Below, one piece after another: positions 1 through 64,000 of a stretch of 64,000 nucleotides of DNA. Origin of the DNA: Lentilactobacillus rapi DSM 19907 = JCM 15042 (GTDB lineage Bacteria; Bacillota; Bacilli; Lactobacillales; Lactobacillaceae); assembly GCF_001436255.1 (NCBI RefSeq), contig NZ_AZEI01000076.1, positions 434,001 to 498,000 of the forward strand. The letters run 5' to 3'. Positions within the stretch are counted from its first letter, which is position 1. Every line of letters begins with the position of its first letter. The notes beneath the pieces were generated by a model, which saw only the letters and a program-made list of their open reading frames with translations, did not search any database and was not told where the DNA came from. The translations under genes were made by a program, and so were the position numbers.

Positions 1-209
1 GTAATAACATTGTGGCAGCTACCATGTTTATTTCGATGATTCGAATCGATTGGGCAGTGATCATCCCGCTACTGATCGGGCTGTTCACGGGTGGTTACAT
101 TGGTCCAATCATTGTGCGGTTCATCCCCTCCAAAGCAATCAAAACGGCGATTGGAATTTTCGCAATCGGGCTGGCAATCGTCTTGGGCTATCAGGCATAT
201 CTGATGTGA
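1..209 (+). CDS. TauE/SafE-family membrane exporter, C-terminal fragment
   Basis: The reading frame is open from the left edge and stops at TGA 207-209, so the gene begins outside the window. The visible ~68 residues hold two hydrophobic segments and the motif GGYIGPIIVRFIP. A closely similar motif (GGYTGPIIVRH) lies near the C-terminus of the complete TauE/SafE protein at 43192-43971. The family moves sulfite, sulfoacetate or related small anions across the membrane; the substrate here is unknown. A GTG at 12 could be read as a start, but the same frame continues upstream of it, so truncation by the window edge is more likely. Confidence 0.8.
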   Translation, partial: NNIVAATMFISMIRIDWAVIIPLLIGLFTGGYIGPIIVRFIPSKAIKTAIGIFAIGLAIVLGYQAYLM

Positions 210-284
210 GTGATGCTTTCCTCTGAATTTCTCATAACCCAATTATCAAGTGAAAATTGGCATGGCCTAATCATAATTGAACGA

Positions 285-331
285 GTAAAACGCTGCGTTT
301 CACAATCAATCAGTGAAACCCAGCGTTTTAC
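285..331. terminator. Bidirectional terminator hairpin
   Basis: The arms GTAAAACGCTG and CAGCGTTTTAC, extended by GTTTCAC/GTGAAAC, form a long stem around a short loop. It lies between the convergent TauE fragment and the deacylase gene and could stop transcription from both sides. Confidence 0.7.
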
Positions 332-350
332 GTCCAGTCAACTTTTCCGG

Positions 351-842
351 TTAGTCCAAATCTAATATTGTGTAAGTGTAGCCCATCTCTTTGACAAATT
401 TCAGAACGTCTTGAGATTTAACAAAGATCGTTCTCGTGTTGACGTTTGGATGAAATGTCCAGATCTCTTCATCCAGAATGGCTTGATCAAAATAAACATG
501 GATATCTTTTTCATGGTTGTTAATCAAACCAAAGATTGAAACGACGCCAGGCTCCAGCCCCATTTTCTCCATAAGTGCGTCCGATGATGCCATTTTGATT
601 CGCTTCGTATCAGTTAAATCTTGGAACTCATGAAAATCAAGCCGCTTAGCATCATCCATAACCAGAAGATAATAATCCGTTTTCTTCTTGTTAGTCATGA
701 ACATTGTCTTCGTCCGAACGCCGGCTTTGCCTTTTATGTATTCATCAGCTTCTTCAGTGGTATGGGCTGCTGGATGCTCAACAATATCATAAGAAATGCC
801 CATCTTATCAAGGGTTGATTTAACTAATTCAAATTGATCCAT
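351..842 (-). CDS. YbaK/ProX-type aminoacyl-tRNA deacylase
   Basis: This 163-residue protein matches the free-standing prolyl-tRNA editing family (PrdX/ProXp-ala, YbaK domain). These proteins hydrolyse mischarged Ala-tRNA(Pro) or Cys-tRNA(Pro) in the cytoplasm. Visible hallmarks are an N-terminal helix followed by EHPAAHTTEEA, the core KTMFMTNKKKTDYYLLVM, and the glycine-rich stretch EPGVVSIFGLINN. Length is normal for the single-domain family. The ATG at 842 follows a GGAGCGG ribosome site. It is transcribed alone, with no obvious operon partner. Confidence 0.88.
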   Translation of the reverse strand: MDQFELVKSTLDKMGISYDIVEHPAAHTTEEADEYIKGKAGVRTKTMFMTNKKKTDYYLLVMDDAKRLDFHEFQDLTDTKRIKMASSDALMEKMGLEPGVVSIFGLINNHEKDIHVYFDQAILDEEIWTFHPNVNTRTIFVKSQDVLKFVKEMGYTYTILDLD

Positions 843-1005
843 TTTATCCGCTCCTATTCATATCCAGACATTTTTTGTTTTTACTAATCTTATTATTAAG
901 ATTATCACATGCTTAGAGGTAAGTGAAGGCGGTTTCTCAACAATATGAACTAACTCAAAGACAGCAAATTTTATAGACGGGATGTTTATAAAGGTTAAAA
1001 CAAAA

Positions 1006-1110
1006 TAAAAAGCTGCTATCCAAAACGGATAACAGCCCATCCCTACCACGGTTAATTGATTCAAAAATGAATGCCAAAATATCACCAAATTGCATTTGGT
1101 GATATTTGGC
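1006..1110 (-). other. Two hairpins downstream of tmRNA, possible small RNA
   Basis: The bases 1073-1110 form a near-perfect inverted repeat (GCCAAAATATCACCAAAT against ATTTGGTGATATTTGGC, 3-nt loop). Some 35 bases further along the minus strand, 1008-1037 form GCTGTTATCC/GGATAGCAGC followed by TTTTTATTTT, a good intrinsic terminator. No convincing gene lies between them. The rest of the gap 843-1184 shows nothing recognisable. This may be a small RNA fed by read-through of the tmRNA terminator, or the remains of a lost gene. Confidence 0.35.
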
Positions 1111-1126
1111 AATTTAGGAGAAAAAT

Positions 1127-1178
1127 TAAAAGCCAGTCATATCAACGTTTTAAGCATTAATTACGACTGGCTTTTTAC
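1127..1178 (-). terminator. tmRNA terminator
   Basis: AAAAAGCCAGTC and GACTGGCTTTTT bracket about 25 bases just beyond the 3' end of the tmRNA, giving an intrinsic terminator that reads on the minus strand and is nearly symmetric. Confidence 0.75.
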
Positions 1179-1184
1179 TATCAA

Positions 1185-1548
1185 TGGAGTCGGCGGGAGT
1201 TGAACCCGCGTCCGAGCATATCGCCACCTAGATATCTACGTTCATAGATCTATTATTTAAAGTTCACCTACTGAAACGCCATAAATCAAGGCACCCACAG
1301 TAGGCTAACCTGATTAGTCTCTTCAAATCACTTCAGGTGGGAGCAATTTGCGTGAGCCCACTAAATTTAGGACCCAGATCTAACCCATGGGCGAGATTAG
1401 GAGGATCTACGTTAAGCGCTTATTAGGCAGCTAAAGCGTAAGAATTGTTATTATTTTTTGCAGTTATAATAAACTGGGCGGTTTAACGTGACGCTGCACG
1501 AAACGCAATCCAGGCTCAACCTATACCCGTCGAATCCATAACGACCCC
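1185..1548 (-). ncRNA. ssrA: tmRNA (SsrA)
   Basis: Transfer-messenger RNA, which rescues stalled ribosomes and tags their products. Read on the minus strand, the 5' end is GGGGTCGTTATGGATTCGAC and the 3' end carries a T-arm (GGGTTCAACTCCC) and CGACTCCA, which pairs with the 5' GGGGTCG to close the acceptor stem. The terminal CCA is not encoded. The tag frame runs from 1461 to 1423 and reads AKNNNNSYALAA followed by TAA, the form I know from lactobacilli. Length is 364 nt. A minus-strand promoter (TTGGAC, then TATTGT about 18 bases later) lies just upstream. Confidence 0.97.
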
Positions 1549-1593
1549 GATACAATAGATATCTTATCATAGATTGTCCAAATATAGAAGTGA

Positions 1594-1926
1594 TTAGAAT
1601 CCAATAGAATTGTGCCTGTTTGTGCTTTTCACAATACTTTCGATCAAACCAGGGAATTCTTTGTCCAGGTCGTCCTTTCGCAAGCTTAAATAACTGTGCC
1701 GGCCTTCTCGCCTAATAGAAATCAGCCCCGATAGTCTTAAATTCCGATAATGTTGAGAAAGATTACTTTTTTTACCTAAATGTTCGAATTCCGCACATGA
1801 AATTTCGGTTCCATTATTTTCAAGTTCGGTAATGATTGCCAGCCTGGTGGGATCACTTAATGACTTCAAGATTTTTGTGATAGGAATATTTTTCAAATCA
1901 ATATCGGGTAATTGCGATTCTGCCAT
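1594..1926 (-). CDS. ArsR-family transcriptional regulator
   Basis: A 110-residue winged-helix protein with the ArsR pattern: KILKSLSDPTRLAIITEL near residue 20, the recognition helix KKSNLSQHYRNLRLSGLI near 55-70, and the wing RREGRHSYLSL. The classical metal motif ELCVCDL is absent; only one cysteine (ISCAEF) is present, so metal sensing is doubtful. The ATG at 1926 follows GAGGTGAG. It is divergent from the NTF2-like gene at 1996, and the 69-bp gap holds a perfect palindrome that is its likely operator, which suggests autoregulation and control of the neighbour. Confidence 0.9.
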   Translation of the reverse strand: MAESQLPDIDLKNIPITKILKSLSDPTRLAIITELENNGTEISCAEFEHLGKKSNLSQHYRNLRLSGLISIRREGRHSYLSLRKDDLDKEFPGLIESIVKSTNRHNSIGF

Positions 1927-1952
1927 TTTCTCACCTCACAGCCTTTATTTTT

Positions 1953-1980
1953 CAACTGTTTAGTATATACTAAACAGTTG
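1953..1980. promoter_or_regulatory. 28-bp perfect palindrome, ArsR operator
   Basis: CAACTGTTTAGTAT is followed directly by its exact reverse complement, giving a 28-bp palindrome without a spacer. It lies between the divergent ArsR gene and 1996-2358, ending just before the latter's ribosome site. Position and symmetry fit a dimeric winged-helix repressor. Confidence 0.8.
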
Positions 1981-1995
1981 AAAGAAGGAATCAAT

Positions 1996-2358
1996 ATGAA
2001 TCAACCAGAAAAAATAATTAACCAATACTTCAAATTATCTGATCAAGCATCCAGCGATCAAGAAGCGCTCAATTCCATTATCAAACTTTTTGCGAATGAT
2101 TCAACCGTCCGAAGCGCGACCGGAGACACTTGCACTGGTATCATAAATATCAGGCATTTTTTTCAAGCTTTCTTTGAACGCAATGAACAGTTAAAGCATC
2201 TCTGCAGAGTATTTGTCAAAGGCAACAAGTATCAGGCAGAATGGGCAGTTTCAGGCCGGAAGAAAACTGGTAAACTATTTGCCCTTCACGGTTACGACAC
2301 TTACACTTTTAATTCAAAGGGCCAAATCCAAACACTCTGGGTAGAGATTTCTGAGTAG
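1996..2358 (+). CDS. NTF2/SnoaL-like small protein
   Basis: A 120-residue protein with the outline of the SnoaL/NTF2-like cone fold: N-terminal helices (IINQYFKLSDQ), then LFANDSTVRSATGDTCTG, then HFFQAFFERNEQLKHLCRVFVKG and a strand-rich end (YQAEWAVSGRK, TYTFNSKGQIQTLWVEI). Such proteins are often small enzymes or ligand binders; no specific function can be given. The frame extends upstream of 1996, but the ATG at 1996 has an AAGGAA site and starts after the operator, so it is preferred. It is the likely target of the divergent ArsR regulator. Confidence 0.7.
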   Translation: MNQPEKIINQYFKLSDQASSDQEALNSIIKLFANDSTVRSATGDTCTGIINIRHFFQAFFERNEQLKHLCRVFVKGNKYQAEWAVSGRKKTGKLFALHGYDTYTFNSKGQIQTLWVEISE

Positions 2359-2417
2359 TCGAATTAAATGCCTCGGCCACCTCATTTCAGGGTATGATGG
2401 TTTTAAGGAGGGATTGG

Positions 2418-2798
2418 ATGAAAAAAACATTATTGGCACTTGCAACAGTCGCACTCGCATTACCGCTTTTTGGATCAACAACCAAAGCAGCCAGTTGGCA
2501 TCGAGGGACTCCAACTGCATTGAGGGGATATTGGAAGTCTTACAATAGATCACTTCATCACACATTCACTTATAAGATTACTAAAACTTCCGCTTACGCC
2601 ACCGGATTTGATCCAGATTACATTAAGAACACCCGCTATAAATATCTCGGCCACCATTATTACGTAATTAACGGTTATGAGCCGCTATACAGCAAAAAAC
2701 GGACCAACCGCTACTTTAAATGGTTCAATAGTCATCATATGGCGAACTCTGGGGTCAAAGGTAAATACGATCGCTATTGGGGCAATTATTATAAATGA
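2418..2798 (+). CDS. Small secreted protein with WHxGTPTALxGxW motif
   Basis: A 126-residue exported protein. The first ~25 residues are a signal peptide (MKKTLLALATVALALPLFG, cleavage near TKAAS). The mature part starts SWHRGTPTALRGYW, shares the pattern W-H-x-GTPTAL-x-G-x-W with the protein at 48354-48803, and is rich in Tyr, His, Arg and Lys. I know this motif from abundant lactobacillus surface or secreted proteins without assigned function. The frame extends to 2394, but the ATG at 2418 follows AAGGAGGG and begins the signal peptide. It is monocistronic with its own terminator. Confidence 0.75.
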   Translation: MKKTLLALATVALALPLFGSTTKAASWHRGTPTALRGYWKSYNRSLHHTFTYKITKTSAYATGFDPDYIKNTRYKYLGHHYYVINGYEPLYSKKRTNRYFKWFNSHHMANSGVKGKYDRYWGNYYK

Positions 2799-2806
2799 AG
2801 GATGAA

Positions 2807-2830
2807 GGAGCCGAACTTGGGCTCTTTTTT
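2807..2830 (+). terminator. Terminator of the secreted-protein gene
   Basis: GAGCC/GGGCTC with a short loop, followed by TTTTTT. Confidence 0.7.
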
Positions 2831-2850
2831 GTTATCTAACAAAATGCCGG

Positions 2851-3399
2851 TTAATAAAGGTCAACCCTAAATTTTCTAATTATATGATCGATCCTTGTGT
2901 GAGCCAATCCCTTCATTAAAAGCCAACCAAGCATAACCCCTACCGCATTTGTCAATATGTCATTGATGTCAACCCAACGCAACAAATTGATTGCCTGGTC
3001 TAATACAAATTGCATACTTTCAATCCCAATGCCAATCAGCGTCCCGGTTAACATCATATCTTTGAATTTGAAGTTCGGCAATAATAGTGCCAAATACACG
3101 CCCATTGGGATCATCATCAACACGTTCTGGTAAAAATCGGCCGACGTGCTCCAAAATGGAATCAAGTTCACGGGTGCTTTATCAATCATCATCGGGGCAA
3201 CTTGTTGATCGGTTACAAAGGCATTCGAGGTCGGTGCCAACGTGAGGTACCCGACCACCATGACATAACTCACTGCCGAAATGACCGTGATGAGCTGCCA
3301 CAACGACAACTGGGACAAGCGCCGAGATTGCAGTTTTAACCAAATCATCAACGCAGTGACATTCATAAAAAACGGAATCCATCGAACCATCATGAGCAC
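2851..3399 (-). CDS. VanZ-family membrane protein
   Basis: A 182-residue protein with four to five hydrophobic segments and the VanZ signature: GYLTLAPTS after the second segment, VNLIPFWS, NVLMMIPMGVYLALLLP, and GIGIESMQFVLD followed by DINDILTNAVGVMLGWLL. VanZ proteins are associated with teicoplanin or lipoglycopeptide tolerance, but most bacterial homologues are uncharacterised. The gene is alone and converges on the secreted-protein gene. The start at 3399 is the first in frame; methionines at 3393 and 3390 are alternatives. Confidence 0.85.
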   Translation of the reverse strand: MLMMVRWIPFFMNVTALMIWLKLQSRRLSQLSLWQLITVISAVSYVMVVGYLTLAPTSNAFVTDQQVAPMMIDKAPVNLIPFWSTSADFYQNVLMMIPMGVYLALLLPNFKFKDMMLTGTLIGIGIESMQFVLDQAINLLRWVDINDILTNAVGVMLGWLLMKGLAHTRIDHIIRKFRVDLY

Positions 3400-3544
3400 C
3401 TTCCTTTCAGACTGATCATCAAACTAATTTTCTAATTACAAGTAGTTTATTGAAGGTGGGTTAAATGGATCTTAAATAGGTGGATCAGCCGCTTAGCTTA
3501 TAAAAAACGTAAGAACCAGTTGCGACTCAATCGTAAATAAAAAA

Positions 3545-3640
3545 GCCACCAAATAGAATGTGAGCATTCCATTCTAATGACCTCTATCTTTAACTCAGAG
3601 TGGATTCTAATTCGTCGAAATCACTAAGCTATCATTTACC
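3545..3640 (-). other. Intergenic stretch with stem-loop potential
   Basis: Within the gene-poor interval 3400-3691, the minus strand reads a CTCT...AGAG stem, then TAGAATG/CATTCTA with a 9-nt loop, then GGTGGCTTTTTT. The T-run looks terminator-like, but the stem before it is weak. A short direct repeat (ATTAGAAT) occurs twice. Nothing else is evident in the interval. Confidence 0.3.
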
Positions 3641-3691
3641 CGCTTGATCGACACTTATTTGCTATAATGAGCGTGAAAGGTGGCAATTCAA

Positions 3692-3910
3692 ATGGATGAT
3701 GAAAAATTACAGGAACTAATCCGTTCCGCAATTCAGGCAGCAACCGTTCGTCATAATGAGCGGGTCAAAAGCGGTCGGTACAATCCAACGGCCGGTGATT
3801 CAACCGATCAGCTGGCGCAATTAGTTAAGAACGGCGACAAGGCCTCGATGGAATATGCCAATTCACTGGTATATGAAGTGTTGAAAATCCTGTTAAAAGA
3901 CCAAAAATAA
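3692..3910 (+). CDS. Small acidic helical hypothetical protein
   Basis: A 72-residue protein, MDDEKLQELIRSAIQAATVR..., predicted mostly helical, with no cysteines, signal peptide or membrane segment. I do not recognise a family. The frame extends to a GTG at 3680, but the ATG at 3692 is well placed after AAAGGTGG and TATAAT-like bases lie at about 3663. It is followed by its own terminator and then by the Abi gene; the terminator argues against co-transcription. Confidence 0.6.
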   Translation: MDDEKLQELIRSAIQAATVRHNERVKSGRYNPTAGDSTDQLAQLVKNGDKASMEYANSLVYEVLKILLKDQK

Positions 3911-3918
3911 GCATTGGC

Positions 3919-3956
3919 GATGCTCTCGGCGACCGATCGCCAGGAGCATTTTTCTC
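3919..3956 (+). terminator. Terminator between the small gene and the Abi gene
   Basis: GATGCTCTCGGCGA and TCGCCAGGAGCAT form a strong stem followed by TTTTTCT. Confidence 0.75.
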
Positions 3957-3980
3957 GGGTTGAATGAAGGGATGATTGGG

Positions 3981-4889
3981 ATGACGTCAAGTAATCGCAA
4001 ACCGATGCTGGCAACTAGTCAATTAATTAAGACGATGAAGAGCAAAGGGATTGTGTTTAACAAGGTATCAACCACAAAGGCCCGCCAAATTCTGGAACAT
4101 GACAACTATTATTTCGAACTGTCTTTATACGCGGATAATTTCCCAAAGATCAAGGGACAATATCAGAACTTAGACTTCGCTTACCTCGTTGATGTGTCCT
4201 CGCTGGATTTCCATCTTCGTGAATACTTGATGCAACTATGCCTCGACATTGAGCATCGAATCAAAGTAAAGCTCATGGCCTTAATTGCCAACGATCCAAG
4301 GGAAGACGGCTATTCGATCGTTCAGGACTTTGGCCGGCAAAATAAATTTGAGTATGGCAAGACAATGGATCATTTGAAGAAAAGCCAGTATCTACAAGAC
4401 TTATTTCAACCACGTTCCGACCAGGTTTCTATTTGGCTGTTCTTTGAAGGCACGACCTTCGGCACCCTCGTATTATTTGTCGATTTCTATACCAAACGGA
4501 CCTCCTCAAAAGTAACCCGGCAAATTCATAATTATTTACAGTACGCCAAAAACATCCGAAACGCTTGCGCCCACAACAACCCAATCCTGGTCAACTTATT
4601 TTCAGACAAAACATTTTTGCGTAAACCAGCCGCCCCGATTCGAACCGCTGCCCGTACGTTAGGCATTTCGTCACAATACTTGCATGACTGGAAAATTAAC
4701 GACCTCGTTTCGTTATTTTATCTTCATAAGCTTTTGCGCAGCCAACCACTCGATGCCCACCGCCGCCAAACCGGAGACTACCTGATTGAGCGATTCAACA
4801 AGCATCGGGATTGGTACTCAGATAACGTTAATATGAATACTTTTAAGCAGATTTTGACCGTTTTAATTGACTATATTAATAATCACTAG
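3981..4889 (+). CDS. Abi_2-family (AbiF/AbiD-type) HEPN protein
   Basis: A 302-residue protein that fits the Abi-like family PF07751 (abortive infection AbiD/AbiF). Visible landmarks are TTKARQILEHDNYYFELSLY near 31-50, LCLDIEHRIKVKLMALI near 87-102, and SIWLFFEGTTFGTLV near 150-163. It has the HEPN ribonuclease motif R-x4-H as R193-NACA-H198. AbiF-type proteins are HEPN effectors of phage defence and are regarded as relatives of Cas13; some work with a neighbouring non-coding RNA. Two upstream in-frame starts exist (TTG 3960, ATG 3972). ATG 3981 is chosen because GAAGGG lies 9 bases ahead. A set of hairpins follows directly at 4910-4990. Confidence 0.85.
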   Translation: MTSSNRKPMLATSQLIKTMKSKGIVFNKVSTTKARQILEHDNYYFELSLYADNFPKIKGQYQNLDFAYLVDVSSLDFHLREYLMQLCLDIEHRIKVKLMALIANDPREDGYSIVQDFGRQNKFEYGKTMDHLKKSQYLQDLFQPRSDQVSIWLFFEGTTFGTLVLFVDFYTKRTSSKVTRQIHNYLQYAKNIRNACAHNNPILVNLFSDKTFLRKPAAPIRTAARTLGISSQYLHDWKINDLVSLFYLHKLLRSQPLDAHRRQTGDYLIERFNKHRDWYSDNVNMNTFKQILTVLIDYINNH

Positions 4890-4909
4890 TAGGATACGAC
4901 TTAATGAAA

Positions 4910-4990
4910 GAGCGGCTCTCCGCTCGCTAACCGAGGCACTGCCAACCGTTAGTTATCAAGAACCAGCGATTTGTTCGCGGGTTCTTTTTT
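4910..4990 (+). ncRNA. Candidate structured RNA or 3' UTR after the Abi gene
   Basis: Three stem-loops are packed into 77 bases beginning 20 bases after the Abi stop codon: GAGCGG-ctct-CCGCTC (4910-4925); CTAAC...GTTAG (4927-4952) with an inner GGC-act-GCC; and AGAACC...GGGTTCT (4959-4986) with an inner GCGA/TCGC and then TTTTTTT. The last is a good intrinsic terminator on the plus strand. The first two are not needed for termination, so this may be a small RNA paired with the HEPN protein. A plain structured 3' UTR is the alternative. Confidence 0.4.
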
Positions 4991-5030
4991 TATTTTAAGG
5001 GATGGGTATTTCAAGAGAATTACGATCAAT

Positions 5031-5957
5031 TTAGCCAGAATTTTTTGGCCTTACTTGAATGCAACAATAAAGGATTGGATACTGACGCTGGAGAAGCTGC
5101 TCGATCTCTTTACAAAGGCCATAAGACTGGACAACCTTCGTTTCACCGGCAAGTTCAATTTCTGCCGTGACAACTAGGTTATTGCCCGAATATCTCACAT
5201 CAATGAACGTCACACTTCCTGCCCCAGGGATTGCTTGAATAGCCTTAACCATCTGTTTTCTGATTGTCGGACTGAATCCGTTCGAAAGTTTGGCGGCACT
5301 AGTGCTTAAAATTTTTGAGCCATTATAAATGATAAAGCCGCCCAGCAGAATTGCGGCAGCTGAATCCACCCAATCAATGTGCAAAAACGTGGCCCCAGCG
5401 ATCGCTAGCATGGTTCCAAACGAGGTTAACGAATCACTGAAAAAATCTCGGGCTGATGCGGCCAATGATGCACTGGTCAATTTGTGACTGACAAACTCAT
5501 TAATAATCGAAAGTCCCAACATGCACACGGCTGAAACGATTGCCATATAGGCAGCTCGACCGTTTAACTGGCTACCAGTTCGACCATTTGCCAAATTAAT
5601 TAATTTCACCCCACCATTCCAGAGACAGCTCAAGCCAACGATAAACATGGTGAGCCCGGCAAGAAAAACAGCGAGATTTTCGTATTGCCAGTGGCCTTCA
5701 ACGTGATAGTCATCAGATGGCCGTTTTGAAAATGTCAGGCCAACAATTAATGACAATACTGACACAATTCCCGTGAAGTTATTTTCCCCATCGGCCATCA
5801 AAGCCACCGAATGATCAAGAGTGCCAATCTCAAGTTCCGCAAGTGAGATGATTACATAAACCAATAAATTCACGAATAGCATTTTTCTGGCTTGACTGGC
5901 ATTTTCACCAGTCTTGATTGCCAGCTTGGACTGCTTCAGCTTATTTAGTTGTGACAT
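5031..5957 (-). CDS. Cation diffusion facilitator (CDF) transporter
   Basis: A 308-residue protein with about six membrane segments and a cytoplasmic C-terminal domain of about 80 residues, the CDF layout for metal/proton antiport. The fifth segment carries D171-FFS-D175, a normal DxxxD metal site. The second carries ADGENNFTG, where the usual (N/D/H)xxxD reads N59-x3-G63, so the second acidic ligand is missing. The metal therefore cannot be guessed and activity may be altered. The ATG at 5957 follows a GGGGGATCAGAGA stretch. The YhgE/Pip gene lies 15 bases upstream on the same strand, so they are probably co-transcribed. Confidence 0.88.
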   Translation of the reverse strand: MSQLNKLKQSKLAIKTGENASQARKMLFVNLLVYVIISLAELEIGTLDHSVALMADGENNFTGIVSVLSLIVGLTFSKRPSDDYHVEGHWQYENLAVFLAGLTMFIVGLSCLWNGGVKLINLANGRTGSQLNGRAAYMAIVSAVCMLGLSIINEFVSHKLTSASLAASARDFFSDSLTSFGTMLAIAGATFLHIDWVDSAAAILLGGFIIYNGSKILSTSAAKLSNGFSPTIRKQMVKAIQAIPGAGSVTFIDVRYSGNNLVVTAEIELAGETKVVQSYGLCKEIEQLLQRQYPILYCCIQVRPKNSG

Positions 5958-5972
5958 TCTCTGATCCCCCTT

Positions 5973-7478
5973 CTATGCAGTCCGTGGATCCTCTTCAATT
6001 TCGATCATACTTTGATGTAAGCCCAACTTAAACCGGGCAATTATCGCGAGATTAAACAACAGAATCAGGCCGATCATGACAATAAAATCCATCGAGATTC
6101 CTTGATGTGTGGATATGAGGCTTCTCAACGCATTGATGAGGTAAGTCATCGGCAGCCATTCATTTAAGGATTTAGCGAACGAATTCGTCAGGTAGGTTGG
6201 GTACAATCCGCCTGAAGCGGCCAACTGGAGAACCAATACGATCGAAACCAGCCACGTGCCAAACCCGCCTAACAATAATCGCAGACAAAAAATGAGCGAA
6301 AGAAAGAGTAGTGACCCTAACAAGAGTGCAATAAAGAAAGTGACCGGCTGTTCAACTTTTAAACGGTTAGCCTGGGTGAGTGAATAAAACAATAAGACTG
6401 TTTGCAATAACCCAACGGCCCCAATCACCGAAGCCTTGCTGCCCCACCACGTCATCGCATACCTGGGCTTTTTGTGAGGCAGGAAGCCATCATACATTGT
6501 CCCTAATGCGATTGCTCCTACGTATAACCCGATTGCAATCGCAAACGGCGCCATCCCCGTTCCATTATTTGGAACTTTAGAAATATCCTTAACAACCTCA
6601 TGAACTGGACTGGCAACTGCATCAGCATTCGCTGGCTTGGTATGAATGAGTTGCAGTTTCTTGGCTCCTTGGTTCAATTTCCCTGCCAACTTCTGACTGC
6701 CACTCGCAAGTTTACCGGTCCCTGTTTCCAAAGTTCGAGTTCCAGTCATCAAACGCTGAGCTCCAACTGCTAAATGGGCGGATCCTTGACTTAATTTCTG
6801 ATTGGTCTTTATTACTTTTTCGTTAGCGCGAGCAATTTGACCGATGCCTGCATGCAATGCCCCAGCCCCAACGACGAGTTTGTTTTCACCAGCAGAAAGC
6901 TGTTGAGTTCCTTGAGCTATCGTTATGCTGGCTTTGGCTGCCTGACTCATCCCGTGGTTAGCGCCAGCTAAGGCATTTAAGATAACTGTTGAATAAAGCT
7001 TGGTTACTTGGGCAGAAACGTTGGCCTTGATCGCAGTAGCCGCCCCAGTCGTCATTTTTGATGCAATAAAGTTTTGACCGGAATTAAAGGTAAAATGGAG
7101 TGCCATCTTTTGAGGAGTTGCCCCAATAATCGTGGTTGCTTCCCTTGAGAAGTTCTTTGGAATGGTCAAGACCATATAATACTTGCCATGCCGGAGTTGG
7201 GCCGCCGCATCCTTGGCAGAAGCCTGATGAAAATCCAAGGTTGGCGATTTTACCAACCGCTGGGTGAGCTGCTCGCCAATCTTAATAGTGCGATGATTGT
7301 CTGTTACTGACCGGTCATGATTAACCACTGCGACCGGCAGTCGATCCATTTTGCCATAAGTATTCCACATGGATGATAAATATATAAAACAATAAATCGC
7401 CGGAATTAAGGCGATCGCCACTAGAACGACCAAAATCATTTTGTGTTCCTTCAAGTATTTCCATTCACTCACTAACAT
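5973..7478 (-). CDS. YhgE/Pip-domain ABC-2-type membrane protein
   Basis: A 501-residue protein with one N-terminal membrane segment (MILVVLVAIALIPAIYCFIY). A large extracellular domain of about 300 residues follows, containing repeated LxxGxxxLxxG helices around 215-300 (ENKLVVGAGALHAG, SAHLAVGAQRLMTG, TGKLASGSQKLAG). Five C-terminal segments complete it. This is the YhgE/Pip layout, related to phage infection protein Pip of lactococci and to ESX secretion partner EsaA. The frame extends to 7562, but the ATG at 7478 after GAAAGGTGG is a far better start. It is divergent from the TetR gene at 7731 and probably repressed by it. Confidence 0.88.
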   Translation of the reverse strand: MLVSEWKYLKEHKMILVVLVAIALIPAIYCFIYLSSMWNTYGKMDRLPVAVVNHDRSVTDNHRTIKIGEQLTQRLVKSPTLDFHQASAKDAAAQLRHGKYYMVLTIPKNFSREATTIIGATPQKMALHFTFNSGQNFIASKMTTGAATAIKANVSAQVTKLYSTVILNALAGANHGMSQAAKASITIAQGTQQLSAGENKLVVGAGALHAGIGQIARANEKVIKTNQKLSQGSAHLAVGAQRLMTGTRTLETGTGKLASGSQKLAGKLNQGAKKLQLIHTKPANADAVASPVHEVVKDISKVPNNGTGMAPFAIAIGLYVGAIALGTMYDGFLPHKKPRYAMTWWGSKASVIGAVGLLQTVLLFYSLTQANRLKVEQPVTFFIALLLGSLLFLSLIFCLRLLLGGFGTWLVSIVLVLQLAASGGLYPTYLTNSFAKSLNEWLPMTYLINALRSLISTHQGISMDFIVMIGLILLFNLAIIARFKLGLHQSMIEIEEDPRTA

Positions 7479-7498
7479 TAAATGACCACCTTTCAAAT

Positions 7499-7712
7499 TA
7501 ACACTGTGTTCATTTGAAAGAATAGCCGGAATCCCATGTGATAACAATATGCAATTTGACACAATCTGTTCACTTAAAATCTTAAATAATCACGACTTTA
7601 AGTTGAAATTGAAAGACTATCAGGAACGGATCCGATAAACAAATTCATTAGAACTGTTCATTGCATCACGAAATCATTTGGTGTTTAATGAGGACAAAGT
7701 GAACATTGTGTC
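7499..7712. promoter_or_regulatory. Repeated GTTCA-type operators between divergent genes
   Basis: GACACAATCTGTTCACTT (7557-7574) and the inverted copy AAAGTGAACATTGTGTC (7696-7712) share the pattern GACACAAT-n-GTTCACTT. Related half sites occur at about 7501 (ACACTGTGTTCATTTGAAAG) and 7650 (GAACTGTTCATTG). They flank the start regions of both the YhgE/Pip gene and the TetR gene, as expected for an autoregulated divergent promoter pair. Confidence 0.55.
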
Positions 7713-7730
7713 TATTGGAGGTCAATTAAA

Positions 7731-8363
7731 TTGGAAGCGAATACTAAAATGTTAGCCACAGAAATCAAAATTCAAAAAGCATTCATTAAGCTGGTGACGT
7801 TAGCCGGATTCGATAAACTCACTATTCAAAAACTATGCCAAGAAGCTGAAATTAGTCGCGGAACCTTTTATTTACACTATATTGATAAGTATGATCTGTT
7901 GACTCATTACGAAGATGAACTTGTGGCAAACATCAAGGAAATTTTTAATCGGTTTCCAAAACCAGAACTTAATTTGCTGGCTCAATCCGCCGATAAAGAG
8001 AATAATGCCTTCTTTCAGTTGTTCAAATATTTATACCGTCAGAGAAGTCTGGCTGCCCTGCTGTTAAATGGCACGACGACCAAATTTGTCAGTAAAATCA
8101 AACGATTGATTGAGGCGCTTCTAGTCCAGTCAAAAGCTCATCATTCTGGGGATCCAGCAAAATTTCCGGTTTCATTCGCAACTGAAATTGTGTCGCAGGG
8201 CATTATTGATTTAATTACTTACTGGTTAAACCAAAACCCAATTTTGCCGCCAACTGAGGCCTACGAAATCTTTCAGCAAAGCCGTTCCCTCACTCCTGAA
8301 CAACTGGCCCAAATCATCATAAAAAATCAACCTGAAGGAGTCCCAAATGAAAAAACAGTTTGA
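7731..8363 (+). CDS. TetR/AcrR-family regulator
   Basis: A 210-residue regulator. The N-terminal helix-turn-helix is typical: ATEIKIQKAFIKLVTLAGFDKLTIQKLCQ, then AEISRGTFYLHYIDKYDLL near residues 37-57. The C-terminal ligand and dimer domain resembles that of regulators next to YhgE/Pip genes. The start is TTG at 7731, 8 bases after a perfect GGAGGT; the next ATG (codon 6) has no site. The gene is divergent from the YhgE/Pip gene and its last 17 bases overlap the VTT gene, so they form one operon. Confidence 0.9.
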   Translation: MEANTKMLATEIKIQKAFIKLVTLAGFDKLTIQKLCQEAEISRGTFYLHYIDKYDLLTHYEDELVANIKEIFNRFPKPELNLLAQSADKENNAFFQLFKYLYRQRSLAALLLNGTTTKFVSKIKRLIEALLVQSKAHHSGDPAKFPVSFATEIVSQGIIDLITYWLNQNPILPPTEAYEIFQQSRSLTPEQLAQIIIKNQPEGVPNEKTV

Positions 8364-9015
8364 AACAGTTATCTTGATTATCGCTGCCATAATCGGTCTG
8401 ATTTTCTTGGGCCTCTTGATCATTCGATTTGCCCCCAAGATCCAACCCCTCTTTAATGCGGGAGCGGGCCGCCAATGGATTCTCAACCATTTCCAGTCCA
8501 ATTCGCCAGTTGATCTGATCTCATTTTCGATTTTACTAATGGTCTTTTCAATTATCCCCGGCTTACCAGCCTCCGTTATTGGCCTACTTGCAGGCGTTTG
8601 TTTTGGCCACTGGCTGGGTTTTGGGATTAACGTCATTGGAATCACAATGGGAAATTTCATCGGCGCGACCTTTCTCAAGTCAATTTCCCAACATTTGGTC
8701 AAGCAACATCCCAGCCGCCTCTATACGGATCTCGTCAATATGCGTCATCCAAAGCTGGGCGTTATTATTGGTTATTCAATCCCGTTTATTCCCAGCTTTT
8801 TAGTCAACGTTGCCGCCACCGATTTGAAGTTCCCTGCTAACCAACTATTTGGCTTGTGCTTGACCGGCAGCCTTGTGACCTCAGCGCTCTACTCATTCAG
8901 TGGTGACGCCCTCTTTCAGGGCAACTTCAAACTATTGATCTTATTAATTGGCGTAATGGTTGTGCTAGTTGGCCTGGTCTGGCTCATCAGAATGGACCGG
9001 AAACGAGCAGCGTAA
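8347..9015 (+). CDS. TVP38/TMEM64 (VTT-domain) membrane protein
   Basis: A 222-residue integral membrane protein of the VTT/DedA superfamily. The N-terminal segment is followed by FSIIPGLPASVIGLLAGVCFGHWLG, the typical re-entrant loop with conserved prolines and glycines, then GNFIGATFLKSISQHLV, the central LGVIIGYSIPFIPSFLVNVAA, and a last segment ending in Arg/Lys-rich WLIRMDRKRAA. Family members have been linked to lipid scrambling; the role here is unknown. The ATG follows GAAGGAG. It overlaps the TetR gene and is presumably under the same regulator. Confidence 0.87.
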   Translation: MKKQFETVILIIAAIIGLIFLGLLIIRFAPKIQPLFNAGAGRQWILNHFQSNSPVDLISFSILLMVFSIIPGLPASVIGLLAGVCFGHWLGFGINVIGITMGNFIGATFLKSISQHLVKQHPSRLYTDLVNMRHPKLGVIIGYSIPFIPSFLVNVAATDLKFPANQLFGLCLTGSLVTSALYSFSGDALFQGNFKLLILLIGVMVVLVGLVWLIRMDRKRAA

Positions 9016-9021
9016 CGATGT

Positions 9022-9126
9022 ATGTCAATGCTCGATCAATCTATTATTTGGTTCGCAATTATTTTCTTGATTTTAGTCATTGGTCCCATTATTTTCAACA
9101 GCGTTGGAGATCAACAGTACCAATGA
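9022..9126 (+). CDS. Possible 34-residue membrane peptide
   Basis: Reads MSMLDQSIIWFAIIFLILVI then GPIIFNSVGDQQYQ and stops at TGA 9124. One clean hydrophobic helix is flanked by polar ends, as in many bacterial small membrane proteins. The ribosome site is poor, so expression would depend on coupling to the VTT gene, which ends 6 bases upstream. It may be chance. Confidence 0.35.
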   Translation: MSMLDQSIIWFAIIFLILVIGPIIFNSVGDQQYQ

Positions 9127-9242
9127 TGTAACCTCTTTCACAAGCTGAAAAGGCGACTTCCCCCACTGAATCTGATACACTTAATATAGTAGTTATAGAT
9201 TTCACAATCTGTAATAATTCTAAACGAAGGAGTGTCCTATTT

Positions 9243-10277
9243 ATGGCAACTATTATAAGTGTTTCCGACTTGGCAAAATTACCCGATTTACAGGCTCCAG
9301 TGATTACATTGAATCTGAACCTGCGTAAACTGGCATTTGATCAAAGTGAACGGCTCCGGGTCAAGAATATGCTCAAAGAAATCGAAAAGAAATCTGGCAG
9401 TGATCTCAAGTCGTTTGTCACTGACGTGGATGACTTAACCCGTCAACAACTGCCTTATGAAGGAATTTCGGTGATCACTGATAAAACCGGCTCAAAGGTC
9501 TATCACCTGATTCGCACCAGTGTTGATGAACCTGATTATCGAATTGAAGACGCCATTGACTGGTTGTTGTTATTGAGTGAGGCGCCAAACGCCGACTATA
9601 CTTTAATTGAAATTAATCGTGACAATAGTAAATTGTACGAACTTAAAAATAAACGAGTTAATCCTTTAGCAGTCAAGGATTATCCAGCGACCGTTCAAGA
9701 TGCGCTTGGAACTGAAATCCGTGGTGGTGAACTGAACTTTAGTGGTAAAGGTGGTTCTACCCAGTATCACGGTCATAACGAAACCAGTCAGGAAAAGAAA
9801 ATTGACCAGGAACGTTATTACCGTTTCATTATCGATTTAATCAATAAGGACAGCGATTTGGCCAACCATCAATTTATTTTAATGGGGCTCGCCCAGAATA
9901 TTAATTTGTTTAAGAAGTTAAATAACAGCTTACCACTTGCTCCGGTTGAAATTGACCAATCCGTCCAGAACCTGGCTCCTACCGAGATTGCCAAGCTGGT
10001 AAATGATCAAATCGAGAAGCACAATCGTACCAACACCGCGGATGCTATCACCAAAACGTTCCGCGACAAACTATTTACCGACTTTACCAATATTCAGAAC
10101 TTGCTAAACTCAAAAGACATTCGTCATCTATTCGTTGCCTCACGAGATGAAATCAACCAAAATGACCCAAAGATTTATGCTGAGATTAACCAAATGATCA
10201 AACAAGCATTGGCACAAGATACCAATGTCACTGTTGTGAATGAAGATTCAACGATTCCACTCGTGAGTGCGGTATAA
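9243..10277 (+). CDS. eRF1-like (baeRF-type) protein
   Basis: A 344-residue soluble protein resembling the bacterial archaeo-eukaryotic release factor (baeRF) families. It has an N-terminal domain (VITLNLNLRKLAFDQSERLRVKNML), a central domain with YTLIEINRDNSKLYEL and a glycine/histidine-rich loop GKGGSTQYHGHNET before KKIDQERYYRFIIDLI (~170-200), and a C-terminal L7Ae-like part (IRHLFVASRDEINQN). Related proteins are thought to act on stalled ribosomes or in stress; the exact function is not known. The ATG follows AAGGAG. Monocistronic, with a strong terminator. Confidence 0.6.
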   Translation: MATIISVSDLAKLPDLQAPVITLNLNLRKLAFDQSERLRVKNMLKEIEKKSGSDLKSFVTDVDDLTRQQLPYEGISVITDKTGSKVYHLIRTSVDEPDYRIEDAIDWLLLLSEAPNADYTLIEINRDNSKLYELKNKRVNPLAVKDYPATVQDALGTEIRGGELNFSGKGGSTQYHGHNETSQEKKIDQERYYRFIIDLINKDSDLANHQFILMGLAQNINLFKKLNNSLPLAPVEIDQSVQNLAPTEIAKLVNDQIEKHNRTNTADAITKTFRDKLFTDFTNIQNLLNSKDIRHLFVASRDEINQNDPKIYAEINQMIKQALAQDTNVTVVNEDSTIPLVSAV

Positions 10278-10298
10278 AATTAAAACGACTGTAACCTT

Positions 10299-10350
10299 AA
10301 AAGCCAATAGCGCAACCCGTCCTGATCGGATGGTTGCGCTATTGGTTTTA
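10299..10350. terminator. Long terminator hairpin
   Basis: AAAGCCAATAGCGCAACC pairs with GGTTGCGCTATTGGTTTT around a 15-base loop. It lies between convergent genes and can serve both. Confidence 0.8.
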
Positions 10351-10383
10351 TATTGACATATTTAATTAATTTTGGTCCGTCAG

Positions 10384-11151
10384 TTATGATAACTGGTGCC
10401 GAATGTCCTCTGCAATCTCTTCCAACCGCGGCATATTTTGAACTTGGGCAATTTTATATCCCACATAGTATGGCGAAGTCGCGTATCGGGGAACAATTTT
10501 ACAATAAAACTTACTGTAGATTTTGTAGAAAAACAAATTATAGGAAGTCATTGTTCCATGCATGTAGTCTTTCAATAAATACTTAATGATCGCTTGAACG
10601 GCATCGGCGAGATTATCGATCTTTTTTTCATTACTAATGGCAATATTGATTTCCACAAAGCCAATAATCGGATCAGTTGATAGTGTAATCTGGCGATCCT
10701 CATTTTTGGAAACTTCGACGCCATTAAAATTACGAACGCCCACGTTTTGGTAAACGTCATAATGGTTGAGGCCAACAATTTGAAAATGAGGATGTCGCAA
10801 ACTGCCACCCGATAATGGGCCAAAATTCTTATACATCACTACGCTGGCATATTTATTTGAAGCAATCATTTGATGCCAGCAGCGAAACGCAAATTCGAAA
10901 ACTTTCCGGTTCTGTTCAACCGAGTAGGTCGACGGACCACCGTTGTGATCACTGGATTCAATTAAGACGGTCTGCAACGTATCCTCTAATGTTCGAAACT
11001 TATTGACCAGCCAAATTCGATCGTCTTCCTTGGCCAAAATATTTTCCAAGTGATCAACATCGCAAAACGGGCAATACCCATCAGGATGTTTGATGTTCTC
11101 CGGCTTACTCTGAGCGGTGTTAAAATCAAAAACAAGTGGTTTGTTAACCAT
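10384..11151 (-). CDS. DUF4931 HIT-like/GalT-related protein
   Basis: A 255-residue protein resembling the DUF4931 family, distantly related to galactose-1-phosphate uridylyltransferase and HIT hydrolases. It carries a CPFC zinc-type pair near residue 30 and the active-site-like GGSLRHPHFQIVGL near 120 (H-x-H-x-Q). The natural substrate is unknown; a nucleotidyl or phosphoryl transfer role is inferred from the fold. The frame extends to a GTG at 11160, but ATG 11151 sits 8 bases after AAAAGG. Monocistronic. Confidence 0.75.
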   Translation of the reverse strand: MVNKPLVFDFNTAQSKPENIKHPDGYCPFCDVDHLENILAKEDDRIWLVNKFRTLEDTLQTVLIESSDHNGGPSTYSVEQNRKVFEFAFRCWHQMIASNKYASVVMYKNFGPLSGGSLRHPHFQIVGLNHYDVYQNVGVRNFNGVEVSKNEDRQITLSTDPIIGFVEINIAISNEKKIDNLADAVQAIIKYLLKDYMHGTMTSYNLFFYKIYSKFYCKIVPRYATSPYYVGYKIAQVQNMPRLEEIAEDIRHQLS

Positions 11152-11249
11152 GGAATTCACCTTTTCTCATGACGTTTATTGGTATGCCAAATTAACGCTT
11201 CTAATCAACTTAATTTTAGCAACTTCGTGTTCCACAAACAAGTATGCGT

Positions 11250-12002
11250 TTACTTTGTTGCCACAAAAGCGTGTCGAAACTCATTAACGTAACCATTATC
11301 TAATTTTAATCCAGATTTCAAGTAGCCCGCAAAACTGCCGAAATTCTGTTTAATCGTCTCTTCAGCATGTAATAAATAATCTTGATCGACGACCAGGGCA
11401 ACACTCAAGTTGTGCAGTTGCTGCTCATTAACTTCTTGCTTGAATTGTTCAAGTAACTTAGCGTTGGCGGCTTTTCTCAGTTCATTAGTCAGCAAATAAT
11501 CTTTCATGATGGCCTCATCGCTAGCTCCAGCCATTTTTAGGATCACCGCGGCAGCAAACCCTGTTCGATCCTTGCCGGCAAAACAATGAAACAAAGTTGG
11601 CTTGCGACTTTGAATGATCTCGTTGAAAAATTCACGATAACCTGCTTGCGCAGAATCGCTTAACACAATTTGTTCATATGTTTTGAGCATCGCGTCCCGA
11701 ATATGGCCGCCATTGGCAAACATCCCCGCCAAACTCGCACCATTAGTCGTTTGGTCAGCCAAGATATCATCCTTAAAATAGCGGGTACCGGGAATCTTGG
11801 TATCCGGATCCTTGGCAACTTCATTTTGGCTTCTGAAATCAAAAATTGAATCGAGCTGACAATCATTTTTCAAAAATGAAATCTGTTGAGGGTTCAGACT
11901 ACTGATTTCACCACTTCGATAGAAATAGCCCAGCTTTAGGTACCCACCTGCCACAACGGTGTCACCAATATCTCTAAAATTGACGATTCCTTTATCATTC
12001 AT
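11250..12002 (-). CDS. Tyrosine/serine protein phosphatase (PF13350 type)
   Basis: A 250-residue member of the LipA/PtpB-type phosphatase family. The P-loop HCFAGKDRTG near 138-147 holds the catalytic Cys and Arg, and the upstream FDFRSQNEVAKDPD (~55) is the family's general-acid region. The N-terminus VNFRDIGDTVVAGGYLKLGYFYRSGEIS is also characteristic. Such enzymes hydrolyse phosphotyrosine or phosphoinositides; the substrate is unknown. The ATG follows GGAGGAG. It is cytoplasmic, with no signal peptide. Confidence 0.9.
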   Translation of the reverse strand: MNDKGIVNFRDIGDTVVAGGYLKLGYFYRSGEISSLNPQQISFLKNDCQLDSIFDFRSQNEVAKDPDTKIPGTRYFKDDILADQTTNGASLAGMFANGGHIRDAMLKTYEQIVLSDSAQAGYREFFNEIIQSRKPTLFHCFAGKDRTGFAAAVILKMAGASDEAIMKDYLLTNELRKAANAKLLEQFKQEVNEQQLHNLSVALVVDQDYLLHAEETIKQNFGSFAGYLKSGLKLDNGYVNEFRHAFVATK

Positions 12003-12167
12003 CCCACATTCTCCTCCGCTGATAATCTAGTGTATATTGTACAGGATTGATCCACGAAGTGCACTGGAAGTGAATCATGATTGGAATCACTTAAACTTGA
12101 GTCATTTTAATCACCTGGAGTGTGTGTGTCTGGCCGAAAATAGCCATGCCTAATGAAACCGCGAAAC

Positions 12168-12206
12168 GAAAGGCCCCAATGATGAGCGAATCATTGAAGC
12201 CTTTTC
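12168..12206 (-). terminator. Hairpin downstream of eutJ
   Basis: AAAGGCTTCAATGATTC and its partner GATCATTGGGGCCTTT (minus strand) form a stem. It lies downstream of eutJ and upstream of the phosphatase gene. The interval 12003-12378 otherwise holds the palindromic repeat at 12262 and a lone copy of its apex (AAACCCGGGATTTCC at 12222-12236). Confidence 0.5.
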
Positions 12207-12261
12207 TTAATTTAAACCCGGGATTTCCAATGCGAAAATTTAGTTTCTTTGGCATCATCCA

Positions 12262-12378
12262 TTAGGATCGCTCCGCAAAGCACCAACCTGCACATAAGTT
12301 CCTCAAATAAAAATCCAAACCCGGGATTTCTATTTGAGGAGTCTTATGTTTCGGTTGCTAACCGCTTTGCTCCGCGCA
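12262..12378. repeat. Covarying palindromic element, single copy
   Basis: One 117-bp unit of the same family as the tandem array at 47110-47602. It starts TTAGGA, ends ACCGCTTTGCTCCGC, and has the apex AAATCC-aaaccc-GGGATTT. The variable helices pair within the unit: CCAACC (12283-12288) with GGTTG (12353-12357), CATAAG (12293-12298) with CTTATG (12343-12348), and CCTCAAATA (12301-12309) with TATTTGAGG (12331-12339). It abuts the eutJ stop codon. Confidence 0.85.
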
Positions 12379-13254
12379 CTAGTCGTGGTCATACATTGCA
12401 ATTCCCAATGGGGTGATGAACTGTGGGAATGCGGTCTTATACGCCGGTATTCCTAATACTTTGCTAAATGCCGGAATAAATGACTTAAAATTAATCGCAC
12501 CACCCACCACGACAACGGGTTGCTTGATTGAACTGCCAACTGAATCTTTGACGATCGTGGCCATCTTTTCGACAACTGGTCGGATAACTGGGAACACCTC
12601 ATCCTCTTTTTCCGGATCGCGCTTTAATAGTTCGGCATCATCCGAATCAATTTTATGGTTACCAGCTAAGACCAAGGTCATATGGAAACCGCCAGTCGCT
12701 TCGTCCAGCACTTGGGTCAATTTCCCATGATTGAAGACACTAATCCCAGTTGTGCCACCACCAATGTCCACAACGGTTCCCGTCTTGAGATTCAAGAACT
12801 TTGCAGCAGCTGTTGGTTCGTCAACCACGTGTTTGCATTGCAGTTCCGCCGACTCGATGACGTTGGCAACAATTTTTGCCGCGCCTTCGCCTGTGCCAGG
12901 TGGAATTGCCCCACAAGCTGTGGTGAGCTCAACGCCTAAAACGTCTTCCGCTTTGTGTTTCAATCGCTTCAAAATGTTGACTGAATCCACGTAGTTGACA
13001 ACAATCCCATCACGCACTGCCTTGGCATATTCAAATGCACCGTAAATGATGTTGTCGTCTTTATCCAGGACCGTTAAAACAATCGAAGACGTTCCTAAGT
13101 CAACTCCACAACTAAAGACTTCATCTTTTTTGGCTTTTCGAACCGCATGATCACTGTTCACAACTTTAGCGAACTGCTTTAATAGTTTATCCGCAGCCTT
13201 CAGATCGACTGTTTGTTTAGTCTGTACCGACTTTTTTGTTTGTTTAATCGCCAT
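12379..13254 (-). CDS. eutJ: EutJ/PduM-locus Hsp70-like ATPase
   Basis: A 291-residue ASKHA-fold protein of the EutJ family found in ethanolamine and propanediol utilisation loci, probably a chaperone or reactivation factor for the microcompartment enzymes. Visible ATP motifs are GVDLGTSS (residues 50-57, phosphate 1), VVDIGGGTTGISVF (phosphate 2) and VVVGGAINF (adenosine); DEPTAAAKF sits between them. The start is ATG 13254 after AGGATGAGGG; a TTG six bases upstream is less likely. It is divergent from the PocR gene. No structural pdu or eut gene is present in the window, so it is an orphan of that pathway. Confidence 0.9.
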   Translation of the reverse strand: MAIKQTKKSVQTKQTVDLKAADKLLKQFAKVVNSDHAVRKAKKDEVFSCGVDLGTSSIVLTVLDKDDNIIYGAFEYAKAVRDGIVVNYVDSVNILKRLKHKAEDVLGVELTTACGAIPPGTGEGAAKIVANVIESAELQCKHVVDEPTAAAKFLNLKTGTVVDIGGGTTGISVFNHGKLTQVLDEATGGFHMTLVLAGNHKIDSDDAELLKRDPEKEDEVFPVIRPVVEKMATIVKDSVGSSIKQPVVVVGGAINFKSFIPAFSKVLGIPAYKTAFPQFITPLGIAMYDHD

Positions 13255-13348
13255 ATTCAACCCTCATCCTTCTCACTGGTATTCCGATCACTAATAGAAG
13301 TATTTCACATGATCGGATGATCACTGTTTTAATTATAACAGCATTCAC

Positions 13349-13363
13349 TTGGAAACGCTTGCA
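13349..13363. promoter_or_regulatory. cre site (CcpA)
   Basis: TTGGAAACGCTTGCA fits the catabolite-responsive element consensus WTGNAANCGNWNNCW at every position. It lies in the eutJ-pocR divergent region, so glucose repression of this locus through CcpA is likely. Confidence 0.7.
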
Positions 13364-13370
13364 GTCTTTG

Positions 13371-13527
13371 GATTTGTAACACTTTAAATATCAGGCTCGT
13401 TTCAACAATTTGAAGAAAAGAGTTCCATTTTTGACATCATTTTTATAACATTTTTGAATATCTGATGAATAAATTTTGATAAAGCATTAAATTATCGTAT
13501 TTTAAGAGACAAATAGTGTTACAAATC
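13371..13527. promoter_or_regulatory. 13-bp inverted repeat, candidate PocR sites
   Basis: GATTTGTAACACT (13371-13383) recurs as its exact reverse complement AGTGTTACAAATC (13515-13527), 131 bp apart, in the AT-rich divergent region. A weak promoter with TATAAT at 13600-13605 and no good -35 precedes pocR, as expected for activator-dependent control. Binding by PocR is inferred. Confidence 0.5.
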
Positions 13528-13625
13528 AAAATTTTCATTCAAATTCTAAGAATTTTCAATTATTTTTATCATTATTCAGCACTGCACAAGATATTATTAT
13601 ATAATCTATCCGAGGGAAGGTGCTC

Positions 13626-14705
13626 ATGATCACACCAAATAATACGAAAACAACTATCTATAAATCAATTTCTGAAGGGATTAATGAATTTTCCAAGGTC
13701 AGCCAAATTAACGGTTATTATTTTGACCTGGACAACCGATTATTGATTGACGGTAACGTCTATACCAAGACGGAAGATGTTCTAAAAAATCTTCCGACTT
13801 CGAATACAAATTCTTTCTTTATTTTTCCAGTCACTTTAAAAAACAGCCTGTCTGGATTTATCATTTGTGAGGGTTCAGGGATTACACCTGAGCGAATTAA
13901 GTTAGCGCGAACCTTTTTAGAGAACATTTTTAACAACGCCTTTAAAGCAGCACCAAATGACGTTTCAATTTTGAATGCGGTTCGAGCAGACGATTTGGCC
14001 AACGTCACCGTATTACGCAAGTTGGTCGGAATTGCCGAGATGATTCATCCTGAATCAGGCAGCCTGGTCACCAATTCCACCACTCATTTGAATAACGATT
14101 CTCAAGTCAACATTCAACGCGCCCTGTCATTTATCAAGTCCAATATTAACCAGCCATTATCGCTTGAATCAGTTGCCAAATCAGTCTTTTTGTCGCCGTC
14201 CTACCTGAGTAAGGCGTTTAAACAAAAGCTCGGCGTGAACTTCATCAATTATGTAAATAGCCTCAAAATCGCCCTGGCCTGCGAAAAATTGATTACCACC
14301 AACGCAAAGATCAGTGCAATCGCGAGTCAGATCGGCTATTCGCAAACGAGTTATTTCACTAAAATTTTCAAATCATATACCGGCGAAACCCCATTGCTTT
14401 ACCGAAAAACAAATGCATCAATCGACAAGATCTACACAATTTCCCGGGACCTCTCTTGGAATAGTAGTGATAGTGTCTATGATGTGTCTAAACGGTTCTT
14501 CAACCGCCACAATATTCCGTATTACTTCCATTCAGTCAATGGCTACCCCTACATTAGCCGGATCGGCGATTACACCGATTCAGACGATGAACGGGGTTGG
14601 ATCTACACAGTCGACTGCAACCAACCAATGGCGCCGGCCGCCGAAATTACGGTCAATAAGAAATCGGTGATCCAGTGGACATATGCTGCATCCTATATTC
14701 GATAA
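13626..14705 (+). CDS. pocR: PocR-type AraC regulator with C-terminal DUF4430-like domain
   Basis: A 359-residue regulator. Residues 1-110 form a sensory domain of the PocR kind (GINEFSKVSQINGYYFDLDN near 18-37). Residues ~163-261 are an AraC-type double helix-turn-helix (LESVAKSVFLSPSYLSKAFKQ and ISAIASQIGYSQTSYFTKIFK). Residues ~283-356 form an extra domain with FFNRHNIPYYFHSVNGYPYI, RGWIYTVDCNQPM and KKSVIQWTY, resembling DUF4430, a fold also seen in the vitamin B12-binding part of transcobalamins. PocR activates pdu and cob operons in response to propanediol and corrinoid. Start ATG 13626 follows GAGGGAAGG. It converges on the cob-hem cluster it probably controls. Confidence 0.82.
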   Translation: MITPNNTKTTIYKSISEGINEFSKVSQINGYYFDLDNRLLIDGNVYTKTEDVLKNLPTSNTNSFFIFPVTLKNSLSGFIICEGSGITPERIKLARTFLENIFNNAFKAAPNDVSILNAVRADDLANVTVLRKLVGIAEMIHPESGSLVTNSTTHLNNDSQVNIQRALSFIKSNINQPLSLESVAKSVFLSPSYLSKAFKQKLGVNFINYVNSLKIALACEKLITTNAKISAIASQIGYSQTSYFTKIFKSYTGETPLLYRKTNASIDKIYTISRDLSWNSSDSVYDVSKRFFNRHNIPYYFHSVNGYPYISRIGDYTDSDDERGWIYTVDCNQPMAPAAEITVNKKSVIQWTYAASYIR

Positions 14706-14834
14706 TCTCGAATCAGCCTATTCACATCAGTATCCTCACCAATACGTGTGTGGCTGGGACATTAGCTGGCAAGTTGAGCATAAATACAACTTGGTTTTCC
14801 TTTCTTAGATTGATAAAACTTGCGACAAGCAGCC

Positions 14835-14910
14835 AACCCCGCCAGTCAAATAAAAACGGCAGTGCATCCAAAATTAGAATGCATTGCCGTTTTTATTTTA
14901 AATCTGGGTT
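14835..14910. repeat. Palindrome/terminator, family 2 copy
   Basis: Inner arms AAAAACGGCAGTGCAT and ATGCATTGCCGTTTTT around CCAAAATTAGA, with outer arms AACCC/GGGTT. It lies between pocR and the end of the cob-hem run and can terminate both. It resembles the core at 52114-52190 in layout, with compensated base changes, and is preceded by a GGCTGGGACA box at about 14752. Confidence 0.7.
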
Positions 14911-14956
14911 AAATCCATTTTGTTTCAAACCCACTCGTTTTGTTTTCTTAAAAACT

Positions 14957-15646
14957 TCACGCCTCACACATCTTCGAAATTGTATTTCTTAAGACGCCAG
15001 GACCTTCGCCCACAATCACCTTGCCTGAAGGAATCACTTTGGCAGTGGTCCGGCCTAACGTGTAATAAGTTACGTCAGAAAAACATTCAGGAATCCGTTT
15101 TGCAATTTCTGTCAGCCGTTCAAAGCTGGATGGGCTGGTCACCAATACTTTTGTGAACCTGTGACCACCTAATTGTTGAACAGCCGTATCGGCTAGTTGT
15201 TGGTCCCAATAATTCTCATAGATCATGACCTGCCTGACGGATTTTGGCAAGAATTGCTGAATAGCGCTCCTATCACCTCGCAGCAGGCATGTTTTGGCTG
15301 CCATTTCCGAGGTCACCCATTTTGCCAACGAACGACCGTTTTCTTCCTCAGCAACGCGAACGTCACGAATCCCACCTGCTTTGAGGATATTTGCCATCTT
15401 GGGACTAATGACTAAAAGGTTCGCGTTTGGATTAAGCGACTTTAACCGGTCCAAATAAAGATTCACTGATACCGGACTCGTTAAAATTAAAAATTGAGAC
15501 TGTTTAATTAATGAAATATCCGCCACAGTCAATTCAACCGGTCGAAAGTGCCCGAGTGGCAGATAGATAGTCTCTGCTTTGACAGCTAATTGGGCTTGAA
15601 GGTCGCTTGCAACGTTATGTTTCGGATAGGTAATCAGATAAGTCAT
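14957..15646 (-). CDS. hemD: Uroporphyrinogen-III synthase
   Basis: A 229-residue protein of the UroS family, which closes hydroxymethylbilane into uroporphyrinogen III. The sequence is divergent as usual. Recognisable parts are SQFLILTSPVSVNLYLDRL (~48-66), ANLLVISPKMANILKAGGI (~74-93), and KVLVTSPSSFERLTEIAKR near 165 with YTLGRTTAKVI at the end. ATG 15646 follows GGGGGG. It is the last gene of the minus-strand cluster, 16 bases after cobU. A second UroS domain is fused to CobA at 26833-28254. In L. reuteri, as I recall, cobS and cobC lie before this gene and cobT after it; all three are missing. Confidence 0.85.
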   Translation of the reverse strand: MTYLITYPKHNVASDLQAQLAVKAETIYLPLGHFRPVELTVADISLIKQSQFLILTSPVSVNLYLDRLKSLNPNANLLVISPKMANILKAGGIRDVRVAEEENGRSLAKWVTSEMAAKTCLLRGDRSAIQQFLPKSVRQVMIYENYWDQQLADTAVQQLGGHRFTKVLVTSPSSFERLTEIAKRIPECFSDVTYYTLGRTTAKVIPSGKVIVGEGPGVLRNTISKMCEA

Positions 15647-15662
15647 TTTATCCCCCCCAATC

Positions 15663-16256
15663 CTACTTGATCTTCTGAGTCAGGCCGGAGATCACAAAAT
15701 ACACATCATCAGCTTTTTTAGCCAACAACTGATTCACCAGCCCGTAAGTATCCCGGAGAATCCGCGACTCCTTGGAAGCTGGAACCAACCCCAGGCCAAC
15801 TTCATTGGTGACAATCGTCATCTCTTGATTGGTTCGGCGCAAAGAGTCAACCACTTTGGAAAATTCCTGCAAAATTGTGGTTTGAATGGACTCAATTTCG
15901 TCTTTGTTCATCCTGTCGATGTCTTCATCAACGTTGCCGGGAAAATCGTTGTACATTTTAGCAGCCAGATCAAAGAATAGGTTCGTCGTCATCATTGTTG
16001 CGTCGTCTAACAAATACTTTTGATAATCATTCATCAACACAAAAATACTGACGTCCTTGTAACGCTCCTCGGTTGTCCAATCTGCTGGGCGGCGCTGACG
16101 GTGCTTTTTAATTTTTAATTTCATCTCAGAATCTTGGTTCGTTCTGATGACACTGGTAGCGATGTAGCAAACCCCGTGCTCGTCAGCGTACATATCTTCG
16201 GCGACTTCAGATTTACCACTCTTGGCGCCACCCGTGATGAGTGTTAATTTTGCCAT
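15663..16256 (-). CDS. cobU: Adenosylcobinamide kinase/guanylyltransferase
   Basis: A 197-residue bifunctional enzyme that phosphorylates adenosylcobinamide and transfers GMP from GTP, activating the aminopropanol arm. The P-loop GGAKSGKS is at 9-16, the family motif HRQRRPADWTTEE at ~52-64 contains the guanylylated-His region, and VTNEVGLGLVPAS near 149-161 is the third CobU motif. Length is normal. It sits 5 bases after hemL. Its acceptor partner CobS is not encoded nearby. Confidence 0.95.
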   Translation of the reverse strand: MAKLTLITGGAKSGKSEVAEDMYADEHGVCYIATSVIRTNQDSEMKLKIKKHRQRRPADWTTEERYKDVSIFVLMNDYQKYLLDDATMMTTNLFFDLAAKMYNDFPGNVDEDIDRMNKDEIESIQTTILQEFSKVVDSLRRTNQEMTIVTNEVGLGLVPASKESRILRDTYGLVNQLLAKKADDVYFVISGLTQKIK

Positions 16257-16261
16257 GTTAA

Positions 16262-17554
16262 TTAACCTTTCAAAGCGGCATCAAATGCTTGATTAAATGC
16301 AGCGATCGTTTGATCAATTTCCTCGTCCGTGTGTTTGCTGGACATGAAATTAGTTTCATATTCAGATGGGGCGGTATAAACACCATTTTCCAACAACGCC
16401 CTAAAGAATTTCGCGAAGAAGTCCATATCACTCTTTTGGACATCGGCAAAGTTATTCACCGGTCCTTGGTTGAAGAAGTAGCTCCACATCGTTCCAACGT
16501 GATGAACAACCACTGGCACATGATGGGCCTTGGCAGCCTCTTCAATGCCTTTAGCCAATCGATCGACCTTGTAACTCATTTGCTCGTACATCTCTGGGGT
16601 CAACTGATTCAGGGTACTGATCCCGCCAGTCATTGCCAATGGATTTCCGGAAAGGGTTCCGGCATGATAAATCGGACCAGCCGGCGCAACCTGTTCCATA
16701 ATGTCGCGGCGACCGCCAAAGACACCAACCGGCAGTCCACCACCGACCACTTTACCAAGGGTCGTCATATCCGGCTTAATCCCATACAACTGTTGCGCAC
16801 CGTGATAGGCAGCTCGGAATCCTGACATGACCTCATCGAAAATCAGAATTGAGCCATATTGTTGAGTGAGATCCCGTAACGTTTGCAAGAAGGCCTTGGT
16901 CCCCGGAATGACGCCCATGTTACCAGCAACCGGTTCCACAATGATGCAGGCAATTTCATCGCCGTGTTTGGCAAAAATCTGCTTGATCGTATCGACGTCG
17001 TTATAGGGCGAAGTCAATGTGTCATAAGCTAAAGATTTGGGAACGCCAGGTGAGGTGTTGATATCAAACGTTGCAACGCCGGAACCGGCATCAACCAGTA
17101 AGGAATCACTATGACCATGGTAATTGCCGATAAACTTAACGATCTTATCGCGTTTAGTCACTCCCCGAGCAACTCTGATTGCGCTCATCGTGGCTTCAGT
17201 CCCAGAAGAAACCATTCGCATCATTTCCATCGAGGGAACGATGGACTGGATCTTCTTAGCAAGTTCAGTTTCCAATTCAGTTGGGGCCCCGTAGCTGGTA
17301 CCATTTGAAACGGCAGCTTGTAAGTCACTCACTACTTTAGGATCAGCATGGCCCAAAATAAGTGGTCCCCACGACAAAACGTAGTCGATGTATTCATTAC
17401 CATCAATGTCATAAATATGTGAACCAGCGCCTTTTTTGATGAACAAAGGATCTCCACCAACGTTCTTAAAAGCCCGAACAGGACTGTTAACGCCGCCCGG
17501 GAAATAATTGCTGGCTTCTTTAAATGCTTGCTTAGATTTTTCAATTGACCTCAA
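16262..17554 (-). CDS. hemL: Glutamate-1-semialdehyde 2,1-aminomutase
   Basis: A 430-residue PLP enzyme that makes 5-aminolevulinate from glutamate-1-semialdehyde. It shows [19 protein letters not shown] near the start, [16 protein letters not shown] (~115-130), [11 protein letters not shown] (~236-246), and the PLP lysine in [14 protein letters not shown] (~269). The start is TTG 17554, 10 bases after GGAGGT; the upstream gene hemB ends 2 bases before. It forms the C5 tetrapyrrole route with hemA and hemB. Confidence 0.97.
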
Positions 17555-17556
17555 GT

Positions 17557-18540
17557 TTAAAATACCTCCCCTTTATTCATGCGATCAGCAACGTCTTTGG
17601 CGAAGTAAGTAATAATCAGATCGGCGCCTGCCCGCTTCATGCCAACTAACGTTTCGCGAACAATTTGGTCTTCGTTGATCCAGCCGTTTTGGGAAGCTGC
17701 TTTGATCATGGCATATTCACCAGAAACGTTGTAAGCAACTAATGGTAAATCAAACCGATCGCGAACTTCTCTCATCACATCCAAGAAGGCCATTGACGGC
17801 TTAACCATCAAGAAATCTGCTCCCTCTTTTACATCACTGGCTGACTCTCGCAGCGCATCCAATCGATTAGCAGGATCCATTTGGTAGCCTTTGCGATCAC
17901 CGAATTCTGGCGCACTGTTAGCTGCATCCCTGAATGGACCATAAAAACTGGAAGCATATTTGACTGAGTATGACATGATTGGTAAATTCTTGAAGTCGTT
18001 CTCATCGAGGCCTTGACGGATTGCGGCTACGTAGCCATCCATCGCATTGGACGGGGCAATAATGTCAGCACCTGCTTTGGCCTGACTAACAGCGGTCTTC
18101 ACGATGTAGGTTAAAGATTCATCGTTTAAAACAACGCCATCCTTAACGACCCCACAATGGCCGGTAGAAGTATATTCACACAAACAGGTGTCAGCAATCA
18201 CAATCAAATCAGGATAAGCCTTTTTAATCTTACGAATGGCTTGCTGAACGATGCCATCATCTTCCCAAGCGGAAGTCCCAACTTCATCTTTATGATCAGG
18301 CAACCCAAATAAAATAATGGCTTTGATGCCCTTATCGACAATTGCCTTAATCTCATCCAGAATTGAATCCAGACTAAATTGGTACACCCCGGGCATGGAT
18401 GGAATCTCTTTTCGATCCTTGATATTGGCATCCACAAACACTGGCATAATCAAATCATCCTTAAGCAAATGAGTCTCGCGAACGAGATCCCTCATTGCTG
18501 GACTTGTACGTAAACGACGATGACGATCAAAAGTTACCAA
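17557..18540 (-). CDS. hemB: Delta-aminolevulinic acid dehydratase (porphobilinogen synthase)
   Basis: A 327-residue enzyme that condenses two 5-aminolevulinate molecules into porphobilinogen. The zinc ligands are visible in [13 protein letters not shown] (~117-129), marking a zinc-dependent enzyme. The two Schiff-base lysines lie in [16 protein letters not shown] (~193) and [12 protein letters not shown] (~246). It starts at TTG 18540 after GGAGC. It lies between hemC and hemL in the operon with short gaps. Confidence 0.97.
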
Positions 18541-18567
18541 AATAATTGCTCCCTTTCAAATTGATGT

Positions 18568-19479
18568 TTATTGAATAATTTTTAATGCACCCTCAGAAAT
18601 TAAATCATCGGCAATTTGTTCACCAAAGTGCTCAACGGATTTCTGATGGGCTTGTTTCTTGAATAAGTGTTGGCCATCAATTGAGGCCACCAGACCCTCG
18701 AAGACATATTCATTGGCCTGCTTGGATGCAAAGCTGCCAATTGGAAAGTTACAACTACCACCCAATTCACCGAGGAAATTCCGCTCGATTGTCACACAGT
18801 CACGAGTTTCTTGGTCGTTAATGGCATCCAAAACGGCAAGGGTATCAGAATCATCTTCCCGACATTCAACTGCAATAGCCCCCTGACCAGCAGCCGGAAT
18901 AATCACGTCCTTTAGTGGAAGCTGAGTGTATTTTGACAGATCAACCCCGAGCCGCTTCAAGCCGGAAACCGCAAGGACAACCCCAAACAGCTTGTCGGTT
19001 GCAATTTTCTTAATCCGAGTCTCAACGTTGCCCCGAATTGGCACAATTTTTAAATCCGGCCGGGCGTTTAACAATTGGCCCTGGCGCCTCGAGCTGTTAG
19101 TCCCAATCCTGGCCCCTTGGGGGATCTCAGAAAAGTCGCTGATCTGGTGGGGGGTAATCAGACAATCATAGGGCGAGGCCCGTTTGAGGACAGCGCCAAT
19201 CACCAGCCCATCAGAAAGCTTTGGGGTAACATCTTTGAGGCTATGCACCGCAAAATCAATTGTGTGATCATAGAGTTCTTGCTCAATTTCTTTGACGAAG
19301 ACGCCCTTACCACCGATTTTTTGCAGGCTATCCTTTAAATTACGATCGCCCTGGGTCGTAATCGTTTTGATCTCAAATCGGATATCAGGAAACTTCTTTG
19401 CCAGCAAATCGACCACAATTTTGGTTTGAACAACAGCCAATTTACTACCCCTGGTACCGACTACTTTTACTTTTTCCAT
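18568..19479 (-). CDS. hemC: Hydroxymethylbilane synthase (porphobilinogen deaminase)
   Basis: A 303-residue enzyme that polymerises four porphobilinogens into hydroxymethylbilane. It opens VVGTRGSKLAVVQTKIV. The region DFAVHSLKDVTPKLSDGLVIGAVL (~77-100) holds the catalytic Asp, GARIGTNSSRRQGQLL (~121-136) binds the cofactor, and LGELGGSCNFPIGSFA (~235-250) holds the cysteine that carries the dipyrromethane cofactor. ATG 19479 follows GAGGACG. Normal length. Confidence 0.97.
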   Translation of the reverse strand: MEKVKVVGTRGSKLAVVQTKIVVDLLAKKFPDIRFEIKTITTQGDRNLKDSLQKIGGKGVFVKEIEQELYDHTIDFAVHSLKDVTPKLSDGLVIGAVLKRASPYDCLITPHQISDFSEIPQGARIGTNSSRRQGQLLNARPDLKIVPIRGNVETRIKKIATDKLFGVVLAVSGLKRLGVDLSKYTQLPLKDVIIPAAGQGAIAVECREDDSDTLAVLDAINDQETRDCVTIERNFLGELGGSCNFPIGSFASKQANEYVFEGLVASIDGQHLFKKQAHQKSVEHFGEQIADDLISEGALKIIQ

Positions 19480-19491
19480 GTCAATCCGTCC

Positions 19492-20754
19492 TCATTTCAT
19501 ATCTTCCTTGGGCAGGCCAAATATGTCACAGAAGAACTCAAGGTCAAAATTGGCATCGTCCTTGACAGACAACTCCTTTACCTGCTTAATTGGTCCCTTA
19601 ATCATTTGGTTGATAATGCTCTTCATGTGTTTGCGAATCACTTTTTGCTCATGTTCGTCCAGATCAGGCAATTTATGCATCAAGCTATCGTAAACGTTGC
19701 TTTCAACTGTCAGTGCTGACTTTCGAAGGTCTCGAATGACGGGGACCACGTGAAGCTGTTTTTGCCAAATATAGAAGTCGGTCACCTCTTGAGGGATCTC
19801 ACGCCCAGTCTTAGCCAACATCCGATCCCGCAGTTCGTGATTATCATCGAGGATTTCGTGCAAGCCATCAATGTCAAAGTAATCAAACGATGGCTTCGAA
19901 GAGACAACCTTGACGTTTCGAGGAACCCCCAGATCGACCAAGATTTTAAGGGAGCCGCTATCCTGTGAGTCAATCGTTAAAATAGGCTGTTTGCTGGAAA
20001 CGGCGGTTGCGACCGCATCCACCTTGGTGACAACTTCAGGCAATTCATCAAATTGAACCGCCTCAACGGTATCACCGAGTGCATCAGCAGCTGCTTCGGC
20101 CTTGCTGTCAGTCCGATTCAGGATATAGATATGATCGAATCCCATGGTACTGGCGTTCTTCAACAAATGTGAGCCAACGTCTCCCAAACCGACAACGGCC
20201 AACTTGTTCCCCTTGACCGTTCCCAAGTGAGTCTTAATTTGATGGAGCCCCGCTTGATGAGACGTCAGTGATAATTCACTGGTTGGATATTTGGTATGCA
20301 TTCGTTTTGAAAACGAGATGACCTGATTAAACAGATGCTTGAAAATAACTCCCGTTGTGCCATTGTCTTCTGCATTAAAAAATGCTTGTTTAACCTGCCC
20401 TAAAATTTGTGGTTCGCCCATGATCAATGAATCCAATCCGACGGCCACTTCAAAGAGATGCTTAACGGCATTCTCTTTGATACCAATATTAACCCAATTA
20501 TTGATCTGCTCCAACGGAATATTAAACCAACGGGCTAAAAATCGTTTCAAGTAATATCGACCGGTATGAACCTGATCGACGACCGCATAAATTTCCGTCC
20601 GGTTACACGTCGATAGAATGACGTTTTCAAGGACACTTTTTTCTTGGTTAAGTTTGGAATTGGCTTCAGCGAGTTCTTCCTTGGAGAAAACGACTTTTTC
20701 CCGGATATCGATTGGGACAGAGTTGACGTCAATCCCGACATAAATAATGAACAA
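19492..20754 (-). CDS. hemA: Glutamyl-tRNA reductase
   Basis: A 420-residue NADPH enzyme that reduces glutamyl-tRNA to glutamate-1-semialdehyde, the first step of the C5 pathway. The catalytic cysteine is in ILSTCNRTEIYAVV (~50), and GEPQILGQVKQAFFNA (~115), SLTSHQAGLHQIK, and the Rossmann motif VVGLGDVGSHLL (~185-196) follow. The start is TTG 20754; GAAGG lies 11 bases upstream. The gene overlaps nothing but follows sirC by 8 bases. Confidence 0.95.
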   Translation of the reverse strand: MFIIYVGIDVNSVPIDIREKVVFSKEELAEANSKLNQEKSVLENVILSTCNRTEIYAVVDQVHTGRYYLKRFLARWFNIPLEQINNWVNIGIKENAVKHLFEVAVGLDSLIMGEPQILGQVKQAFFNAEDNGTTGVIFKHLFNQVISFSKRMHTKYPTSELSLTSHQAGLHQIKTHLGTVKGNKLAVVGLGDVGSHLLKNASTMGFDHIYILNRTDSKAEAAADALGDTVEAVQFDELPEVVTKVDAVATAVSSKQPILTIDSQDSGSLKILVDLGVPRNVKVVSSKPSFDYFDIDGLHEILDDNHELRDRMLAKTGREIPQEVTDFYIWQKQLHVVPVIRDLRKSALTVESNVYDSLMHKLPDLDEHEQKVIRKHMKSIINQMIKGPIKQVKELSVKDDANFDLEFFCDIFGLPKEDMK

Positions 20755-20762
20755 TTTTGAGT

Positions 20763-21221
20763 TTACCTTCTTTCATCTGGGTACTGAGATTTGAGCCAAG
20801 TCAGCATCTTTGCCTTGAGTTGCTTGGACGCGCTCGGAGAAGCACCATAAGTTGAAATTGTGATCATAAAGTCGTCAGCGTTAATTTGGGCGACGTTATA
20901 AAAATCAGAGTTGTGCTTGTTGCTGGTGTTGTTCACTAACTGAAATGGTTTTGCTTCCTGTTTAATCCGCTGGTTCACTTCAAAATCATCGGTACAGGCA
21001 AACACGAGATCCATTTGTTTAAGATAATCAGCTGCGTAACGGCTGTTAATCCAATGAATGCTGTCCGCGTCAATCTTGTCATTTAACTCGGGACTCACAA
21101 CCGTCACATCAGCGCCCACCGCCAGCAATCCTTTAATCTTTCGGGCAGCCACGTTACCACCGCCGACAACGCCGACTTTTTTATCTGACAAATCCAATAG
21201 AATTGGATAAGGTTTTTGCAT
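20763..21221 (-). CDS. Precorrin-2 / cobalt-precorrin-2 pathway dehydrogenase (SirC/CysG N-domain)
   Basis: A 152-residue NAD-dependent dehydrogenase that oxidises precorrin-2 to sirohydrochlorin, the substrate for CbiK. The nucleotide-binding motif VGVVGGGNVAARKIKGLLAVGADVTVV is at ~16-42 (glycines 20-22), and LVNNTSNKHNSDFYNVAQI (~95-113) is the conserved second region, ending with ISTYGASPSASKQLK. It is the short single-domain form without the methyltransferase or chelatase part. It lies between cbiP and hemA. Confidence 0.92.
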   Translation of the reverse strand: MQKPYPILLDLSDKKVGVVGGGNVAARKIKGLLAVGADVTVVSPELNDKIDADSIHWINSRYAADYLKQMDLVFACTDDFEVNQRIKQEAKPFQLVNNTSNKHNSDFYNVAQINADDFMITISTYGASPSASKQLKAKMLTWLKSQYPDERR

Positions 21222-21235
21222 TTCTCATCCCTTCT

Positions 21236-22747
21236 TTACTCATGATTCTCAGAAGCCGCCAAGATCTCATCGATCCGTTTCATATCAACGTGCTCCTTGA
21301 AAACATTGGCCAACTTGTCATACTGATTCTCCTTGTATGTGTTGAACTGGCGCTCAACGGCTTTGCCCAGCGGTTTCAATCCTTTCTTCTCTCTCACTGA
21401 ATTCAAGAATTGCCGGGTCCAATCGATATTGTCAAACAATCCATGGAGATAAGTACCAAAGACGCTGCCGTCTTGATTAACTGCCCCATCGTCTCGATCA
21501 GTCGGTTTGCCATTATTTGAAATGATTCGGGAAAACGGGCGCATTTGCGGTCCCAAAGTTGTTGTCCCCATATGAATCTCGTAACCGGTTAAGAGTTGAC
21601 CATCATGCTTGGCTTCAGCTTGGGTTGTCGTCTTAACTTCATTAAAGACCGTGTCGGTATCCAATAGGCCCAGACCCGTCTGAGACTTTAGATCAGATTC
21701 AACTGACTCGGGATCTCGCAACTGATTGCCAAGTAATTGATAGCCCCCGCAGATACCAACGATTTGACTGCCATTTTCGGCGGCTTCCTTAATCGCCATA
21801 TCCAGGTGCTTTCCACGCAGGAACACCATGTCTTCATTGGTATTTTTACTACCAGGAATGATTAACACATCTGGCGTCCCAACTTGATCAGCGTGACGCA
21901 CATAGCGGACTGATACGTCCGGTTGTATTTCCAGGCTGTGGAAATCGGTAAAGTTGGAAATCTTTGATAAAGTGATCACGGCAATATCAATATCCTTCGT
22001 GGTATCTCGGGTCTGGCGTTTGCTTTGCAGTGAAACGCTGTCTTCGTCGTCCAAATCAATGTCGGTCATTGGCAGCACGCCGATGACTGGAACACCGGTC
22101 AATTTTTCAATCATTTGATTACCAGATACCAACAGCGACTCATCGCCGCGAAACTTATTGATGATAATGCCCTTGATCCGTTTCTGATCTTCTTTTGGCA
22201 ATAATTTGATCGTACCGTAAATGGTTGCGTACACGCCACCCCGGTCAATATCGGCAACTAAAATTACTGGGGCATCGGCCATCTTGGCCATTCCCATATT
22301 AACGATATCGTTATCACTCAGATTAATTTCGGTTGGACTGCCGGCTCCTTCAAGCACGACAACATCGTTTTCTGCGGCCAACGAGTTAAAAATATTGGTG
22401 ACTTTGGTTCGGAGCTTGGGCTTATAGTTTTGATATTCAGCGGCGCCCATGTTCCCGGTCACTTTGCCCATAAAAACGATCTGGGCATCCGAATCAGTTG
22501 ATGGTTTCAAGAGGATCGGATTCATCCGCACGTCGGGGGCAACTCCGGCGGCTTCGGCTTGAAAGACCTGGGCACGGCCCATTTCCTTACCGTCTGCAGT
22601 AATAAACGAATTAAGTGCCATATTTTGAGATTTAAACGGCGCCACTTTTTTGCCCCGCTGCTTTAAGATGCGACATAAAGCAGTCACTGCCCAACTCTTT
22701 CCGGAATCAGAAGTTGTTCCTACAAACATAATCCGTTCAGCACTCAT
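21236..22747 (-). CDS. cbiP: Cobyric acid synthase
   Basis: A 503-residue glutamine amidotransferase that amidates four side chains (b, d, e, g) of adenosylcobyrinate a,c-diamide. The N-terminal ATP domain begins IMFVGTTSDSGKSWAVTALCR with PFKSQNMALNS, and VVLEGAGSPTEINL lies at ~140. The C-terminal domain has the nucleophile cysteine in GICGGYQLLG (~330) and the histidine in GTYLHGLFDN (~428). ATG 22747 overlaps the cbiO stop by 4 bases, so the two are translationally coupled. Confidence 0.97.
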   Translation of the reverse strand: MSAERIMFVGTTSDSGKSWAVTALCRILKQRGKKVAPFKSQNMALNSFITADGKEMGRAQVFQAEAAGVAPDVRMNPILLKPSTDSDAQIVFMGKVTGNMGAAEYQNYKPKLRTKVTNIFNSLAAENDVVVLEGAGSPTEINLSDNDIVNMGMAKMADAPVILVADIDRGGVYATIYGTIKLLPKEDQKRIKGIIINKFRGDESLLVSGNQMIEKLTGVPVIGVLPMTDIDLDDEDSVSLQSKRQTRDTTKDIDIAVITLSKISNFTDFHSLEIQPDVSVRYVRHADQVGTPDVLIIPGSKNTNEDMVFLRGKHLDMAIKEAAENGSQIVGICGGYQLLGNQLRDPESVESDLKSQTGLGLLDTDTVFNEVKTTTQAEAKHDGQLLTGYEIHMGTTTLGPQMRPFSRIISNNGKPTDRDDGAVNQDGSVFGTYLHGLFDNIDWTRQFLNSVREKKGLKPLGKAVERQFNTYKENQYDKLANVFKEHVDMKRIDEILAASENHE

Positions 22748-23571
22748 TGTTGCTCACGACCTTTCAGTTCAGACTCTTGTTGATTGAATAAATCTTGTTG
22801 ATCAGCGTATAACGGCAAATGAAGTTTTTGATGAATTTTGACTAACCAAGGTTGCTCTAGCTTACAGTCATTCAGCAATTGTTCATCTAAGAAGACATCC
22901 TTTTTACGCCCAGACTTAACGATTTGACCGTTATTAAGAATGAAGAAATGATCACAAATTTCATACATAAAGTCCATGTCATGACTGGAAACGATGATCT
23001 TTTGTCCGTTGGCAACCAACTGTTTCATGAGGGCCAGCATTCGCCGCTTACCATCTGGATCTAAGCCAGCGGTGGGTTCATCCAATAACAGCCATTCGGA
23101 TCTCAGGACCAGGATGCCGGCAATGGCAACCCGTTTCTTTTGACCCCCGCTTAAATATTGAATTGGCTTATTGCGGATGCTTTCGATATCTAATTCTTTT
23201 AACACCCGGTCAACTCTGGCATCAATTTCTGCTTGCGGTAATTTGAGATTATGAAGCGCAAAGGCAATATCATCCTGGACAATCGAGTAGAAAATTTGCT
23301 GATCAGAATTCTGAAAAACAATGCCAACTTTTTTGCGCAGTTCATTTAAAGCGCGCTTACCATACTTAATCGGCACACCATCAACGAAGATTTCACCTTG
23401 CGATGGTTTCAGCATCCCCACTAAATTCAAAAATAATGTTGATTTTCCAGAGCCATTTGGGCCAATGATGCCGACAATATTTTCATTGTCCTCCCCCAGC
23501 TTCAACGAAATGTTTTTCAAGGTTGGGCGATTCTTTTCATAAGCAAAGCTCACATTCTTTAATTCAATCAT
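22744..23571 (-). CDS. cbiO: Cobalt ECF transporter ATPase
   Basis: A 275-residue ABC ATPase that powers the CbiMNQO cobalt importer. Walker A is GPNGSGKST (~38-46), the Q-loop VFQNSDQQIFY (~84), the signature YLSGGQKKRVAIAG (~138-151), Walker B WLLLDEPTAGLD (~157-168) and the switch histidine in IIVSSHDMDFMYE (~192). A 40-residue tail follows. It overlaps cbiQ by 8 bases and cbiP by 4. Confidence 0.96.
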   Translation of the reverse strand: MIELKNVSFAYEKNRPTLKNISLKLGEDNENIVGIIGPNGSGKSTLFLNLVGMLKPSQGEIFVDGVPIKYGKRALNELRKKVGIVFQNSDQQIFYSIVQDDIAFALHNLKLPQAEIDARVDRVLKELDIESIRNKPIQYLSGGQKKRVAIAGILVLRSEWLLLDEPTAGLDPDGKRRMLALMKQLVANGQKIIVSSHDMDFMYEICDHFFILNNGQIVKSGRKKDVFLDEQLLNDCKLEQPWLVKIHQKLHLPLYADQQDLFNQQESELKGREQQ

Positions 23572-24265
23572 TTTGAGACCTGCTCTTTCCTACCTTAAAT
23601 TCACCATCGTAAAGTTTGGCGTCCAACGCATGGGTCATCGCTTCATAGTTCACCATAATTTGTTCAAACAGCATCTTGACTAAAATTGACAGCGAATGAA
23701 GCGATGTCCAAATATTACGATAACCAAACCGCAGCTTCTGAGCCCGGTGAATTTCTTCGAACGAATCGATAAAGATGAAAATAAACCGATACATCAACAT
23801 CGTTTCCTCAATAATCAAATTGGATAAATGTAGTGATACCAGCAAATCTAATATCTGTCGAAACGGGGTTGTTAAGGCAAACCAATAGGTACTAACAACC
23901 GCAGCCAATACCTGAACGCCTAATAATAATCCTTTTGGCAACATCGCCTGCGAGACACCAAAGTAGTTACCAAACAAATGAATTGGAAAATACAATTGAG
24001 CTTTTGATGCCGACATTGTAAACACAATCCCAATAATGCTTAACAATAAGAAAGGTAAAATGACGTAGAACCACTTTAAATACCGGTGCAGCGAAACCTT
24101 GGTGACAAATATCGTGTCCGCCGCCACCGCCACAATTAGGATGGCTTTCAACCAAACGATTGGCTGAAAAGCAATCACCATACACATTAGCCAAACTAGG
24201 CCTTTAATCTTAGGCGACCAATTAACGATTCGGTTAGTATACGCATATTTGTCGATAACCAGCAT
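23564..24265 (-). CDS. cbiQ: Cobalt ECF transporter transmembrane component
   Basis: A 233-residue membrane protein with about five hydrophobic segments, the EcfT-like coupling subunit of the cobalt importer. The coupling helix region ETMLMYRFIFIFIDSFEEIHRAQKLRFGY (~150-180) contains the conserved charged motif that contacts CbiO. ATG 24265 follows AGGAGG. It lies 30 bases after cbiN. Confidence 0.93.
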   Translation of the reverse strand: MLVIDKYAYTNRIVNWSPKIKGLVWLMCMVIAFQPIVWLKAILIVAVAADTIFVTKVSLHRYLKWFYVILPFLLLSIIGIVFTMSASKAQLYFPIHLFGNYFGVSQAMLPKGLLLGVQVLAAVVSTYWFALTTPFRQILDLLVSLHLSNLIIEETMLMYRFIFIFIDSFEEIHRAQKLRFGYRNIWTSLHSLSILVKMLFEQIMVNYEAMTHALDAKLYDGEFKVGKSRSQND

Positions 24266-24295
24266 TTTAATCAGCCTCCTATCAAATGATCAGCA

Positions 24296-24619
24296 TTACT
24301 TCTTACCATTTTTTTGTTCTTCAATCTGTTTCAAGGCTTTTTTCTTACCCCGGGCACTCCCAATGATATAGGCAATAATCCCGGTTCCTAAACTACCTTG
24401 GACGGTAAATAATAGACTTTCAATTTCGGCTGAAGGTGGTGTCCATAAAGGATGCGCCCAAACTTTATAACTGGGGTCGAATTTTTTGATTTGTTCGGTT
24501 CCTTGATCATCACTACCGGTAAAGCTGCCACCCTTAGCATAGAAGAATGGCACAATGATTAAGATCAACACGGCTCCTAACAAGAGTAAATTCTGTTTGG
24601 TCTTTGATTTGGTTTTCAT
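24296..24619 (-). CDS. cbiN: Cobalt transporter auxiliary subunit
   Basis: A 107-residue protein with two membrane helices ([21 protein letters not shown] and [27 protein letters not shown]) joined by an extracellular loop containing [20 protein letters not shown], the typical CbiN loop inserted into CbiM during cobalt loading. It overlaps cbiM by 4 bases (ATGA). Confidence 0.95.
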
Positions 24620-25368
24620 CCTAGGCTGGCCTCCTTCCAGAGGTTGTTGCTGATCACCAGGTTATAAACGATCACTGTCAAGAATCCTTCGGCAATGGCC
24701 AGTGGAATTTGGGTCACCGCATAAATTCCCAGGAACTTAATCACGGCCCCAAGCACCCCACCATTTGGATCAGGGAAGACAACGGCTAACTGGAATGAAG
24801 TGGTGACATAAGTCGACCAATCAGCCAACATTGCACATAGGAATAACGATACTGATCGGTTTACTTTGAAAGCTCGACAAATTTTATAAACCGCAAAACC
24901 AACGAATGGGCCGACAACCGTCATCGAGAAATTATTGGCACCCAAAGTCGTTAGGCCGCCGTGAGCCAACAATAAAGCTTGAAATAATAGCACAATCACC
25001 CCGAGCACTGACATGACACCGGGACCAAACATCACTGTTCCAAGACCAACGCCGGTCGGGTGGGAACACGAACCGGTTACTGAAGGTATCTTGAGCGATG
25101 ATAAGACGAAGACAAACGCCCCACACAAAGCCAGCATCACTTTGGCATTCTGGGTAGAGGATTTCACAATTTTATTCATCCGATAAAGGCCATACACGAA
25201 GAATGGCGCCGAAACGGCAAACCAGAAAATACACCATTTTGGTGGCAGCATCCCTTCCATGATGTGCATTGCGTTGGCATTAGTCGGATACAATAAATAA
25301 GCAACAAACGAGAAACTACTCAACGCAATCGATGTGACGGCCAAATTTCGCTTGGTGGAATGATCCAT
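24616..25368 (-). CDS. cbiM: Cobalt ECF transporter substrate-binding membrane subunit
   Basis: A 250-residue membrane protein. The mature N-terminus [12 protein letters not shown], whose Met-His binds Co2+, is preceded by a ~30-residue hydrophobic leader ([21 protein letters not shown]) that is probably removed. Later parts include [22 protein letters not shown] with the second conserved histidine and [17 protein letters not shown]. Start ATG 25368 is chosen over a TTG at 25386 because AAGGAGG lies 8 bases before it. Couples with CbiN, CbiQ and CbiO. Confidence 0.96.
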
Positions 25369-25382
25369 GACCTTTTCCTCCT

Positions 25383-26084
25383 TCAAAACCTAAGTTGCTT
25401 CTTAATCAATACCGTTGAGAAATACGGAACTTTTTCTGAGACATCCATTTCTGAAAGTTTGCGGGTCTTTTCACTCTCAAGGGACGCGTCAGTTACTAAC
25501 AAAGCGTTACCCAAAAGTTCCCTATCGCTCAATAGTTTATAAATCGCTTCAAATTTGGTAGAAACTTTCATCAAGATGACGTTATCGTTGACATCAAGGG
25601 CTTGACTGATTTTATCCAATGACGCCGTGGCCGGAATCACCTCCAAAGATTCGTCATCAATCGTTAACGGGATCGAAACTTCGGCGGCAATCTGACTGTA
25701 TGATGAAATCCCGGCGATGGTCTTAATCGGCACATCGTCTCTCACGATGTCGGCAAGGTAGCTATAAGTACTGTAAACGGATGGGTCGCCGAGAGTGATA
25801 AACCCAACATCGTTGCCTGCTTTGACATCTTGAACAATTTCAGCCGCAATTTCATTCCAACTCTGCTGTTTTTCTTCTAAATTGTGAGTCATTGGAAAAT
25901 GCCGCCGTTTAATTGTTAACGAGTCTGTAAAGTATGGCGTTGCGATCTGTTCCGCAACACTCAAGGCGCTTTTATGAGCCTTTGGCGTGTACAAAATATC
26001 TAACTGTTCGATTGTTTTGACAGCTTTAACCGTCATTAATTCACTATTTCCCGGCCCAACGCCGATTCCATAAAACGTTCCCAT
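25383..26084 (-). CDS. cbiL: Cobalt-precorrin-2 C20-methyltransferase
   Basis: A 233-residue SAM-dependent methyltransferase of the tetrapyrrole methylase family, acting at C20 of the cobalt-isobacteriochlorin. It begins [20 protein letters not shown], the SAM loop typical of the family, with [19 protein letters not shown] (~92-110) and [19 protein letters not shown] (~120-138). Length is normal. ATG 26084 follows AGGAGGAG; the stop overlaps the leader region before cbiM. Confidence 0.94.
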
Positions 26085-26093
26085 AAGCTCCTC

Positions 26094-26861
26094 CTACATC
26101 ACTTGTTTTAAATGATCAATATACATCTGCTGGATTTCTGGGTACTCTCCCAGGCCAATAAACTTAGCATCCGCCGTTATTCCATGCGCTTGAAGCTGAG
26201 AACTCCATGACGTCGGTGAATCAGACGCCATGTCATGGTGGGCATGATTGCCGGCGACCATCATCAACGGCTGCATGACAACGTGTTGAATGCCATCATT
26301 AGTCAACCGTTGAATTTCAAAATCAATATCTGGATAACTTTCAACGGCCCCAACATAGTTGCCGGTACCCATCAGCATGTGATCCAAGCAGGCATAAGCC
26401 GTAAAGGCACTATCGGCTGTCCCGTGTCCCATTAGCAGCAGGCCTGAGTGTTCTGCTTTAGCCGGAACCATTCCTTTAATGAAAGCCACCAGCCGCCGAT
26501 AATCTTCAAAAGTCTTCAATAATGGCGCGCCAAGAACAATTTTTTGAAATGCTGGTTGGAACTTGGCGACCACTTCTTTAACCAGGTCATACTCAATTCC
26601 CGGAATTAGATGCAGTGATTGAACATAGACCTGCTCAAAACCAACTTGGCGAATCTTTTCCAATGCTTCTGTTGGCGTATCAATCTTAATTTGTTCGTTC
26701 TTTTGAATCCGTTTGATCACCACGTTCGAGGTGAATGCTCGAAATACCTTGGAATCGGGAAAGGTTCGCTGAAAGGCTTGCTCAACTGATCCAATCGACT
26801 TCTTGCGAGTATCCGGATAAGTTGTCCCAAAACTAACGATGAGAATTGCTGACTTTGTCAA
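26094..26861 (-). CDS. cbiK: Sirohydrochlorin cobaltochelatase
   Basis: A 255-residue class II chelatase that inserts Co2+ into sirohydrochlorin, committing the route to the anaerobic (early cobalt) pathway. It begins AILIVSFGTTYPDTRKKSI. The active-site histidines are in LLLMGHGTADSAF (~142-154) and VAGNHAHHDMASD (~205-217). The start is TTG 26861, 9 bases after AAGGAGG, and lies within the end of the preceding cobA-hemD gene (29-base overlap). Confidence 0.96.
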   Translation of the reverse strand: MTKSAILIVSFGTTYPDTRKKSIGSVEQAFQRTFPDSKVFRAFTSNVVIKRIQKNEQIKIDTPTEALEKIRQVGFEQVYVQSLHLIPGIEYDLVKEVVAKFQPAFQKIVLGAPLLKTFEDYRRLVAFIKGMVPAKAEHSGLLLMGHGTADSAFTAYACLDHMLMGTGNYVGAVESYPDIDFEIQRLTNDGIQHVVMQPLMMVAGNHAHHDMASDSPTSWSSQLQAHGITADAKFIGLGEYPEIQQMYIDHLKQVM

Positions 26862-28254
26862 CGTTTTTTGCCTCCTTCAAAACAGTTAATACGGCTTGAT
26901 ATGATGGCTCAACGGTCACCACATTGTTCAGGCCAACTTGGTGGCACTTCTCGGCAACTTTTGGTCCCATCGCAATACATTTCAGCACCCGTAATGCCTC
27001 TAATTGGTCTTGACTGAGACTGCTAACCAGTTCAGCTACACTTGCTGAACTCGGAAAAACAATCGTCTGATAATCAGCGAAGTCAAGATCCTGTTCAGCT
27101 GGCAGGCGGCGGTAAGTTGCCAACAAATGAACTGCCGCTTGCGGATTCATATCAGCCAGTTCACGTTGTTCGCCAATCACATAGGTTGGTTGCCCAGACG
27201 TTGATGCCAAATCGGCAACTCGATCGACCACAATGCCAGACGACTTTAAATGGCGGGCCACCACATGATTTTTAGCAATAAACTGCCAATCAGCCAGCTT
27301 GCGCAAATCAGCTCCCGCTGCCATCAGTTTGTCTTGAAAATAGCGGTAAGCGATGATGTCGTTAACAAATAACGTTGCTGGTACCGATAACTTTGGTAAA
27401 GCGAAGTCAACGGGTTGAGTTTCTCCTCGCTGGAAAAATCCCACCGAGGCGCCGGCATCTTGTAACAAGCCGAATAATTTCGACTGTTTCTTGTATGGAA
27501 CCAGAATATGTTGACCAAACAGGGCGGGATGAGGTTGTAAGGCTTGCATCAGTTGAGCAACCTGACCAACCACGATTAAAGCGGGTGACCCAATTTGGTT
27601 TTCGGCAACCACTTGAACAATGTTGGCTAAATCAGATAACACTGAGCGTTGATTCCAGTGGGTCGCCCATTGAATAACGGCAACTGGTGTTTTGGGATCT
27701 TTCCCATTTTCAATCAACTGACTGGTAATCTTTGCCAGCTGTTCCATTCCCATCAAGAAAACCAGCGTTCCTTCCTGATGGGCGATGTTCTGCCAATCGA
27801 GTTCTTCACCGGTCTTTTTCCGATGGCCAGTAATGACATGGAAGGCCGAGGCAAAATCGCGGTGGGTAATCGGAATACCAACGGCGCCTAATCCGGCAAT
27901 GGCACTGGTGATCCCGGGGACCACTTCATAATCAACGTGGTGACGCTTCAGGTACTGACTTTCTTCGCCGCCGCGGCCAAATACATAAGGATCCCCTGCT
28001 TTCAGGCGAACAACTCGTTTACCTTCGTTGGCCAGGGTGACCAGCAGGTCGTTAATTTTATACTGACTGTATTTATGATGGTGAGGCAATTTGCCAACAT
28101 CGATCTTCTCTGCGTTGGTCTCCATCAACAGAGCCGGGTTTACCAGTCGGTCATACAAAATGACATCCGCTTCAACTAATCGCCGTTTAGCTAACAGTGT
28201 CAGTAATTCTGGATTGCCCGGACCAGCCCCAACTAATGAAACAAATCCACTCAT
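26833..28254 (-). CDS. cobA: Fused uroporphyrinogen-III C-methyltransferase and uroporphyrinogen-III synthase
   Basis: A 473-residue fusion. Residues 1-~240 are the SUMT methyltransferase that makes precorrin-2 (FVSLVGAGPGNPELLTLLAKR, VRLKAGDPYVFGRGGEE near 90, PGITSAIAGLGAVGIPITHR near 115). Residues ~245-473 look like a uroporphyrinogen-III synthase domain (HILVPYKKQSKLFGLL, DYQTIVFPSSASVAELV, LKCIAMGPKVAEKC). The same fusion occurs in other Firmicutes. A separate HemD exists at 14957-15646, so the step is encoded twice. ATGA overlap with cbiJ. Confidence 0.95.
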   Translation of the reverse strand: MSGFVSLVGAGPGNPELLTLLAKRRLVEADVILYDRLVNPALLMETNAEKIDVGKLPHHHKYSQYKINDLLVTLANEGKRVVRLKAGDPYVFGRGGEESQYLKRHHVDYEVVPGITSAIAGLGAVGIPITHRDFASAFHVITGHRKKTGEELDWQNIAHQEGTLVFLMGMEQLAKITSQLIENGKDPKTPVAVIQWATHWNQRSVLSDLANIVQVVAENQIGSPALIVVGQVAQLMQALQPHPALFGQHILVPYKKQSKLFGLLQDAGASVGFFQRGETQPVDFALPKLSVPATLFVNDIIAYRYFQDKLMAAGADLRKLADWQFIAKNHVVARHLKSSGIVVDRVADLASTSGQPTYVIGEQRELADMNPQAAVHLLATYRRLPAEQDLDFADYQTIVFPSSASVAELVSSLSQDQLEALRVLKCIAMGPKVAEKCHQVGLNNVVTVEPSYQAVLTVLKEAKNVDKVSNSHR

Positions 28255-29003
28255 TGCATGACCCCCAATCTTTGCTTTAACGCTTCAAAAGAGCCAGTCA
28301 CTTCAGGATAATTGACTTCCGGGCGTTTAATCACCAGACATAAAATCTGTAAGTCCTGACATGCCTGAATTTTTTCTGGCAAGCCACCGCGGCGGCCGCT
28401 TTCTTTAGTCACCATAATTTTGGCACCCGTTCGTTTAATCAGTTCAACGTTCAGGGTCTCAGAAAACGGTCCCTGAATCGCATCAATCTGATTGGCTTGA
28501 TACCCTGCTTGGGATAGTAAGTCCATCACCCCGGTGGTTGGTAAGACCCGCACATGAAGCCGATCAATGCCTAACTCGTTGGCAAATTCACTTGCTGTTT
28601 TACTACCAGTTGAGAGATAAATGTTGCCGGGGTGCTGCTGGAGGAAGGCGATTGCAGCTGCTGTATCAGCAACGACTTTTAGAAACGGCCCCTCTTCATG
28701 CATTTCTTGGCGCTCAAACCGAATGTATGGAATCGCGTTCTGCTTGGCCGCAATGATGACATGCGTGGAGATCGAGCGGGCAAATGGATGAGTGGCGTCA
28801 ATCACCATCGAAATCCGATTTGCTTCAAAGAAGTCGTGAAACTCAGCTGGTAAAATTGCCCCTAAATGCACATGAGTGGCATGTTGTCGGGCCAATTCGG
28901 CTCCATATTCAGTTGTCACCGACAGGATAAACGGCTGTTGGGCCTTCGTCAGCATGTCGGCAATTGTTAAGCTTTCACTCGTTCCGCCAAGCAATAAAAT
29001 CAT
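28251..29003 (-). CDS. cbiJ: Cobalt-precorrin-6A reductase
   Basis: A 250-residue NAD(P)H reductase that reduces the corrin macrocycle at C18-C19. Family features are ILLLGGTSESLTIADMLTKA at the start, VIDATHPFARSISTHVIIA (~80-98), PYIRFERQEMHEEG, NIYLSTGSKTASEF (~130) and MVTKESGRRGGLPEKI (~197-212). It overlaps cbiH and cobA-hemD by 4 bases each. Confidence 0.95.
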   Translation of the reverse strand: MILLLGGTSESLTIADMLTKAQQPFILSVTTEYGAELARQHATHVHLGAILPAEFHDFFEANRISMVIDATHPFARSISTHVIIAAKQNAIPYIRFERQEMHEEGPFLKVVADTAAAIAFLQQHPGNIYLSTGSKTASEFANELGIDRLHVRVLPTTGVMDLLSQAGYQANQIDAIQGPFSETLNVELIKRTGAKIMVTKESGRRGGLPEKIQACQDLQILCLVIKRPEVNYPEVTGSFEALKQRLGVMQ

Positions 29004-29725
29004 AACGTGTAACCCCTTGGTGTAATCATCCTGCCATCAGCAACGTATGTATTTTTATTGCCGACAATCACGATGGTGGTCATATTGATTTCTGTCTCAT
29101 CTAAGTCTTTAATCGTGGTAATTTTGTCGATCTCCCGTTTTCGGGCAACATCTTTACCAATTCCAACGACCGTATCAGGTGATTTGTACTTCAAAATGAT
29201 GTCCAACGCTTCGTGGAGATTGTTTGGCCGTCCCTTACTGCGAGGGTTGTACAAACAAATCACAAAGTCAGCTTTGGCAGCGGCATCAACTCGTTCTTTG
29301 ATCACGTCCCAAGGCGTCATCAAATCACTCAAGCTAATATGGCAAAAGTCATTCATCAAAGGCGCCCCGAGTGCGGCGGCAGCAGCGATGCTGGCAGTCA
29401 CTCCTGGGATCACTTTAATGTCAACATGTTTATCCTCTTTGGCAGCCATTTCCAAAACCAGTCCAGCCATGCCATAAATGCCGGCATCGCCACTTGAAAT
29501 AATGGCAACGTCTTTCCCGGTCGCGGCAATTTCAATCGCTTTTTTGGACCGTTCAATTTCGCCACGCATCCCCGTCGTCACAATTTCCTTGCCCTTAATC
29601 ATGTCTTCCACCAAGTGAATATAAGTAATGTAGCCAACAATTGTATCCACTTTTTTAATCGTTTCAATTGCTTCTTGCGTCATTAACTGTTGTGAACCTG
29701 GTCCTAATCCAACAATGTATAACAT
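29000..29725 (-). CDS. cbiH: Cobalt-precorrin-3B C17-methyltransferase
   Basis: A 241-residue methyltransferase that methylates C17 with ring contraction. It shows LYIVGLGPGSQQLMTQEAIE, GKDVAIISSGDAGIYGMAGLVLE (~71-93), KVIPGVTASIAAAAALGAPLMNDFCHISLSD (~103-133) and FVICLYNPRSKGRP (~154-167), all standard for CbiH. The start lies 3 bases after the cbiG stop with AAAGGATG ahead. Confidence 0.96.
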   Translation of the reverse strand: MLYIVGLGPGSQQLMTQEAIETIKKVDTIVGYITYIHLVEDMIKGKEIVTTGMRGEIERSKKAIEIAATGKDVAIISSGDAGIYGMAGLVLEMAAKEDKHVDIKVIPGVTASIAAAAALGAPLMNDFCHISLSDLMTPWDVIKERVDAAAKADFVICLYNPRSKGRPNNLHEALDIILKYKSPDTVVGIGKDVARKREIDKITTIKDLDETEINMTTIVIVGNKNTYVADGRMITPRGYTL

Positions 29726-29728
29726 TAT

Positions 29729-30796
29729 TTAATCATCCTTTTTGAGTGTAAGTTTACTGACCGCCATAGTAACTTGATCAGCTGAAAATCTTTCGTTGAT
29801 TGTCCGATTACCGGCCCCAAATTCTGCTGCCGAATTGGCAACATTGCCAACCCCGACCGTCTTCTTAACAAAGGGAGACTGGTCGTAGTGGCTGGCAGTG
29901 CTTTGCAGCTGCTCGGCAGAATAAAATTCAGTTGGCACCCCAAGACAGTCTGCCAAATAGTGAATGGCATTTTCGTGTGCCTTTTTTTGAATTGAAACCA
30001 CTTTACAAATCGATCGCCAAACGAGATGTTGTTGCGTACAAAACTCGGTAAAGGCATCTTGCATCATTTTGTAAGTCACGTCTTTGCGACTGCCAACGCC
30101 CAACACATTGACTTGAGGAACAATCTGAAGTGAATTCTGCCGTTTCTCGATATTATCCTTGTCGGAAATAACAATCAGCGGAATTTCTGGATGTTGCTGA
30201 TCAATTTCATCAACGACTTCCAATCCGTTAAACTGCTTCACAATTCCGCGGAAATCTGGATCAACGTAAAGCATTAACGGGCTGCCTTCAACCAAACGTG
30301 AGTTAAACAATTTGGTATTGTATTTAAATTCCGGGTACCAGCCGTTATACCGTTGGGCTAAAGTATCAATTGCTTGAACATGTTCCGTGTCCGTGGCAGT
30401 GGTGATCACCGCCTCAGAATCAAGTAATTCAGCAATTTGTCTGGTTAAAGCATTGGCATGCCCAACATGGCCTGACAACAGACTAATCACGTGGTTGGCT
30501 TGTTCATCCATGACAATCACCGCTGGGTCGACGGTTTTGTCCTGCATCAGTGGGCCGACTTTCCGAACGACAATTCCCGTGGCCATAATGCAGACAAGGC
30601 AATCAAAGGTTCGAAAAGCCGCTGAGAACGCTGAAGTAAATTGGCCCTTGGCGAATGTGTCGTCACCATTTGTCCCATACTTTTCCGGAACCAACACCCG
30701 GCTTTCAGGAAGTGATGCCTGAACGCTCTCAGCCATTTTGGTCCCCGGCCCAGTCAGTGCCATGATGCAGATACTAGTCTTTCTTTGCTGTGGCAT
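29729..30796 (-). CDS. cbiG: Cobalt-precorrin-5A hydrolase
   Basis: A 355-residue protein that removes the C20 unit as acetaldehyde and opens the lactone. The N-terminal domain has [36 protein letters not shown] (~65-100) and [20 protein letters not shown] (~105-124). The C-terminal domain has [13 protein letters not shown] (~247) and [21 protein letters not shown]. The frame is open to 30880, but ATG 30796 after AAGGAATT begins the normal N-terminus and overlaps cbiF by 23 bases. Confidence 0.94.
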
Positions 30797-31556
30797 TTTT
30801 AATTCCTTTGCGATAAGTGTGGGTAAACGTTGGATCATACAACTTGGAATAAGTGTATTTGTCACCCAAAAATTCACCAACCATTATTAATGCTGTCCGC
30901 GAAATCCCGGCCTTACCAACTTTATCGGCAATGTCTGCTAGGGTTCCCTTGACCATCTTTTCATCTGGCCAGGTTGCTTTATAAATAACGGCAGCTGGAG
31001 TTTCATCCGTGTAGCCGCCGGCAATCAGTTGGCGAACCACTCGACGAATACTCTGAACGGATAAGAAAATCACCATTGAAGTGTGATGTTTGGCAAGCGA
31101 CGTCAATGACTCATCTTCAGGCACTTTGGTCCGGCCGGAAATTCGAGTGATAATCACACTTTGGGCGATTTCTGGCACTGTATATTCGACACCCATTTGA
31201 GCTGCGGCGCCAAGGAAGGAACTGACCCCTGGGATACACTCGTAATCAATATCGCGTTTCTTTAACTCTTCAACTTGTTCTCTAATCGAGCCATAAATTG
31301 AAAAGTCACCGGTCTGCAACCGCACGACTGATTCGTTTTTGTCGACAGACTCAGCCATTCGAGAAATAATGTCATCCAAGGTCATCGAAGCGCTGTCAAA
31401 TTTCTGCGCACCAGGTTTGCAGTAGTCCAGTAATTTTGGATTGACCAACGAACCTGCGTAAATGACAACGTCCGCCTCTGCTAACCGACGATAACCTTTT
31501 AATGTAATCAAATCTGGATCTCCAGGACCTGCACCAACAAAACTGATTAAACTCAT
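30774..31556 (-). CDS. cbiF: Cobalt-precorrin-4 C11-methyltransferase
   Basis: A 260-residue methyltransferase acting at C11. It has [22 protein letters not shown] at the start, [18 protein letters not shown] (~77-94), [23 protein letters not shown] (~105-127) and [18 protein letters not shown] (~131-148), all typical of CbiF. The chosen start ATG 31556 has AAAGGA 8 bases upstream; the earlier ATG at 31565 is too close to it. Confidence 0.95.
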
Positions 31557-31561
31557 CTTTA

Positions 31562-32119
31562 TCATCCTTTCGTGGAACTTAATACGATACTTGAGTTATG
31601 ATGCTTGAAATAATGCCCCTTACCAAGCGCATGCCACTTTGAAACGTCCACTTGGGTCATTTCCAAATCGCTAACGTCTTCATCTGCCAACGCTTGATAG
31701 GTTTCCAAAGCATTTTCAATCAAAATGAAGTTCAAGACCAATGCCCCACCCGGTTTCAAATGCGCCAGGCAGTCAGTAATGATCTCTTTTAAATTAGAAC
31801 CACTGCCGCCAATAAATATGGCATCGAAATCTTCATCGGGAATTCCTTCAGGGGCGTTGGCCCTTACCAAACTGATATTGTCCGTGTGAAATTTCTCGAT
31901 ATTCTTGCTCATAATATCGATAGCATCAGGGTTCTTTTCAATCGACGTCACTTGCAAATCAGGAAATTCCACCGCCGCTTGGATACTGACACTCCCGGTT
32001 CCTGCCCCGACATCCAACAGGGTCGTTTTGCCATTTAGCTGCAGCTTATCAATACTAACCGCCCGCACCTCGGCTTTAGTCATTGGCACCTTTGTTCTTA
32101 AAAATTCTTCATCCTTCAT
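31562..32119 (-). CDS. cbiT: Cobalt-precorrin-6B C15-methyltransferase (decarboxylating)
   Basis: A 185-residue class I SAM methyltransferase that methylates C15 and decarboxylates the acetate on ring C. It begins [25 protein letters not shown], the usual CbiT opening, and has the SAM motif [16 protein letters not shown] (~34-49), [14 protein letters not shown] (~57-70) and [16 protein letters not shown] (~98-113). It overlaps cbiE by 11 bases. CbiE and CbiT work as a pair and are fused as CobL elsewhere. Confidence 0.96.
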
Positions 32120-32711
32120 TGGTAATAATCACCACGTTCATTTTGTATTTGCGATTCTCAACAGAATCTTCGGTAAATCGGGAGATCCGTTCTTCGGGGT
32201 AACTCAACATTTCCCCCACGTAGATGGTTCGATGCTGATGACGTTGCTTCACTTCCCTGGCAATTTCAACCGGCCCAATTTCCTCATCAGTCACCATGCC
32301 GATCGTTTTGTGAAGCAATAGAAAGTCAAAATCAGGTACCCGACCATGGCTGCTCGTCAGGTAGCAATCGTTCATTGACAGACCAACCTGATGAAATAGG
32401 TACTGGATTGAACTAATCCCCGGGATGATTGTCACCATCTTGGGATCGAAGTTTGCTAACACCCAGTTGCCAATTCCGTACAGCAACGGATCACCAGAGG
32501 CCAGTAAAACGATTGGCTTTTCAAAATTCTCACAGATGATCTTCTTGAGAACGGCTAACCGGGTAAAGATGACTTTCTTTGCCGGGGCGACCGAGAAAAT
32601 ATTGAGCTGGCGTTCAGAACCAATCACGATTTCTGCCTTGTCCACTATCTCTTGAGTTCCAGAAAGCATCAACGACTTCTTGCCGGGACCAATGCCAACC
32701 ACTGTGATCAT
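32109..32711 (-). CDS. cbiE: Cobalt-precorrin-7 C5-methyltransferase
   Basis: A 200-residue methyltransferase of the tetrapyrrole family acting at C5. It starts MITVVGIGPGKKSLMLSGTQEI and has IVLLASGDPLLYGIGNWVL (~68-86), VTIIPGISSIQYLFHQVGL (~93-111) and CYLTSSHGRVPDFDFLLLHKTI (~116-137). ATG 32711 is preferred to a GTG at 32717; GGAG lies 10 bases ahead of it. It overlaps cbiD slightly. Confidence 0.94.
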   Translation of the reverse strand: MITVVGIGPGKKSLMLSGTQEIVDKAEIVIGSERQLNIFSVAPAKKVIFTRLAVLKKIICENFEKPIVLLASGDPLLYGIGNWVLANFDPKMVTIIPGISSIQYLFHQVGLSMNDCYLTSSHGRVPDFDFLLLHKTIGMVTDEEIGPVEIAREVKQRHQHRTIYVGEMLSYPEERISRFTEDSVENRKYKMNVVIITNEG

Positions 32712-33835
32712 TTCCACCGCGCTCCAATCTCAGCTGCCGGAATTGTTGATGCAAGAACTCCGGAAGTATTGGAATAAATAACGGCCTCAATATCAACTTT
32801 TGGCTCTCGATGGGCAATGTATTTCTGCGATCGATCCTTGATCTTGTCAACGATGACTTGCAAGACTCGTTGATAGCCGTCTTCTTCAACAATTTTGAGC
32901 ATCGAGATCGTTGTCAGGCACTTATAAACCCTTTGCAGCATTTCGGTCGGCGCACCCAGCAGGGCCAAGTTGGCCACCATAATTTCGGCACGCGCATCGG
33001 CATCCTTACTATGAGTGGAGAAAATGCCGCCGGAAACTTTGATCAATTTCCCTAGGTCGCCCACAATCAAGACCCGTTTAAACCCAATTCGCTGGGCTTC
33101 TTTCAACACGTAACCAACAAAGTTGCTCATTTGCACAATCTTTTCGGCTGGCAATCCAAGCTTTTCCTTGGCAAATGCTTCCCCTGCATCCCCTGGCGTT
33201 AGGATAATATCCTCATCACCACGTTTCTTATGGATATTCATCTCGATCGAAATGGATGCTTTCCAGCTATCTTCGGACATTGGCGTCACAATTCCGCTGG
33301 TGCCAAGAATTGAAATGCCGCCAACAATTCCCAACTTTGGGTTATAGGTCAATTTAGCAACCCGTTCGCCCTCTGGCGCTGAAATAATGACGTCAGCTCC
33401 CCGATCTGGGCCAAGCACTTTGCGGACACTCTGCTTGATCATTTTCCGCGGTGTCGGATTAATTGCCGGCATTCCTGGTTTATTTGGGAGTCCTTCTTGA
33501 GTCACGCGACCAATCCCCTTACCGCCGTCAAGGTTAATTTGGTTATCATCCCGCAAATTGACGGTCGAATAAATCAACATTCCATCCGTTGCGTCTTGGT
33601 CATCGCCACCGTCCTTCTTAATCGCAACGGCGGCCTTTTTCTTGTCAAAATCGCATTTTTCAATCGTAAACGTGACATTTTGCCCATTGGCTGCTTGAAC
33701 ACTCACCGCCGCTTGTTCCTTTTGATCCAATAAAGCGGTCAGGGCTGCCACAGATGCTGCAGTCGCCGTTATGCCAGTCGTGAAGCCCTTTCGCAGCTTA
33801 CGGCCGTTGTAAAAAACAAAATCATCGTCTGCCAT
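32708..33835 (-). CDS. cbiD: Cobalt-precorrin-5B C1-methyltransferase
   Basis: A 375-residue methyltransferase unrelated to the tetrapyrrole methylases, acting at C1. Features are LRKGFTTGITATAASVAAL (~14-32), KKDGGDDQDATDGMLIYSTV (~74-93), GKGIGRVTQEGLPNKPGMPAINPTPRKMI (~106-134), GGISILGTSGIVTPMSEDSW (~172-191) and VLIVGDLGKLIKVSGGIFSTHSKDADAR (~260-287). Start ATG 33835 is preferred to GTG 33847, with GAGGTG 9 bases before it. Confidence 0.96.
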   Translation of the reverse strand: MADDDFVFYNGRKLRKGFTTGITATAASVAALTALLDQKEQAAVSVQAANGQNVTFTIEKCDFDKKKAAVAIKKDGGDDQDATDGMLIYSTVNLRDDNQINLDGGKGIGRVTQEGLPNKPGMPAINPTPRKMIKQSVRKVLGPDRGADVIISAPEGERVAKLTYNPKLGIVGGISILGTSGIVTPMSEDSWKASISIEMNIHKKRGDEDIILTPGDAGEAFAKEKLGLPAEKIVQMSNFVGYVLKEAQRIGFKRVLIVGDLGKLIKVSGGIFSTHSKDADARAEIMVANLALLGAPTEMLQRVYKCLTTISMLKIVEEDGYQRVLQVIVDKIKDRSQKYIAHREPKVDIEAVIYSNTSGVLASTIPAAEIGARWK

Positions 33836-33848
33836 GAATCCACTCACC

Positions 33849-34502
33849 TCACTTAATTAAGTCAAGATTGTAAATAATTGCATTGGTCAAGGCCGCGGCA
33901 AGATTACTGCCGCCTTTTCGACCAACCGCCGCAATTGCCGGCACGTCGCTGTTGACCAATTCGTCCTTACTTTCCTTTGCCTCAACAAACCCAACTGGAA
34001 CGCCGATAACTGCTGCGACTTCCAATCGGTTTTCTCGAATCATTTCGAGAATTTTATACAAAGCAGTTGGCGCGTTACCAACCACAAATACTTTTTCTGT
34101 TGGCAATTTGGCTGCAACCTCAATGGCTGCCATCGATCGGGTGATCCCTTTTTCATTGGCAACCTCCCTCACTTCCGGATCGCGAATATAGCAATGATAA
34201 TGAACGCCCAATTCGTCTAATTTTCGCTTATTGATCCCTGACAAAGCCATGGTGGTGTCCGTGATGATGGTCCCATGGTTCATGATTGCCTGCTTGATAT
34301 TTTTGATGGCATCATGCGTGAATCGCAGGCTGTGCATGTAATCAAAATCTGCAGTTGTATGAATTGCCCGTTTAATAATCTGTTCTTCAATTGGGGAATT
34401 AAAGGTATAATTTGGATCAATTTTGTCGATTTCGTCTTGAATCATCGCAAAACTTTTCTCGGTAATTTTATCGGGAATTGTGATGTATTTTTCCTCTGCC
34501 AT
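33849..34502 (-). CDS. cbiC: Cobalt-precorrin-8 methylmutase
   Basis: A 217-residue methylmutase that moves the C11 methyl to C12, giving cobyrinic acid. It has VIKRAIHTTADFDYMHSLRF-like sequence (IIKRAIHTTADFDYM, ~42-56) with the catalytic histidine, ITDTTMALSGINKR (~80-93), VGNAPTALYKILEMI (~141-155) and AVIGVPVGFVEAKESKDEL (~163-181), ending GRKGGSNLAAALTNAI. ATG 34502 follows AGGAG. Confidence 0.96.
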   Translation of the reverse strand: MAEEKYITIPDKITEKSFAMIQDEIDKIDPNYTFNSPIEEQIIKRAIHTTADFDYMHSLRFTHDAIKNIKQAIMNHGTIITDTTMALSGINKRKLDELGVHYHCYIRDPEVREVANEKGITRSMAAIEVAAKLPTEKVFVVGNAPTALYKILEMIRENRLEVAAVIGVPVGFVEAKESKDELVNSDVPAIAAVGRKGGSNLAAALTNAIIYNLDLIK

Positions 34503-34519
34503 ATTTAATAACTCCTTTG

Positions 34520-35506
34520 CTATGCATACAAAATGATGGAAAGTGACGCCATTGCGAGTAAACCGATAATGGCAGCCGCATATAACATGTGGATCGTTTC
34601 TTCAATCTTGCCAACTGTCGCTTCTTCTGGATCTTGAACCAGCGTTCCAATATATGGTTTCGTGACCAATTCGCCAAAATAATAGTGTGGGCCGCCTAAT
34701 TTTAGTTTCAGTGCGCCGGCAACCACTGACTCTGAAAAGCCACTGTTGGGGCTACGATGATTTTTACGGTCGTGAATCCCGACTGAATAGGCAAGCTTGC
34801 TGTCGTACCCTAATAGGGCGCAGGCGGCCAATAGAAACAGCCAAGTAAGCCGAGCTGGGATAAACCCAACCACATCATCAATTCTTGCGGAGACCATGCC
34901 AATATCGCCATACTTTTCATTTTTGTACCCAATCATTGAATCCAATGTATTGACGGCTTTATAAGCAATTCCAAGCGCTGGGCCACCCAGTAACAGATAG
35001 AACAACGGGGCAATCACGCCATCACTCGTATTTTCAGCGATGGTTTCAATAGTCGCCTTGCAGACTTGATCGGCGGATAGGTTCTGAGTATCCCGCCCAA
35101 CGATCATGCCCACCTGATGACGGGCTTGCTTGAGGTTATGATTCCTCAAACTCTTCATAATCTTATGACTCTCAACGGCCAGCCCTTTCATCGACAGGCA
35201 GGTATAGCATAAGTAGGCACCAATAATAAATTGAATGATCGTCACTGCACTTGCTGGGATAAAGGTCATCAATGAAACTGCCCAGAAAATCATTAAAACC
35301 GCCGAAAACGAGAAGCCGACGACAACCAGCCAAATGACCAGCCCAAAGAATTTTCTCAAGGTGTGAGGAAACCTTGGCTGATTGAGAAACTTCGTTAAAA
35401 AGGCAATCAGTTTACCCATTAATTTAACCGGATGCGGCCAAGTCGGCGGGTCGCCTAAAATCGAATCAAGGACAAAGCCGCAAAGTACCATACTAACTAT
35501 TTGCAT
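34520..35506 (-). CDS. cbiB: Adenosylcobinamide-phosphate synthase
   Basis: A 328-residue integral membrane enzyme that attaches (R)-1-aminopropan-2-ol phosphate to adenosylcobyric acid. It opens GFVLDSILGDPPTWPHPVKLMGKLI, has IAENTSDGVIAPLFYLLLGGPALGIAYKAVNTLDSMIGYK (~159-198) and RIDDVVGFIPARLT (~207-220), with about five membrane helices. The start overlaps cbiA by 14 bases. Confidence 0.96.
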   Translation of the reverse strand: MQIVSMVLCGFVLDSILGDPPTWPHPVKLMGKLIAFLTKFLNQPRFPHTLRKFFGLVIWLVVVGFSFSAVLMIFWAVSLMTFIPASAVTIIQFIIGAYLCYTCLSMKGLAVESHKIMKSLRNHNLKQARHQVGMIVGRDTQNLSADQVCKATIETIAENTSDGVIAPLFYLLLGGPALGIAYKAVNTLDSMIGYKNEKYGDIGMVSARIDDVVGFIPARLTWLFLLAACALLGYDSKLAYSVGIHDRKNHRSPNSGFSESVVAGALKLKLGGPHYYFGELVTKPYIGTLVQDPEEATVGKIEETIHMLYAAAIIGLLAMASLSIILYA

Positions 35507-36863
35507 TTTCCATTGCCCCTAAACTTGTTAATAACTGATTAAAAATCGTTGGATCTTGATAGAAATGAATGTGAAGATAACTGGCAAAAGTGTTGCGAAC
35601 TTGATACCCGCCTGTCCACTGAGAAACGACCTGGCCATCAATCACTTTCTTCATTTGAAGGACCGGTTTGAGTTGATCACCAGGCGCAAACGTTGAATGA
35701 TGGAATTCATGACCGCGGACTTGGCTGCCCTTTTTGGCGAGGATCGTATCCTGAATCGGTTCTGCGAAGCAATAGCCGAACCGCCGCAGTCGAGGAGTCA
35801 TTTCACTCACCCCGTCGAACACGCCGACCATTTCATATGAATGATCGTGATCGACCAATCGCTTACCGAGATACATTAAGCCGCCACACTCCGCATATAT
35901 CGGGCCACCTGTTTCGGAAAATTGTTTAATGGCTGCTTTCATTTGTGTGTTGGCAGCTAATTCTGAAGCAAATTCCTCCGGATACCCACCGCCAAGGTAC
36001 AGTGCGTCGACGTCGGGCAGTTGATGATCTTGTAACGGGCTGAAAAATTTCAATTCAACCCCAACCCGATTCAATAGGTTCAAATTGTCTTCATAGTAAA
36101 AACTAAACGCATCATCATAACCCACGCCAAGTCTTAAGTGAGCTGGATGAAAATCAGTTGGCGCCACAATTGGCTCATGATCTTCTTTCATCAACCCAAC
36201 CAATCGTGGTAAATCAACGTGATCGGCAATCAATTCGCCCAGCTTGGCAATCTTCTTATCAACCTGCGGTAATTCATTATCCGGAACCAATCCCAGTTGC
36301 CGAGAAGGCAGCCTAATCTCATCACAGTGCGGCAAATATCCCAATACAGGAATGTTATCGTATTTTTCAACCGCCCCTTTGATGAGCTGAAAATGATGAT
36401 CAGATTTCAAATTATTAATGATGACGCCGGCAATGTTGACTTTTTCATCAAATACCTGAAAGCCCTTCACGATGGCTGCAACCGAGGTGGAGGCAGCGTG
36501 GCCGTCAACGACTAAAACAACTGGCAGATCAAGCATTTTTGCAATGCTGGCAGTGGAATGGCTGTCCTTATCAATCCCCAAGCCGTCATATAATCCCATC
36601 ACGCCTTCAACCAAACCAATATCAATCTTTTCCGTGTCCCGGTTAAACAGGTAGTTCAACGTTTGGGCATCCGGTACCAAGAAATTATCAAGGTTCCTGG
36701 AATCCCGGCCAACGATTCTGGAATGAAACTTCGTATCGACGTAGTCCGGGCCAACCTTGTATGGCTGAATCTGATATTGTTTACTCAATGTAGCCAGCAA
36801 TCCAAGCACAACACTGGTTTTACCAGATCCACTCGTCACGCCGGCGATCAATATCTTCTTCAC
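35493..36863 (-). CDS. cbiA: Cobyrinic acid a,c-diamide synthase
   Basis: A 456-residue amidotransferase that amidates the a and c acetates of cobyrinic acid. The ATP motif ILIAGVTSGSGKTSVVLGLL is at 4-23, KVGPDYVDTKFHSRIVGRDSRNLDNFL follows at ~37-63, and the glutaminase cysteine is in IYAECGGLMYLG (~338-349), with RGHEFHHSTF near 395. The start is GTG 36863, the only in-frame choice near GTGAGG. It lies 15 bases after cobD. Confidence 0.96.
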   Translation of the reverse strand: MKKILIAGVTSGSGKTSVVLGLLATLSKQYQIQPYKVGPDYVDTKFHSRIVGRDSRNLDNFLVPDAQTLNYLFNRDTEKIDIGLVEGVMGLYDGLGIDKDSHSTASIAKMLDLPVVLVVDGHAASTSVAAIVKGFQVFDEKVNIAGVIINNLKSDHHFQLIKGAVEKYDNIPVLGYLPHCDEIRLPSRQLGLVPDNELPQVDKKIAKLGELIADHVDLPRLVGLMKEDHEPIVAPTDFHPAHLRLGVGYDDAFSFYYEDNLNLLNRVGVELKFFSPLQDHQLPDVDALYLGGGYPEEFASELAANTQMKAAIKQFSETGGPIYAECGGLMYLGKRLVDHDHSYEMVGVFDGVSEMTPRLRRFGYCFAEPIQDTILAKKGSQVRGHEFHHSTFAPGDQLKPVLQMKKVIDGQVVSQWTGGYQVRNTFASYLHIHFYQDPTIFNQLLTSLGAMENANS

Positions 36864-36878
36864 ATTGCCTCACTTCCT

Positions 36879-37964
36879 TTAATTGAGCGCATTCACAACA
36901 ACTGATTTGAGCGCCATGAGTAATTGGGCGTTTTCGTGGTGGGACCGAACTGCTACTCGATAATAATCATCGCCGAGGCCGTAATAATCTGCACACGATC
37001 GGATCATGATGCGCTGATGCCACAATTTTTCTCGAAGATCAGGCACTGCACTCTTAATCAGATAGTAGTTAGCAAATGAGTCGAAAACCTGGATATTTGG
37101 AAGGGCTTTAAGGCCAGCCAGTAAAAACGGTTTTTCGGACGTCAGCCATTCGTAGGTTTGTTCAATGTACTGACCATCCTGATACATATGCTGACCAAAT
37201 TGATCTGCTAAGGTATTGACCGACCATGGTTCTGCTTGTTGATTCCAAGCATCCTGGAGTGCTTTGTTTTTGGTGACCGCAAACCCTAATCTCAACCCCG
37301 GAATTGCAAAGAACTTAGTTGCCGACCGTAAGATGATGACCGGGGATTGCTCGGTTAAATGACTCACGAAGCTCCATTTATCATGATCTACAAAATCCAT
37401 GAATGCCTCGTCAATAATCAACCATTTGTGATTCTGGGAACAATAATCAACAATTTTTTGCATTTCCAGCGGCTTAATAATCGTCCCTGTTGGATTGTTG
37501 GGATTACAAAGACAGATTAAATCAATATCCGGCTGCCCTTTTAAGTAATTGATCAGATCGTTAGAGTCCAGCTCAAATTGATCAGCAGGCTTCAGATAAT
37601 AATGGGCGACAGCCATCCCCGACCTGGAAAATGATCGTTCATACTCACCAAATGTCGGTGCTAAGACCAGTGCTTTCTTGGCTTGAACAGCGTTGGCAGT
37701 ATCAAAAATCATTTGAACGGCACCATTGCCTACCATGACATCCTGACTTGAAACGTTGAAGTGAGTGGCAATGGCCCCCTTCAAATCTGGATACTCAGGA
37801 TTGGGATAATAAATGACTTGGTCAAGTGACTGTTGGAGAACTCCTAACAAATACTTGGACAACCCCAGCGGATTAATGTTGGCACTAAAATCAATCATTT
37901 CGTCGGCTGATAGTCCTAATTGGCCGGCGATTTTTTCTCTGTTACCACCGTGAATAACTTTCAT
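36879..37964 (-). CDS. cobD: L-threonine-O-3-phosphate decarboxylase
   Basis: A 361-residue PLP enzyme of the aminotransferase fold that makes (R)-1-aminopropan-2-ol phosphate for CbiB. It begins VIHGGNREKIAGQLGLSADEMIDFSANINPLG and has ICLCNPNNPTGTII (~150-163), WLIIDEAFMDFVDHD (~181-195) and the PLP lysine in RSATKFFAIPGLRLGFAV (~217-234). ATG 37964 follows GGAGTCG. It is the first gene of the 26-gene minus-strand run. A threonine kinase (PduX) for its substrate is not in the window. Confidence 0.95.
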   Translation of the reverse strand: MKVIHGGNREKIAGQLGLSADEMIDFSANINPLGLSKYLLGVLQQSLDQVIYYPNPEYPDLKGAIATHFNVSSQDVMVGNGAVQMIFDTANAVQAKKALVLAPTFGEYERSFSRSGMAVAHYYLKPADQFELDSNDLINYLKGQPDIDLICLCNPNNPTGTIIKPLEMQKIVDYCSQNHKWLIIDEAFMDFVDHDKWSFVSHLTEQSPVIILRSATKFFAIPGLRLGFAVTKNKALQDAWNQQAEPWSVNTLADQFGQHMYQDGQYIEQTYEWLTSEKPFLLAGLKALPNIQVFDSFANYYLIKSAVPDLREKLWHQRIMIRSCADYYGLGDDYYRVAVRSHHENAQLLMALKSVVVNALN

Positions 37965-38417
37965 AGTTCGACTCCAATTTTTTCTTTGTATTGAGACAGA
38001 AACTTCCCAAAATAATAAATTTGTGAAATCCTTTTCATGTGTTTCCAGTTCAAAACATACACTACCAAGCCCCTATCGCACAAGGCGTTTCAGCTAACCA
38101 TCCTGCTTTGTGGAATAATTCCCATGATTCATCTAAAATGTGTTAAATATGGCAGCCAAACCTCTGTGACTCGAAACCAAGATGCGCAAAATAATGATAA
38201 TCAAATTCCCGGTGAAGCCATCTTTAAAGAATCTAAAGAAACCGATTACATTTTACAAGTCAATTAATTATCAATTTTCTGACTAGGGGATACTAAAAAT
38301 CGTCTTTTTTATCCTATTCCGCAAAAAACATGACTTTTTTATTCAATCAATCTTTCTGCCAACCAGTTAGTCACATTTTTAAGGTATGATAGCGGTAACT
38401 TATAAAAGGACTGATTA
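37965..38417. promoter_or_regulatory. Divergent control region of the cob cluster
   Basis: This 453-bp gap separates cobD from the adenosyltransferase gene and must hold the promoters for both. I looked on both strands for a cobalamin riboswitch (B12 box and the conserved GCCACTG) and see none, which agrees with control by PocR. A TAACAC-like motif in TTTAACACATTT (minus strand, ~38138-38150) loosely resembles the inverted repeat near pocR. A short palindrome GGAATAATTCC lies at 38111-38121. Confidence 0.4.
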
Positions 38418-38996
38418 ATGATGAAAATTTACACCAGAGCTGGCGACAAGGGTAGGACACAGATTATTGGCCACCAGGTTGTTCAAAAGGATGATGCCCG
38501 GGTGGAAGCTTATGGGACCACGGACGAACTCAATTCATGGGTTGGCTATATCATTTCGACTTTAACCCCCCAGACATCATCATTGGCAAATGAATTGGAA
38601 GAAATCCAACAACTTTTATTCGATGTTGGCAACGATCTGGCCAATCCCGCTTCAGAATCACACCGAGAATATAAATTTGATCCGGAAACGGCCGCAGAGG
38701 CAACTAAATGGCTTGAAGAAAAAATTGACGCTTACACCAATACCGTTCCAAAAGTTAAAAAGTTCATCCTTCCGGGAGGCTCAAAAGTTGCAGCAGCTCT
38801 CCAAGTCGCCAGAACCGTCACCCGAAGATCAGAGCGGCGAATTGTCACACTCAAAAATCAAACGGCTATTAATAATGAAGTAATGGGATTCATCAATCGG
38901 CTGTCAGATTATTTCTTTGCTGCTGCCCGCTATGCTAATTATTTAGAAAAGCATGACGAAGTAACTTATCGAAACAGTAAGGAAATATTTCGTTAA
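38418..38996 (+). CDS. PduO-type corrinoid adenosyltransferase
   Basis: A 192-residue ATP:cob(I)alamin adenosyltransferase, the single-domain PduO type known from Lactobacillus. Hallmarks are IYTRAGDKGRTQIIG near 4-18 (ATP binding), VEAYGTTDELNSWVGYI near 29-45, KFILPGGSKVAAALQVARTVTRRSERRIV near 114-142 and NRLSDYFFAAARYAN near 160-174. The start at 38418 is preceded by AAAGGA; the next ATG is a near equivalent. It is divergent from the cob cluster and supplies adenosyl-corrinoid, the cofactor form needed by CobU and by diol dehydratase. Confidence 0.95.
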   Translation: MMKIYTRAGDKGRTQIIGHQVVQKDDARVEAYGTTDELNSWVGYIISTLTPQTSSLANELEEIQQLLFDVGNDLANPASESHREYKFDPETAAEATKWLEEKIDAYTNTVPKVKKFILPGGSKVAAALQVARTVTRRSERRIVTLKNQTAINNEVMGFINRLSDYFFAAARYANYLEKHDEVTYRNSKEIFR

Positions 38997-39127
38997 ATAA
39001 ATCGGGTAACCCAGTGCAGGTTAGAATATCAATTTCCATAACCAAGAATGTCGATCGTGATTTTGACGTTGAAAGAATCGGCGCTTTGATCAACGACTAT
39101 TTTCGCGGTTTCCAATCTATCCTTCAA

Positions 39128-39187
39128 AAAGGCCATCTAGTTTCAGAAAAAGAATCATTTTCTGGACTAGGTGGCCTCTTTTTTTGT
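39128..39187 (+). terminator. Terminator after the adenosyltransferase gene
   Basis: AAAGGCCATCTAGT...ACTAGGTGGCCTCTTTTTTT with an inner CAGAAAA/TTTTCTG, a strong hairpin with a T-run. Confidence 0.8.
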
Positions 39188-39202
39188 ACTATGAAGTTGT
39201 GA

Positions 39203-39515
39203 TAACTGTTATTTTGAGTTGATTTTGATCAATTTTTAGTTTTCATTTTCAAATTTTCAATTAATTATTTGGGCGTCAATTCCCTCATTAACTGGGCTGT
39301 AATCCCTTTTTGAGCTCACATGAGCATGTTTGGCGACTGGTAATATTGAGCCATTAGCGGTAATATCTAATTAATATTTAATTAGATGAACTTTTTGCTC
39401 ATAAATTATCCGTTTATGTATAAATTCAGTTATTTCTAATTTTATTTTCATGTTCGACCCTTTTTACTGTATAATCATTCTAAATACATATCTATATATT
39501 AGGAGGCAATTCTTT
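39203..39515 (+). promoter_or_regulatory. AT-rich leader of the PEP carboxylase gene
   Basis: Very AT-rich, with a TATAAT-like box in TGTATAATC near 39470, about 45 bases before the start codon. No clear -35, operator or riboswitch is seen. Confidence 0.4.
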
Positions 39516-41024
39516 ATGGACAGAAAAATTCCAAATATTATGGGAACCCAACATCCGGATAATGCGGGCGTTCCATTCTTCAAGGATCATCAAAACCCAT
39601 TTGTTTCAGCGTTTCGTGAAATTGACGAAGCTTATCAAAACTTCTCGGTGCTAGATGCTGATGAGTACATGTGGGATTGGGAAGGAAAGCACGCCGATGC
39701 ATCGGTGATTGACCGTTTGTACTCAGAACATTATGAGTACTTCAAGAAACACCCACTTGGCAAGGATAAATTCCTCACTTTCCGTTTTCCAAATATTTGG
39801 GAAGAAAAAGGCTACAGCTTGATGCAGGCCATGACCACAATTCTTTCGGCCGAAGACTTTGCGTTGGACTTAGGCTTTAAAGAACGGCCCTTATTTGAAG
39901 CAATCTTACCAATGACTCAATCTGCCGATCAATTGATTGATATGGAAGACAAGTTTGCCAGTCTCTCCCACTACAAGACCAAGGAATTCAACACTGGCCA
40001 TAAAGATTCCGATACCTTACAAATGATTCCGTTGTTTGAAGGATTCGAATCACAATTACATGCCCCAGAAATTTTGAAGAAATATCTGGAAATGTATCAT
40101 CAACACTTTGGCCGTGATCTCAAATATATGCGGGTCTTCTTGGCCGGTTCTGATTCTGCTCTTTCAAACGGTTTCTTGAACAGTATCATCGGTAACAAGT
40201 TGGCCTTGACTCGATTAGCTGAATTTGAAGAAGAAACCAAATTACCAATTTATCCAATCGCCGGAATGGGAAGCACCATCTTCCGTGGCGGATTGTCACC
40301 AATGATGATCGACCGTTACTTGGAAGAATTCCCTGGCTTAAAGACGGCTACCATTCAATCCGCATTCCGTTACGATTATCCACTGGATGTTGTTGAACCA
40401 GCCATCATGAAATTACGTGATGGCTTGCAACAAAGCAAGTTCCAGATTATCGACAAAGATGATCAGAAGATTCTTTTGGATATTGCCAAGAAAGCTGCCG
40501 GAGAATATCACGAAACTTTGGATCCATTGATCAATGACTTACAGCCAATCTTTGACTCCTTCCCAAAGCGGCGTGATCGTCACCAACACGTTGGGATCAT
40601 CGGTTACTCAAGAGATGTCGATGGTTACAAGATGCCTCGGGCAATCACCTTTACCGGTGCGCTTTACTCCGTCGGTGTTCCACCAGAATTTCTTGGAACT
40701 GGTCGCATCTTGAATAAGTTGGATGACAACGAATTAGATACCCTGATGAAATATTATCCAAACATCAAGCATGACTATGCCCATGTTGCTAAATACTTCA
40801 GCAAGGATGCTTTGGAAGCCTTACAAGCTAAGAATCCGGCATGGCACGCGGTTGACGAAGATATTGAGGCGGTTGAGAAACTCTTCGATATCAAAGCTGG
40901 TCCTCAAGATGAAGATCAACAAAAGCACGCCGATTTGGCTGCGGATCTGGTTAAGATTTCGGATAAAGAAACGAAGACAACCCTTATCAGTCGGCAAGCT
41001 GTTTTGCGTAAGTTCTTAGGTTAA
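39516..41024 (+). CDS. ppcA: Archaeal-type phosphoenolpyruvate carboxylase
   Basis: A 502-residue enzyme that carboxylates phosphoenolpyruvate to oxaloacetate, replenishing aspartate and C4 acids. The short length and the opening MDRKIPNIMGTQHPDNAGVP identify the archaeal-type (PEPCase_2) family rather than the ~900-residue bacterial type. Further markers are LKYMRVFLAGSDSALSNG (~207-224), YPIAGMGSTIFRGGLSP (~247-263), AFRYDYPLDVVEPAIMKL (~286-303) and KRRDRHQHVGIIGYSRDV (~352-369). ATG 39516 is 9 bases after AGGAGG; the frame upstream of it lacks a ribosome site. Monocistronic. Confidence 0.94.
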   Translation: MDRKIPNIMGTQHPDNAGVPFFKDHQNPFVSAFREIDEAYQNFSVLDADEYMWDWEGKHADASVIDRLYSEHYEYFKKHPLGKDKFLTFRFPNIWEEKGYSLMQAMTTILSAEDFALDLGFKERPLFEAILPMTQSADQLIDMEDKFASLSHYKTKEFNTGHKDSDTLQMIPLFEGFESQLHAPEILKKYLEMYHQHFGRDLKYMRVFLAGSDSALSNGFLNSIIGNKLALTRLAEFEEETKLPIYPIAGMGSTIFRGGLSPMMIDRYLEEFPGLKTATIQSAFRYDYPLDVVEPAIMKLRDGLQQSKFQIIDKDDQKILLDIAKKAAGEYHETLDPLINDLQPIFDSFPKRRDRHQHVGIIGYSRDVDGYKMPRAITFTGALYSVGVPPEFLGTGRILNKLDDNELDTLMKYYPNIKHDYAHVAKYFSKDALEALQAKNPAWHAVDEDIEAVEKLFDIKAGPQDEDQQKHADLAADLVKISDKETKTTLISRQAVLRKFLG

Positions 41025-41049
41025 TCATTTCAGAATTTTCAAATTTTTA

Positions 41050-41092
41050 AACATAAACGACCTGTTAGAATTTCTAATGGGCCGTTTTTCTA
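41050..41092 (+). terminator. Terminator of ppcA
   Basis: ACGACCTGTTAGAA/TTCTAATGGGCCGT with a short loop and TTTTT. Confidence 0.75.
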
Positions 41093-41124
41093 TCAAATGC
41101 ACTATGAAAGGCGGCCTTCAAATC

Positions 41125-41313
41125 ATGGCAAAAACGAGCATCACTTACTATGTCCCCTTAGGCTATTCATCCCCAAGACTTCACGTTTTTGAAGAACTGA
41201 TGGGGCAACATTTGGACGAAATCGACAAATCCATCAGGGCCATCCATCAAAAACAGCTTGCTCAAATTTTTGCCGGCTTTTCGGTGCAAATCCCCAATGA
41301 TCCGGATGCGTAA
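41125..41313 (+). CDS. Small hypothetical protein
   Basis: A 62-residue protein beginning MAKTSITYYVPLGYSSPRLH, predicted helical in the second half (FEELMGQHLDEIDKSIRAIHQKQLAQIF). No signal peptide, cysteine or known motif. ATG 41125 follows GAAAGGCGG; earlier in-frame starts have no ribosome site. I do not recognise the family. Confidence 0.5.
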   Translation: MAKTSITYYVPLGYSSPRLHVFEELMGQHLDEIDKSIRAIHQKQLAQIFAGFSVQIPNDPDA

Positions 41314-41405
41314 TCTTTTTCGCTTGCTGATAGTCGCATTTCAGACGTCCTCAACAACAAAGTTATATAATGAACATAGATCAAAAAGAAATGGAGATTT
41401 AAGTG

Positions 41406-41813
41406 ATGCAAAATCGGAATTTGTTATTATTGGCAACTGCTGCCATCACACTTGCTGGCTTTACCACCATCAGTACCCCAACCACGGCCAATGCAGCGAC
41501 CATGACTGGTACTCTCACCTATCATAAGGTTAAATTGATCGCTAAAATCGGCAGTCATTATCAACAATTCAAGCTCACCAACCACGTTGTCAACAGCAAT
41601 TATCAGCACATCCAAACAACCTCGTGGAAAAAGAGCGGCCTTAAAAAAGGCACCAAAGTTGTCGTCGATATGTACGCTAATCAAGGGCTGCAATCCAATT
41701 GGTACCGAATTTCAAAATATGCTGCCAAGAAGAAATCTCAGACCAAACCAAAAGTCCAAAAATACTGGGTTTATGGCCAAGCATTAGTGTTGCCGAAGAG
41801 CTTCACTTTCTAG
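41406..41813 (+). CDS. Small secreted basic protein
   Basis: A 135-residue exported protein: a signal peptide (MQNRNLLLLATAAITLAGFT, cleavage near NAATM) and a mature domain rich in Lys, Tyr and His (KLIAKIGSHYQQFKLTNHVV, KKGTKVVVDMYANQG, YWVYGQALVLPKSF). It resembles the SLAP or surface-layer-associated style of lactobacillus proteins in composition, but I cannot name a domain. ATG 41406 has GGAGA 9 bases upstream. It lacks the GTPTAL motif of the two other secreted proteins. Confidence 0.65.
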   Translation: MQNRNLLLLATAAITLAGFTTISTPTTANAATMTGTLTYHKVKLIAKIGSHYQQFKLTNHVVNSNYQHIQTTSWKKSGLKKGTKVVVDMYANQGLQSNWYRISKYAAKKKSQTKPKVQKYWVYGQALVLPKSFTF

Positions 41814-41847
41814 CTAACCAATAAACGCCAATCGGGAAGCCTTTAAA

Positions 41848-43113
41848 ATGAAAAAACTCAAAGCTCGGCTAGATGCCTTTAGTGATGCCGTCATCGCCAT
41901 TATTTTAACAATTATGGTATTGGATCTAACGCCAGTATTACGGGACAATCTCAATGATTACCTTTTGTTGAGCAAAGAAATTGGCGTCTACATTATTAGT
42001 TTCGCGTTTGTTGCCAACATGTGGTATCAGCATGCCACGCTATTTAATGAAATTGACGACATGAGCTATCGAATTATGTTGGTTGATTTTTTGTTTCTGA
42101 TCCCATTATCACTGACACCCCCGGCAACCAATATGATGGCTGAGAACACCACCAATATCACGGTGATGGCTTATGGCCTGCTTGTTGGAATTACCGGGGC
42201 TTGTTTCAGATTACTTGCAAGATCAATCATTCACTTTCAATATACCGACACGTCAAAAATGCGCCAGGTCTACCGGAAAATTTTTGGCCAACATAATCTG
42301 ATTTACGTCTTATTAAATGGCATTTTGATTATTCTGGCCTATTTCTTTCCCCAAATTGTTTTGTGGTTCTACTTACCCTACCCATTAATTTATATGCTGT
42401 TAAGTAGTCGTGATCGCCAGCAAATGTACGATGTCGCCCAACTGACGACCGATCAACGGCAACAATACTTGCGCTTGCCCCGAGACCGGATGAAACAATT
42501 CAGTCGTTTGGTGGACGCCAGCAAGCCCCAAACCAGTGTTGATCCTGCTGGAAATCAACCGAGTACCAATAAGCCACCACTGCCACAAACTGTTAAGCCA
42601 ATCAGTTGGCACGATTGGTTGGATCAGCCAATTGGCTCTGGAAGTGGCGTTCAAGCAACTAACGCTCATTCACCCAATGCGGAGGCCATTAAAGAATTTC
42701 GCCGGGCCCAGTGGGATGAATTTCAGCGACAAACTAAAACTCAGCGGGCTGCTCGAGATCAAGCTGCGGAAGAATTGGAACGGCAACAAGCTGCTCAAAA
42801 GGCCGCTGCCAAACAAGCTGAACGAGAACGGGAACGCGAGCAGGACGCCAAAAAAGAAGCCGCTGAGCTGGCAGCTAAGCAACGCGAACAGGATCAAGAA
42901 GCTGAGGAAGATGCCGCTAAACTAGCCGCCAAGAATATTGAACGCCAGGCTCATGCTAAAAAAGAAGCTGCTAAGCAAGAAATTAAGATTCAAGAACGGC
43001 AACAAAAAGCCAAACGAAAGGCAGACCGGAAGGATGCTAAGGCGCTGGTCCGCCAAAAGAAGTTGGCCCAGAAAGCTAAACAATATGATTCTGATGATCA
43101 CGAGCATCAATAA
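41848..43113 (+). CDS. TMEM175-family channel with long charged C-terminal tail
   Basis: A 421-residue protein. Residues 1-~190 form the six-helix TMEM175 (DUF1211) potassium-channel unit, with the signature RLDAFSDAVIAIILTIMVLDL near 7-27. Known bacterial members of about 200 residues end there. Here a Pro/Ser/Thr-rich linker (~225-275) is followed by ~140 residues made almost only of Ala, Glu, Gln, Lys and Arg (278-421), predicted to be one long coiled coil. The tail is cytoplasmic by the usual topology. ATG 41848 follows a weak GGAAG site. It converges on the TauE gene. Confidence 0.85.
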   Translation: MKKLKARLDAFSDAVIAIILTIMVLDLTPVLRDNLNDYLLLSKEIGVYIISFAFVANMWYQHATLFNEIDDMSYRIMLVDFLFLIPLSLTPPATNMMAENTTNITVMAYGLLVGITGACFRLLARSIIHFQYTDTSKMRQVYRKIFGQHNLIYVLLNGILIILAYFFPQIVLWFYLPYPLIYMLLSSRDRQQMYDVAQLTTDQRQQYLRLPRDRMKQFSRLVDASKPQTSVDPAGNQPSTNKPPLPQTVKPISWHDWLDQPIGSGSGVQATNAHSPNAEAIKEFRRAQWDEFQRQTKTQRAARDQAAEELERQQAAQKAAAKQAEREREREQDAKKEAAELAAKQREQDQEAEEDAAKLAAKNIERQAHAKKEAAKQEIKIQERQQKAKRKADRKDAKALVRQKKLAQKAKQYDSDDHEHQ

Positions 43114-43129
43114 TTATAAAAAAATAGCG

Positions 43130-43175
43130 GATTGAAACGCTGACCAGAACCCTCAACGCTTCAATCCTTTTTATT
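43130..43175. terminator. Convergent terminator
   Basis: GGATTGAAACG and CGCTTCAATCC bracket ~20 bases, with T-runs on both sides, between convergent genes. Confidence 0.7.
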
Positions 43176-43191
43176 TGAGTTCAACGATCAG

Positions 43192-43971
43192 CTAAAAATA
43201 AGCGGTCACAAACAAGTATCCCGCTAATCCAAACGCCGCCAATGCAATCAGTGCCCGGAGTAGGTGAATATTCGCGTGGCGCACAATAATCGGGCCGGTG
43301 TAGCCGCCAATCAACAGGCCAAACCCCATTGGAATCACATACAACCAGTATATGTGGGACTTAAAAATGAAGATAATGGTTGCAACCAAGTTCCCAATAA
43401 AGGCGATGGCATTCTTCGTCGCATTAATGACCGTGAATTTTTCATCCATGATAATCGATAGGATTGCCAGAAAGATGACACCACCCGCGGCCCCAAAGTA
43501 ACCGGTGTAGGCACCAACCACAACGATCCCGGTTAAGCTGATGAGTGCAACCCAAAAGTGTTTCTCAGGTGATGCGTGCGCTTCTCTCATCTTCCGAGTT
43601 GAGGTATCTTTCTTGCGGCCCGACATCAGGAGCAAAATTCCTGCAAATAAAATAAAAAATGGCACAACCTTCTCAAACGATGATGCCGGTGCAATCAGCA
43701 GCAAGTAACTCCCGACGATGCTACCGATCAGTGACAAGCCAACGTAAATTCCCAGTCGCTTCCAATTTCCCCTGAGTTCCTTCATTGACGAAGCCATTGA
43801 CCCAATGCCAGAAAAGACCAAGGCGGTGGTATTAGTCACGTTGGCGATGACTGGAGGCAACCCAACCAGCAGCAGGGCTGGATAAGATGCCAGCGAGGCC
43901 AATCCAGCGACTGATGCCAAGAGACCAGCGACGAATCCCGCGATTATTAAAAAAATAAACGTCCAAACCAT
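43192..43971 (-). CDS. TauE/SafE-family membrane exporter
   Basis: A 259-residue protein with about eight hydrophobic segments in two halves, as in TauE/SafE sulfite or sulfonate exporters. Visible motifs are GFVAGLLASVAGLASLASYPALLLVGLPPVIANVTNTTALV near the start and TGYFGAAGGVIFLAILSIIMD in the second half (~155-175), then GGYTGPIIVRH. The substrate is unknown. It is one of three family members in the window. ATG 43971 follows GGTGCC; ribosome site GAGAAGGTG. Confidence 0.85.
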   Translation of the reverse strand: MVWTFIFLIIAGFVAGLLASVAGLASLASYPALLLVGLPPVIANVTNTTALVFSGIGSMASSMKELRGNWKRLGIYVGLSLIGSIVGSYLLLIAPASSFEKVVPFFILFAGILLLMSGRKKDTSTRKMREAHASPEKHFWVALISLTGIVVVGAYTGYFGAAGGVIFLAILSIIMDEKFTVINATKNAIAFIGNLVATIIFIFKSHIYWLYVIPMGFGLLIGGYTGPIIVRHANIHLLRALIALAAFGLAGYLFVTAYF

Positions 43972-44064
43972 GAGTAGGCACCTTCTCCATTAACCAATTT
44001 TGAACAATCTATTATTAATATACTACTTTTTCCCTTCGAAAGGATTTTTTCGCTTCAGCCTGCC

Positions 44065-44093
44065 TGTAAATGGGCCAGAAACTGCAGTATAAT
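44065..44093 (+). promoter_or_regulatory. Promoter of the dipeptidase gene
   Basis: TGTAAA and TATAAT are separated by 17 bases. The leader then contains a hairpin (44125-44163, AAAGCGAT...ATCGCTTT) ending just before the ribosome site. Confidence 0.55.
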
Positions 44094-44175
44094 TTGAGAC
44101 ATAACAATTATTTATCTATAACTTAAAGCGATATCTGATTCAATTGTCGGATAATCGCTTTTATTGAGAGAGGAA

Positions 44176-45624
44176 ATGAACTTGTTGAAAACTGCTTTAA
44201 ATCTTTCAAGTTGTACTGCTTTTTTAGCTGGCAAAAATGCCACGGTTGATGGTTCCACGATGATCGCCAGAAATGAAGATGCCGGTGGCGGAATCAATGC
44301 TAAACGATTTGTCGTCGTTAATCCCGCCGATCAACCAAGTGAATACATCTCAACCTTTAACAAATTTCGATTGAAATTACCTGACAATCCCCTTCGCTAT
44401 ACTGAGACGCCTTGTGCCGACACAAGTGACGGCCTTTGGGGCGAATCTGGTATTAACACGGCCAACGTTGCCATGAGTTCGACCGAAACCGAATTTACCA
44501 ATACCACAATGTTGGGACTTGATCCCCTGGTGCCAGATGGAATCGGTGAAGAAGCCATGTTGACAGTGGTTTTGCCATACATTCATCATGCCCGTGAAGG
44601 GGTTCAACGCTTGGGTGATTTGGTTACAAAATTTGGTACCTGTGAAAGCAACGGCATTGCCTTCTCCGACTCGGATGAAGTCTGGTACTTTGAAACAGTT
44701 GGCGGTCATCATTGGGCAGCTCAACGTATCCCCGATGACGCCTACGTGCTCGCTCCTAACCAAACGGGGATTCAAGAAATCGACTTCAACGACGCTGATC
44801 ACTTTATGTATAGCGCTGATTTGAAAGCATTTGCCGAAAAATATCATCTGAACAAGGCACGTAAAGGCTTCAATTTCCGCGACATCTTCGGTGAAGATAC
44901 TCAAGCCGACCATTATTACAACACCCCACGAGTTTGGTACGGCCAAAAATATTTGAACCCCGAAATTGATCAAGATCCCGAAAGTCGGACAATGCCATTT
45001 ACCAGAGTGACCGATCATTTGATTTCAGTTGAAGACATTGCTTTCATCTTGAGCAGCCATTATCAAGGGACGGATTTTGACCCCTATGGCAAAACGGGAA
45101 CTGAAGAAACCCGAAAGCGTTACCGTCCAATTGGGATGAACCGCAATCAAGAGATGCATATCTTACAAATTCGGCCAGACTTCCCGGCAGAGCACGCCGC
45201 CATTCACTGGTTGGCTGAAGGCGTTAACGAATTCAATGTGCCCGTTCCATTCTTTGCCAACTGCACCGATACACCGGCAAACTTCAAAAACACCCCACTG
45301 CGCACAACAACTGAGAGTTTCTATTGGTTAAATAAATTAGTCGCAATGTTGGCTGATCCATTCTTTGCCGAACATGATCTTGACGCAATGACGGCCGTAT
45401 CTGAAAGCCGCAAATTTGGTTTTGCCAACGGCCGGGCCGCAGTTGCTGCCGCAGATGCAGAGTTTGAACAAATCGACAAAGCACAGGTATCGGATTGGCA
45501 CAATCAAGTTAACGCAAAAATTGCCAATGCAATTACCGAAAATGTGAAAGATCTCCTTCACCAGCTTGTATTATTACGAGCTGAAAAAATGGTGCCTACA
45601 TTTGAAAAGGGCGGCGAACTGTAA
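44176..45624 (+). CDS. C69-family dipeptidase (PepD-like)
   Basis: A ~482-residue N-terminal nucleophile hydrolase of the C69 family, broad-specificity cytoplasmic dipeptidases common in lactobacilli. The nucleophile is the cysteine in LSSCTAFLAGKNATVDGST, exposed after removal of a short leader of about 12 residues; MIARNEDAGGGINAKRFVV follows. The start is uncertain: ATG 44176 lies only 3 bases after GAGAGG, whereas TTG 44182 or 44185 are better spaced and would give an even shorter leader. Length is normal. Monocistronic. Confidence 0.9.
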   Translation: MNLLKTALNLSSCTAFLAGKNATVDGSTMIARNEDAGGGINAKRFVVVNPADQPSEYISTFNKFRLKLPDNPLRYTETPCADTSDGLWGESGINTANVAMSSTETEFTNTTMLGLDPLVPDGIGEEAMLTVVLPYIHHAREGVQRLGDLVTKFGTCESNGIAFSDSDEVWYFETVGGHHWAAQRIPDDAYVLAPNQTGIQEIDFNDADHFMYSADLKAFAEKYHLNKARKGFNFRDIFGEDTQADHYYNTPRVWYGQKYLNPEIDQDPESRTMPFTRVTDHLISVEDIAFILSSHYQGTDFDPYGKTGTEETRKRYRPIGMNRNQEMHILQIRPDFPAEHAAIHWLAEGVNEFNVPVPFFANCTDTPANFKNTPLRTTTESFYWLNKLVAMLADPFFAEHDLDAMTAVSESRKFGFANGRAAVAAADAEFEQIDKAQVSDWHNQVNAKIANAITENVKDLLHQLVLLRAEKMVPTFEKGGEL

Positions 45625-45737
45625 CTTGATCACATTATTGGCAAAAACTGGCCAACAATTGATCGACCATCGCCTGACTATTTTCTATTGATCATCATGC
45701 TAAAAATGACGTTGGCTTGACCTATCGTCCCAACATC

Positions 45738-45784
45738 AAAAAATCCGCCATCATTTCTCATGCTGGAATGATGGCGGATTTTTT
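45738..45784 (+). terminator. Terminator of the dipeptidase gene
   Basis: AAAAAATCCGCCATCATT and AATGATGGCGGATTTTTT form a strong symmetric hairpin. The rest of the gap 45625-45967 holds an outer imperfect pairing around it (AAATGACGTTG near 45694 with GTTGACGTCATTT near 45795) and the promoter region of the next gene. Confidence 0.8.
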
Positions 45785-45967
45785 CGTCGAAGAGTTGACG
45801 TCATTTGGTCGCTTGGCTTCAACCTAATGATTGTAGTTAAATGATTCAACAATTATTTGATGCCTTAATTTTTTGATCACTAGCGTTAAAAGAATCCGCT
45901 TTCCCATCAAAGCATTCTTCACTATGCTAGAATAAGATCATAACTTAAACTATATGGAGGTTTTCCA

Positions 45968-47107
45968 ATGGCAACCTATCATTTTCTCAATCCTTACACA
46001 CTACGAAACGGTGTTACCGTCAAGAACCGAGTCGCAATGTCGCCGATGACCGAACAATCCAGCTTCGAAGACGGGTCAATTACAACTGACGAAATTGACT
46101 ACTATCGTCTTCGGTCTGGCGGCGTTGGTCTGATGATCACCGGCTGTGCCAACGTCAACGAACTTGGCAAGGGCTTTGAAGGTGAGCTCAGTATTGCCAG
46201 CAGCAAAATGCTTCCAGGATTGCGGCGGCTAGCTAATGCCATGAAGCTTAACGGGACTAAAGCAATCTTACAAATTTTTAGTGCCGGTCGAATGAGCAAC
46301 TCTAAAGTTCTTCGTGGCAAACAGCCGATTTCTGCTAGTGCCGTTGCCCCCTTGCGGCCTGGAGCTGAAACCCCACGTGCCCTTAGCAATGCTGAAATCG
46401 AACAAACGATCAAAGACTTTGGTCACGCCACTCAGCTCGCTATTGACGCTGGCTTTGATGGTGTTGAACTTCACGGGGCCAACACCTACCTACTGCAACA
46501 ATTTTTCAGTCCCCATTCCAATCGGCGGACTGATAAGTGGGGTGGCAGCCTTGAAAACCGAATGAATTTTCCATTAGCCGTTGTTTCGATTTGCGCGGCG
46601 GTTATTAAACGTTCAAAGCCGTCGTTTATTTTAGGTTATCGAATCTCTCCTGAAGAAATTGAAACCCCCGGAATCCGTTTAGCCGACACACTGGCTCTAA
46701 TTCGAAAGCTGAATCAAATGCCGATCGACTACCTTCACCTTTCCCTAGCGGATGCGTTTGCCACTTCAATTGTCGATCGGACGGACTCTCAACCAATATT
46801 TGAAAAGATTCAGCCACTTCTTGACGATAATCTGCCATTGATGGTTGTTGGCCACTTAGCCACCCCTGCTCAAGTCGAAAAACTCGTCGATACTGGGGTT
46901 GCGTTTGCTGCGATGGGTCGAGAATTAATTCGGGAACCAAAGTGGGTGCAAAAGGTTGAAGCAAATGATGAAAACGCCATTCGTTACACATTCTCGCTTC
47001 GTGATCTTGACGAATTAAAAGTGACCCCACCACTACTTAATTTCTTGATGACTGCCTTTAGAAAGGGATTCCCGTTGTCGACGGATGAAGAGCAGTTGAA
47101 ATTGTGA
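45968..47107 (+). CDS. NADH:flavin oxidoreductase (old yellow enzyme family)
   Basis: A 379-residue FMN-dependent ene-reductase-like protein with a TIM-barrel. Family markers are NRVAMSPMTEQSS (~22-34), VGLMITGCANVNELGKG, the active-site strand DGVELHGANTYLLQQFFSPHSNRRTDKWGGSLENRM (~166-201), and the FMN phosphate loop VVGHLATPAQVEKLVDTGVAFAAMGRELIREPKW. The physiological substrate is unknown. ATG 45968 follows TGGAGG. The tandem palindromic array begins 3 bases after its stop codon. Confidence 0.92.
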   Translation: MATYHFLNPYTLRNGVTVKNRVAMSPMTEQSSFEDGSITTDEIDYYRLRSGGVGLMITGCANVNELGKGFEGELSIASSKMLPGLRRLANAMKLNGTKAILQIFSAGRMSNSKVLRGKQPISASAVAPLRPGAETPRALSNAEIEQTIKDFGHATQLAIDAGFDGVELHGANTYLLQQFFSPHSNRRTDKWGGSLENRMNFPLAVVSICAAVIKRSKPSFILGYRISPEEIETPGIRLADTLALIRKLNQMPIDYLHLSLADAFATSIVDRTDSQPIFEKIQPLLDDNLPLMVVGHLATPAQVEKLVDTGVAFAAMGRELIREPKWVQKVEANDENAIRYTFSLRDLDELKVTPPLLNFLMTAFRKGFPLSTDEEQLKL

Positions 47108-47109
47108 TG

Positions 47110-47231
47110 TTAGGACAGCTCCTCCAAGCAATAATCTGCATATAAGCACCTTCTGCAAAAATTCCAAACCAGGAATTTCTGCAGAAGGAGACTTATATTC
47201 CGATTATTCCCGCTTTGATCCGCTCACTTCT
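47110..47231. repeat. Palindromic unit 1 of 4
   Basis: 122 bp beginning TTAGGACAGCT. Pairing segments are AATAATC (47130-47136) with GATTATT (47202-47208), ATATAAG (47140-47146) with CTTATAT (47192-47198), CCTTCTGCA (47149-47157) with TGCAGAAGG (47180-47188), and AAATTCC with GGAATTT around the apex AAACCA. Conserved mismatched spots (CTGC opposite TCCG, CACC opposite GGAGA) form internal loops. Confidence 0.9.
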
Positions 47232-47355
47232 TTAGGACAGCTGCACAAAGCAGAAACTTCCACCTAAGCACCTTCCGCAAAAATCCCAAAACCAGGGATT
47301 TCTGCAGAAGGAGACTTAGGCTCCAGTTTCTAACCGCTTTGATCCGCTCACTTAC
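47232..47355. repeat. Palindromic unit 2 of 4
   Basis: 124 bp with the same conserved frame. The variable helices differ from unit 1 but still pair: AGAAACT (47252-47258) with AGTTTCT (47325-47331), and CCTAAG (47263-47268) with CTTAGG (47315-47320). The apex is AATCCC-aaaacca-GGGATT. Confidence 0.9.
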
Positions 47356-47479
47356 TTAGGACAGCTGCGCAAAGCAAAAGTCTGCACATAAGCACCACCA
47401 ACAAAAATCCCAAAAACGGGGATTTCTGTTGGCGGAGACTTATGCTCCGACTTTTAACCGCTTTGCTCCGCTCATTTCT
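47356..47479. repeat. Palindromic unit 3 of 4
   Basis: 124 bp. Variable helices are AAAAGT (47376-47381) with ACTTTT (47450-47455), CATAAG (47387-47392) with CTTATG (47439-47444), and CCAACA (47398-47403) with TGTTGG (47427-47432), again changed on both arms at once. Confidence 0.9.
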
Positions 47480-47602
47480 TTAGGACAGCTCCTCCAAGCA
47501 ATAATCTGCATATAAGCACCTTCGGCAAAAATCCCCAAAACCGGGATTTCCGCCGAAGGAGACTTATATTCCGATTATTCCCGCTTGGATCCGCTCACTT
47601 CT
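47480..47602. repeat. Palindromic unit 4 of 4
   Basis: 123 bp, closest to unit 1, with AATAATC/GATTATT and ATATAAG/CTTATAT. The third helix reads CCTTCGGC/GCCGAAGG, a compensated change relative to unit 1, and the basal CCAAGC faces GCTTGG. Confidence 0.9.
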
Positions 47603-47606
47603 TTTC

Positions 47607-47635
47607 TTGACCACACAAACATATGTTCGTATAAT
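47607..47635 (+). promoter_or_regulatory. Promoter with embedded LexA (SOS) box
   Basis: TTGACC (47607-47612) and TATAAT (47630-47635) are 17 bases apart, a near-ideal housekeeping promoter. Between them CAAACATATGTTCG (47616-47629) matches the Gram-positive SOS box CGAACATATGTTCG at all but one position. Repression by LexA and induction by DNA damage are inferred. Confidence 0.75.
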
Positions 47636-47657
47636 GAACACATGGAGGTGAGGTCTT

Positions 47658-48023
47658 ATGATTCGCAACGTTCCTCGTGACCAATGGCTTTATAACGATC
47701 GCGGTATGATGAAGTGGTTAGGTTACTTTCTAAGTGATCACACTCAAGACATGACTGATAAAAAAATCAGCGAAGTTCCCACTACTCGCCTACCTCAACA
47801 GGATCCAGAAGTCATCGATCATTTTTTACAACTCAGTTGGGAAAATTCCAGAGAAATCACCCTTCAGCTAAACGGTGAAGCCTATTTAAGTGTTTATAAT
47901 ATTGATGGTATTGTTATTGGTGCCAATGATCATTTAATTTACTTTCAGACTGACAAAACAGTTACAATAAACGTAAGCGATATTCGCCACGCAGAATTCA
48001 AAAAAGGAAGTCATGCATATTGA
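47658..48023 (+). CDS. YolD-like protein
   Basis: A 121-residue protein resembling the YolD-like family: the N-terminal YNDRGMMKWLGYFLSDHT (~12-29) corresponds to the family's DRGMxKW motif, followed by a strand-rich region (ITLQLNGEAYLSVYNIDGIVIGANDHLIYFQ) and ISDIRH-like end. YolD proteins usually accompany Y-family DNA polymerases of the UmuC type in Firmicutes and are SOS-linked. No polymerase gene is present here. ATG 47658 follows GGAGGTGAGG. The upstream promoter carries a LexA box. Confidence 0.7.
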   Translation: MIRNVPRDQWLYNDRGMMKWLGYFLSDHTQDMTDKKISEVPTTRLPQQDPEVIDHFLQLSWENSREITLQLNGEAYLSVYNIDGIVIGANDHLIYFQTDKTVTINVSDIRHAEFKKGSHAY

Positions 48024-48331
48024 AAGAAACGTTTACCGCCCCATGTACTGATAATTCAATTACCGTTACCGTCGATTCAATTAATAACCAATATTTAGCA
48101 TTGCGACGGGCTTCACTTGACGTTGCCCCCCTGGATTCCGTTCAGGTAACCTTGACGGATGAACCTGTTGATGGTCATAAGTACTACGAAGCTGCCGGCT
48201 TTAAGGTGGAAGCCAATGGTCAATTACAGGATTATAACCTAAAACCTGGTGACTATGCCGTCTATCGAGCAATTCCAGGCGGTGAACCCAGCATGGTGAT
48301 TCAATTAATAACCCCTGATAATCAAAAATAG
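48020..48331 (+). CDS. Hypothetical partner of the YolD-like gene
   Basis: A 103-residue soluble protein, MKETFTAPCTDNSITVTVDS..., acidic and strand-rich, with no known motif. It starts at TTG 48020 inside the stop region of the YolD-like gene (TTGA overlap) and has AAGGAA ahead, so the two are translationally coupled and would share SOS control. I do not recognise the family. Confidence 0.6.
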   Translation: MKETFTAPCTDNSITVTVDSINNQYLALRRASLDVAPLDSVQVTLTDEPVDGHKYYEAAGFKVEANGQLQDYNLKPGDYAVYRAIPGGEPSMVIQLITPDNQK

Positions 48332-48353
48332 CCTTTATTTTGGAAGCGATAAA

Positions 48354-48803
48354 ATGAATCAATCATTAACCCTCAGCCTGCTAATCGCCGTTCCCTTAGC
48401 AATTGGCAGCGTCTCAACAACTACAAACGCTAAAGCAGCAACTTGGCATCCCGGCACACCAACTGCTCTTCAGGGCCACTGGCGTAATAAAACGGTCAAT
48501 ATTGGTAAGTATTTTGGCATGAAGAAGTTATATAGTCATGAATCGGTTCACGTTAAGAACAACCGAATTGATGCATCCCTTACCCAGTCGGCCGGCTGGC
48601 ATTTGACGAATACCAAATGGAGAAAAATCAATAACCACGCCTACACGATAAAGGGAAAGAACGCCTTAAATGAATTACATACCGGGCGATTTACCTTTAA
48701 TAAAGTGAGTGGAAAACAGGTTAAAATTTATTACGATGGCTTTAATATCGCTAAGGGAACCCCGTTTTCACCGTATTTTTATCGAGTGGCTAAAAAAGCT
48801 TAA
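48354..48803 (+). CDS. Small secreted protein with WHxGTPTALxGxW motif
   Basis: A 149-residue exported protein. The signal peptide (LTLSLLIAVPLAIGSVSTT, cleavage near AKAAT) is followed by TWHPGTPTALQGHWRNKTV, the same opening as the mature protein at 2418-2798. The rest differs (KNNRIDASLTQSAGWHL, NELHTGRFTFNKVSGKQV) and is strand-rich and basic. Function unknown. The ribosome site GGAAGCG is weak; it may be read from the SOS operon 22 bases upstream. Confidence 0.7.
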   Translation: MNQSLTLSLLIAVPLAIGSVSTTTNAKAATWHPGTPTALQGHWRNKTVNIGKYFGMKKLYSHESVHVKNNRIDASLTQSAGWHLTNTKWRKINNHAYTIKGKNALNELHTGRFTFNKVSGKQVKIYYDGFNIAKGTPFSPYFYRVAKKA

Positions 48804-48836
48804 CCACGATTTACCCTCACAGACCCAATTTATTTA

Positions 48837-48877
48837 AGTAGCTGAGAATTTAACCTCATCTCGGCTGCTTTTTTTGC
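48837..48877 (+). terminator. Terminator of the secreted-protein gene
   Basis: AAGTAGCTGAG and CTCGGCTGCTT form a stem followed by TTTTTTT. Confidence 0.7.
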
Positions 48878-48903
48878 TGAGAATGAGGAATTGACCATAG
48901 GGT

Positions 48904-48932
48904 TTGACTTAGCAATCCATAATCCTTACACT
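48904..48932 (+). promoter_or_regulatory. Promoter of the MFS gene
   Basis: TTGACT and TACACT are separated by exactly 17 bases, about 45 bases before the MFS start codon. Confidence 0.55.
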
Positions 48933-48978
48933 ATTTAGAGTTGCTTCACCAAAAAATACATAGTTAGAAGTCCTGTTA

Positions 48979-50394
48979 ATGTCAAAAGAAATTAAACGCG
49001 CACTGTTTATTATGGTGTTCGGCACTTTCTTTGGAATCCTTTGCTCAACACTGATGAACGTTGCCCTGCCAACCTTTATGCGGGTATTTAATATTTCTTC
49101 GTCCACCGTCCAGTGGGTTAGTAACGGCTACATGCTGGTCAATGCGATCATGATTCCAGTTAGTGCTTATCTCACCAAGAAATTCACCTTTCGTTCGTTA
49201 TTCATTTCATTTAGTACAATTTTTCTCATTGGTACCATTTTTGGTGCATTGGCGCCTAACTTTTTCACGTTGATTATTGGGCGGATGATTCAAGCAGTCG
49301 GCTCCGGAATGATGATGCCACTGGTTAATATTTTGGCGATTCGCTATGCCAGCCGAGGTAAACAAGGCGCCGTCATGGGAATTGTCGGCTTGGCATTTAA
49401 CTTTTCGCCAATCATTGGCCCCACCCTTTCTGGCGTGATCTTAGATTATTTTTCATGGCGCTATTTATTCATTTTAGTGCTCCCATTTATTGTTCTTGAT
49501 CTAGGTTTAGCACTCATTTCATTACCCAAGATTCCAACTAAGCAAGAACCGCAATTTAATGTGACTGGCCTTATCACCATCAGCCTTGGTTTACTTGGAT
49601 TATTATGGAGTTTTTCAAACGTCGGCGAATTCGCGATTACCTCAACAACGGTTTGGCTGCCATTTTTAGTTGGGGTGGTTTTAATCACGACGTTCATAAT
49701 CACCCAGCGACAGTCAGATCATCCTTTTGTTAATCTCGCTGTTTTTAAAAACGCCCAGTTCACAACCGCCACCCTGGTTAATTCACTCATTGTGTCCACC
49801 ATGTATGGCAATACGATTCTATTGCCATTATTAATCCAAACCATCATGGGCAAAAGTGCGATCATCTCCGGTCTGGCGTTACTTCCCGGCGCGTTATTAA
49901 CTGGGTTCATGTCGCCTATCAGCGGCCGGTTATTTGACCGTTATCCGGTTCGAATTATCGTGACCACCGGCATTCTAATCGATTGCTTTGGAACAATGAT
50001 GCAGGCCTTCATTGACGTTAACGCCTCAGTAGCAATGCTGACACTGGGCCAAACGATTCGTCAACTTGGCTTAGTCCTTATTCTCATTCCGATTCAAACC
50101 CAAGCGTTATCCTATTTACCGAACAACTTAATTTCTGATGGCGTGGCTGCCTTCAACACCCTCCGACAGATTGCAGCATCGTTTGGAACCGCGATTATTG
50201 TCGCAACCATTAATATTGGCAGCCACTTCTTTGTCAGCCAACCCAACCACCAGCAAATCGGCATTCAAGCCGGCTTTACAATGTGCTTGCTGTTTCTGAT
50301 CATCGCCTTAGTTGTCTCCAGAAAGCTATATACCAAGCACTCACCCACCCCAACCACACGGCTAAAAACGCCAGCCAGCGTATCAAAGCTTTAA
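48979..50394 (+). CDS. DHA2-family MFS drug:proton antiporter
   Basis: A 471-residue 14-helix major facilitator. Motif A-like LTKKFTFRSLF (~53), motif C-like GLAFNFSPIIGPTLSGVILDYFSWRYLF (~137-164) and the DHA2 layout are visible; LMNVALPTFMRVFNISSSTVQWVSNGYMLVNA near the start is typical of EmrB/QacA proteins. The substrate is unknown. The ribosome site is weak (AGAAG). The next gene, TauE-like, follows 48 bases later on the same strand. Confidence 0.9.
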   Translation: MSKEIKRALFIMVFGTFFGILCSTLMNVALPTFMRVFNISSSTVQWVSNGYMLVNAIMIPVSAYLTKKFTFRSLFISFSTIFLIGTIFGALAPNFFTLIIGRMIQAVGSGMMMPLVNILAIRYASRGKQGAVMGIVGLAFNFSPIIGPTLSGVILDYFSWRYLFILVLPFIVLDLGLALISLPKIPTKQEPQFNVTGLITISLGLLGLLWSFSNVGEFAITSTTVWLPFLVGVVLITTFIITQRQSDHPFVNLAVFKNAQFTTATLVNSLIVSTMYGNTILLPLLIQTIMGKSAIISGLALLPGALLTGFMSPISGRLFDRYPVRIIVTTGILIDCFGTMMQAFIDVNASVAMLTLGQTIRQLGLVLILIPIQTQALSYLPNNLISDGVAAFNTLRQIAASFGTAIIVATINIGSHFFVSQPNHQQIGIQAGFTMCLLFLIIALVVSRKLYTKHSPTPTTRLKTPASVSKL

Positions 50395-50442
50395 ACGCTT
50401 CACGTTATCTAATCTAGCTATTGTCCAAGGGAGATTGAGAAA

Positions 50443-51162
50443 ATGACCACTTTGCTTTTCGTATTACTGCCCGCAGTCCTTGCCGGCATCGTCCAAGGGG
50501 TGACCGGTTTTGGTTCCGCAATTGTTCTCATGGTATTTTTACCCACGATTTTGCCGATCCCTCAAAGTGCTGGGGTTGCCTCACTCATCATGTCGGTGTC
50601 AAATATCATGTTGGCGTGGCGATACCGGCATAGCTTGAACTTCAAGCGAATCATTTGGCCATTCCTGGTTTATGCCAGCGTGGCCTTTGTCGCCTTGAAA
50701 TTAGTCAATTCAATTGATGTTCACCTGCTCAAATCAATGCTGGGTGGCTTACTAGTTGCCCTATCGCTTTATTTTCTCTTCATTAAATCCGGTGGCCGCA
50801 AACATTATCCCATTTATATTGCCATTATCTTTATGGTGGTTTCCGGCTTCTTTAATGGGTTATTTGGGATTGGTGGACCGCTCATGGCACTTTATTTTCT
50901 GTCACTTGCTGACACCAAGGAAGAATACTTGGCCTGTATTCAAACCTTCTTTTTGATTGATCAATTGTACGTCACCAGCGTCCGATTCTATGACGGCATT
51001 TTGGGCACCAATGACATCCCCTTTATCTTAATTGGGATTGTTGGTGGCGTAGTTGGCACCATAATTGCCAATCGCATCACGGCTCATATGAATATCCAGA
51101 TGATCCAAAAATGTGTCTTCGTTCTAATTGGCATCAGTGGGCTATTCTATCTTGTTCAATAG
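50443..51162 (+). CDS. TauE/SafE-family membrane exporter
   Basis: A 239-residue protein with about eight hydrophobic segments. It opens AVLAGIVQGVTGFGSAIVLMVFLPTILPI, the typical first repeat, and has GFFNGLFGIGGPLMALYFLS (~136-155) in the second repeat. This is the third family member in the window but of a different subgroup from 43192-43971. ATG 50443 follows GGGAGATTGAG. Substrate unknown. Confidence 0.87.
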   Translation: MTTLLFVLLPAVLAGIVQGVTGFGSAIVLMVFLPTILPIPQSAGVASLIMSVSNIMLAWRYRHSLNFKRIIWPFLVYASVAFVALKLVNSIDVHLLKSMLGGLLVALSLYFLFIKSGGRKHYPIYIAIIFMVVSGFFNGLFGIGGPLMALYFLSLADTKEEYLACIQTFFLIDQLYVTSVRFYDGILGTNDIPFILIGIVGGVVGTIIANRITAHMNIQMIQKCVFVLIGISGLFYLVQ

Positions 51163-51207
51163 TGCGATCACGAACTGTCAAACAGTGAAAGGATTTTAAC
51201 AATCGTC

Positions 51208-51957
51208 ATGAAAATCATCATTTCTCCGGCTAAAAAAATGATTGTCAACCAGGATGACTTTGATACCCAGGGATTACCCGTTTATCTTGAAAAGGCTCAA
51301 GAACTATTAACAGCCATGCAGCAATTGGATTATGAAGCGGCCAAAAAGCTATGGCATACCAGTGATAAATTAACTCGACCCAATTACGATCACCTTCAAA
51401 GTCTTGATCTGACAAACCACCTGACCCCTGCTATTTTGAGCTTTTCCGGGATTCAATATCAATACCTGGCGGCTGACCTGTTAACAACACCAGCATTGGA
51501 TTATTTACAGCGTAACTTGCGAATACTATCAGGATTCTATGGCATTTTGAAACCATTTGACGGCATTGCCCCGTATCGTTTGGAAATGGGGGCAAGGTTG
51601 TCGATAAACGGTGCTCAAAACCTTTATGACTTTTGGGGCAATGACTTATACCAAGCACTTAACGCAGAAAAGGAGCCGATTATTAACCTGGCTTCAAAAG
51701 AATATTCAAAAGCAATTACTTCCTATCTCCAACCAACCGACCAGTTCATCGATATTGCCTTTGTTCATGAGGTTAATGGTCAACTCAAAACGCGGGCTAC
51801 CTTGGCTAAAATGGCTCGGGGTGAGATGGTTCGCTTCATGGCTGAAAATCAACTGGAGAATCCAGCTGACTTAAAAAACTTCGATTCTCCAAATTACCAG
51901 TTCAGTCTAGCCCACTCGACGGCGACAAAATTCGTTTTTATCAGAACCAAGCCTTAA
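51208..51957 (+). CDS. yaaA: YaaA-family peroxide stress protein
   Basis: A 249-residue member of the YaaA (UPF0246) family, which in E. coli limits intracellular iron during peroxide stress. It begins MKIIISPAKKM and has ILSFSGIQYQYLAADLL (~75-91), LRILSGFYGILKPFDGIAPYRLEMG (~102-126), NLASKEYSKAI (~167-177) and ATLAKMARGEMVRFM (~201-215). ATG 51208 follows AAAGGATT. Monocistronic. Confidence 0.93.
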   Translation: MKIIISPAKKMIVNQDDFDTQGLPVYLEKAQELLTAMQQLDYEAAKKLWHTSDKLTRPNYDHLQSLDLTNHLTPAILSFSGIQYQYLAADLLTTPALDYLQRNLRILSGFYGILKPFDGIAPYRLEMGARLSINGAQNLYDFWGNDLYQALNAEKEPIINLASKEYSKAITSYLQPTDQFIDIAFVHEVNGQLKTRATLAKMARGEMVRFMAENQLENPADLKNFDSPNYQFSLAHSTATKFVFIRTKP

Positions 51958-52029
51958 GAATAAACGGATTACTGTTGGCTTTTCGGAGTACAATCGAATA
52001 ATGACGCAAAAAAAGAGAATGAGACGAGG

Positions 52030-52210
52030 TTGGGACACATGCCGATTTCCAATCAGTGATCACCACCATTTGGATCACCACTGATCCTCAGATAAAAGCT
52101 GTGCCAAACGGCTGATCCCGGCCATTTAAGCAAAAAAGGAATGCATTCCAAAACCAAAATGCATTCCTTTTTCACTTAAATTCCGGGATCAAATCGCCGA
52201 TTGTCCCAAT
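52030..52210. repeat. Nested palindrome, family 2 copy
   Basis: Outer arms TTGGGACA-ATGCCGATTT (52030-52047) and AAATCGCCGATTGTCCCAA (52191-52209) enclose an inner hairpin with GATCCCGG (52114-52121)/CCGGGATC (52183-52190) and AAAAAAGGAATGCATT/AATGCATTCCTTTTT around the apex CCAAAACCAA. It lies between convergent genes and probably terminates both. A related core occurs at 14835-14910. Confidence 0.75.
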
Positions 52211-52226
52211 CTTTCTAATTCACCAA

Positions 52227-53701
52227 CTAGCCTTTAGCATTCTCTGGATGGCCTTGGAGGTAAATCGTGTGGGTATTCAAGAACTCGTCAATACCGTGCT
52301 TACCATCGTCGCCACCGATACCTGATTGTTTCCAGCCAGCATGAGAACCATTCATAGCTTCAAAGTTGAATCGGTTGATGTAAGTTTCGCCGGCTTCAAG
52401 CTCATTAGCTGCTCTTGCTGCTGTATCAAGGTTTTGGGTGAAGATTGAAGAAGTCAGACCATACTTAGTATCATTGGCCATTTCAATGGCATCATCCAAT
52501 GTCTTGAAAGTCAACACTGGTAAGACTGGACCGAAGACTTCATTTTGAACAATCTCTGAATCCTGTTTAACGTTAGTAATAACCGTTGGCTCGAAGTAAA
52601 AGCCATCTTTGATCTTCAAGATGTGGCCGCCGGCAGTAATCTTGCCACCAGCTTCAACTGCTCGATCAACCAATCCGGATACTTTATCCAAGGCTGCTTG
52701 ATTGATAAGTGGACCCATGCCAATGTCTTCATGTTCCATTGGATCACCAACAGTGACTTCGGACATCTTCTTGGATAGTTTCTCGATTACTTCATCAGCA
52801 ACATCTTCTTGAACGTAGAGTCGCTCACAGTTGTTGCAGATTTGGCCGTTGTTATCAATTCGGGAGTCAATGATTGATTGAACCGCAAAATCAATATCTG
52901 CATCTGAACAGATGATACCAGGTGCTTTACCACCCAATTCAAGGGATACTTTAGCCAGATGAGTTGCGGCTGCGTTCATAACTCGCATTCCTGAACTAGT
53001 AGCACCAGTTAAGCTGATAATGCCGACCTTGTCATTCTTCGTCAGCTCGTCACCAACAATCGAGCCTCGACCAGAAATAATGTTAACGACACCCTTTGGA
53101 ATGCCAACTTTTTCGACAGTCTTAGCAAATTCAAGTGCTAAGTTAGGGGTATCTGAACTTGGCTTCAACACAATTGTGTTACCAGTTACCAGCGCTGGCC
53201 CCATCTTACGAGCAATTAAGAAGAACGGGAAGTTCCATGGTAAAATTCCAACCGCAACCCCAATTGGTTGTTTGGCAATTAAAATATTTTCATTTGGATT
53301 TTCTGATTGGAGGATTTCACCCTCATACGTTTTTGAAGCACTGCCCATGTAGTCAAAGTAATCAGCTGAAAATAGAATTTCAGTCATTGCTAATGACTTG
53401 ATTTTTCCTTGCTCTTCTTGGAGCATTTCAGCAAAGTGATCCTTATTCTTTCGAATTTCGTCAGCGACAGCGTGTAATACTCGCCTCGTTTGGCAGCCGG
53501 AACTTTCTTCCAAGTCTTCTCGGCTTCATAAGCGGCATTAACGGCCTCGCGAGCTTCCTCACGAGTAGCTTCGGGAACTGTCGAAATTTCTTCACCAGTT
53601 GATGGGTTGAGAACTTTAATTTCGTTGCCTGATTCAGAATCTTTAAACTCGCCATTGATATACATTTGATAATGTTTCATAGAAACAGTATTTTGTGCCA
53701 T
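52227..53701 (-). pseudogene. NAD-dependent aldehyde dehydrogenase, frameshifted
   Basis: Two overlapping frames together make one full-length (~490-residue) aldehyde dehydrogenase of the lactaldehyde/succinate-semialdehyde type. The first (53701 down) runs MAQNTVSMKHYQMYINGEFK to KVPAAKRGE; the second continues LHAVADEIRKNKDHFAEML to the C-terminus. One base is missing around 53478-53480. The catalytic parts are intact in the second frame: LELGGKAPGII (glutamate) and NNGQICNNCERLYV (cysteine). If real, the shift removes the enzyme; a sequencing error is possible. ATG 53701 follows GAAAGGAAG. A cre site lies upstream. Confidence 0.85.
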
Positions 53702-54004
53702 AATATTTTGCTTCCTTTCAAAGACCTACCAGTTGCAATACATCGAACATCACAACATTTGAAAACAACTATCAAATCTAACAAGCAACTTGCTAAAGGC
53801 AACAAATAGCTTCGATGTCTCCCCCCTTACATATGCCTGATTTACGCCTGATCGTATCATCAATCCAGCAAAGACGATTCATCTCACCACAGCCTGGATA
53901 AGTGGTTAACTTCCAGGCCAATACTCAGAAAATCAAGCCATTATCAGAAACCAGAACGGATCATTAATGGAAATGATGTTGATCAAGTCATTATCAGTAG
54001 CTAT

Positions 54005-54019
54005 TTGTAACCGTTTACA
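54005..54019. promoter_or_regulatory. cre site upstream of the aldehyde dehydrogenase
   Basis: TTGTAACCGTTTACA fits WTGNAANCGNWNNCW fully and extends to a near-perfect palindrome TTTGTAACCGTTTACAAA (54004-54021). It lies ~300 bases upstream of the dehydrogenase start. The gap 53702-54217 shows no other clear feature. Confidence 0.6.
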
Positions 54020-54215
54020 AATATCATTATATGCCCATCTTTTTTTAAATCAACTAAATGCAACTCGTTGTTTCACATGCCTAATTTACTGGCAATTAAG
54101 CGATCTTCCAGCTTTAATCGAATTAATTTCACAAGCCGATCAAGGCTGGATGACTTGTAACCCCCGTTTAGTTGGCTGGGCACTTAGCTTTAAATCATTG
54201 ATTCCGGTCATTGAA

Positions 54216-54290
54216 ACAAAAAAACTAAGCTTAGATCGAATTAGTTGCTGACTGTCATCAATTGGTTAACGAGATCTAAGCTTAGATTAT
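54216..54290 (-). terminator. Terminator of the alcohol dehydrogenase
   Basis: CTAAGCTTAGATC (54225-54237) and its exact reverse complement GATCTAAGCTTAG (54273-54285) form a stem with a long loop. On the minus strand it is followed by TTTTTTT. Confidence 0.7.
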
Positions 54291-54334
54291 TTTGCTGGCT
54301 TTCAAATATCTTAATGAGCCATTAGGCATTCATG

Positions 54335-55456
54335 TTATTTGCCAGGCACATAACTATCATCAATAATAAGGACTGGTTTAATCGTCTTGCCGCTGACAGA
54401 ATCAGCGTTGGCTTGATTAATGTCTTCAAATTTGTAGAACTTTTCGGTCTTGTCGAAGTCAAACATCCCTAATTGGTAGAACTTGATCAAACGAGGAACA
54501 TCGACTTGAGGAATTGAATCGCCCATGTTAACGCCGACAACTTTGCGATCACTGGTGCAAAGATCGTTCCAAGTATCAAGATCAATATGTTGATCAGTAA
54601 CGGCAATCGTTGCAGTCGTTCCACCTTGAGCCAAAGCCTGGATGGAATCCTCCATAACTTTCTTCACACCCGTTGTATCGACAGCGTAGTCAACACCGTG
54701 ACCATCAGTCAAATCTTGGATTGCTTTAACCGCATCCTGATCCTTGCTGTTGATCGTATCAGTGGCGCCTAGTTCTTTAGCCAACTCAAGTCGTGATGGC
54801 ACAATATCAACGGCAATCACTTTGGTGCAACCAGAAATTCGGCCAGCCATCATAGCAGCCAATCCAACGGCCCCAGTTCCAAAGACAGCAATCGTTGAAC
54901 CTGGTTCCGGCTTCAACGTGTTAAAGACGGTTCCACTCCCAGTTACGTAGCCACAGCCAAGCGGTCCAAGTTGACGAAGATCCAAGTCCTTAGGAACCTT
55001 CACAGCATTTCGTTCGCGGACAACGGTTGTCGTGGTAAACGATGATTGATCAAACATATCGGCAACGTCATGCCCATTTTCAGTAAAGTGAGCACTCCCA
55101 TCAGGACGAACCCCTGACAAGTTATTTGCGGCATAGTTCAAACACTGAGTTGGAATTCCCTTTAAACAGTTAATGCAGTCGCCACACCCGTAGAAGGACA
55201 GGACAACGTGGTCACCTGGCTTAAAGTTCTTAACCTCAGGGCCAACCTTTTCAACAATTCCAGAACCTTCATGGCCTAAAATAATTGGGTAGCCAATTTC
55301 TGCAGTTCCTTTTCGCAATGCTTCGTCAGAGTGACAGATTCCACTGGCAACCATATGGACTTGTAAATCGTCAGCTTGCATGTCTGCTAATTCAACATCG
55401 TCCTTGATTTCAAAATCTCCGCCTTTTTTATTAACAACAGCTGCTTTGATTCGCAT
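54335..55456 (-). CDS. Zinc-dependent alcohol dehydrogenase
   Basis: A 373-residue medium-chain dehydrogenase of the aryl/benzyl-alcohol or class III-like type. The catalytic zinc ligands are in GICHSDEALRKG (~37-48) and GHEGSGIVEKVG; the structural zinc is bound by four cysteines in GCGDCINCLKGIPTQC (~89-104). The NAD motif is VFGTGAVGLAAMMAG (~190-204). The frame extends upstream to 55525, but ATG 55456 is preceded by GGAGATG and begins MRIKAAVVNKKGGDFEI. Monocistronic, with its own terminator; the leader contains a weak cre-like ACAACCGCTTACA (~55583-55597). Confidence 0.92.
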   Translation of the reverse strand: MRIKAAVVNKKGGDFEIKDDVELADMQADDLQVHMVASGICHSDEALRKGTAEIGYPIILGHEGSGIVEKVGPEVKNFKPGDHVVLSFYGCGDCINCLKGIPTQCLNYAANNLSGVRPDGSAHFTENGHDVADMFDQSSFTTTTVVRERNAVKVPKDLDLRQLGPLGCGYVTGSGTVFNTLKPEPGSTIAVFGTGAVGLAAMMAGRISGCTKVIAVDIVPSRLELAKELGATDTINSKDQDAVKAIQDLTDGHGVDYAVDTTGVKKVMEDSIQALAQGGTTATIAVTDQHIDLDTWNDLCTSDRKVVGVNMGDSIPQVDVPRLIKFYQLGMFDFDKTEKFYKFEDINQANADSVSGKTIKPVLIIDDSYVPGK

Positions 55457-55728
55457 AATCACATCTCCAATAAATTTATTTGTTAATCGATGAGCAATCA
55501 CAAGCAAATAAAAACCAATTATCAAAAACTAAAATAAGTGAACCTGAAAATTATTTTACATTTTTCATAATCGGCCCATCTGTTACAACCGCTTACAACC
55601 CTAATAAGCTAAAGTTTACTAAAATCAACCAAGATGTGACGATTAACGGAAAACAACCAAATGAAGACAATTTAATGCTATCCTGCTTATTTTTACTTAC
55701 TAAAGGTTTGTGAAAAATTCCAACAATT

Positions 55729-56907
55729 CTAGTTCCAATTTTCCCAAGTCGGGTTATTCAGTGTCCGAACGCGTAACATTTCTTCGGTTCCACTAAGCTC
55801 GGCAACCATTTTTTGCACCATTTGATCAGATAATGATGTTAAGTCCGTATTCACAATTGTGTAAGCATACCCTTCTCTGGTATTTCCCATCATTTCTTTT
55901 ACTGGCACTTCATATTTGTTCAAAATGTCATTAACATCTGACCACAAACTTTCACGGGCATGCGAAAAGAATGTTAGCCGCTGTGGGCTGGTAAAGGGCA
56001 AATCAACTTGCGGAAAGTTAACGGAACGGCGAACGGTGCCATACTCCAAAAAGTCGAGCAAGTTTTGCAAAATGGTGTTGGCAGAATGAGTCAATGCTTC
56101 AATCGTATTGCCGCCCAGATGGGGTAATAACGTGATGTTTGGGTGGTCTTGCAATTCAGCCTTTGGAAAATCACTAATATAGCCGGCAATTTCGTTATGG
56201 TCAAGGGCAGAAATCACCGCAGCGTTGTCCACAATATCACCCCGGCCAAAGTTGAGCAGGTAGGCATTATCCCGCATGGTTTCAAAGCTCTTGGTTGAAA
56301 GCATCCCTTTGGTTTCATCTGTTAGCGGCAGTAAGACCACTACAAAATCAGCTAAGCTTAAAACTTCATCAATCGTTTCAAATTGCTGAACGTGACGCAG
56401 ATTTTTGCGGCTGCGATTAAACCCAATCACTTGCATTCCCATATGATAACAAGAATCTGCGAGTCGTTGGCCAATCGTTCCCAACCCCAAAATGCCAATT
56501 GTTTTACCATAGAGCTCCTCGCCGACAAAATCCCCCCGTTTGGCTTCAGCGGCTTCCTGCAAAGTTTCTCCTTCAGCGGCCTTCAAATTTTCCATCATCT
56601 CAACGGCGCCCTCAAGCGGCCGCACACAACGGAACAAATTTTGAATAATTAATTCTTTAACCGCATTGGCATTCACCCCAGGGGTATTGAAAACAGCGGT
56701 CCCATTGGCCGTGCAGGCGTTTAAGTTAATCGTATTAACGCCGGTCCCCGCGCGGGCAATCACCAATAATCGCTTAGAAATCAATTCATTATTGACGTGA
56801 GAACTTCTGACTAAAATTGCGTCTGGCGTGTCAGTATTGGATTCCTTAAAAATATCCCCGGCAAAGTCGGTTAAATCAAATCGGTCGATCGTTTTAACTT
56901 CGAACAT
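55729..56907 (-). CDS. SerA-like D-2-hydroxyacid dehydrogenase
   Basis: A 392-residue NAD-dependent dehydrogenase of the D-3-phosphoglycerate dehydrogenase type. Features are VIARAGTGVNTINL (~49-62), the NAD loop TIGILGLGTIGQRLADSCY (~139-157), LLNFGRGDIVDNAAVISAL (~226-244) and LLPHLGGNTIEALTHSA (~272-288) with the catalytic histidine. A ~75-residue C-terminal part (EGYAYTIVNTDLTSLSDQMVQKM) looks like an ACT domain. It probably makes 3-phosphohydroxypyruvate for serine. ATG 56907 follows AAAGGAGC. Divergent from the acetyltransferase at 56992. Confidence 0.88.
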   Translation of the reverse strand: MFEVKTIDRFDLTDFAGDIFKESNTDTPDAILVRSSHVNNELISKRLLVIARAGTGVNTINLNACTANGTAVFNTPGVNANAVKELIIQNLFRCVRPLEGAVEMMENLKAAEGETLQEAAEAKRGDFVGEELYGKTIGILGLGTIGQRLADSCYHMGMQVIGFNRSRKNLRHVQQFETIDEVLSLADFVVVLLPLTDETKGMLSTKSFETMRDNAYLLNFGRGDIVDNAAVISALDHNEIAGYISDFPKAELQDHPNITLLPHLGGNTIEALTHSANTILQNLLDFLEYGTVRRSVNFPQVDLPFTSPQRLTFFSHARESLWSDVNDILNKYEVPVKEMMGNTREGYAYTIVNTDLTSLSDQMVQKMVAELSGTEEMLRVRTLNNPTWENWN

Positions 56908-56991
56908 TTTTTGAGCTCCTTTTAACTTTATTATTGTTAAACATATTATAATGGATAAATAGAAAAACATCTTGAGAAAGAGGTCCTGATT

Positions 56992-57618
56992 ATGCATATT
57001 GATTTTGTCAAACTATCAAAAGACAAGCCGACAATCGGCAAAGACACCCAAACTAAGAACACAACTTTTGGTGAATGGGTGGAGATTGGCGCCAGCAATT
57101 TAATCGATAATAGTAGCATTGGCGACTATACCTATACAGGTCAATATTGTTTCATTCAGAATAGTGACTTGAAAAAGTTCATTAGTATGGCGGCAATGAT
57201 CCGCATCGGACCTACCAACCACCCTTACGACCGAGCCGCCCAGCACATTTCATTTTATAATGGCGGCGCGTATGGCTTCGGTCATCCCGACACCGAATTT
57301 CTCGAACATCGAAAGACGATTCGAACCACCATTGGCAATGACGTCTGGATTGGGCATGGCGTGATTATCCAAGCTGGCGTGACGGTTGGCAATGGTGCCG
57401 TTATCGGTTCCGGGGCTGTCGTCACAAAAGACGTTGCTCCCTATACGATTGTCGGTGGCATCCCAGCCAAACCCATCAAGGATCGTTTCCCAGATGAAAT
57501 CAAAGCTGATTTGCAAAAGATTGCTTGGTGGGATTGGTCAAGAGAAGATATCGAAAAGTATTACTTAGACTTCAGGCTGCCCATTAAGGAATTTATTGAT
57601 AAGCACTTGCCAAGATAA
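56992..57618 (+). CDS. Hexapeptide-repeat acyltransferase
   Basis: A 208-residue left-handed beta-helix acetyltransferase of the xenobiotic/CatB-like kind. Hexad repeats run from IGKDTQTKNTTFGEWVEIG to TTIGNDVWIGHGVIIQAGVTVGNGAVIGSGAVVTKDVAPYTIVGGIPAKPI (~108-160), with the loop histidine in GPTNHPYDRAAQH (~67-79). The C-terminus IAWWDWSREDIEKYY is characteristic. Substrate unknown. ATG 56992 follows AGAGGTC. The promoter overlaps that of the divergent serA-like gene (TATAAT 56947-56952). Confidence 0.88.
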   Translation: MHIDFVKLSKDKPTIGKDTQTKNTTFGEWVEIGASNLIDNSSIGDYTYTGQYCFIQNSDLKKFISMAAMIRIGPTNHPYDRAAQHISFYNGGAYGFGHPDTEFLEHRKTIRTTIGNDVWIGHGVIIQAGVTVGNGAVIGSGAVVTKDVAPYTIVGGIPAKPIKDRFPDEIKADLQKIAWWDWSREDIEKYYLDFRLPIKEFIDKHLPR

Positions 57619-57662
57619 CGCGGACTGCTCGTAAGTTCTATAAACTGAACCAGACAACGTGA

Positions 57663-57714
57663 GAGATCCAGTTAGAAAACTGATAAACGTCAGCTTCTAA
57701 CTGGATCTCTTTTT
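57663..57714 (+). terminator. Terminator of the acyltransferase gene
   Basis: GAGATCCAGTTAGAA and TTCTAACTGGATCTC are perfect arms, followed by TTTTT. Confidence 0.85.
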
Positions 57715-57795
57715 GTTGCATCGAGGGTCAAGAGGATGATCAACCATGTGTCTTTCAAACTCACCGGCTCTAAAAAAGGACATTTACTGGTTTTA

Positions 57796-59271
57796 TCAGT
57801 TGGCGTCGCGCTTTGGTTTGTTCACTAACCAGCCACCCAAAAAGATGATCGCCGAGAGTACCACAGCAATTACAAACATTTTCTGATATGACTGTTGGGC
57901 AACTGCATAAAACTGTGTGAGTAGGCTGGAATGGCCCTCGGTACGAGTTTGTAACAAATTGCGGTAATAAGATTCAATCGAACCATTCATATTAATTGAG
58001 CTAAAACCCATCTGGACCACCGTCGCATAAATGGTTGGCGCAATTGTCAAGCCGATTTGACGACTCACGGACAATGTTCCCAGAGCAACCCCGTTATCTT
58101 TTTCGCCGGCAAACGTCGCCATTAACACTGAAAGTGGCGCTCCCATCAACATGCCAAAACCGATTCCGGCAATACTTGAACTCACCAGAAACCATAATGG
58201 GTTGGGACTGGCAACGGCGACCAGGCCAAATCCAATTGCTGACAAGCCACCGGAGATAATGGTTGTTTTGGCAGCTCCGAGGCGGGAGACGAGTGAACCG
58301 CCAATCCCAGCTCCAACAATCGATCCTAACCCAATGCCACTCATCCAAATGCCACTATTGTCCGCCGAAATGCCATAACGTTGTTCCACAAAGCTTGGGA
58401 TGAAGATAAAGATAGCAATCAGCGCCCCAGAGAGAAGCCCCATTAACAGTGTTAATAGAAAGCCTTTGTTTTTTAGCAGCTGATAAGGCAAGAATGGGTC
58501 AACGGATGCTGACACCCGTTTCTCAAACTGGAAAAACATCACTAATAATCCGATTCCCAACAGACCAGCCAACCACACTTGCGGCTTAATTAAACTCGCC
58601 AATAGCTGGCCGGTTTGTAAATTGCTAATGACAAACATCACGGCAAAAATTCCCAGGCTGAGCGTAATTAGGCCCTTTAAGTCTATTTTTTTATCAACCG
58701 CGCCTTTGGTTTCCGGTAATGTGGTTAGGCCACCGATAATAACCAAGAGTGCAATCGGCAAATTTACCAGGAATAACCAATTCCACCGACCAGTTAAATT
58801 AAGAATTAGGCTCCCAAGATTGGGGCCAACCACCGACGCAATTCCGTTCACGGCACCTAGGATCCCCAACAAGCCTCCCTGGGCCGATTTTGGGTAAGCC
58901 GATAAAATATGGCTTGAGGCGATGATGAAGATGCCACCTCCGCCAATTGATTGAAATATCCGGGCTGCCAAAAATAAGATAAACGATGAACTCATGGCAA
59001 CCATGAGAGAACCAAGGGCAAAAATCGCAATTTCTATTAAGAATAATTTCTTGCGCCCATATTTATCCGCTAATTTGCCGACAATTGGTGTCGAAATTGC
59101 CATCCCCAGTGTATAAAGGGTGATGCCCCAAGTTCCCTGAACTTCACTGACATGAAACGAGTAATTAATACTGGTCAAGGCGCTGGCAATAATCCCGTTA
59201 TCTAATGCGGACATGAAGACACCGACAATTAAGGTGATCAATGCCAACGTGGCTGGTTGTTTTTTAGTCAT
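57796..59271 (-). CDS. DHA2-family MFS efflux pump
   Basis: A 491-residue 14-helix drug:proton antiporter of the EmrB/QacA type. It shows ALDNGIIASALTSINYSFHVSEVQGTWGITLYTLG near the start, motif A KLADKYGRKKLF (~68-79) and motif C GAVNGIASVVGPNLGSLILNLTGRWNWLF (~139-167). ATG 59271 follows GGAGAGGAGA; the ORF extends 7 codons further without need. It is co-transcribed with the HsmA gene 32 bases upstream, whose promoter carries twin operators. Confidence 0.92.
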   Translation of the reverse strand: MTKKQPATLALITLIVGVFMSALDNGIIASALTSINYSFHVSEVQGTWGITLYTLGMAISTPIVGKLADKYGRKKLFLIEIAIFALGSLMVAMSSSFILFLAARIFQSIGGGGIFIIASSHILSAYPKSAQGGLLGILGAVNGIASVVGPNLGSLILNLTGRWNWLFLVNLPIALLVIIGGLTTLPETKGAVDKKIDLKGLITLSLGIFAVMFVISNLQTGQLLASLIKPQVWLAGLLGIGLLVMFFQFEKRVSASVDPFLPYQLLKNKGFLLTLLMGLLSGALIAIFIFIPSFVEQRYGISADNSGIWMSGIGLGSIVGAGIGGSLVSRLGAAKTTIISGGLSAIGFGLVAVASPNPLWFLVSSSIAGIGFGMLMGAPLSVLMATFAGEKDNGVALGTLSVSRQIGLTIAPTIYATVVQMGFSSINMNGSIESYYRNLLQTRTEGHSSLLTQFYAVAQQSYQKMFVIAVVLSAIIFLGGWLVNKPKRDAN

Positions 59272-59303
59272 TAAATTCTCCTCTCCTATCACTCACAAAC
59301 GCG

Positions 59304-59687
59304 TTAGTTGCTCATACCGATAACCAAGCCAGCTAGATATGGAACTAACCAGAAAATCCAAACCATTAAGCTGAACTTATGAAAGTTGACTTTTGATTTG
59401 GACCGCCCCATAAACAGAACATAGCCTGCCCAGACAAAGTGAAAAGCCATTAACACAATGGCCGCAATCCCCGTCACCAAGTGAAGTTGTGGCGTCGTGG
59501 TTGCCGTCGCATTGGCAATCGAGGACATGATCGTGGTCCCGGTTGTGTCAAAGAGCAATCCTAATCCGAAATAGATTAAATGTTTTAATTTTAGAACCCC
59601 GGCCTTTCGTTCAGAAAAGACGCCGATTGTGTAAAACACAAGTGCCAAGCTAATGATAATGATTGCCGAAATTAATTTAATGTCCAT
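59304..59687 (-). CDS. HsmA-family four-helix membrane protein
   Basis: A 127-residue protein with four membrane helices, matching the HsmA (TIGR03987-type) family: IIIISLALVFYTIGVFSERKAG, LIYFGLGLLFDTTGTTIMSSIA, HLVTGIAAIVLMAFHFVWAGYVLF, and FSLMVWIFWLVPYLAGLVIG. The histidines in the third helix suggest haem binding, but this is not established. ATG 59687 follows GGAGG. It heads an operon with the MFS pump at 57796, an arrangement I recall in lactobacilli. Confidence 0.85.
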   Translation of the reverse strand: MDIKLISAIIIISLALVFYTIGVFSERKAGVLKLKHLIYFGLGLLFDTTGTTIMSSIANATATTTPQLHLVTGIAAIVLMAFHFVWAGYVLFMGRSKSKVNFHKFSLMVWIFWLVPYLAGLVIGMSN

Positions 59688-59728
59688 AATATTTTGTGCC
59701 TCCGTCGTTTATAGTTGTTAAATCGTTA

Positions 59729-59790
59729 AGTGACATCGTGTCACTTTTATTGATGAACTTATCTTAGCACACAAATGACACGGTGTCACT
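59729..59790. promoter_or_regulatory. Twin TGACAC/GTGTCA operators
   Basis: AGTGACATCGTGTCACT (59729-59745) and ATGACACGGTGTCACT (59775-59790) are two near-perfect palindromes of the same type, 46 bases apart, upstream of the HsmA-MFS operon. They fit a TetR/AcrR repressor. No such gene is adjacent; the nearest TetR gene in the window (7731) is far away and has different sites. Confidence 0.7.
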
Positions 59791-59939
59791 AATTTTGTCA
59801 TTTTTATTGTTAATTTAACTGGAAAACGCCGGCAATCTTTCAGTAAAAACATTTTTCTTGTTAGAATTCTATTTTCATGGGTTATTTTTTGCTATAATTA
59901 ATTGGTATATTAACAAAGGGTCATATTGGAGGAACAAGC

Positions 59940-60533
59940 ATGTCTGATGAAAAGACAAAATCCTGTGTTATGTGTGGAAAAACAATTCCTGCATACTCAA
60001 ACTTTTGTCCATACTGTGGCGCCAAACAGCCATGGCTTGAAGAAAATGAAGAATCTAATAAACGGGTTGGCCGCCTGCTTAAATGGTATGAAAAGCCATT
60101 TGGTAAGTTCGTTAGTTTGACCGCTGCCGTTTTAGTTGTCCTTGCTGTCGGGAGTTCATGCAGTCTCCATGACGGTCCCAGCCACACTAAAATCGAACGG
60201 GAATTAAATCAGTACCTATTTGATGCCCGGCCCAACACGGTTTACGGCAAAGATCCCAGTATTAAGGTGGATAAAAACAAAGGGATTACCGTCAAAATCT
60301 CCAAAACTAGTTCTGCAGTTAAGCAGCTTAAAAAGGGCAACCCTGCTAAATGGAATATAATGGTCAGGAAATTGAAAGACCGGTCGCGGGCTTTCGCTGG
60401 CATTTACGCTAATCAAAAATATTCTGACATCAAGGTAAAAACCAAGAAGGTCAAGGGTGACGCTAAACAGACCCTTCTCAAGGTAAATCTCGGCAAAGTC
60501 ACTTATAACGTTGCTGATAAGTACAGCAAATAG
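59940..60533 (+). CDS. Zinc-ribbon membrane-anchored protein
   Basis: A 197-residue protein with an N-terminal zinc ribbon (C9-x2-C12 ... C23-x2-C26, in SCVMCGK and FCPYCGAKQPW). One membrane helix follows at ~57-76 (VSLTAAVLVVLAVGSSCSL), and then a basic extracellular domain of ~120 residues (TKIERELNQYLFDARPNTVY, KWNIMVRKLKDRSRAFAGIY). The orientation places the ribbon in the cytoplasm. Similar zinc_ribbon_2 proteins are frequent in lactobacilli without known function. ATG 59940 follows TTGGAGGAA. Own promoter (TATAAT ~59892) and terminator. Confidence 0.75.
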   Translation: MSDEKTKSCVMCGKTIPAYSNFCPYCGAKQPWLEENEESNKRVGRLLKWYEKPFGKFVSLTAAVLVVLAVGSSCSLHDGPSHTKIERELNQYLFDARPNTVYGKDPSIKVDKNKGITVKISKTSSAVKQLKKGNPAKWNIMVRKLKDRSRAFAGIYANQKYSDIKVKTKKVKGDAKQTLLKVNLGKVTYNVADKYSK

Positions 60534-60549
60534 TCACCTGAACGACAAT

Positions 60550-60586
60550 TAACGCCTCAACCAATTAAGTTGGCGAGGCGTTTTTT
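60550..60586 (+). terminator. Terminator of the zinc-ribbon gene
   Basis: AACGCCTCAACC and GGCGAGGCGTT with a short loop, followed by TTTTTT. Confidence 0.8.
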
Positions 60587-60661
60587 CGACCCTTCAGCGA
60601 ATTAAGTGATAATCTGAAATTATAATTAAGATAGAAAATCAACTGATATGAGGTGAGATAA

Positions 60662-61165
60662 ATGGCAGAAAGTCAAAGTGGCGTCCAAATTTATCATCAG
60701 CTTTTTGGAACTGAAGTCCATGATCCGCGGATTATGTTTGAAATGTTAACAGTCAACGTCTTCCAACCGGGATTGAATTGGCGGGTCGCCGCAAGTAAGA
60801 TTCCAGTTTTTGAAAAGGTATTTAAGCATTTTGACGTCAACCAAATTGCGAATTTTACCGAAATGGATTTGGAGGCCCTCGAAGAAGACCCTGAAATGAT
60901 TCGAAATCCCAGAAAAATTAGAGCAGTTGTCCAAAATGCCCGGGCAACGCTCAATCTCTCTCCAGAGTTTAAAGATTTAGCCGATTATTTATGGTCCTTT
61001 AAGCCAACGAAAAATATCGTTGAAGGATCGTTGGGCCACGACTCCCACGGCTTAGGCGCCACCGTTGCTAAAGACATGAAGAAACGAGGGTTTACTTTCG
61101 TTGGACCAACCACGATGGAGCTACGACTAGTCGGAACAGGAATTTTGAAACATCAGGACGGATAG
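60662..61165 (+). CDS. Divergent DNA-3-methyladenine glycosylase I (Tag-like)
   Basis: A 167-residue helix-hairpin-helix protein of the Tag family. It matches E. coli Tag in MFEMLTVNVFQPGLNW (~22-37), IRNPRKIRAVVQNARATL (~80-97) and MKKRGFTFVGPTTMELRLVGTG (~140-161). Two functional features of E. coli Tag are missing. The four zinc ligands at the N- and C-terminal ends are absent, and the base-contacting Glu38 aligns with an asparagine. Function may be altered or lost. ATG 60662 follows GAGGTGAG. Confidence 0.8.
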   Translation: MAESQSGVQIYHQLFGTEVHDPRIMFEMLTVNVFQPGLNWRVAASKIPVFEKVFKHFDVNQIANFTEMDLEALEEDPEMIRNPRKIRAVVQNARATLNLSPEFKDLADYLWSFKPTKNIVEGSLGHDSHGLGATVAKDMKKRGFTFVGPTTMELRLVGTGILKHQDG

Positions 61166-61293
61166 AAACTGATTGTTGTCGCTTGATGGCAAAAATCATG
61201 ATTTCTGATTGACATCAATGGAGGCTACAAGTCTCATTGATATTTTGAATATGAGTTAGACTCGACCCTGGATCAAAAACCATTTTAGCCAAC

Positions 61294-61353
61294 AGAAGCC
61301 AATCAACCAGACATTTTAATTTGGAATGTCTGGTTGATTGGCTTCTATTTTTA
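61294..61353. terminator. Strong convergent terminator
   Basis: AGAAGCCAATCAACCAGACATT and its exact reverse complement (22-bp arms) flank a 9-base loop, with T-rich sequence after. It lies between convergent genes. Confidence 0.85.
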
Positions 61354-61397
61354 AATCAACTCGCTGAGAATATCGATTTCCGTGGGATTATTGGCAC

Positions 61398-62111
61398 TTA
61401 ATCAATTTGAACTTCCCGTTGTGCTCCAGAAACTTTCTGGACCGTTCCCTTCACGGTGAAGAAATCTTCACACAGCTGTTGCAATTCCACCATGGCGACA
61501 TCGGATCGCTCAGCTTGCTCCTTATTAATCGATTCAATCACCAATATCGGATTGCGAGTGGCTTCCGTTAGTTCCGTCCGTTGTGATTCCCGCCAATTAA
61601 AGCAGCGACAAACCGCTCCCTTATCGTCCAAATAACAAACTTCACCTGGAAGAGCCGGCATGTCCTCCGTTTCACCATAGGGCAGAAACGACTCCCTGCC
61701 TTTTGCCACCCCTAAGTGCATGTCTCCGACAATGGCGTCGACATCCTCGCCACCACAGGAAGCCCCATATTTGAGCGAAACACTATTATAAAGATCCACT
61801 AACGGCATAATTGGGGAGAAGGTCTTTCCTTGGCTAACCCGTTTTAATAACGCTTCTGTGGTGGCCCGGGCACCCTTTTTGGTCTTGAATTTTCTAAATG
61901 CTTGCCGCCATTGGTCAACCACTGGATTTTTCCGAAACGGTTCAACGGTAATATACTGTTCGGCAGCCTGGGTGCCCTCATCAAGCAGCTTCTGTAAATA
62001 AGCCAATTTATCTGCTTGAATATGATTGTCAATCCCTGCAAGGGTCATGACATTAATTTGAACGTCCGGAAAAAGATCAACTACTTGGGAATCTAAAATT
62101 AATTTTTTCAT
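61398..62111 (-). CDS. B3/B4 tRNA-binding-domain protein
   Basis: A 237-residue single-domain protein of the B3/B4 family (PF03483), the fold used by the phenylalanyl-tRNA synthetase beta subunit. Motifs seen are PVVDQWRQAFRKFKTKKGARATTEALLKRV (~64-92), IMPLVDLYNSVSLKYGASCGGEDVDAI (~100-126) and LDDKGAVCRCFNWRESQRTELTEATRN (~160-186). Stand-alone members may edit or bind tRNA; unproved. ATG 62111 has a weak site. It follows the broken GNAT gene on the same strand. Confidence 0.87.
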   Translation of the reverse strand: MKKLILDSQVVDLFPDVQINVMTLAGIDNHIQADKLAYLQKLLDEGTQAAEQYITVEPFRKNPVVDQWRQAFRKFKTKKGARATTEALLKRVSQGKTFSPIMPLVDLYNSVSLKYGASCGGEDVDAIVGDMHLGVAKGRESFLPYGETEDMPALPGEVCYLDDKGAVCRCFNWRESQRTELTEATRNPILVIESINKEQAERSDVAMVELQQLCEDFFTVKGTVQKVSGAQREVQID

Positions 62112-62130
62112 TATCTAACCTGGCTTCCAA

Positions 62131-62602
62131 CTAAATTGTTTTCTTCAAAATAAGGTCACGCTGTGGGCTGTCACCTAATGTAAATACATGATCGCCAATT
62201 TTCTTAAAACCAAGTTGTTTGTAAAAAGCAATCGCACCGGGATTATGCTCCCAAACGCCAAGCCAAATGTTCGTTTTACCCCAATCCATGACGTTTGTGT
62301 GCTGGTAAAACGTAAATTCGTTGAACTTCCAAACTAGCTTCACCCATTTTTTCTGTTTGAGAATCTAAAATATTAATTTTCAAATAACCAGCTAATTCAT
62401 CGTCCTCAAATATAAAAAAGAATTCTGAATCAGGGTTGGCGAGTTCGCTGTGAAGTTGCGGCTGACTGTATGATCGAACTAAGTACTTTTCTAAATCTGC
62501 TTGTGAATTATATTGCCCAAAGGTATCCGTGAATGTGGCCCGGCTGATTTCTTCAAGTTGTGGCAAGTCAGCCACCGTGCATTTTCTAATCGATGTTGCC
62601 AA
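62131..62602 (-). pseudogene. GNAT acetyltransferase with internal deletion
   Basis: Two frames give the two halves of one N-acetyltransferase. The first (62602-62276) runs MATSIRKCTVADLPQLEEI to VQRIYVLPAHKRHGLG and then hits TAA. The second (from about 62290) continues KTNIWLGVWEHNPGAIAFYKQLGFKKIGDHVFTLGD to the end. The helix that normally separates HGLGK from KTNIWLGV (about 15-18 residues) is absent, so a deletion with a frame change has removed part of the acetyl-CoA-binding helix. Confidence 0.85.
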
Positions 62603-62613
62603 TCATTTTCCTC

Positions 62614-63072
62614 CTAGTATTTGCGGTGATGACCTTTTTTGACGAATTCCCAATCGGCTGAAACGTTGTCACTCACTTTTAACAACAATTTTTCAAGCAA
62701 CTGGCTATCTTCCTCGCTGAGTCCTCCGAGGGCAACTTTATTCGAGTACAGATTCTCACGGTGAATAAATGGATACACATCAGTTGCTTTTTTGGTTGGA
62801 AACAGCCGTTTGATTTTTTTATTAGTGGCATCGGCCCGTCGATCAATAAAGCCGTTCATGTCCATCTTTCGAATGGCTCGGGATGCTGTCGTCCGATCAA
62901 CTTTGATCATTGTCGCTAACTGTTCCTGGATAATGCCGGGATGCTCACAGATCCGAACCAGGTATAAATACTGACCCTTAGCGAGGTCAAAATCTTTAAA
63001 TTCAATATTTGCAACTGAATCCAGTGCCCGAGCAATTTCACCAATGGGTCGAAGAATTTCTGCTATTGCCAT
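62614..63072 (-). CDS. MarR-family transcriptional regulator
   Basis: A 152-residue winged-helix regulator. It has the MarR pattern LAKGQYLYLVRICEHPGIIQEQLATMIKVDRTTASRAIRKMDMNGFIDRRADATNKKIKRLFPTKKA (~30-96), with the recognition helix at DRTTASRAIRKM and the wing at RRADATNKK. ATG 63072 follows GGGAGG; a GTG one codon upstream is equivalent. It lies 11 bases upstream of the broken GNAT gene, so the pair formed one operon. Confidence 0.9.
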   Translation of the reverse strand: MAIAEILRPIGEIARALDSVANIEFKDFDLAKGQYLYLVRICEHPGIIQEQLATMIKVDRTTASRAIRKMDMNGFIDRRADATNKKIKRLFPTKKATDVYPFIHRENLYSNKVALGGLSEEDSQLLEKLLLKVSDNVSADWEFVKKGHHRKY

Positions 63073-63242
63073 CACCCTCCCTATTTCACTAGGAATGATT
63101 CTAAAACATTTTTATTGCAAATGCAACAAAATTTAAAATCGACTGAAAATTCCCAGTTTGATGATCGGCTTCATTAGGTTTGAAAAATGAAACAGTCCAT
63201 TGCTTCACAGTTATCTCAATATTCTAAGAACCGCTTCAACAT

Positions 63243-63476
63243 AAATCCAAAGCCAGGATTTCCCCACTACATTGTTGAAACGGGCAAAAAACAACTGCCG
63301 CTTACTATCTAAAGGACCCTTAACTAAAATCCAACCAGGACTTCCCCTGCTACATTGTTGAAACGGGCAAAAAACAACTGCCGCTTACTATCTAAAGGGC
63401 CCTTAACTAAAATCCAAAACCAGGATTTTAGTTAAGGGTCCTTTAGATAGCCGCGTCAAACCGTTGTTTTTTGCCC
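63243..63476. repeat. Direct repeats and long hairpin at the ATPase 3' end
   Basis: Units of ~84 bp begin at 63243, 63327 and 63410 (AAATCCAA...). The last forms a hairpin over 63365-63476: GGGCAAAAAACAAC with GTTGTTTTTTGCCC, CTATCTAAAGG with CCTTTAGATAG, and CCTTAACTAAAATCC with GGATTTTAGTTAAGG, apex AAAACCA. The right arm includes the last codons of the ATPase gene (stop at 63456-63458), so the 3' end of a coding sequence is part of the palindrome. The stretch 63073-63242 shows nothing else. Confidence 0.85.
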
Positions 63477-64000
63477 TCTTATTTTTCTAACCAGCCACTT
63501 TCTCCCCTCTTCCAACAGAAATAGTGGAATTGGGATACAGAATAGGAATACCCATTCAGAGAAATTGAGAGGTCCCGTATTGAAAATTTCCTGAAGAAAC
63601 GGCTGATACATTAGGCAGGCAATCAGGACAATTTCTACGCCAATTCCTAACCAGATTCGTCGGTTACTAAATAACCCAATCGAAAAGACTGACGAAATTT
63701 GCGTGCGACAGTTCATTGCCGCTGCAATCTGGCAGAACACAATTGCCCCCAGCGTAATGGTTGTCGCTTCCGCGTAGGGTAATCCTGATGAAGCCAAAGG
63801 GATATTTGGCCAGCCATTAACGTGATTAACAAAGAAGTAAGCAGCCGTTGAAATGACCGAAGCCGTCAATCCGTACAACCCAAACGCTTTCCAAATAATG
63901 GACTTGTTCAACAGATGACTATTTTGCGGACGGGGCGGCTGGTCCATAATCCCTGGTTCAGCTTTTTCAATGCCTAATCCAAGCGCTGGCAGTAAATCTG
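63456..64000 (-). CDS. P-type cation-transporting ATPase, C-terminal part
   Basis: The frame is open to the right edge (…DLLPALGLGIEKAEPGI then MDQPPRPQNSHLLN). It is the last ~181 residues of a P2-type ATPase of the calcium or cation-transporting kind. DLLPALGLGIEKAEPGIMDQPPR is the conserved hinge before the C-terminal membrane helices. Four further helices are visible (SIIWKAFGLYGLTASVISTAAYFF, EATTITLGAIVFCQIAAAMNCR, RRIWLGIGVEIVLIACLMYQPF, WVFLFCIPIPLFLLEEGRKWLV). The start lies outside the window; the stop is inside the palindrome. Confidence 0.93.
   Translation of the reverse strand, partial: DLLPALGLGIEKAEPGIMDQPPRPQNSHLLNKSIIWKAFGLYGLTASVISTAAYFFVNHVNGWPNIPLASSGLPYAEATTITLGAIVFCQIAAAMNCRTQISSVFSIGLFSNRRIWLGIGVEIVLIACLMYQPFLQEIFNTGPLNFSEWVFLFCIPIPLFLLEEGRKWLVRKIRGQKTTV

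Follow-up and report, generated by a model that had tools for sequence, protein, structure and literature searches.

Hairpin repeats of Lentilactobacillus rapi as a putative mobile element with apparently exchanged bodies

What maintains and spreads a near-perfect hairpin whose arms differ from copy to copy? The question is raised by an array in the 64,000-nucleotide stretch of the L. rapi DSM 19907 genome analysed here (the window), for which a first-pass annotation had described four tandem imperfect palindromes with paired changes in their arms.

The array and its relatives

The array proved real. Four copies lie head-to-tail on the plus strand at 47110–47599, with spacings of 122, 124 and 124 between their starts (Table 1), and Tandem Repeats Finder reported the same region as 47110–47604, with a period of 124 and 4.0 copies. 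The single copy that had been named as a fifth member also aligned with the four array copies. RNA folds of the array copies yielded z-scores of -7.1 to -9.8, with none as good among 200 dinucleotide shuffles of each; these folds, together with the covariation test described below, rule out chance palindromes. The array begins 2 nt past the end of the Oxidored_FMN frame, and the promoter-like element of the downstream frame, read by eye, lies 7 nt 3′ of its end.

Table 1. Hairpin copies and neighbouring features in the window
Feature	Position	Strand	Remarks
Single copy	12262–12380	+	3′ edge shares 2 nt with the end of a minus-strand called frame
Upstream frame, 379 aa	45968–47107	+	Oxidored_FMN (PF00724, 2.7e-71)
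Hairpin copy 1	47110–47229	+	body AATAATC / ATATAAG / CCTTCTGC; minus-strand fold better
Hairpin copy 2	47232–47353	+	body AGAAACT / CCTAAG / CCTTCCGC
Hairpin copy 3	47356–47477	+	body AAAAGT / CATAAG / CCACCAAC
Hairpin copy 4	47480–47599	+	body AATAATC / ATATAAG / CCTTCGGC
Promoter-like TTGACC-17-TATAAT	47607–47635	+	read by eye; stretch also in L. dabitei
Downstream frame, 121 aa	47658–48023	+	no Pfam match

Elsewhere in the window, another tandem repeat (63243–63479; period 83, 2.2 copies by Tandem Repeats Finder) contains a palindrome whose apex, ATCC-AAAACC-GGAT, resembles that of the hairpin family, with a weak profile match at 63395–63479; it is perhaps a distant relative. The sole Rfam match in the window was the tmRNA gene on the minus strand at 1182–1548 (RF00023, 198 bits).

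The family is not limited to the five copies first counted, but numbers hundreds in the L. rapi genome. BLAST with copy 2, whose body family comprises 21 copies in L. rapi and L. dabitei, hit 97 places in the L. rapi genome (E ≤ 0.01), and a profile search of 64 L. rapi loci (61 of them amounting to 1.19 Mb) gave 246 matches, 188 of them near full length. The BLAST places on the 534-kb contig were confined to the window array, and many shorter contigs carried several; the repeats may break the L. rapi assembly. A covariance model built from 50 diverse copies gave at least 149 matches in each of four Lentilactobacillus genomes and matched 17 of 24 genomes of the genus, while the search of Lactobacillaceae genomes proposed in the annotation produced matches in 83 of 301 genomes and 19 of 40 genera, L. 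rapi being counted in both surveys. In Lactobacillales, 19 of 295 genomes in 10 of 74 genera matched, eight of these outside Lactobacillaceae and mostly weakly. The joint that links the two lower helices is lopsided in the distant copies too, a feature that the model used to find them rewards. Among the matches listed, the exact pattern was carried by L. kisonensis, L. fungorum, L. dabitei, L. raoultii, L. otakiensis and L. parakefiri, with a few chance matches elsewhere. The range of the element thus covers Lactobacillaceae and probably other Lactobacillales.

Matches at 60–80% identity were also found in 80 plasmid records. In the five that were inspected, the copy adjoins either copY, with a copper ATPase gene next in two of three cases, or an SLC45-type transporter gene near an alpha-glucosidase gene. 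A related hairpin next to copY occurs on a Listeria plasmid (locus L168, 3501–3613) and likewise on plasmids of several lactobacilli, which argues that the repeat moves between genera on plasmids. None of 50,697 phage records matched, ruling out a phage origin. The earlier claim that the repeat corresponds to no named RNA held as well: in the window and 13 further loci, no Rfam 15 family exceeded its gathering threshold over the hairpins, which gave only below-threshold matches, and a known Rfam RNA is thereby ruled out. A literature search by titles and the beginnings of abstracts returned no description of the family, although subscription papers are thinly covered in it and one may be in print.

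Covariation and the folded strand

Pairing is maintained throughout the family. Of the cells in the 50 diverse copies, 94.3% are paired, and 21 of 30 pairs are altered on both sides; such both-side changes occupy 294 cells compared to 87 in shuffles. The covariation score of 0.516 goes beyond chance, as shuffles gave 0.170 and none of 500 reached the observed value, and sliding the partners by 1–3 columns gave at most 0.134 (the relatedness of the copies inflates the shuffle control, and sliding favours the structure given). The helix letters change in step and the loop positions are constant across the family. When 563 unique copies were scored on sequence-profile rather than structure-guided alignments, 15,610 of 16,871 cells were Watson–Crick, 294 plus-strand G-T, 481 A-C and 486 other.

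RNA structure is usually proven by covariation, and changes on both arms had initially been taken to indicate selection for the fold. The matched changes hold generally, but selection on an RNA does not follow from the covariation alone, because plus-strand G-U is rarer than A-C, coupled changes occur within young families and bodies appear to be exchanged. Selection for a plus-strand RNA is ruled out by the same counts, in which G-U should have exceeded A-C.

The hairpin had indeed been read on the plus strand, yet with RNA energies the minus-strand fold was the better one in 98.5% of the 200 copies evaluated (mean -58.3 compared to -46.8) and in 97% with DNA energies (-30.9 compared to -26.1). 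This per-copy comparison is the fair one, since the consensus energies stem from unlike sets of 50 and 30 copies; in the 50-copy consensus fold, apex gaps kept the apex stem out. The internal loops CTGC/TCCG and CACC/GGAGA are conserved, as was first described, but on the minus strand they are not simply mismatched, forming instead a GNA/GNA loop and a U-G pair with its neighbours. The flanks of the 3 × 3 loop are G.A in 96% and A.G in 93%, and columns 38/83 are U.G in 77%; columns 49/71 are GU in 74% and AU in 12%, and columns 31/90 GU in 49%, GC in 23% and AU in 23%. Beyond Lactobacillaceae the copies differ in which strand folds better, the plus strand being lower in energy for L360, three L362 copies and L369.

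A strand difference was also seen within 22 families of near-identical bodies (196 copies), where one-sided stem changes produced minus-strand G.T at 47 of 3,596 sites and A.C at 19 of 3,375 (binomial p = 0.0018), with no such difference at the non-apex loop sites of the same families (25/1,067 and 81/3,558). The direction persisted at cut-offs of 0.95 (29 compared to 15) and 0.90 (73 compared to 44), although at the latter the loop sites are themselves unbalanced in the opposite direction (34/1,670 compared to 186/5,859, or 20.4 and 31.7 per 1000).

Two of the options raised by the annotation can be weighed against these data. The minus-strand G-U pairs, the GNA/GNA loop and the U-G pair are typical of RNA and, like the strong covariation, speak for a structured RNA (a small RNA, a leader or an element of the 3′ UTR) that has spread in many copies and whose fold on the minus strand would be under selection because it serves the host. 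A chromosome protein that binds these sites as duplex or cruciform DNA would fit the position of long palindromes between genes, as well as the maintained Watson–Crick pairing with few wobbles of either kind. A cruciform is strand-symmetric, however, while both the fold energy and the tolerated mismatches are strand-biased, and the presence of the family is patchy, which makes protein-binding cruciforms a very improbable explanation.

Changes within young families give a view of how the pairing is kept. Across 12 body families (117 copies), the consensus pairs of helices H2–H4 are Watson–Crick in 221 cases, G-T in none, A-C in 2 and other in 5, four of the latter from one shifted family. Members of these families carry 50 one-sided cells, 22 coupled Watson–Crick cells and 2 coupled other cells; counted once per family, pair and type, the 22 cells reduce to 15 distinct changes, and nine of the 22 cells are double transversions, which a wobble step cannot bridge. 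Copies with coupled changes have 3 to 10 core differences in total, and some of the changes may have been imported from other bodies; copy 4 of the window array shows one isolated coupled change (TA>GC) and 3 core differences compared to its body family. Two independent mutations account poorly for such changes, whereas template switching from arm to arm would account for them, and matched changes made in both hairpin arms in one step by template switching have been described in RNA genes (PMC8794818).

The same published mechanism lends support to an ordinary MITE moved by a present or past DDE transposase, in which quasipalindrome switching keeps the arms, homologous recombination alters the arrays and the hairpin is not specially recognised. 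Against it, only 2 of 297 copies have a perfected internal loop 1, so that switching almost never perfects the loop positions and something holds the loops.

Apparent exchange, turnover and placement

Each unit consists of a hairpin body (about model columns 17–108) on short feet. L. rapi copies from different arrays with columns 31–95 at least 95% identical (110 pairs, 68 copies) showed high identity across columns 17–108, with a drop at 12–16 and 109–115, and among the copies listed one body occurs on different feet while array mates have feet in common. In the main subfamily (62 arrays, 164 copies from L. rapi and L. dabitei), neighbours share spacers (z = 7.8, from a shuffle that mixed the species) and the unpaired columns 12–13 (z = 2.8) and 112–115 (z = 3.4), but not H2 (z = -1.0), H4 (z = -0.8) or the foot helix 14–16/109–111 (z = 0.9 and 0.6); this three-pair helix neither clearly moves with the body nor is array-specific. 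All 74 arrays, with no subfamily filter, gave z = 6.9 for the outer columns and z = -1.7 (p = 0.04) for the stems, for which we claim an absence of similarity between neighbours only, the avoidance being slight and weaker in the main subfamily. As the stems of neighbours are not alike, array growth by tandem duplication alone is ruled out. A single L. dabitei copy (locus L293, 3634–3752) has two top arms that by eye match different bodies, and is a possible half-exchanged chimera.

Turnover between the sister species was found to be fast. Orthologous places in L. dabitei were available for 47 L. rapi arrays, 40 of which had a usable copy on both sides. Although the flanks of these 40 are on average 94.7% identical, copy number is unlike in 26, and only 24 of 89 L. 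rapi copies and 26 of 73 L. dabitei copies have a partner with an identity of 0.9 or above, with none in 18 of the arrays. The window array has four copies in L. rapi but one in L. dabitei, whose identity to any of the four is at most 0.79 between flanks that are 96.0 and 98.5% identical. Such rapid change, like the patchy presence in the genus, argues against a structured RNA with a host function. Short units occur in several arrays; at about position 9646 of locus L256, a miniature unit has kept the lower stem and lost the top, and at the corresponding place in L. dabitei (locus L312) a further full unit lies upstream.

Placement was counted for 93 L. rapi arrays between open frames with naively called starts, leaving out five arrays within a called frame, near-end arrays and arrays without a 100-column copy. 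Where the downstream frame is co-directional, the array ends 4–24 nt ahead of its start in 27 of 50 cases, and where it is convergent, the array end lies within -5 to +8 nt of the stop in 29 of 43. The distances on the 5′ side, with medians of 137 and 204.5 nt, did not cluster in this way. T is abundant in the right flank, which often continues into AGGAGG.

Read along the minus strand, many arrays directly follow a stop codon (the convergent cases), which would suit a structured RNA, but both orientations are found in tandem gene pairs (30 and 24 of 93). The wobble asymmetry is moreover equal beside starts and stops: in L. rapi and L. dabitei together, plus-strand A-C and G-T cells number 75 and 46 in 46 arrays beside a start, 47 and 28 in 52 arrays beside a convergent stop, and 83 and 42 in the 62 remaining arrays. 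Since the A-C excess is the same at both positions and arrays occur in both senses, host transcription is seemingly not what is selected; there is little support for selection acting through host mRNA, and the structured RNA appears rather unlikely. What remains as the selected form is single-stranded DNA or an RNA that the element itself produces. In one complete genome, arrays showed no significant replication-strand bias (61 and 49; p = 0.29, with the terminus assumed at 1.5 Mb).

A few empty orthologous sites were read by eye; two have the sequences TTTAGGAGG and TTAGGAGG (L. rapi L254 compared to L033/L094, and L225 compared to L032). Many other 'empty' places are too diverged to read. 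In the filled counterparts of the two sites, the left flank has TTTAGGA or TTAGGA and the right flank a similar stretch. A possible target-site duplication, with TTTAGGA on both sides at L033/L094 and a similar arrangement at L032, is absent from the right flank of stop-side sites. Another 'empty' place, L235 compared to L294, retains the left end of a unit and is therefore probably a deletion. The flanking TTTAGGA at two sites with empty orthologues speaks for an ordinary DDE-moved MITE, but the body edges sit near the hairpin base, and no autonomous parent element was found in a narrow search of 3.1 Mb that gave 23 split-copy candidates, 6 of the 16 listed being examined. Nine frames between or beside split-copy ends belonged to transporter, enzyme or HTH families or had no match, with no transposase among them. 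We regard this explanation as unlikely.

A proposed shape-read element and its counterparts

Among the three options first proposed, a mobile hairpin element fits best. With a probability of roughly 55%, we favour a non-autonomous, MITE-like palindromic element that is recognised as a folded single strand and whose bodies pass between sites through recombination or template switching. The short unit with terminal inverted repeats that characterises a MITE is present, the entire unit being an imperfect palindrome. The folded minus strand, as single-stranded DNA or as a short-lived RNA of the element, would be recognised by a protein or by the replication machinery. Recombination, or template switching by a polymerase, would start and end near the hairpin base and so exchange the bodies, and switching between the arms would give matched double changes in one step. 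Badly folding copies would cease to spread and then decay, and no benefit to the host would be needed. Exchange is here deduced from sequence comparison.

Several points count against this mobile element. At only 2.9% of cells, minus-strand wobbles in ordinary stem pairs are few for an RNA; the loop sites are unbalanced at the 0.90 cut-off, some copies outside Lactobacillaceae lack the strand bias, and the foot helix does not fit the picture of exchanged bodies. Searches for a transposase, a recombinase or a parent element found none. The Y1 transposase family PF01797 occurs in 7 of 24 genus genomes and RVT_1 in 8 of 24, each with one in L. rapi and none in two copy-rich genomes; these absences rule out a Y1-driven REP system and genus-wide RVT_1-driven retrotransposition. 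In addition, 3′-most copies are less decayed than 5′-most copies (6.9% compared to 9.7% unpaired cells in 117 arrays from all fetched loci; p = 0.004), but entry at the 3′ end would predict young single copies, yet these form the most decayed class, with 11.9% unpaired cells.

A more specific and more doubtful version is a hairpin-cassette system, in which site-bound junctions of about 29 nt (3′ foot, spacer and 5′ foot) would alternate with bodies drawn from a genome-wide pool. The minus single strand would be read by its shape through the GNA/GNA loop, the U-G pair and a bulge, by a putative enzyme common across Lactobacillales. If a shape-reading enzyme does move the bodies, this would be a new kind of mobility, situated beside the start regions of many genes.

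The extreme covariation of the family probably does not stem from host selection on RNA, as it is strand-biased, indifferent to the direction of transcription and accompanied by coupled double changes and apparent body swapping. As judged from its sequences, the family is a putative mobile repeat. It could show how near-perfect hairpins are maintained and spread, and the 563 unique copies, together with the sister species, make the origin and persistence of such hairpins testable.

Among known systems, integron attC sites are hairpins read by shape on one strand, with helix letters left free. The likeness would lie in shape reading on one strand; in the hairpin family, what moves would be the hairpin. 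ERIC, which folds as a single long stem-loop (PMC1590033, PMC2267715), and Efa-1 and Sta-1, of size 163 and 105, respectively (PMC2267715), are like the present family intergenic, dispersed stem-loops of similar size. What sets the family apart from these, as far as their descriptions in the same sources go, is the combination of array-bound feet, exchanged bodies and family-wide covariation, and the cassette-like behaviour is the new point. REP/BIME repeats with RAYT are likewise palindromic, intergenic and arranged in arrays (PMC2817692, PMC3733652), but REP units measure 20–40 bp compared to about 122 bp here, and the hairpin copies in one array all have the same direction. The closest counterpart to the upkeep of the arms is template switching, which also makes matched changes in one step, as described for RNA genes (PMC8794818). 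Unlike those genes, the hairpin bodies would also travel between distant arrays.
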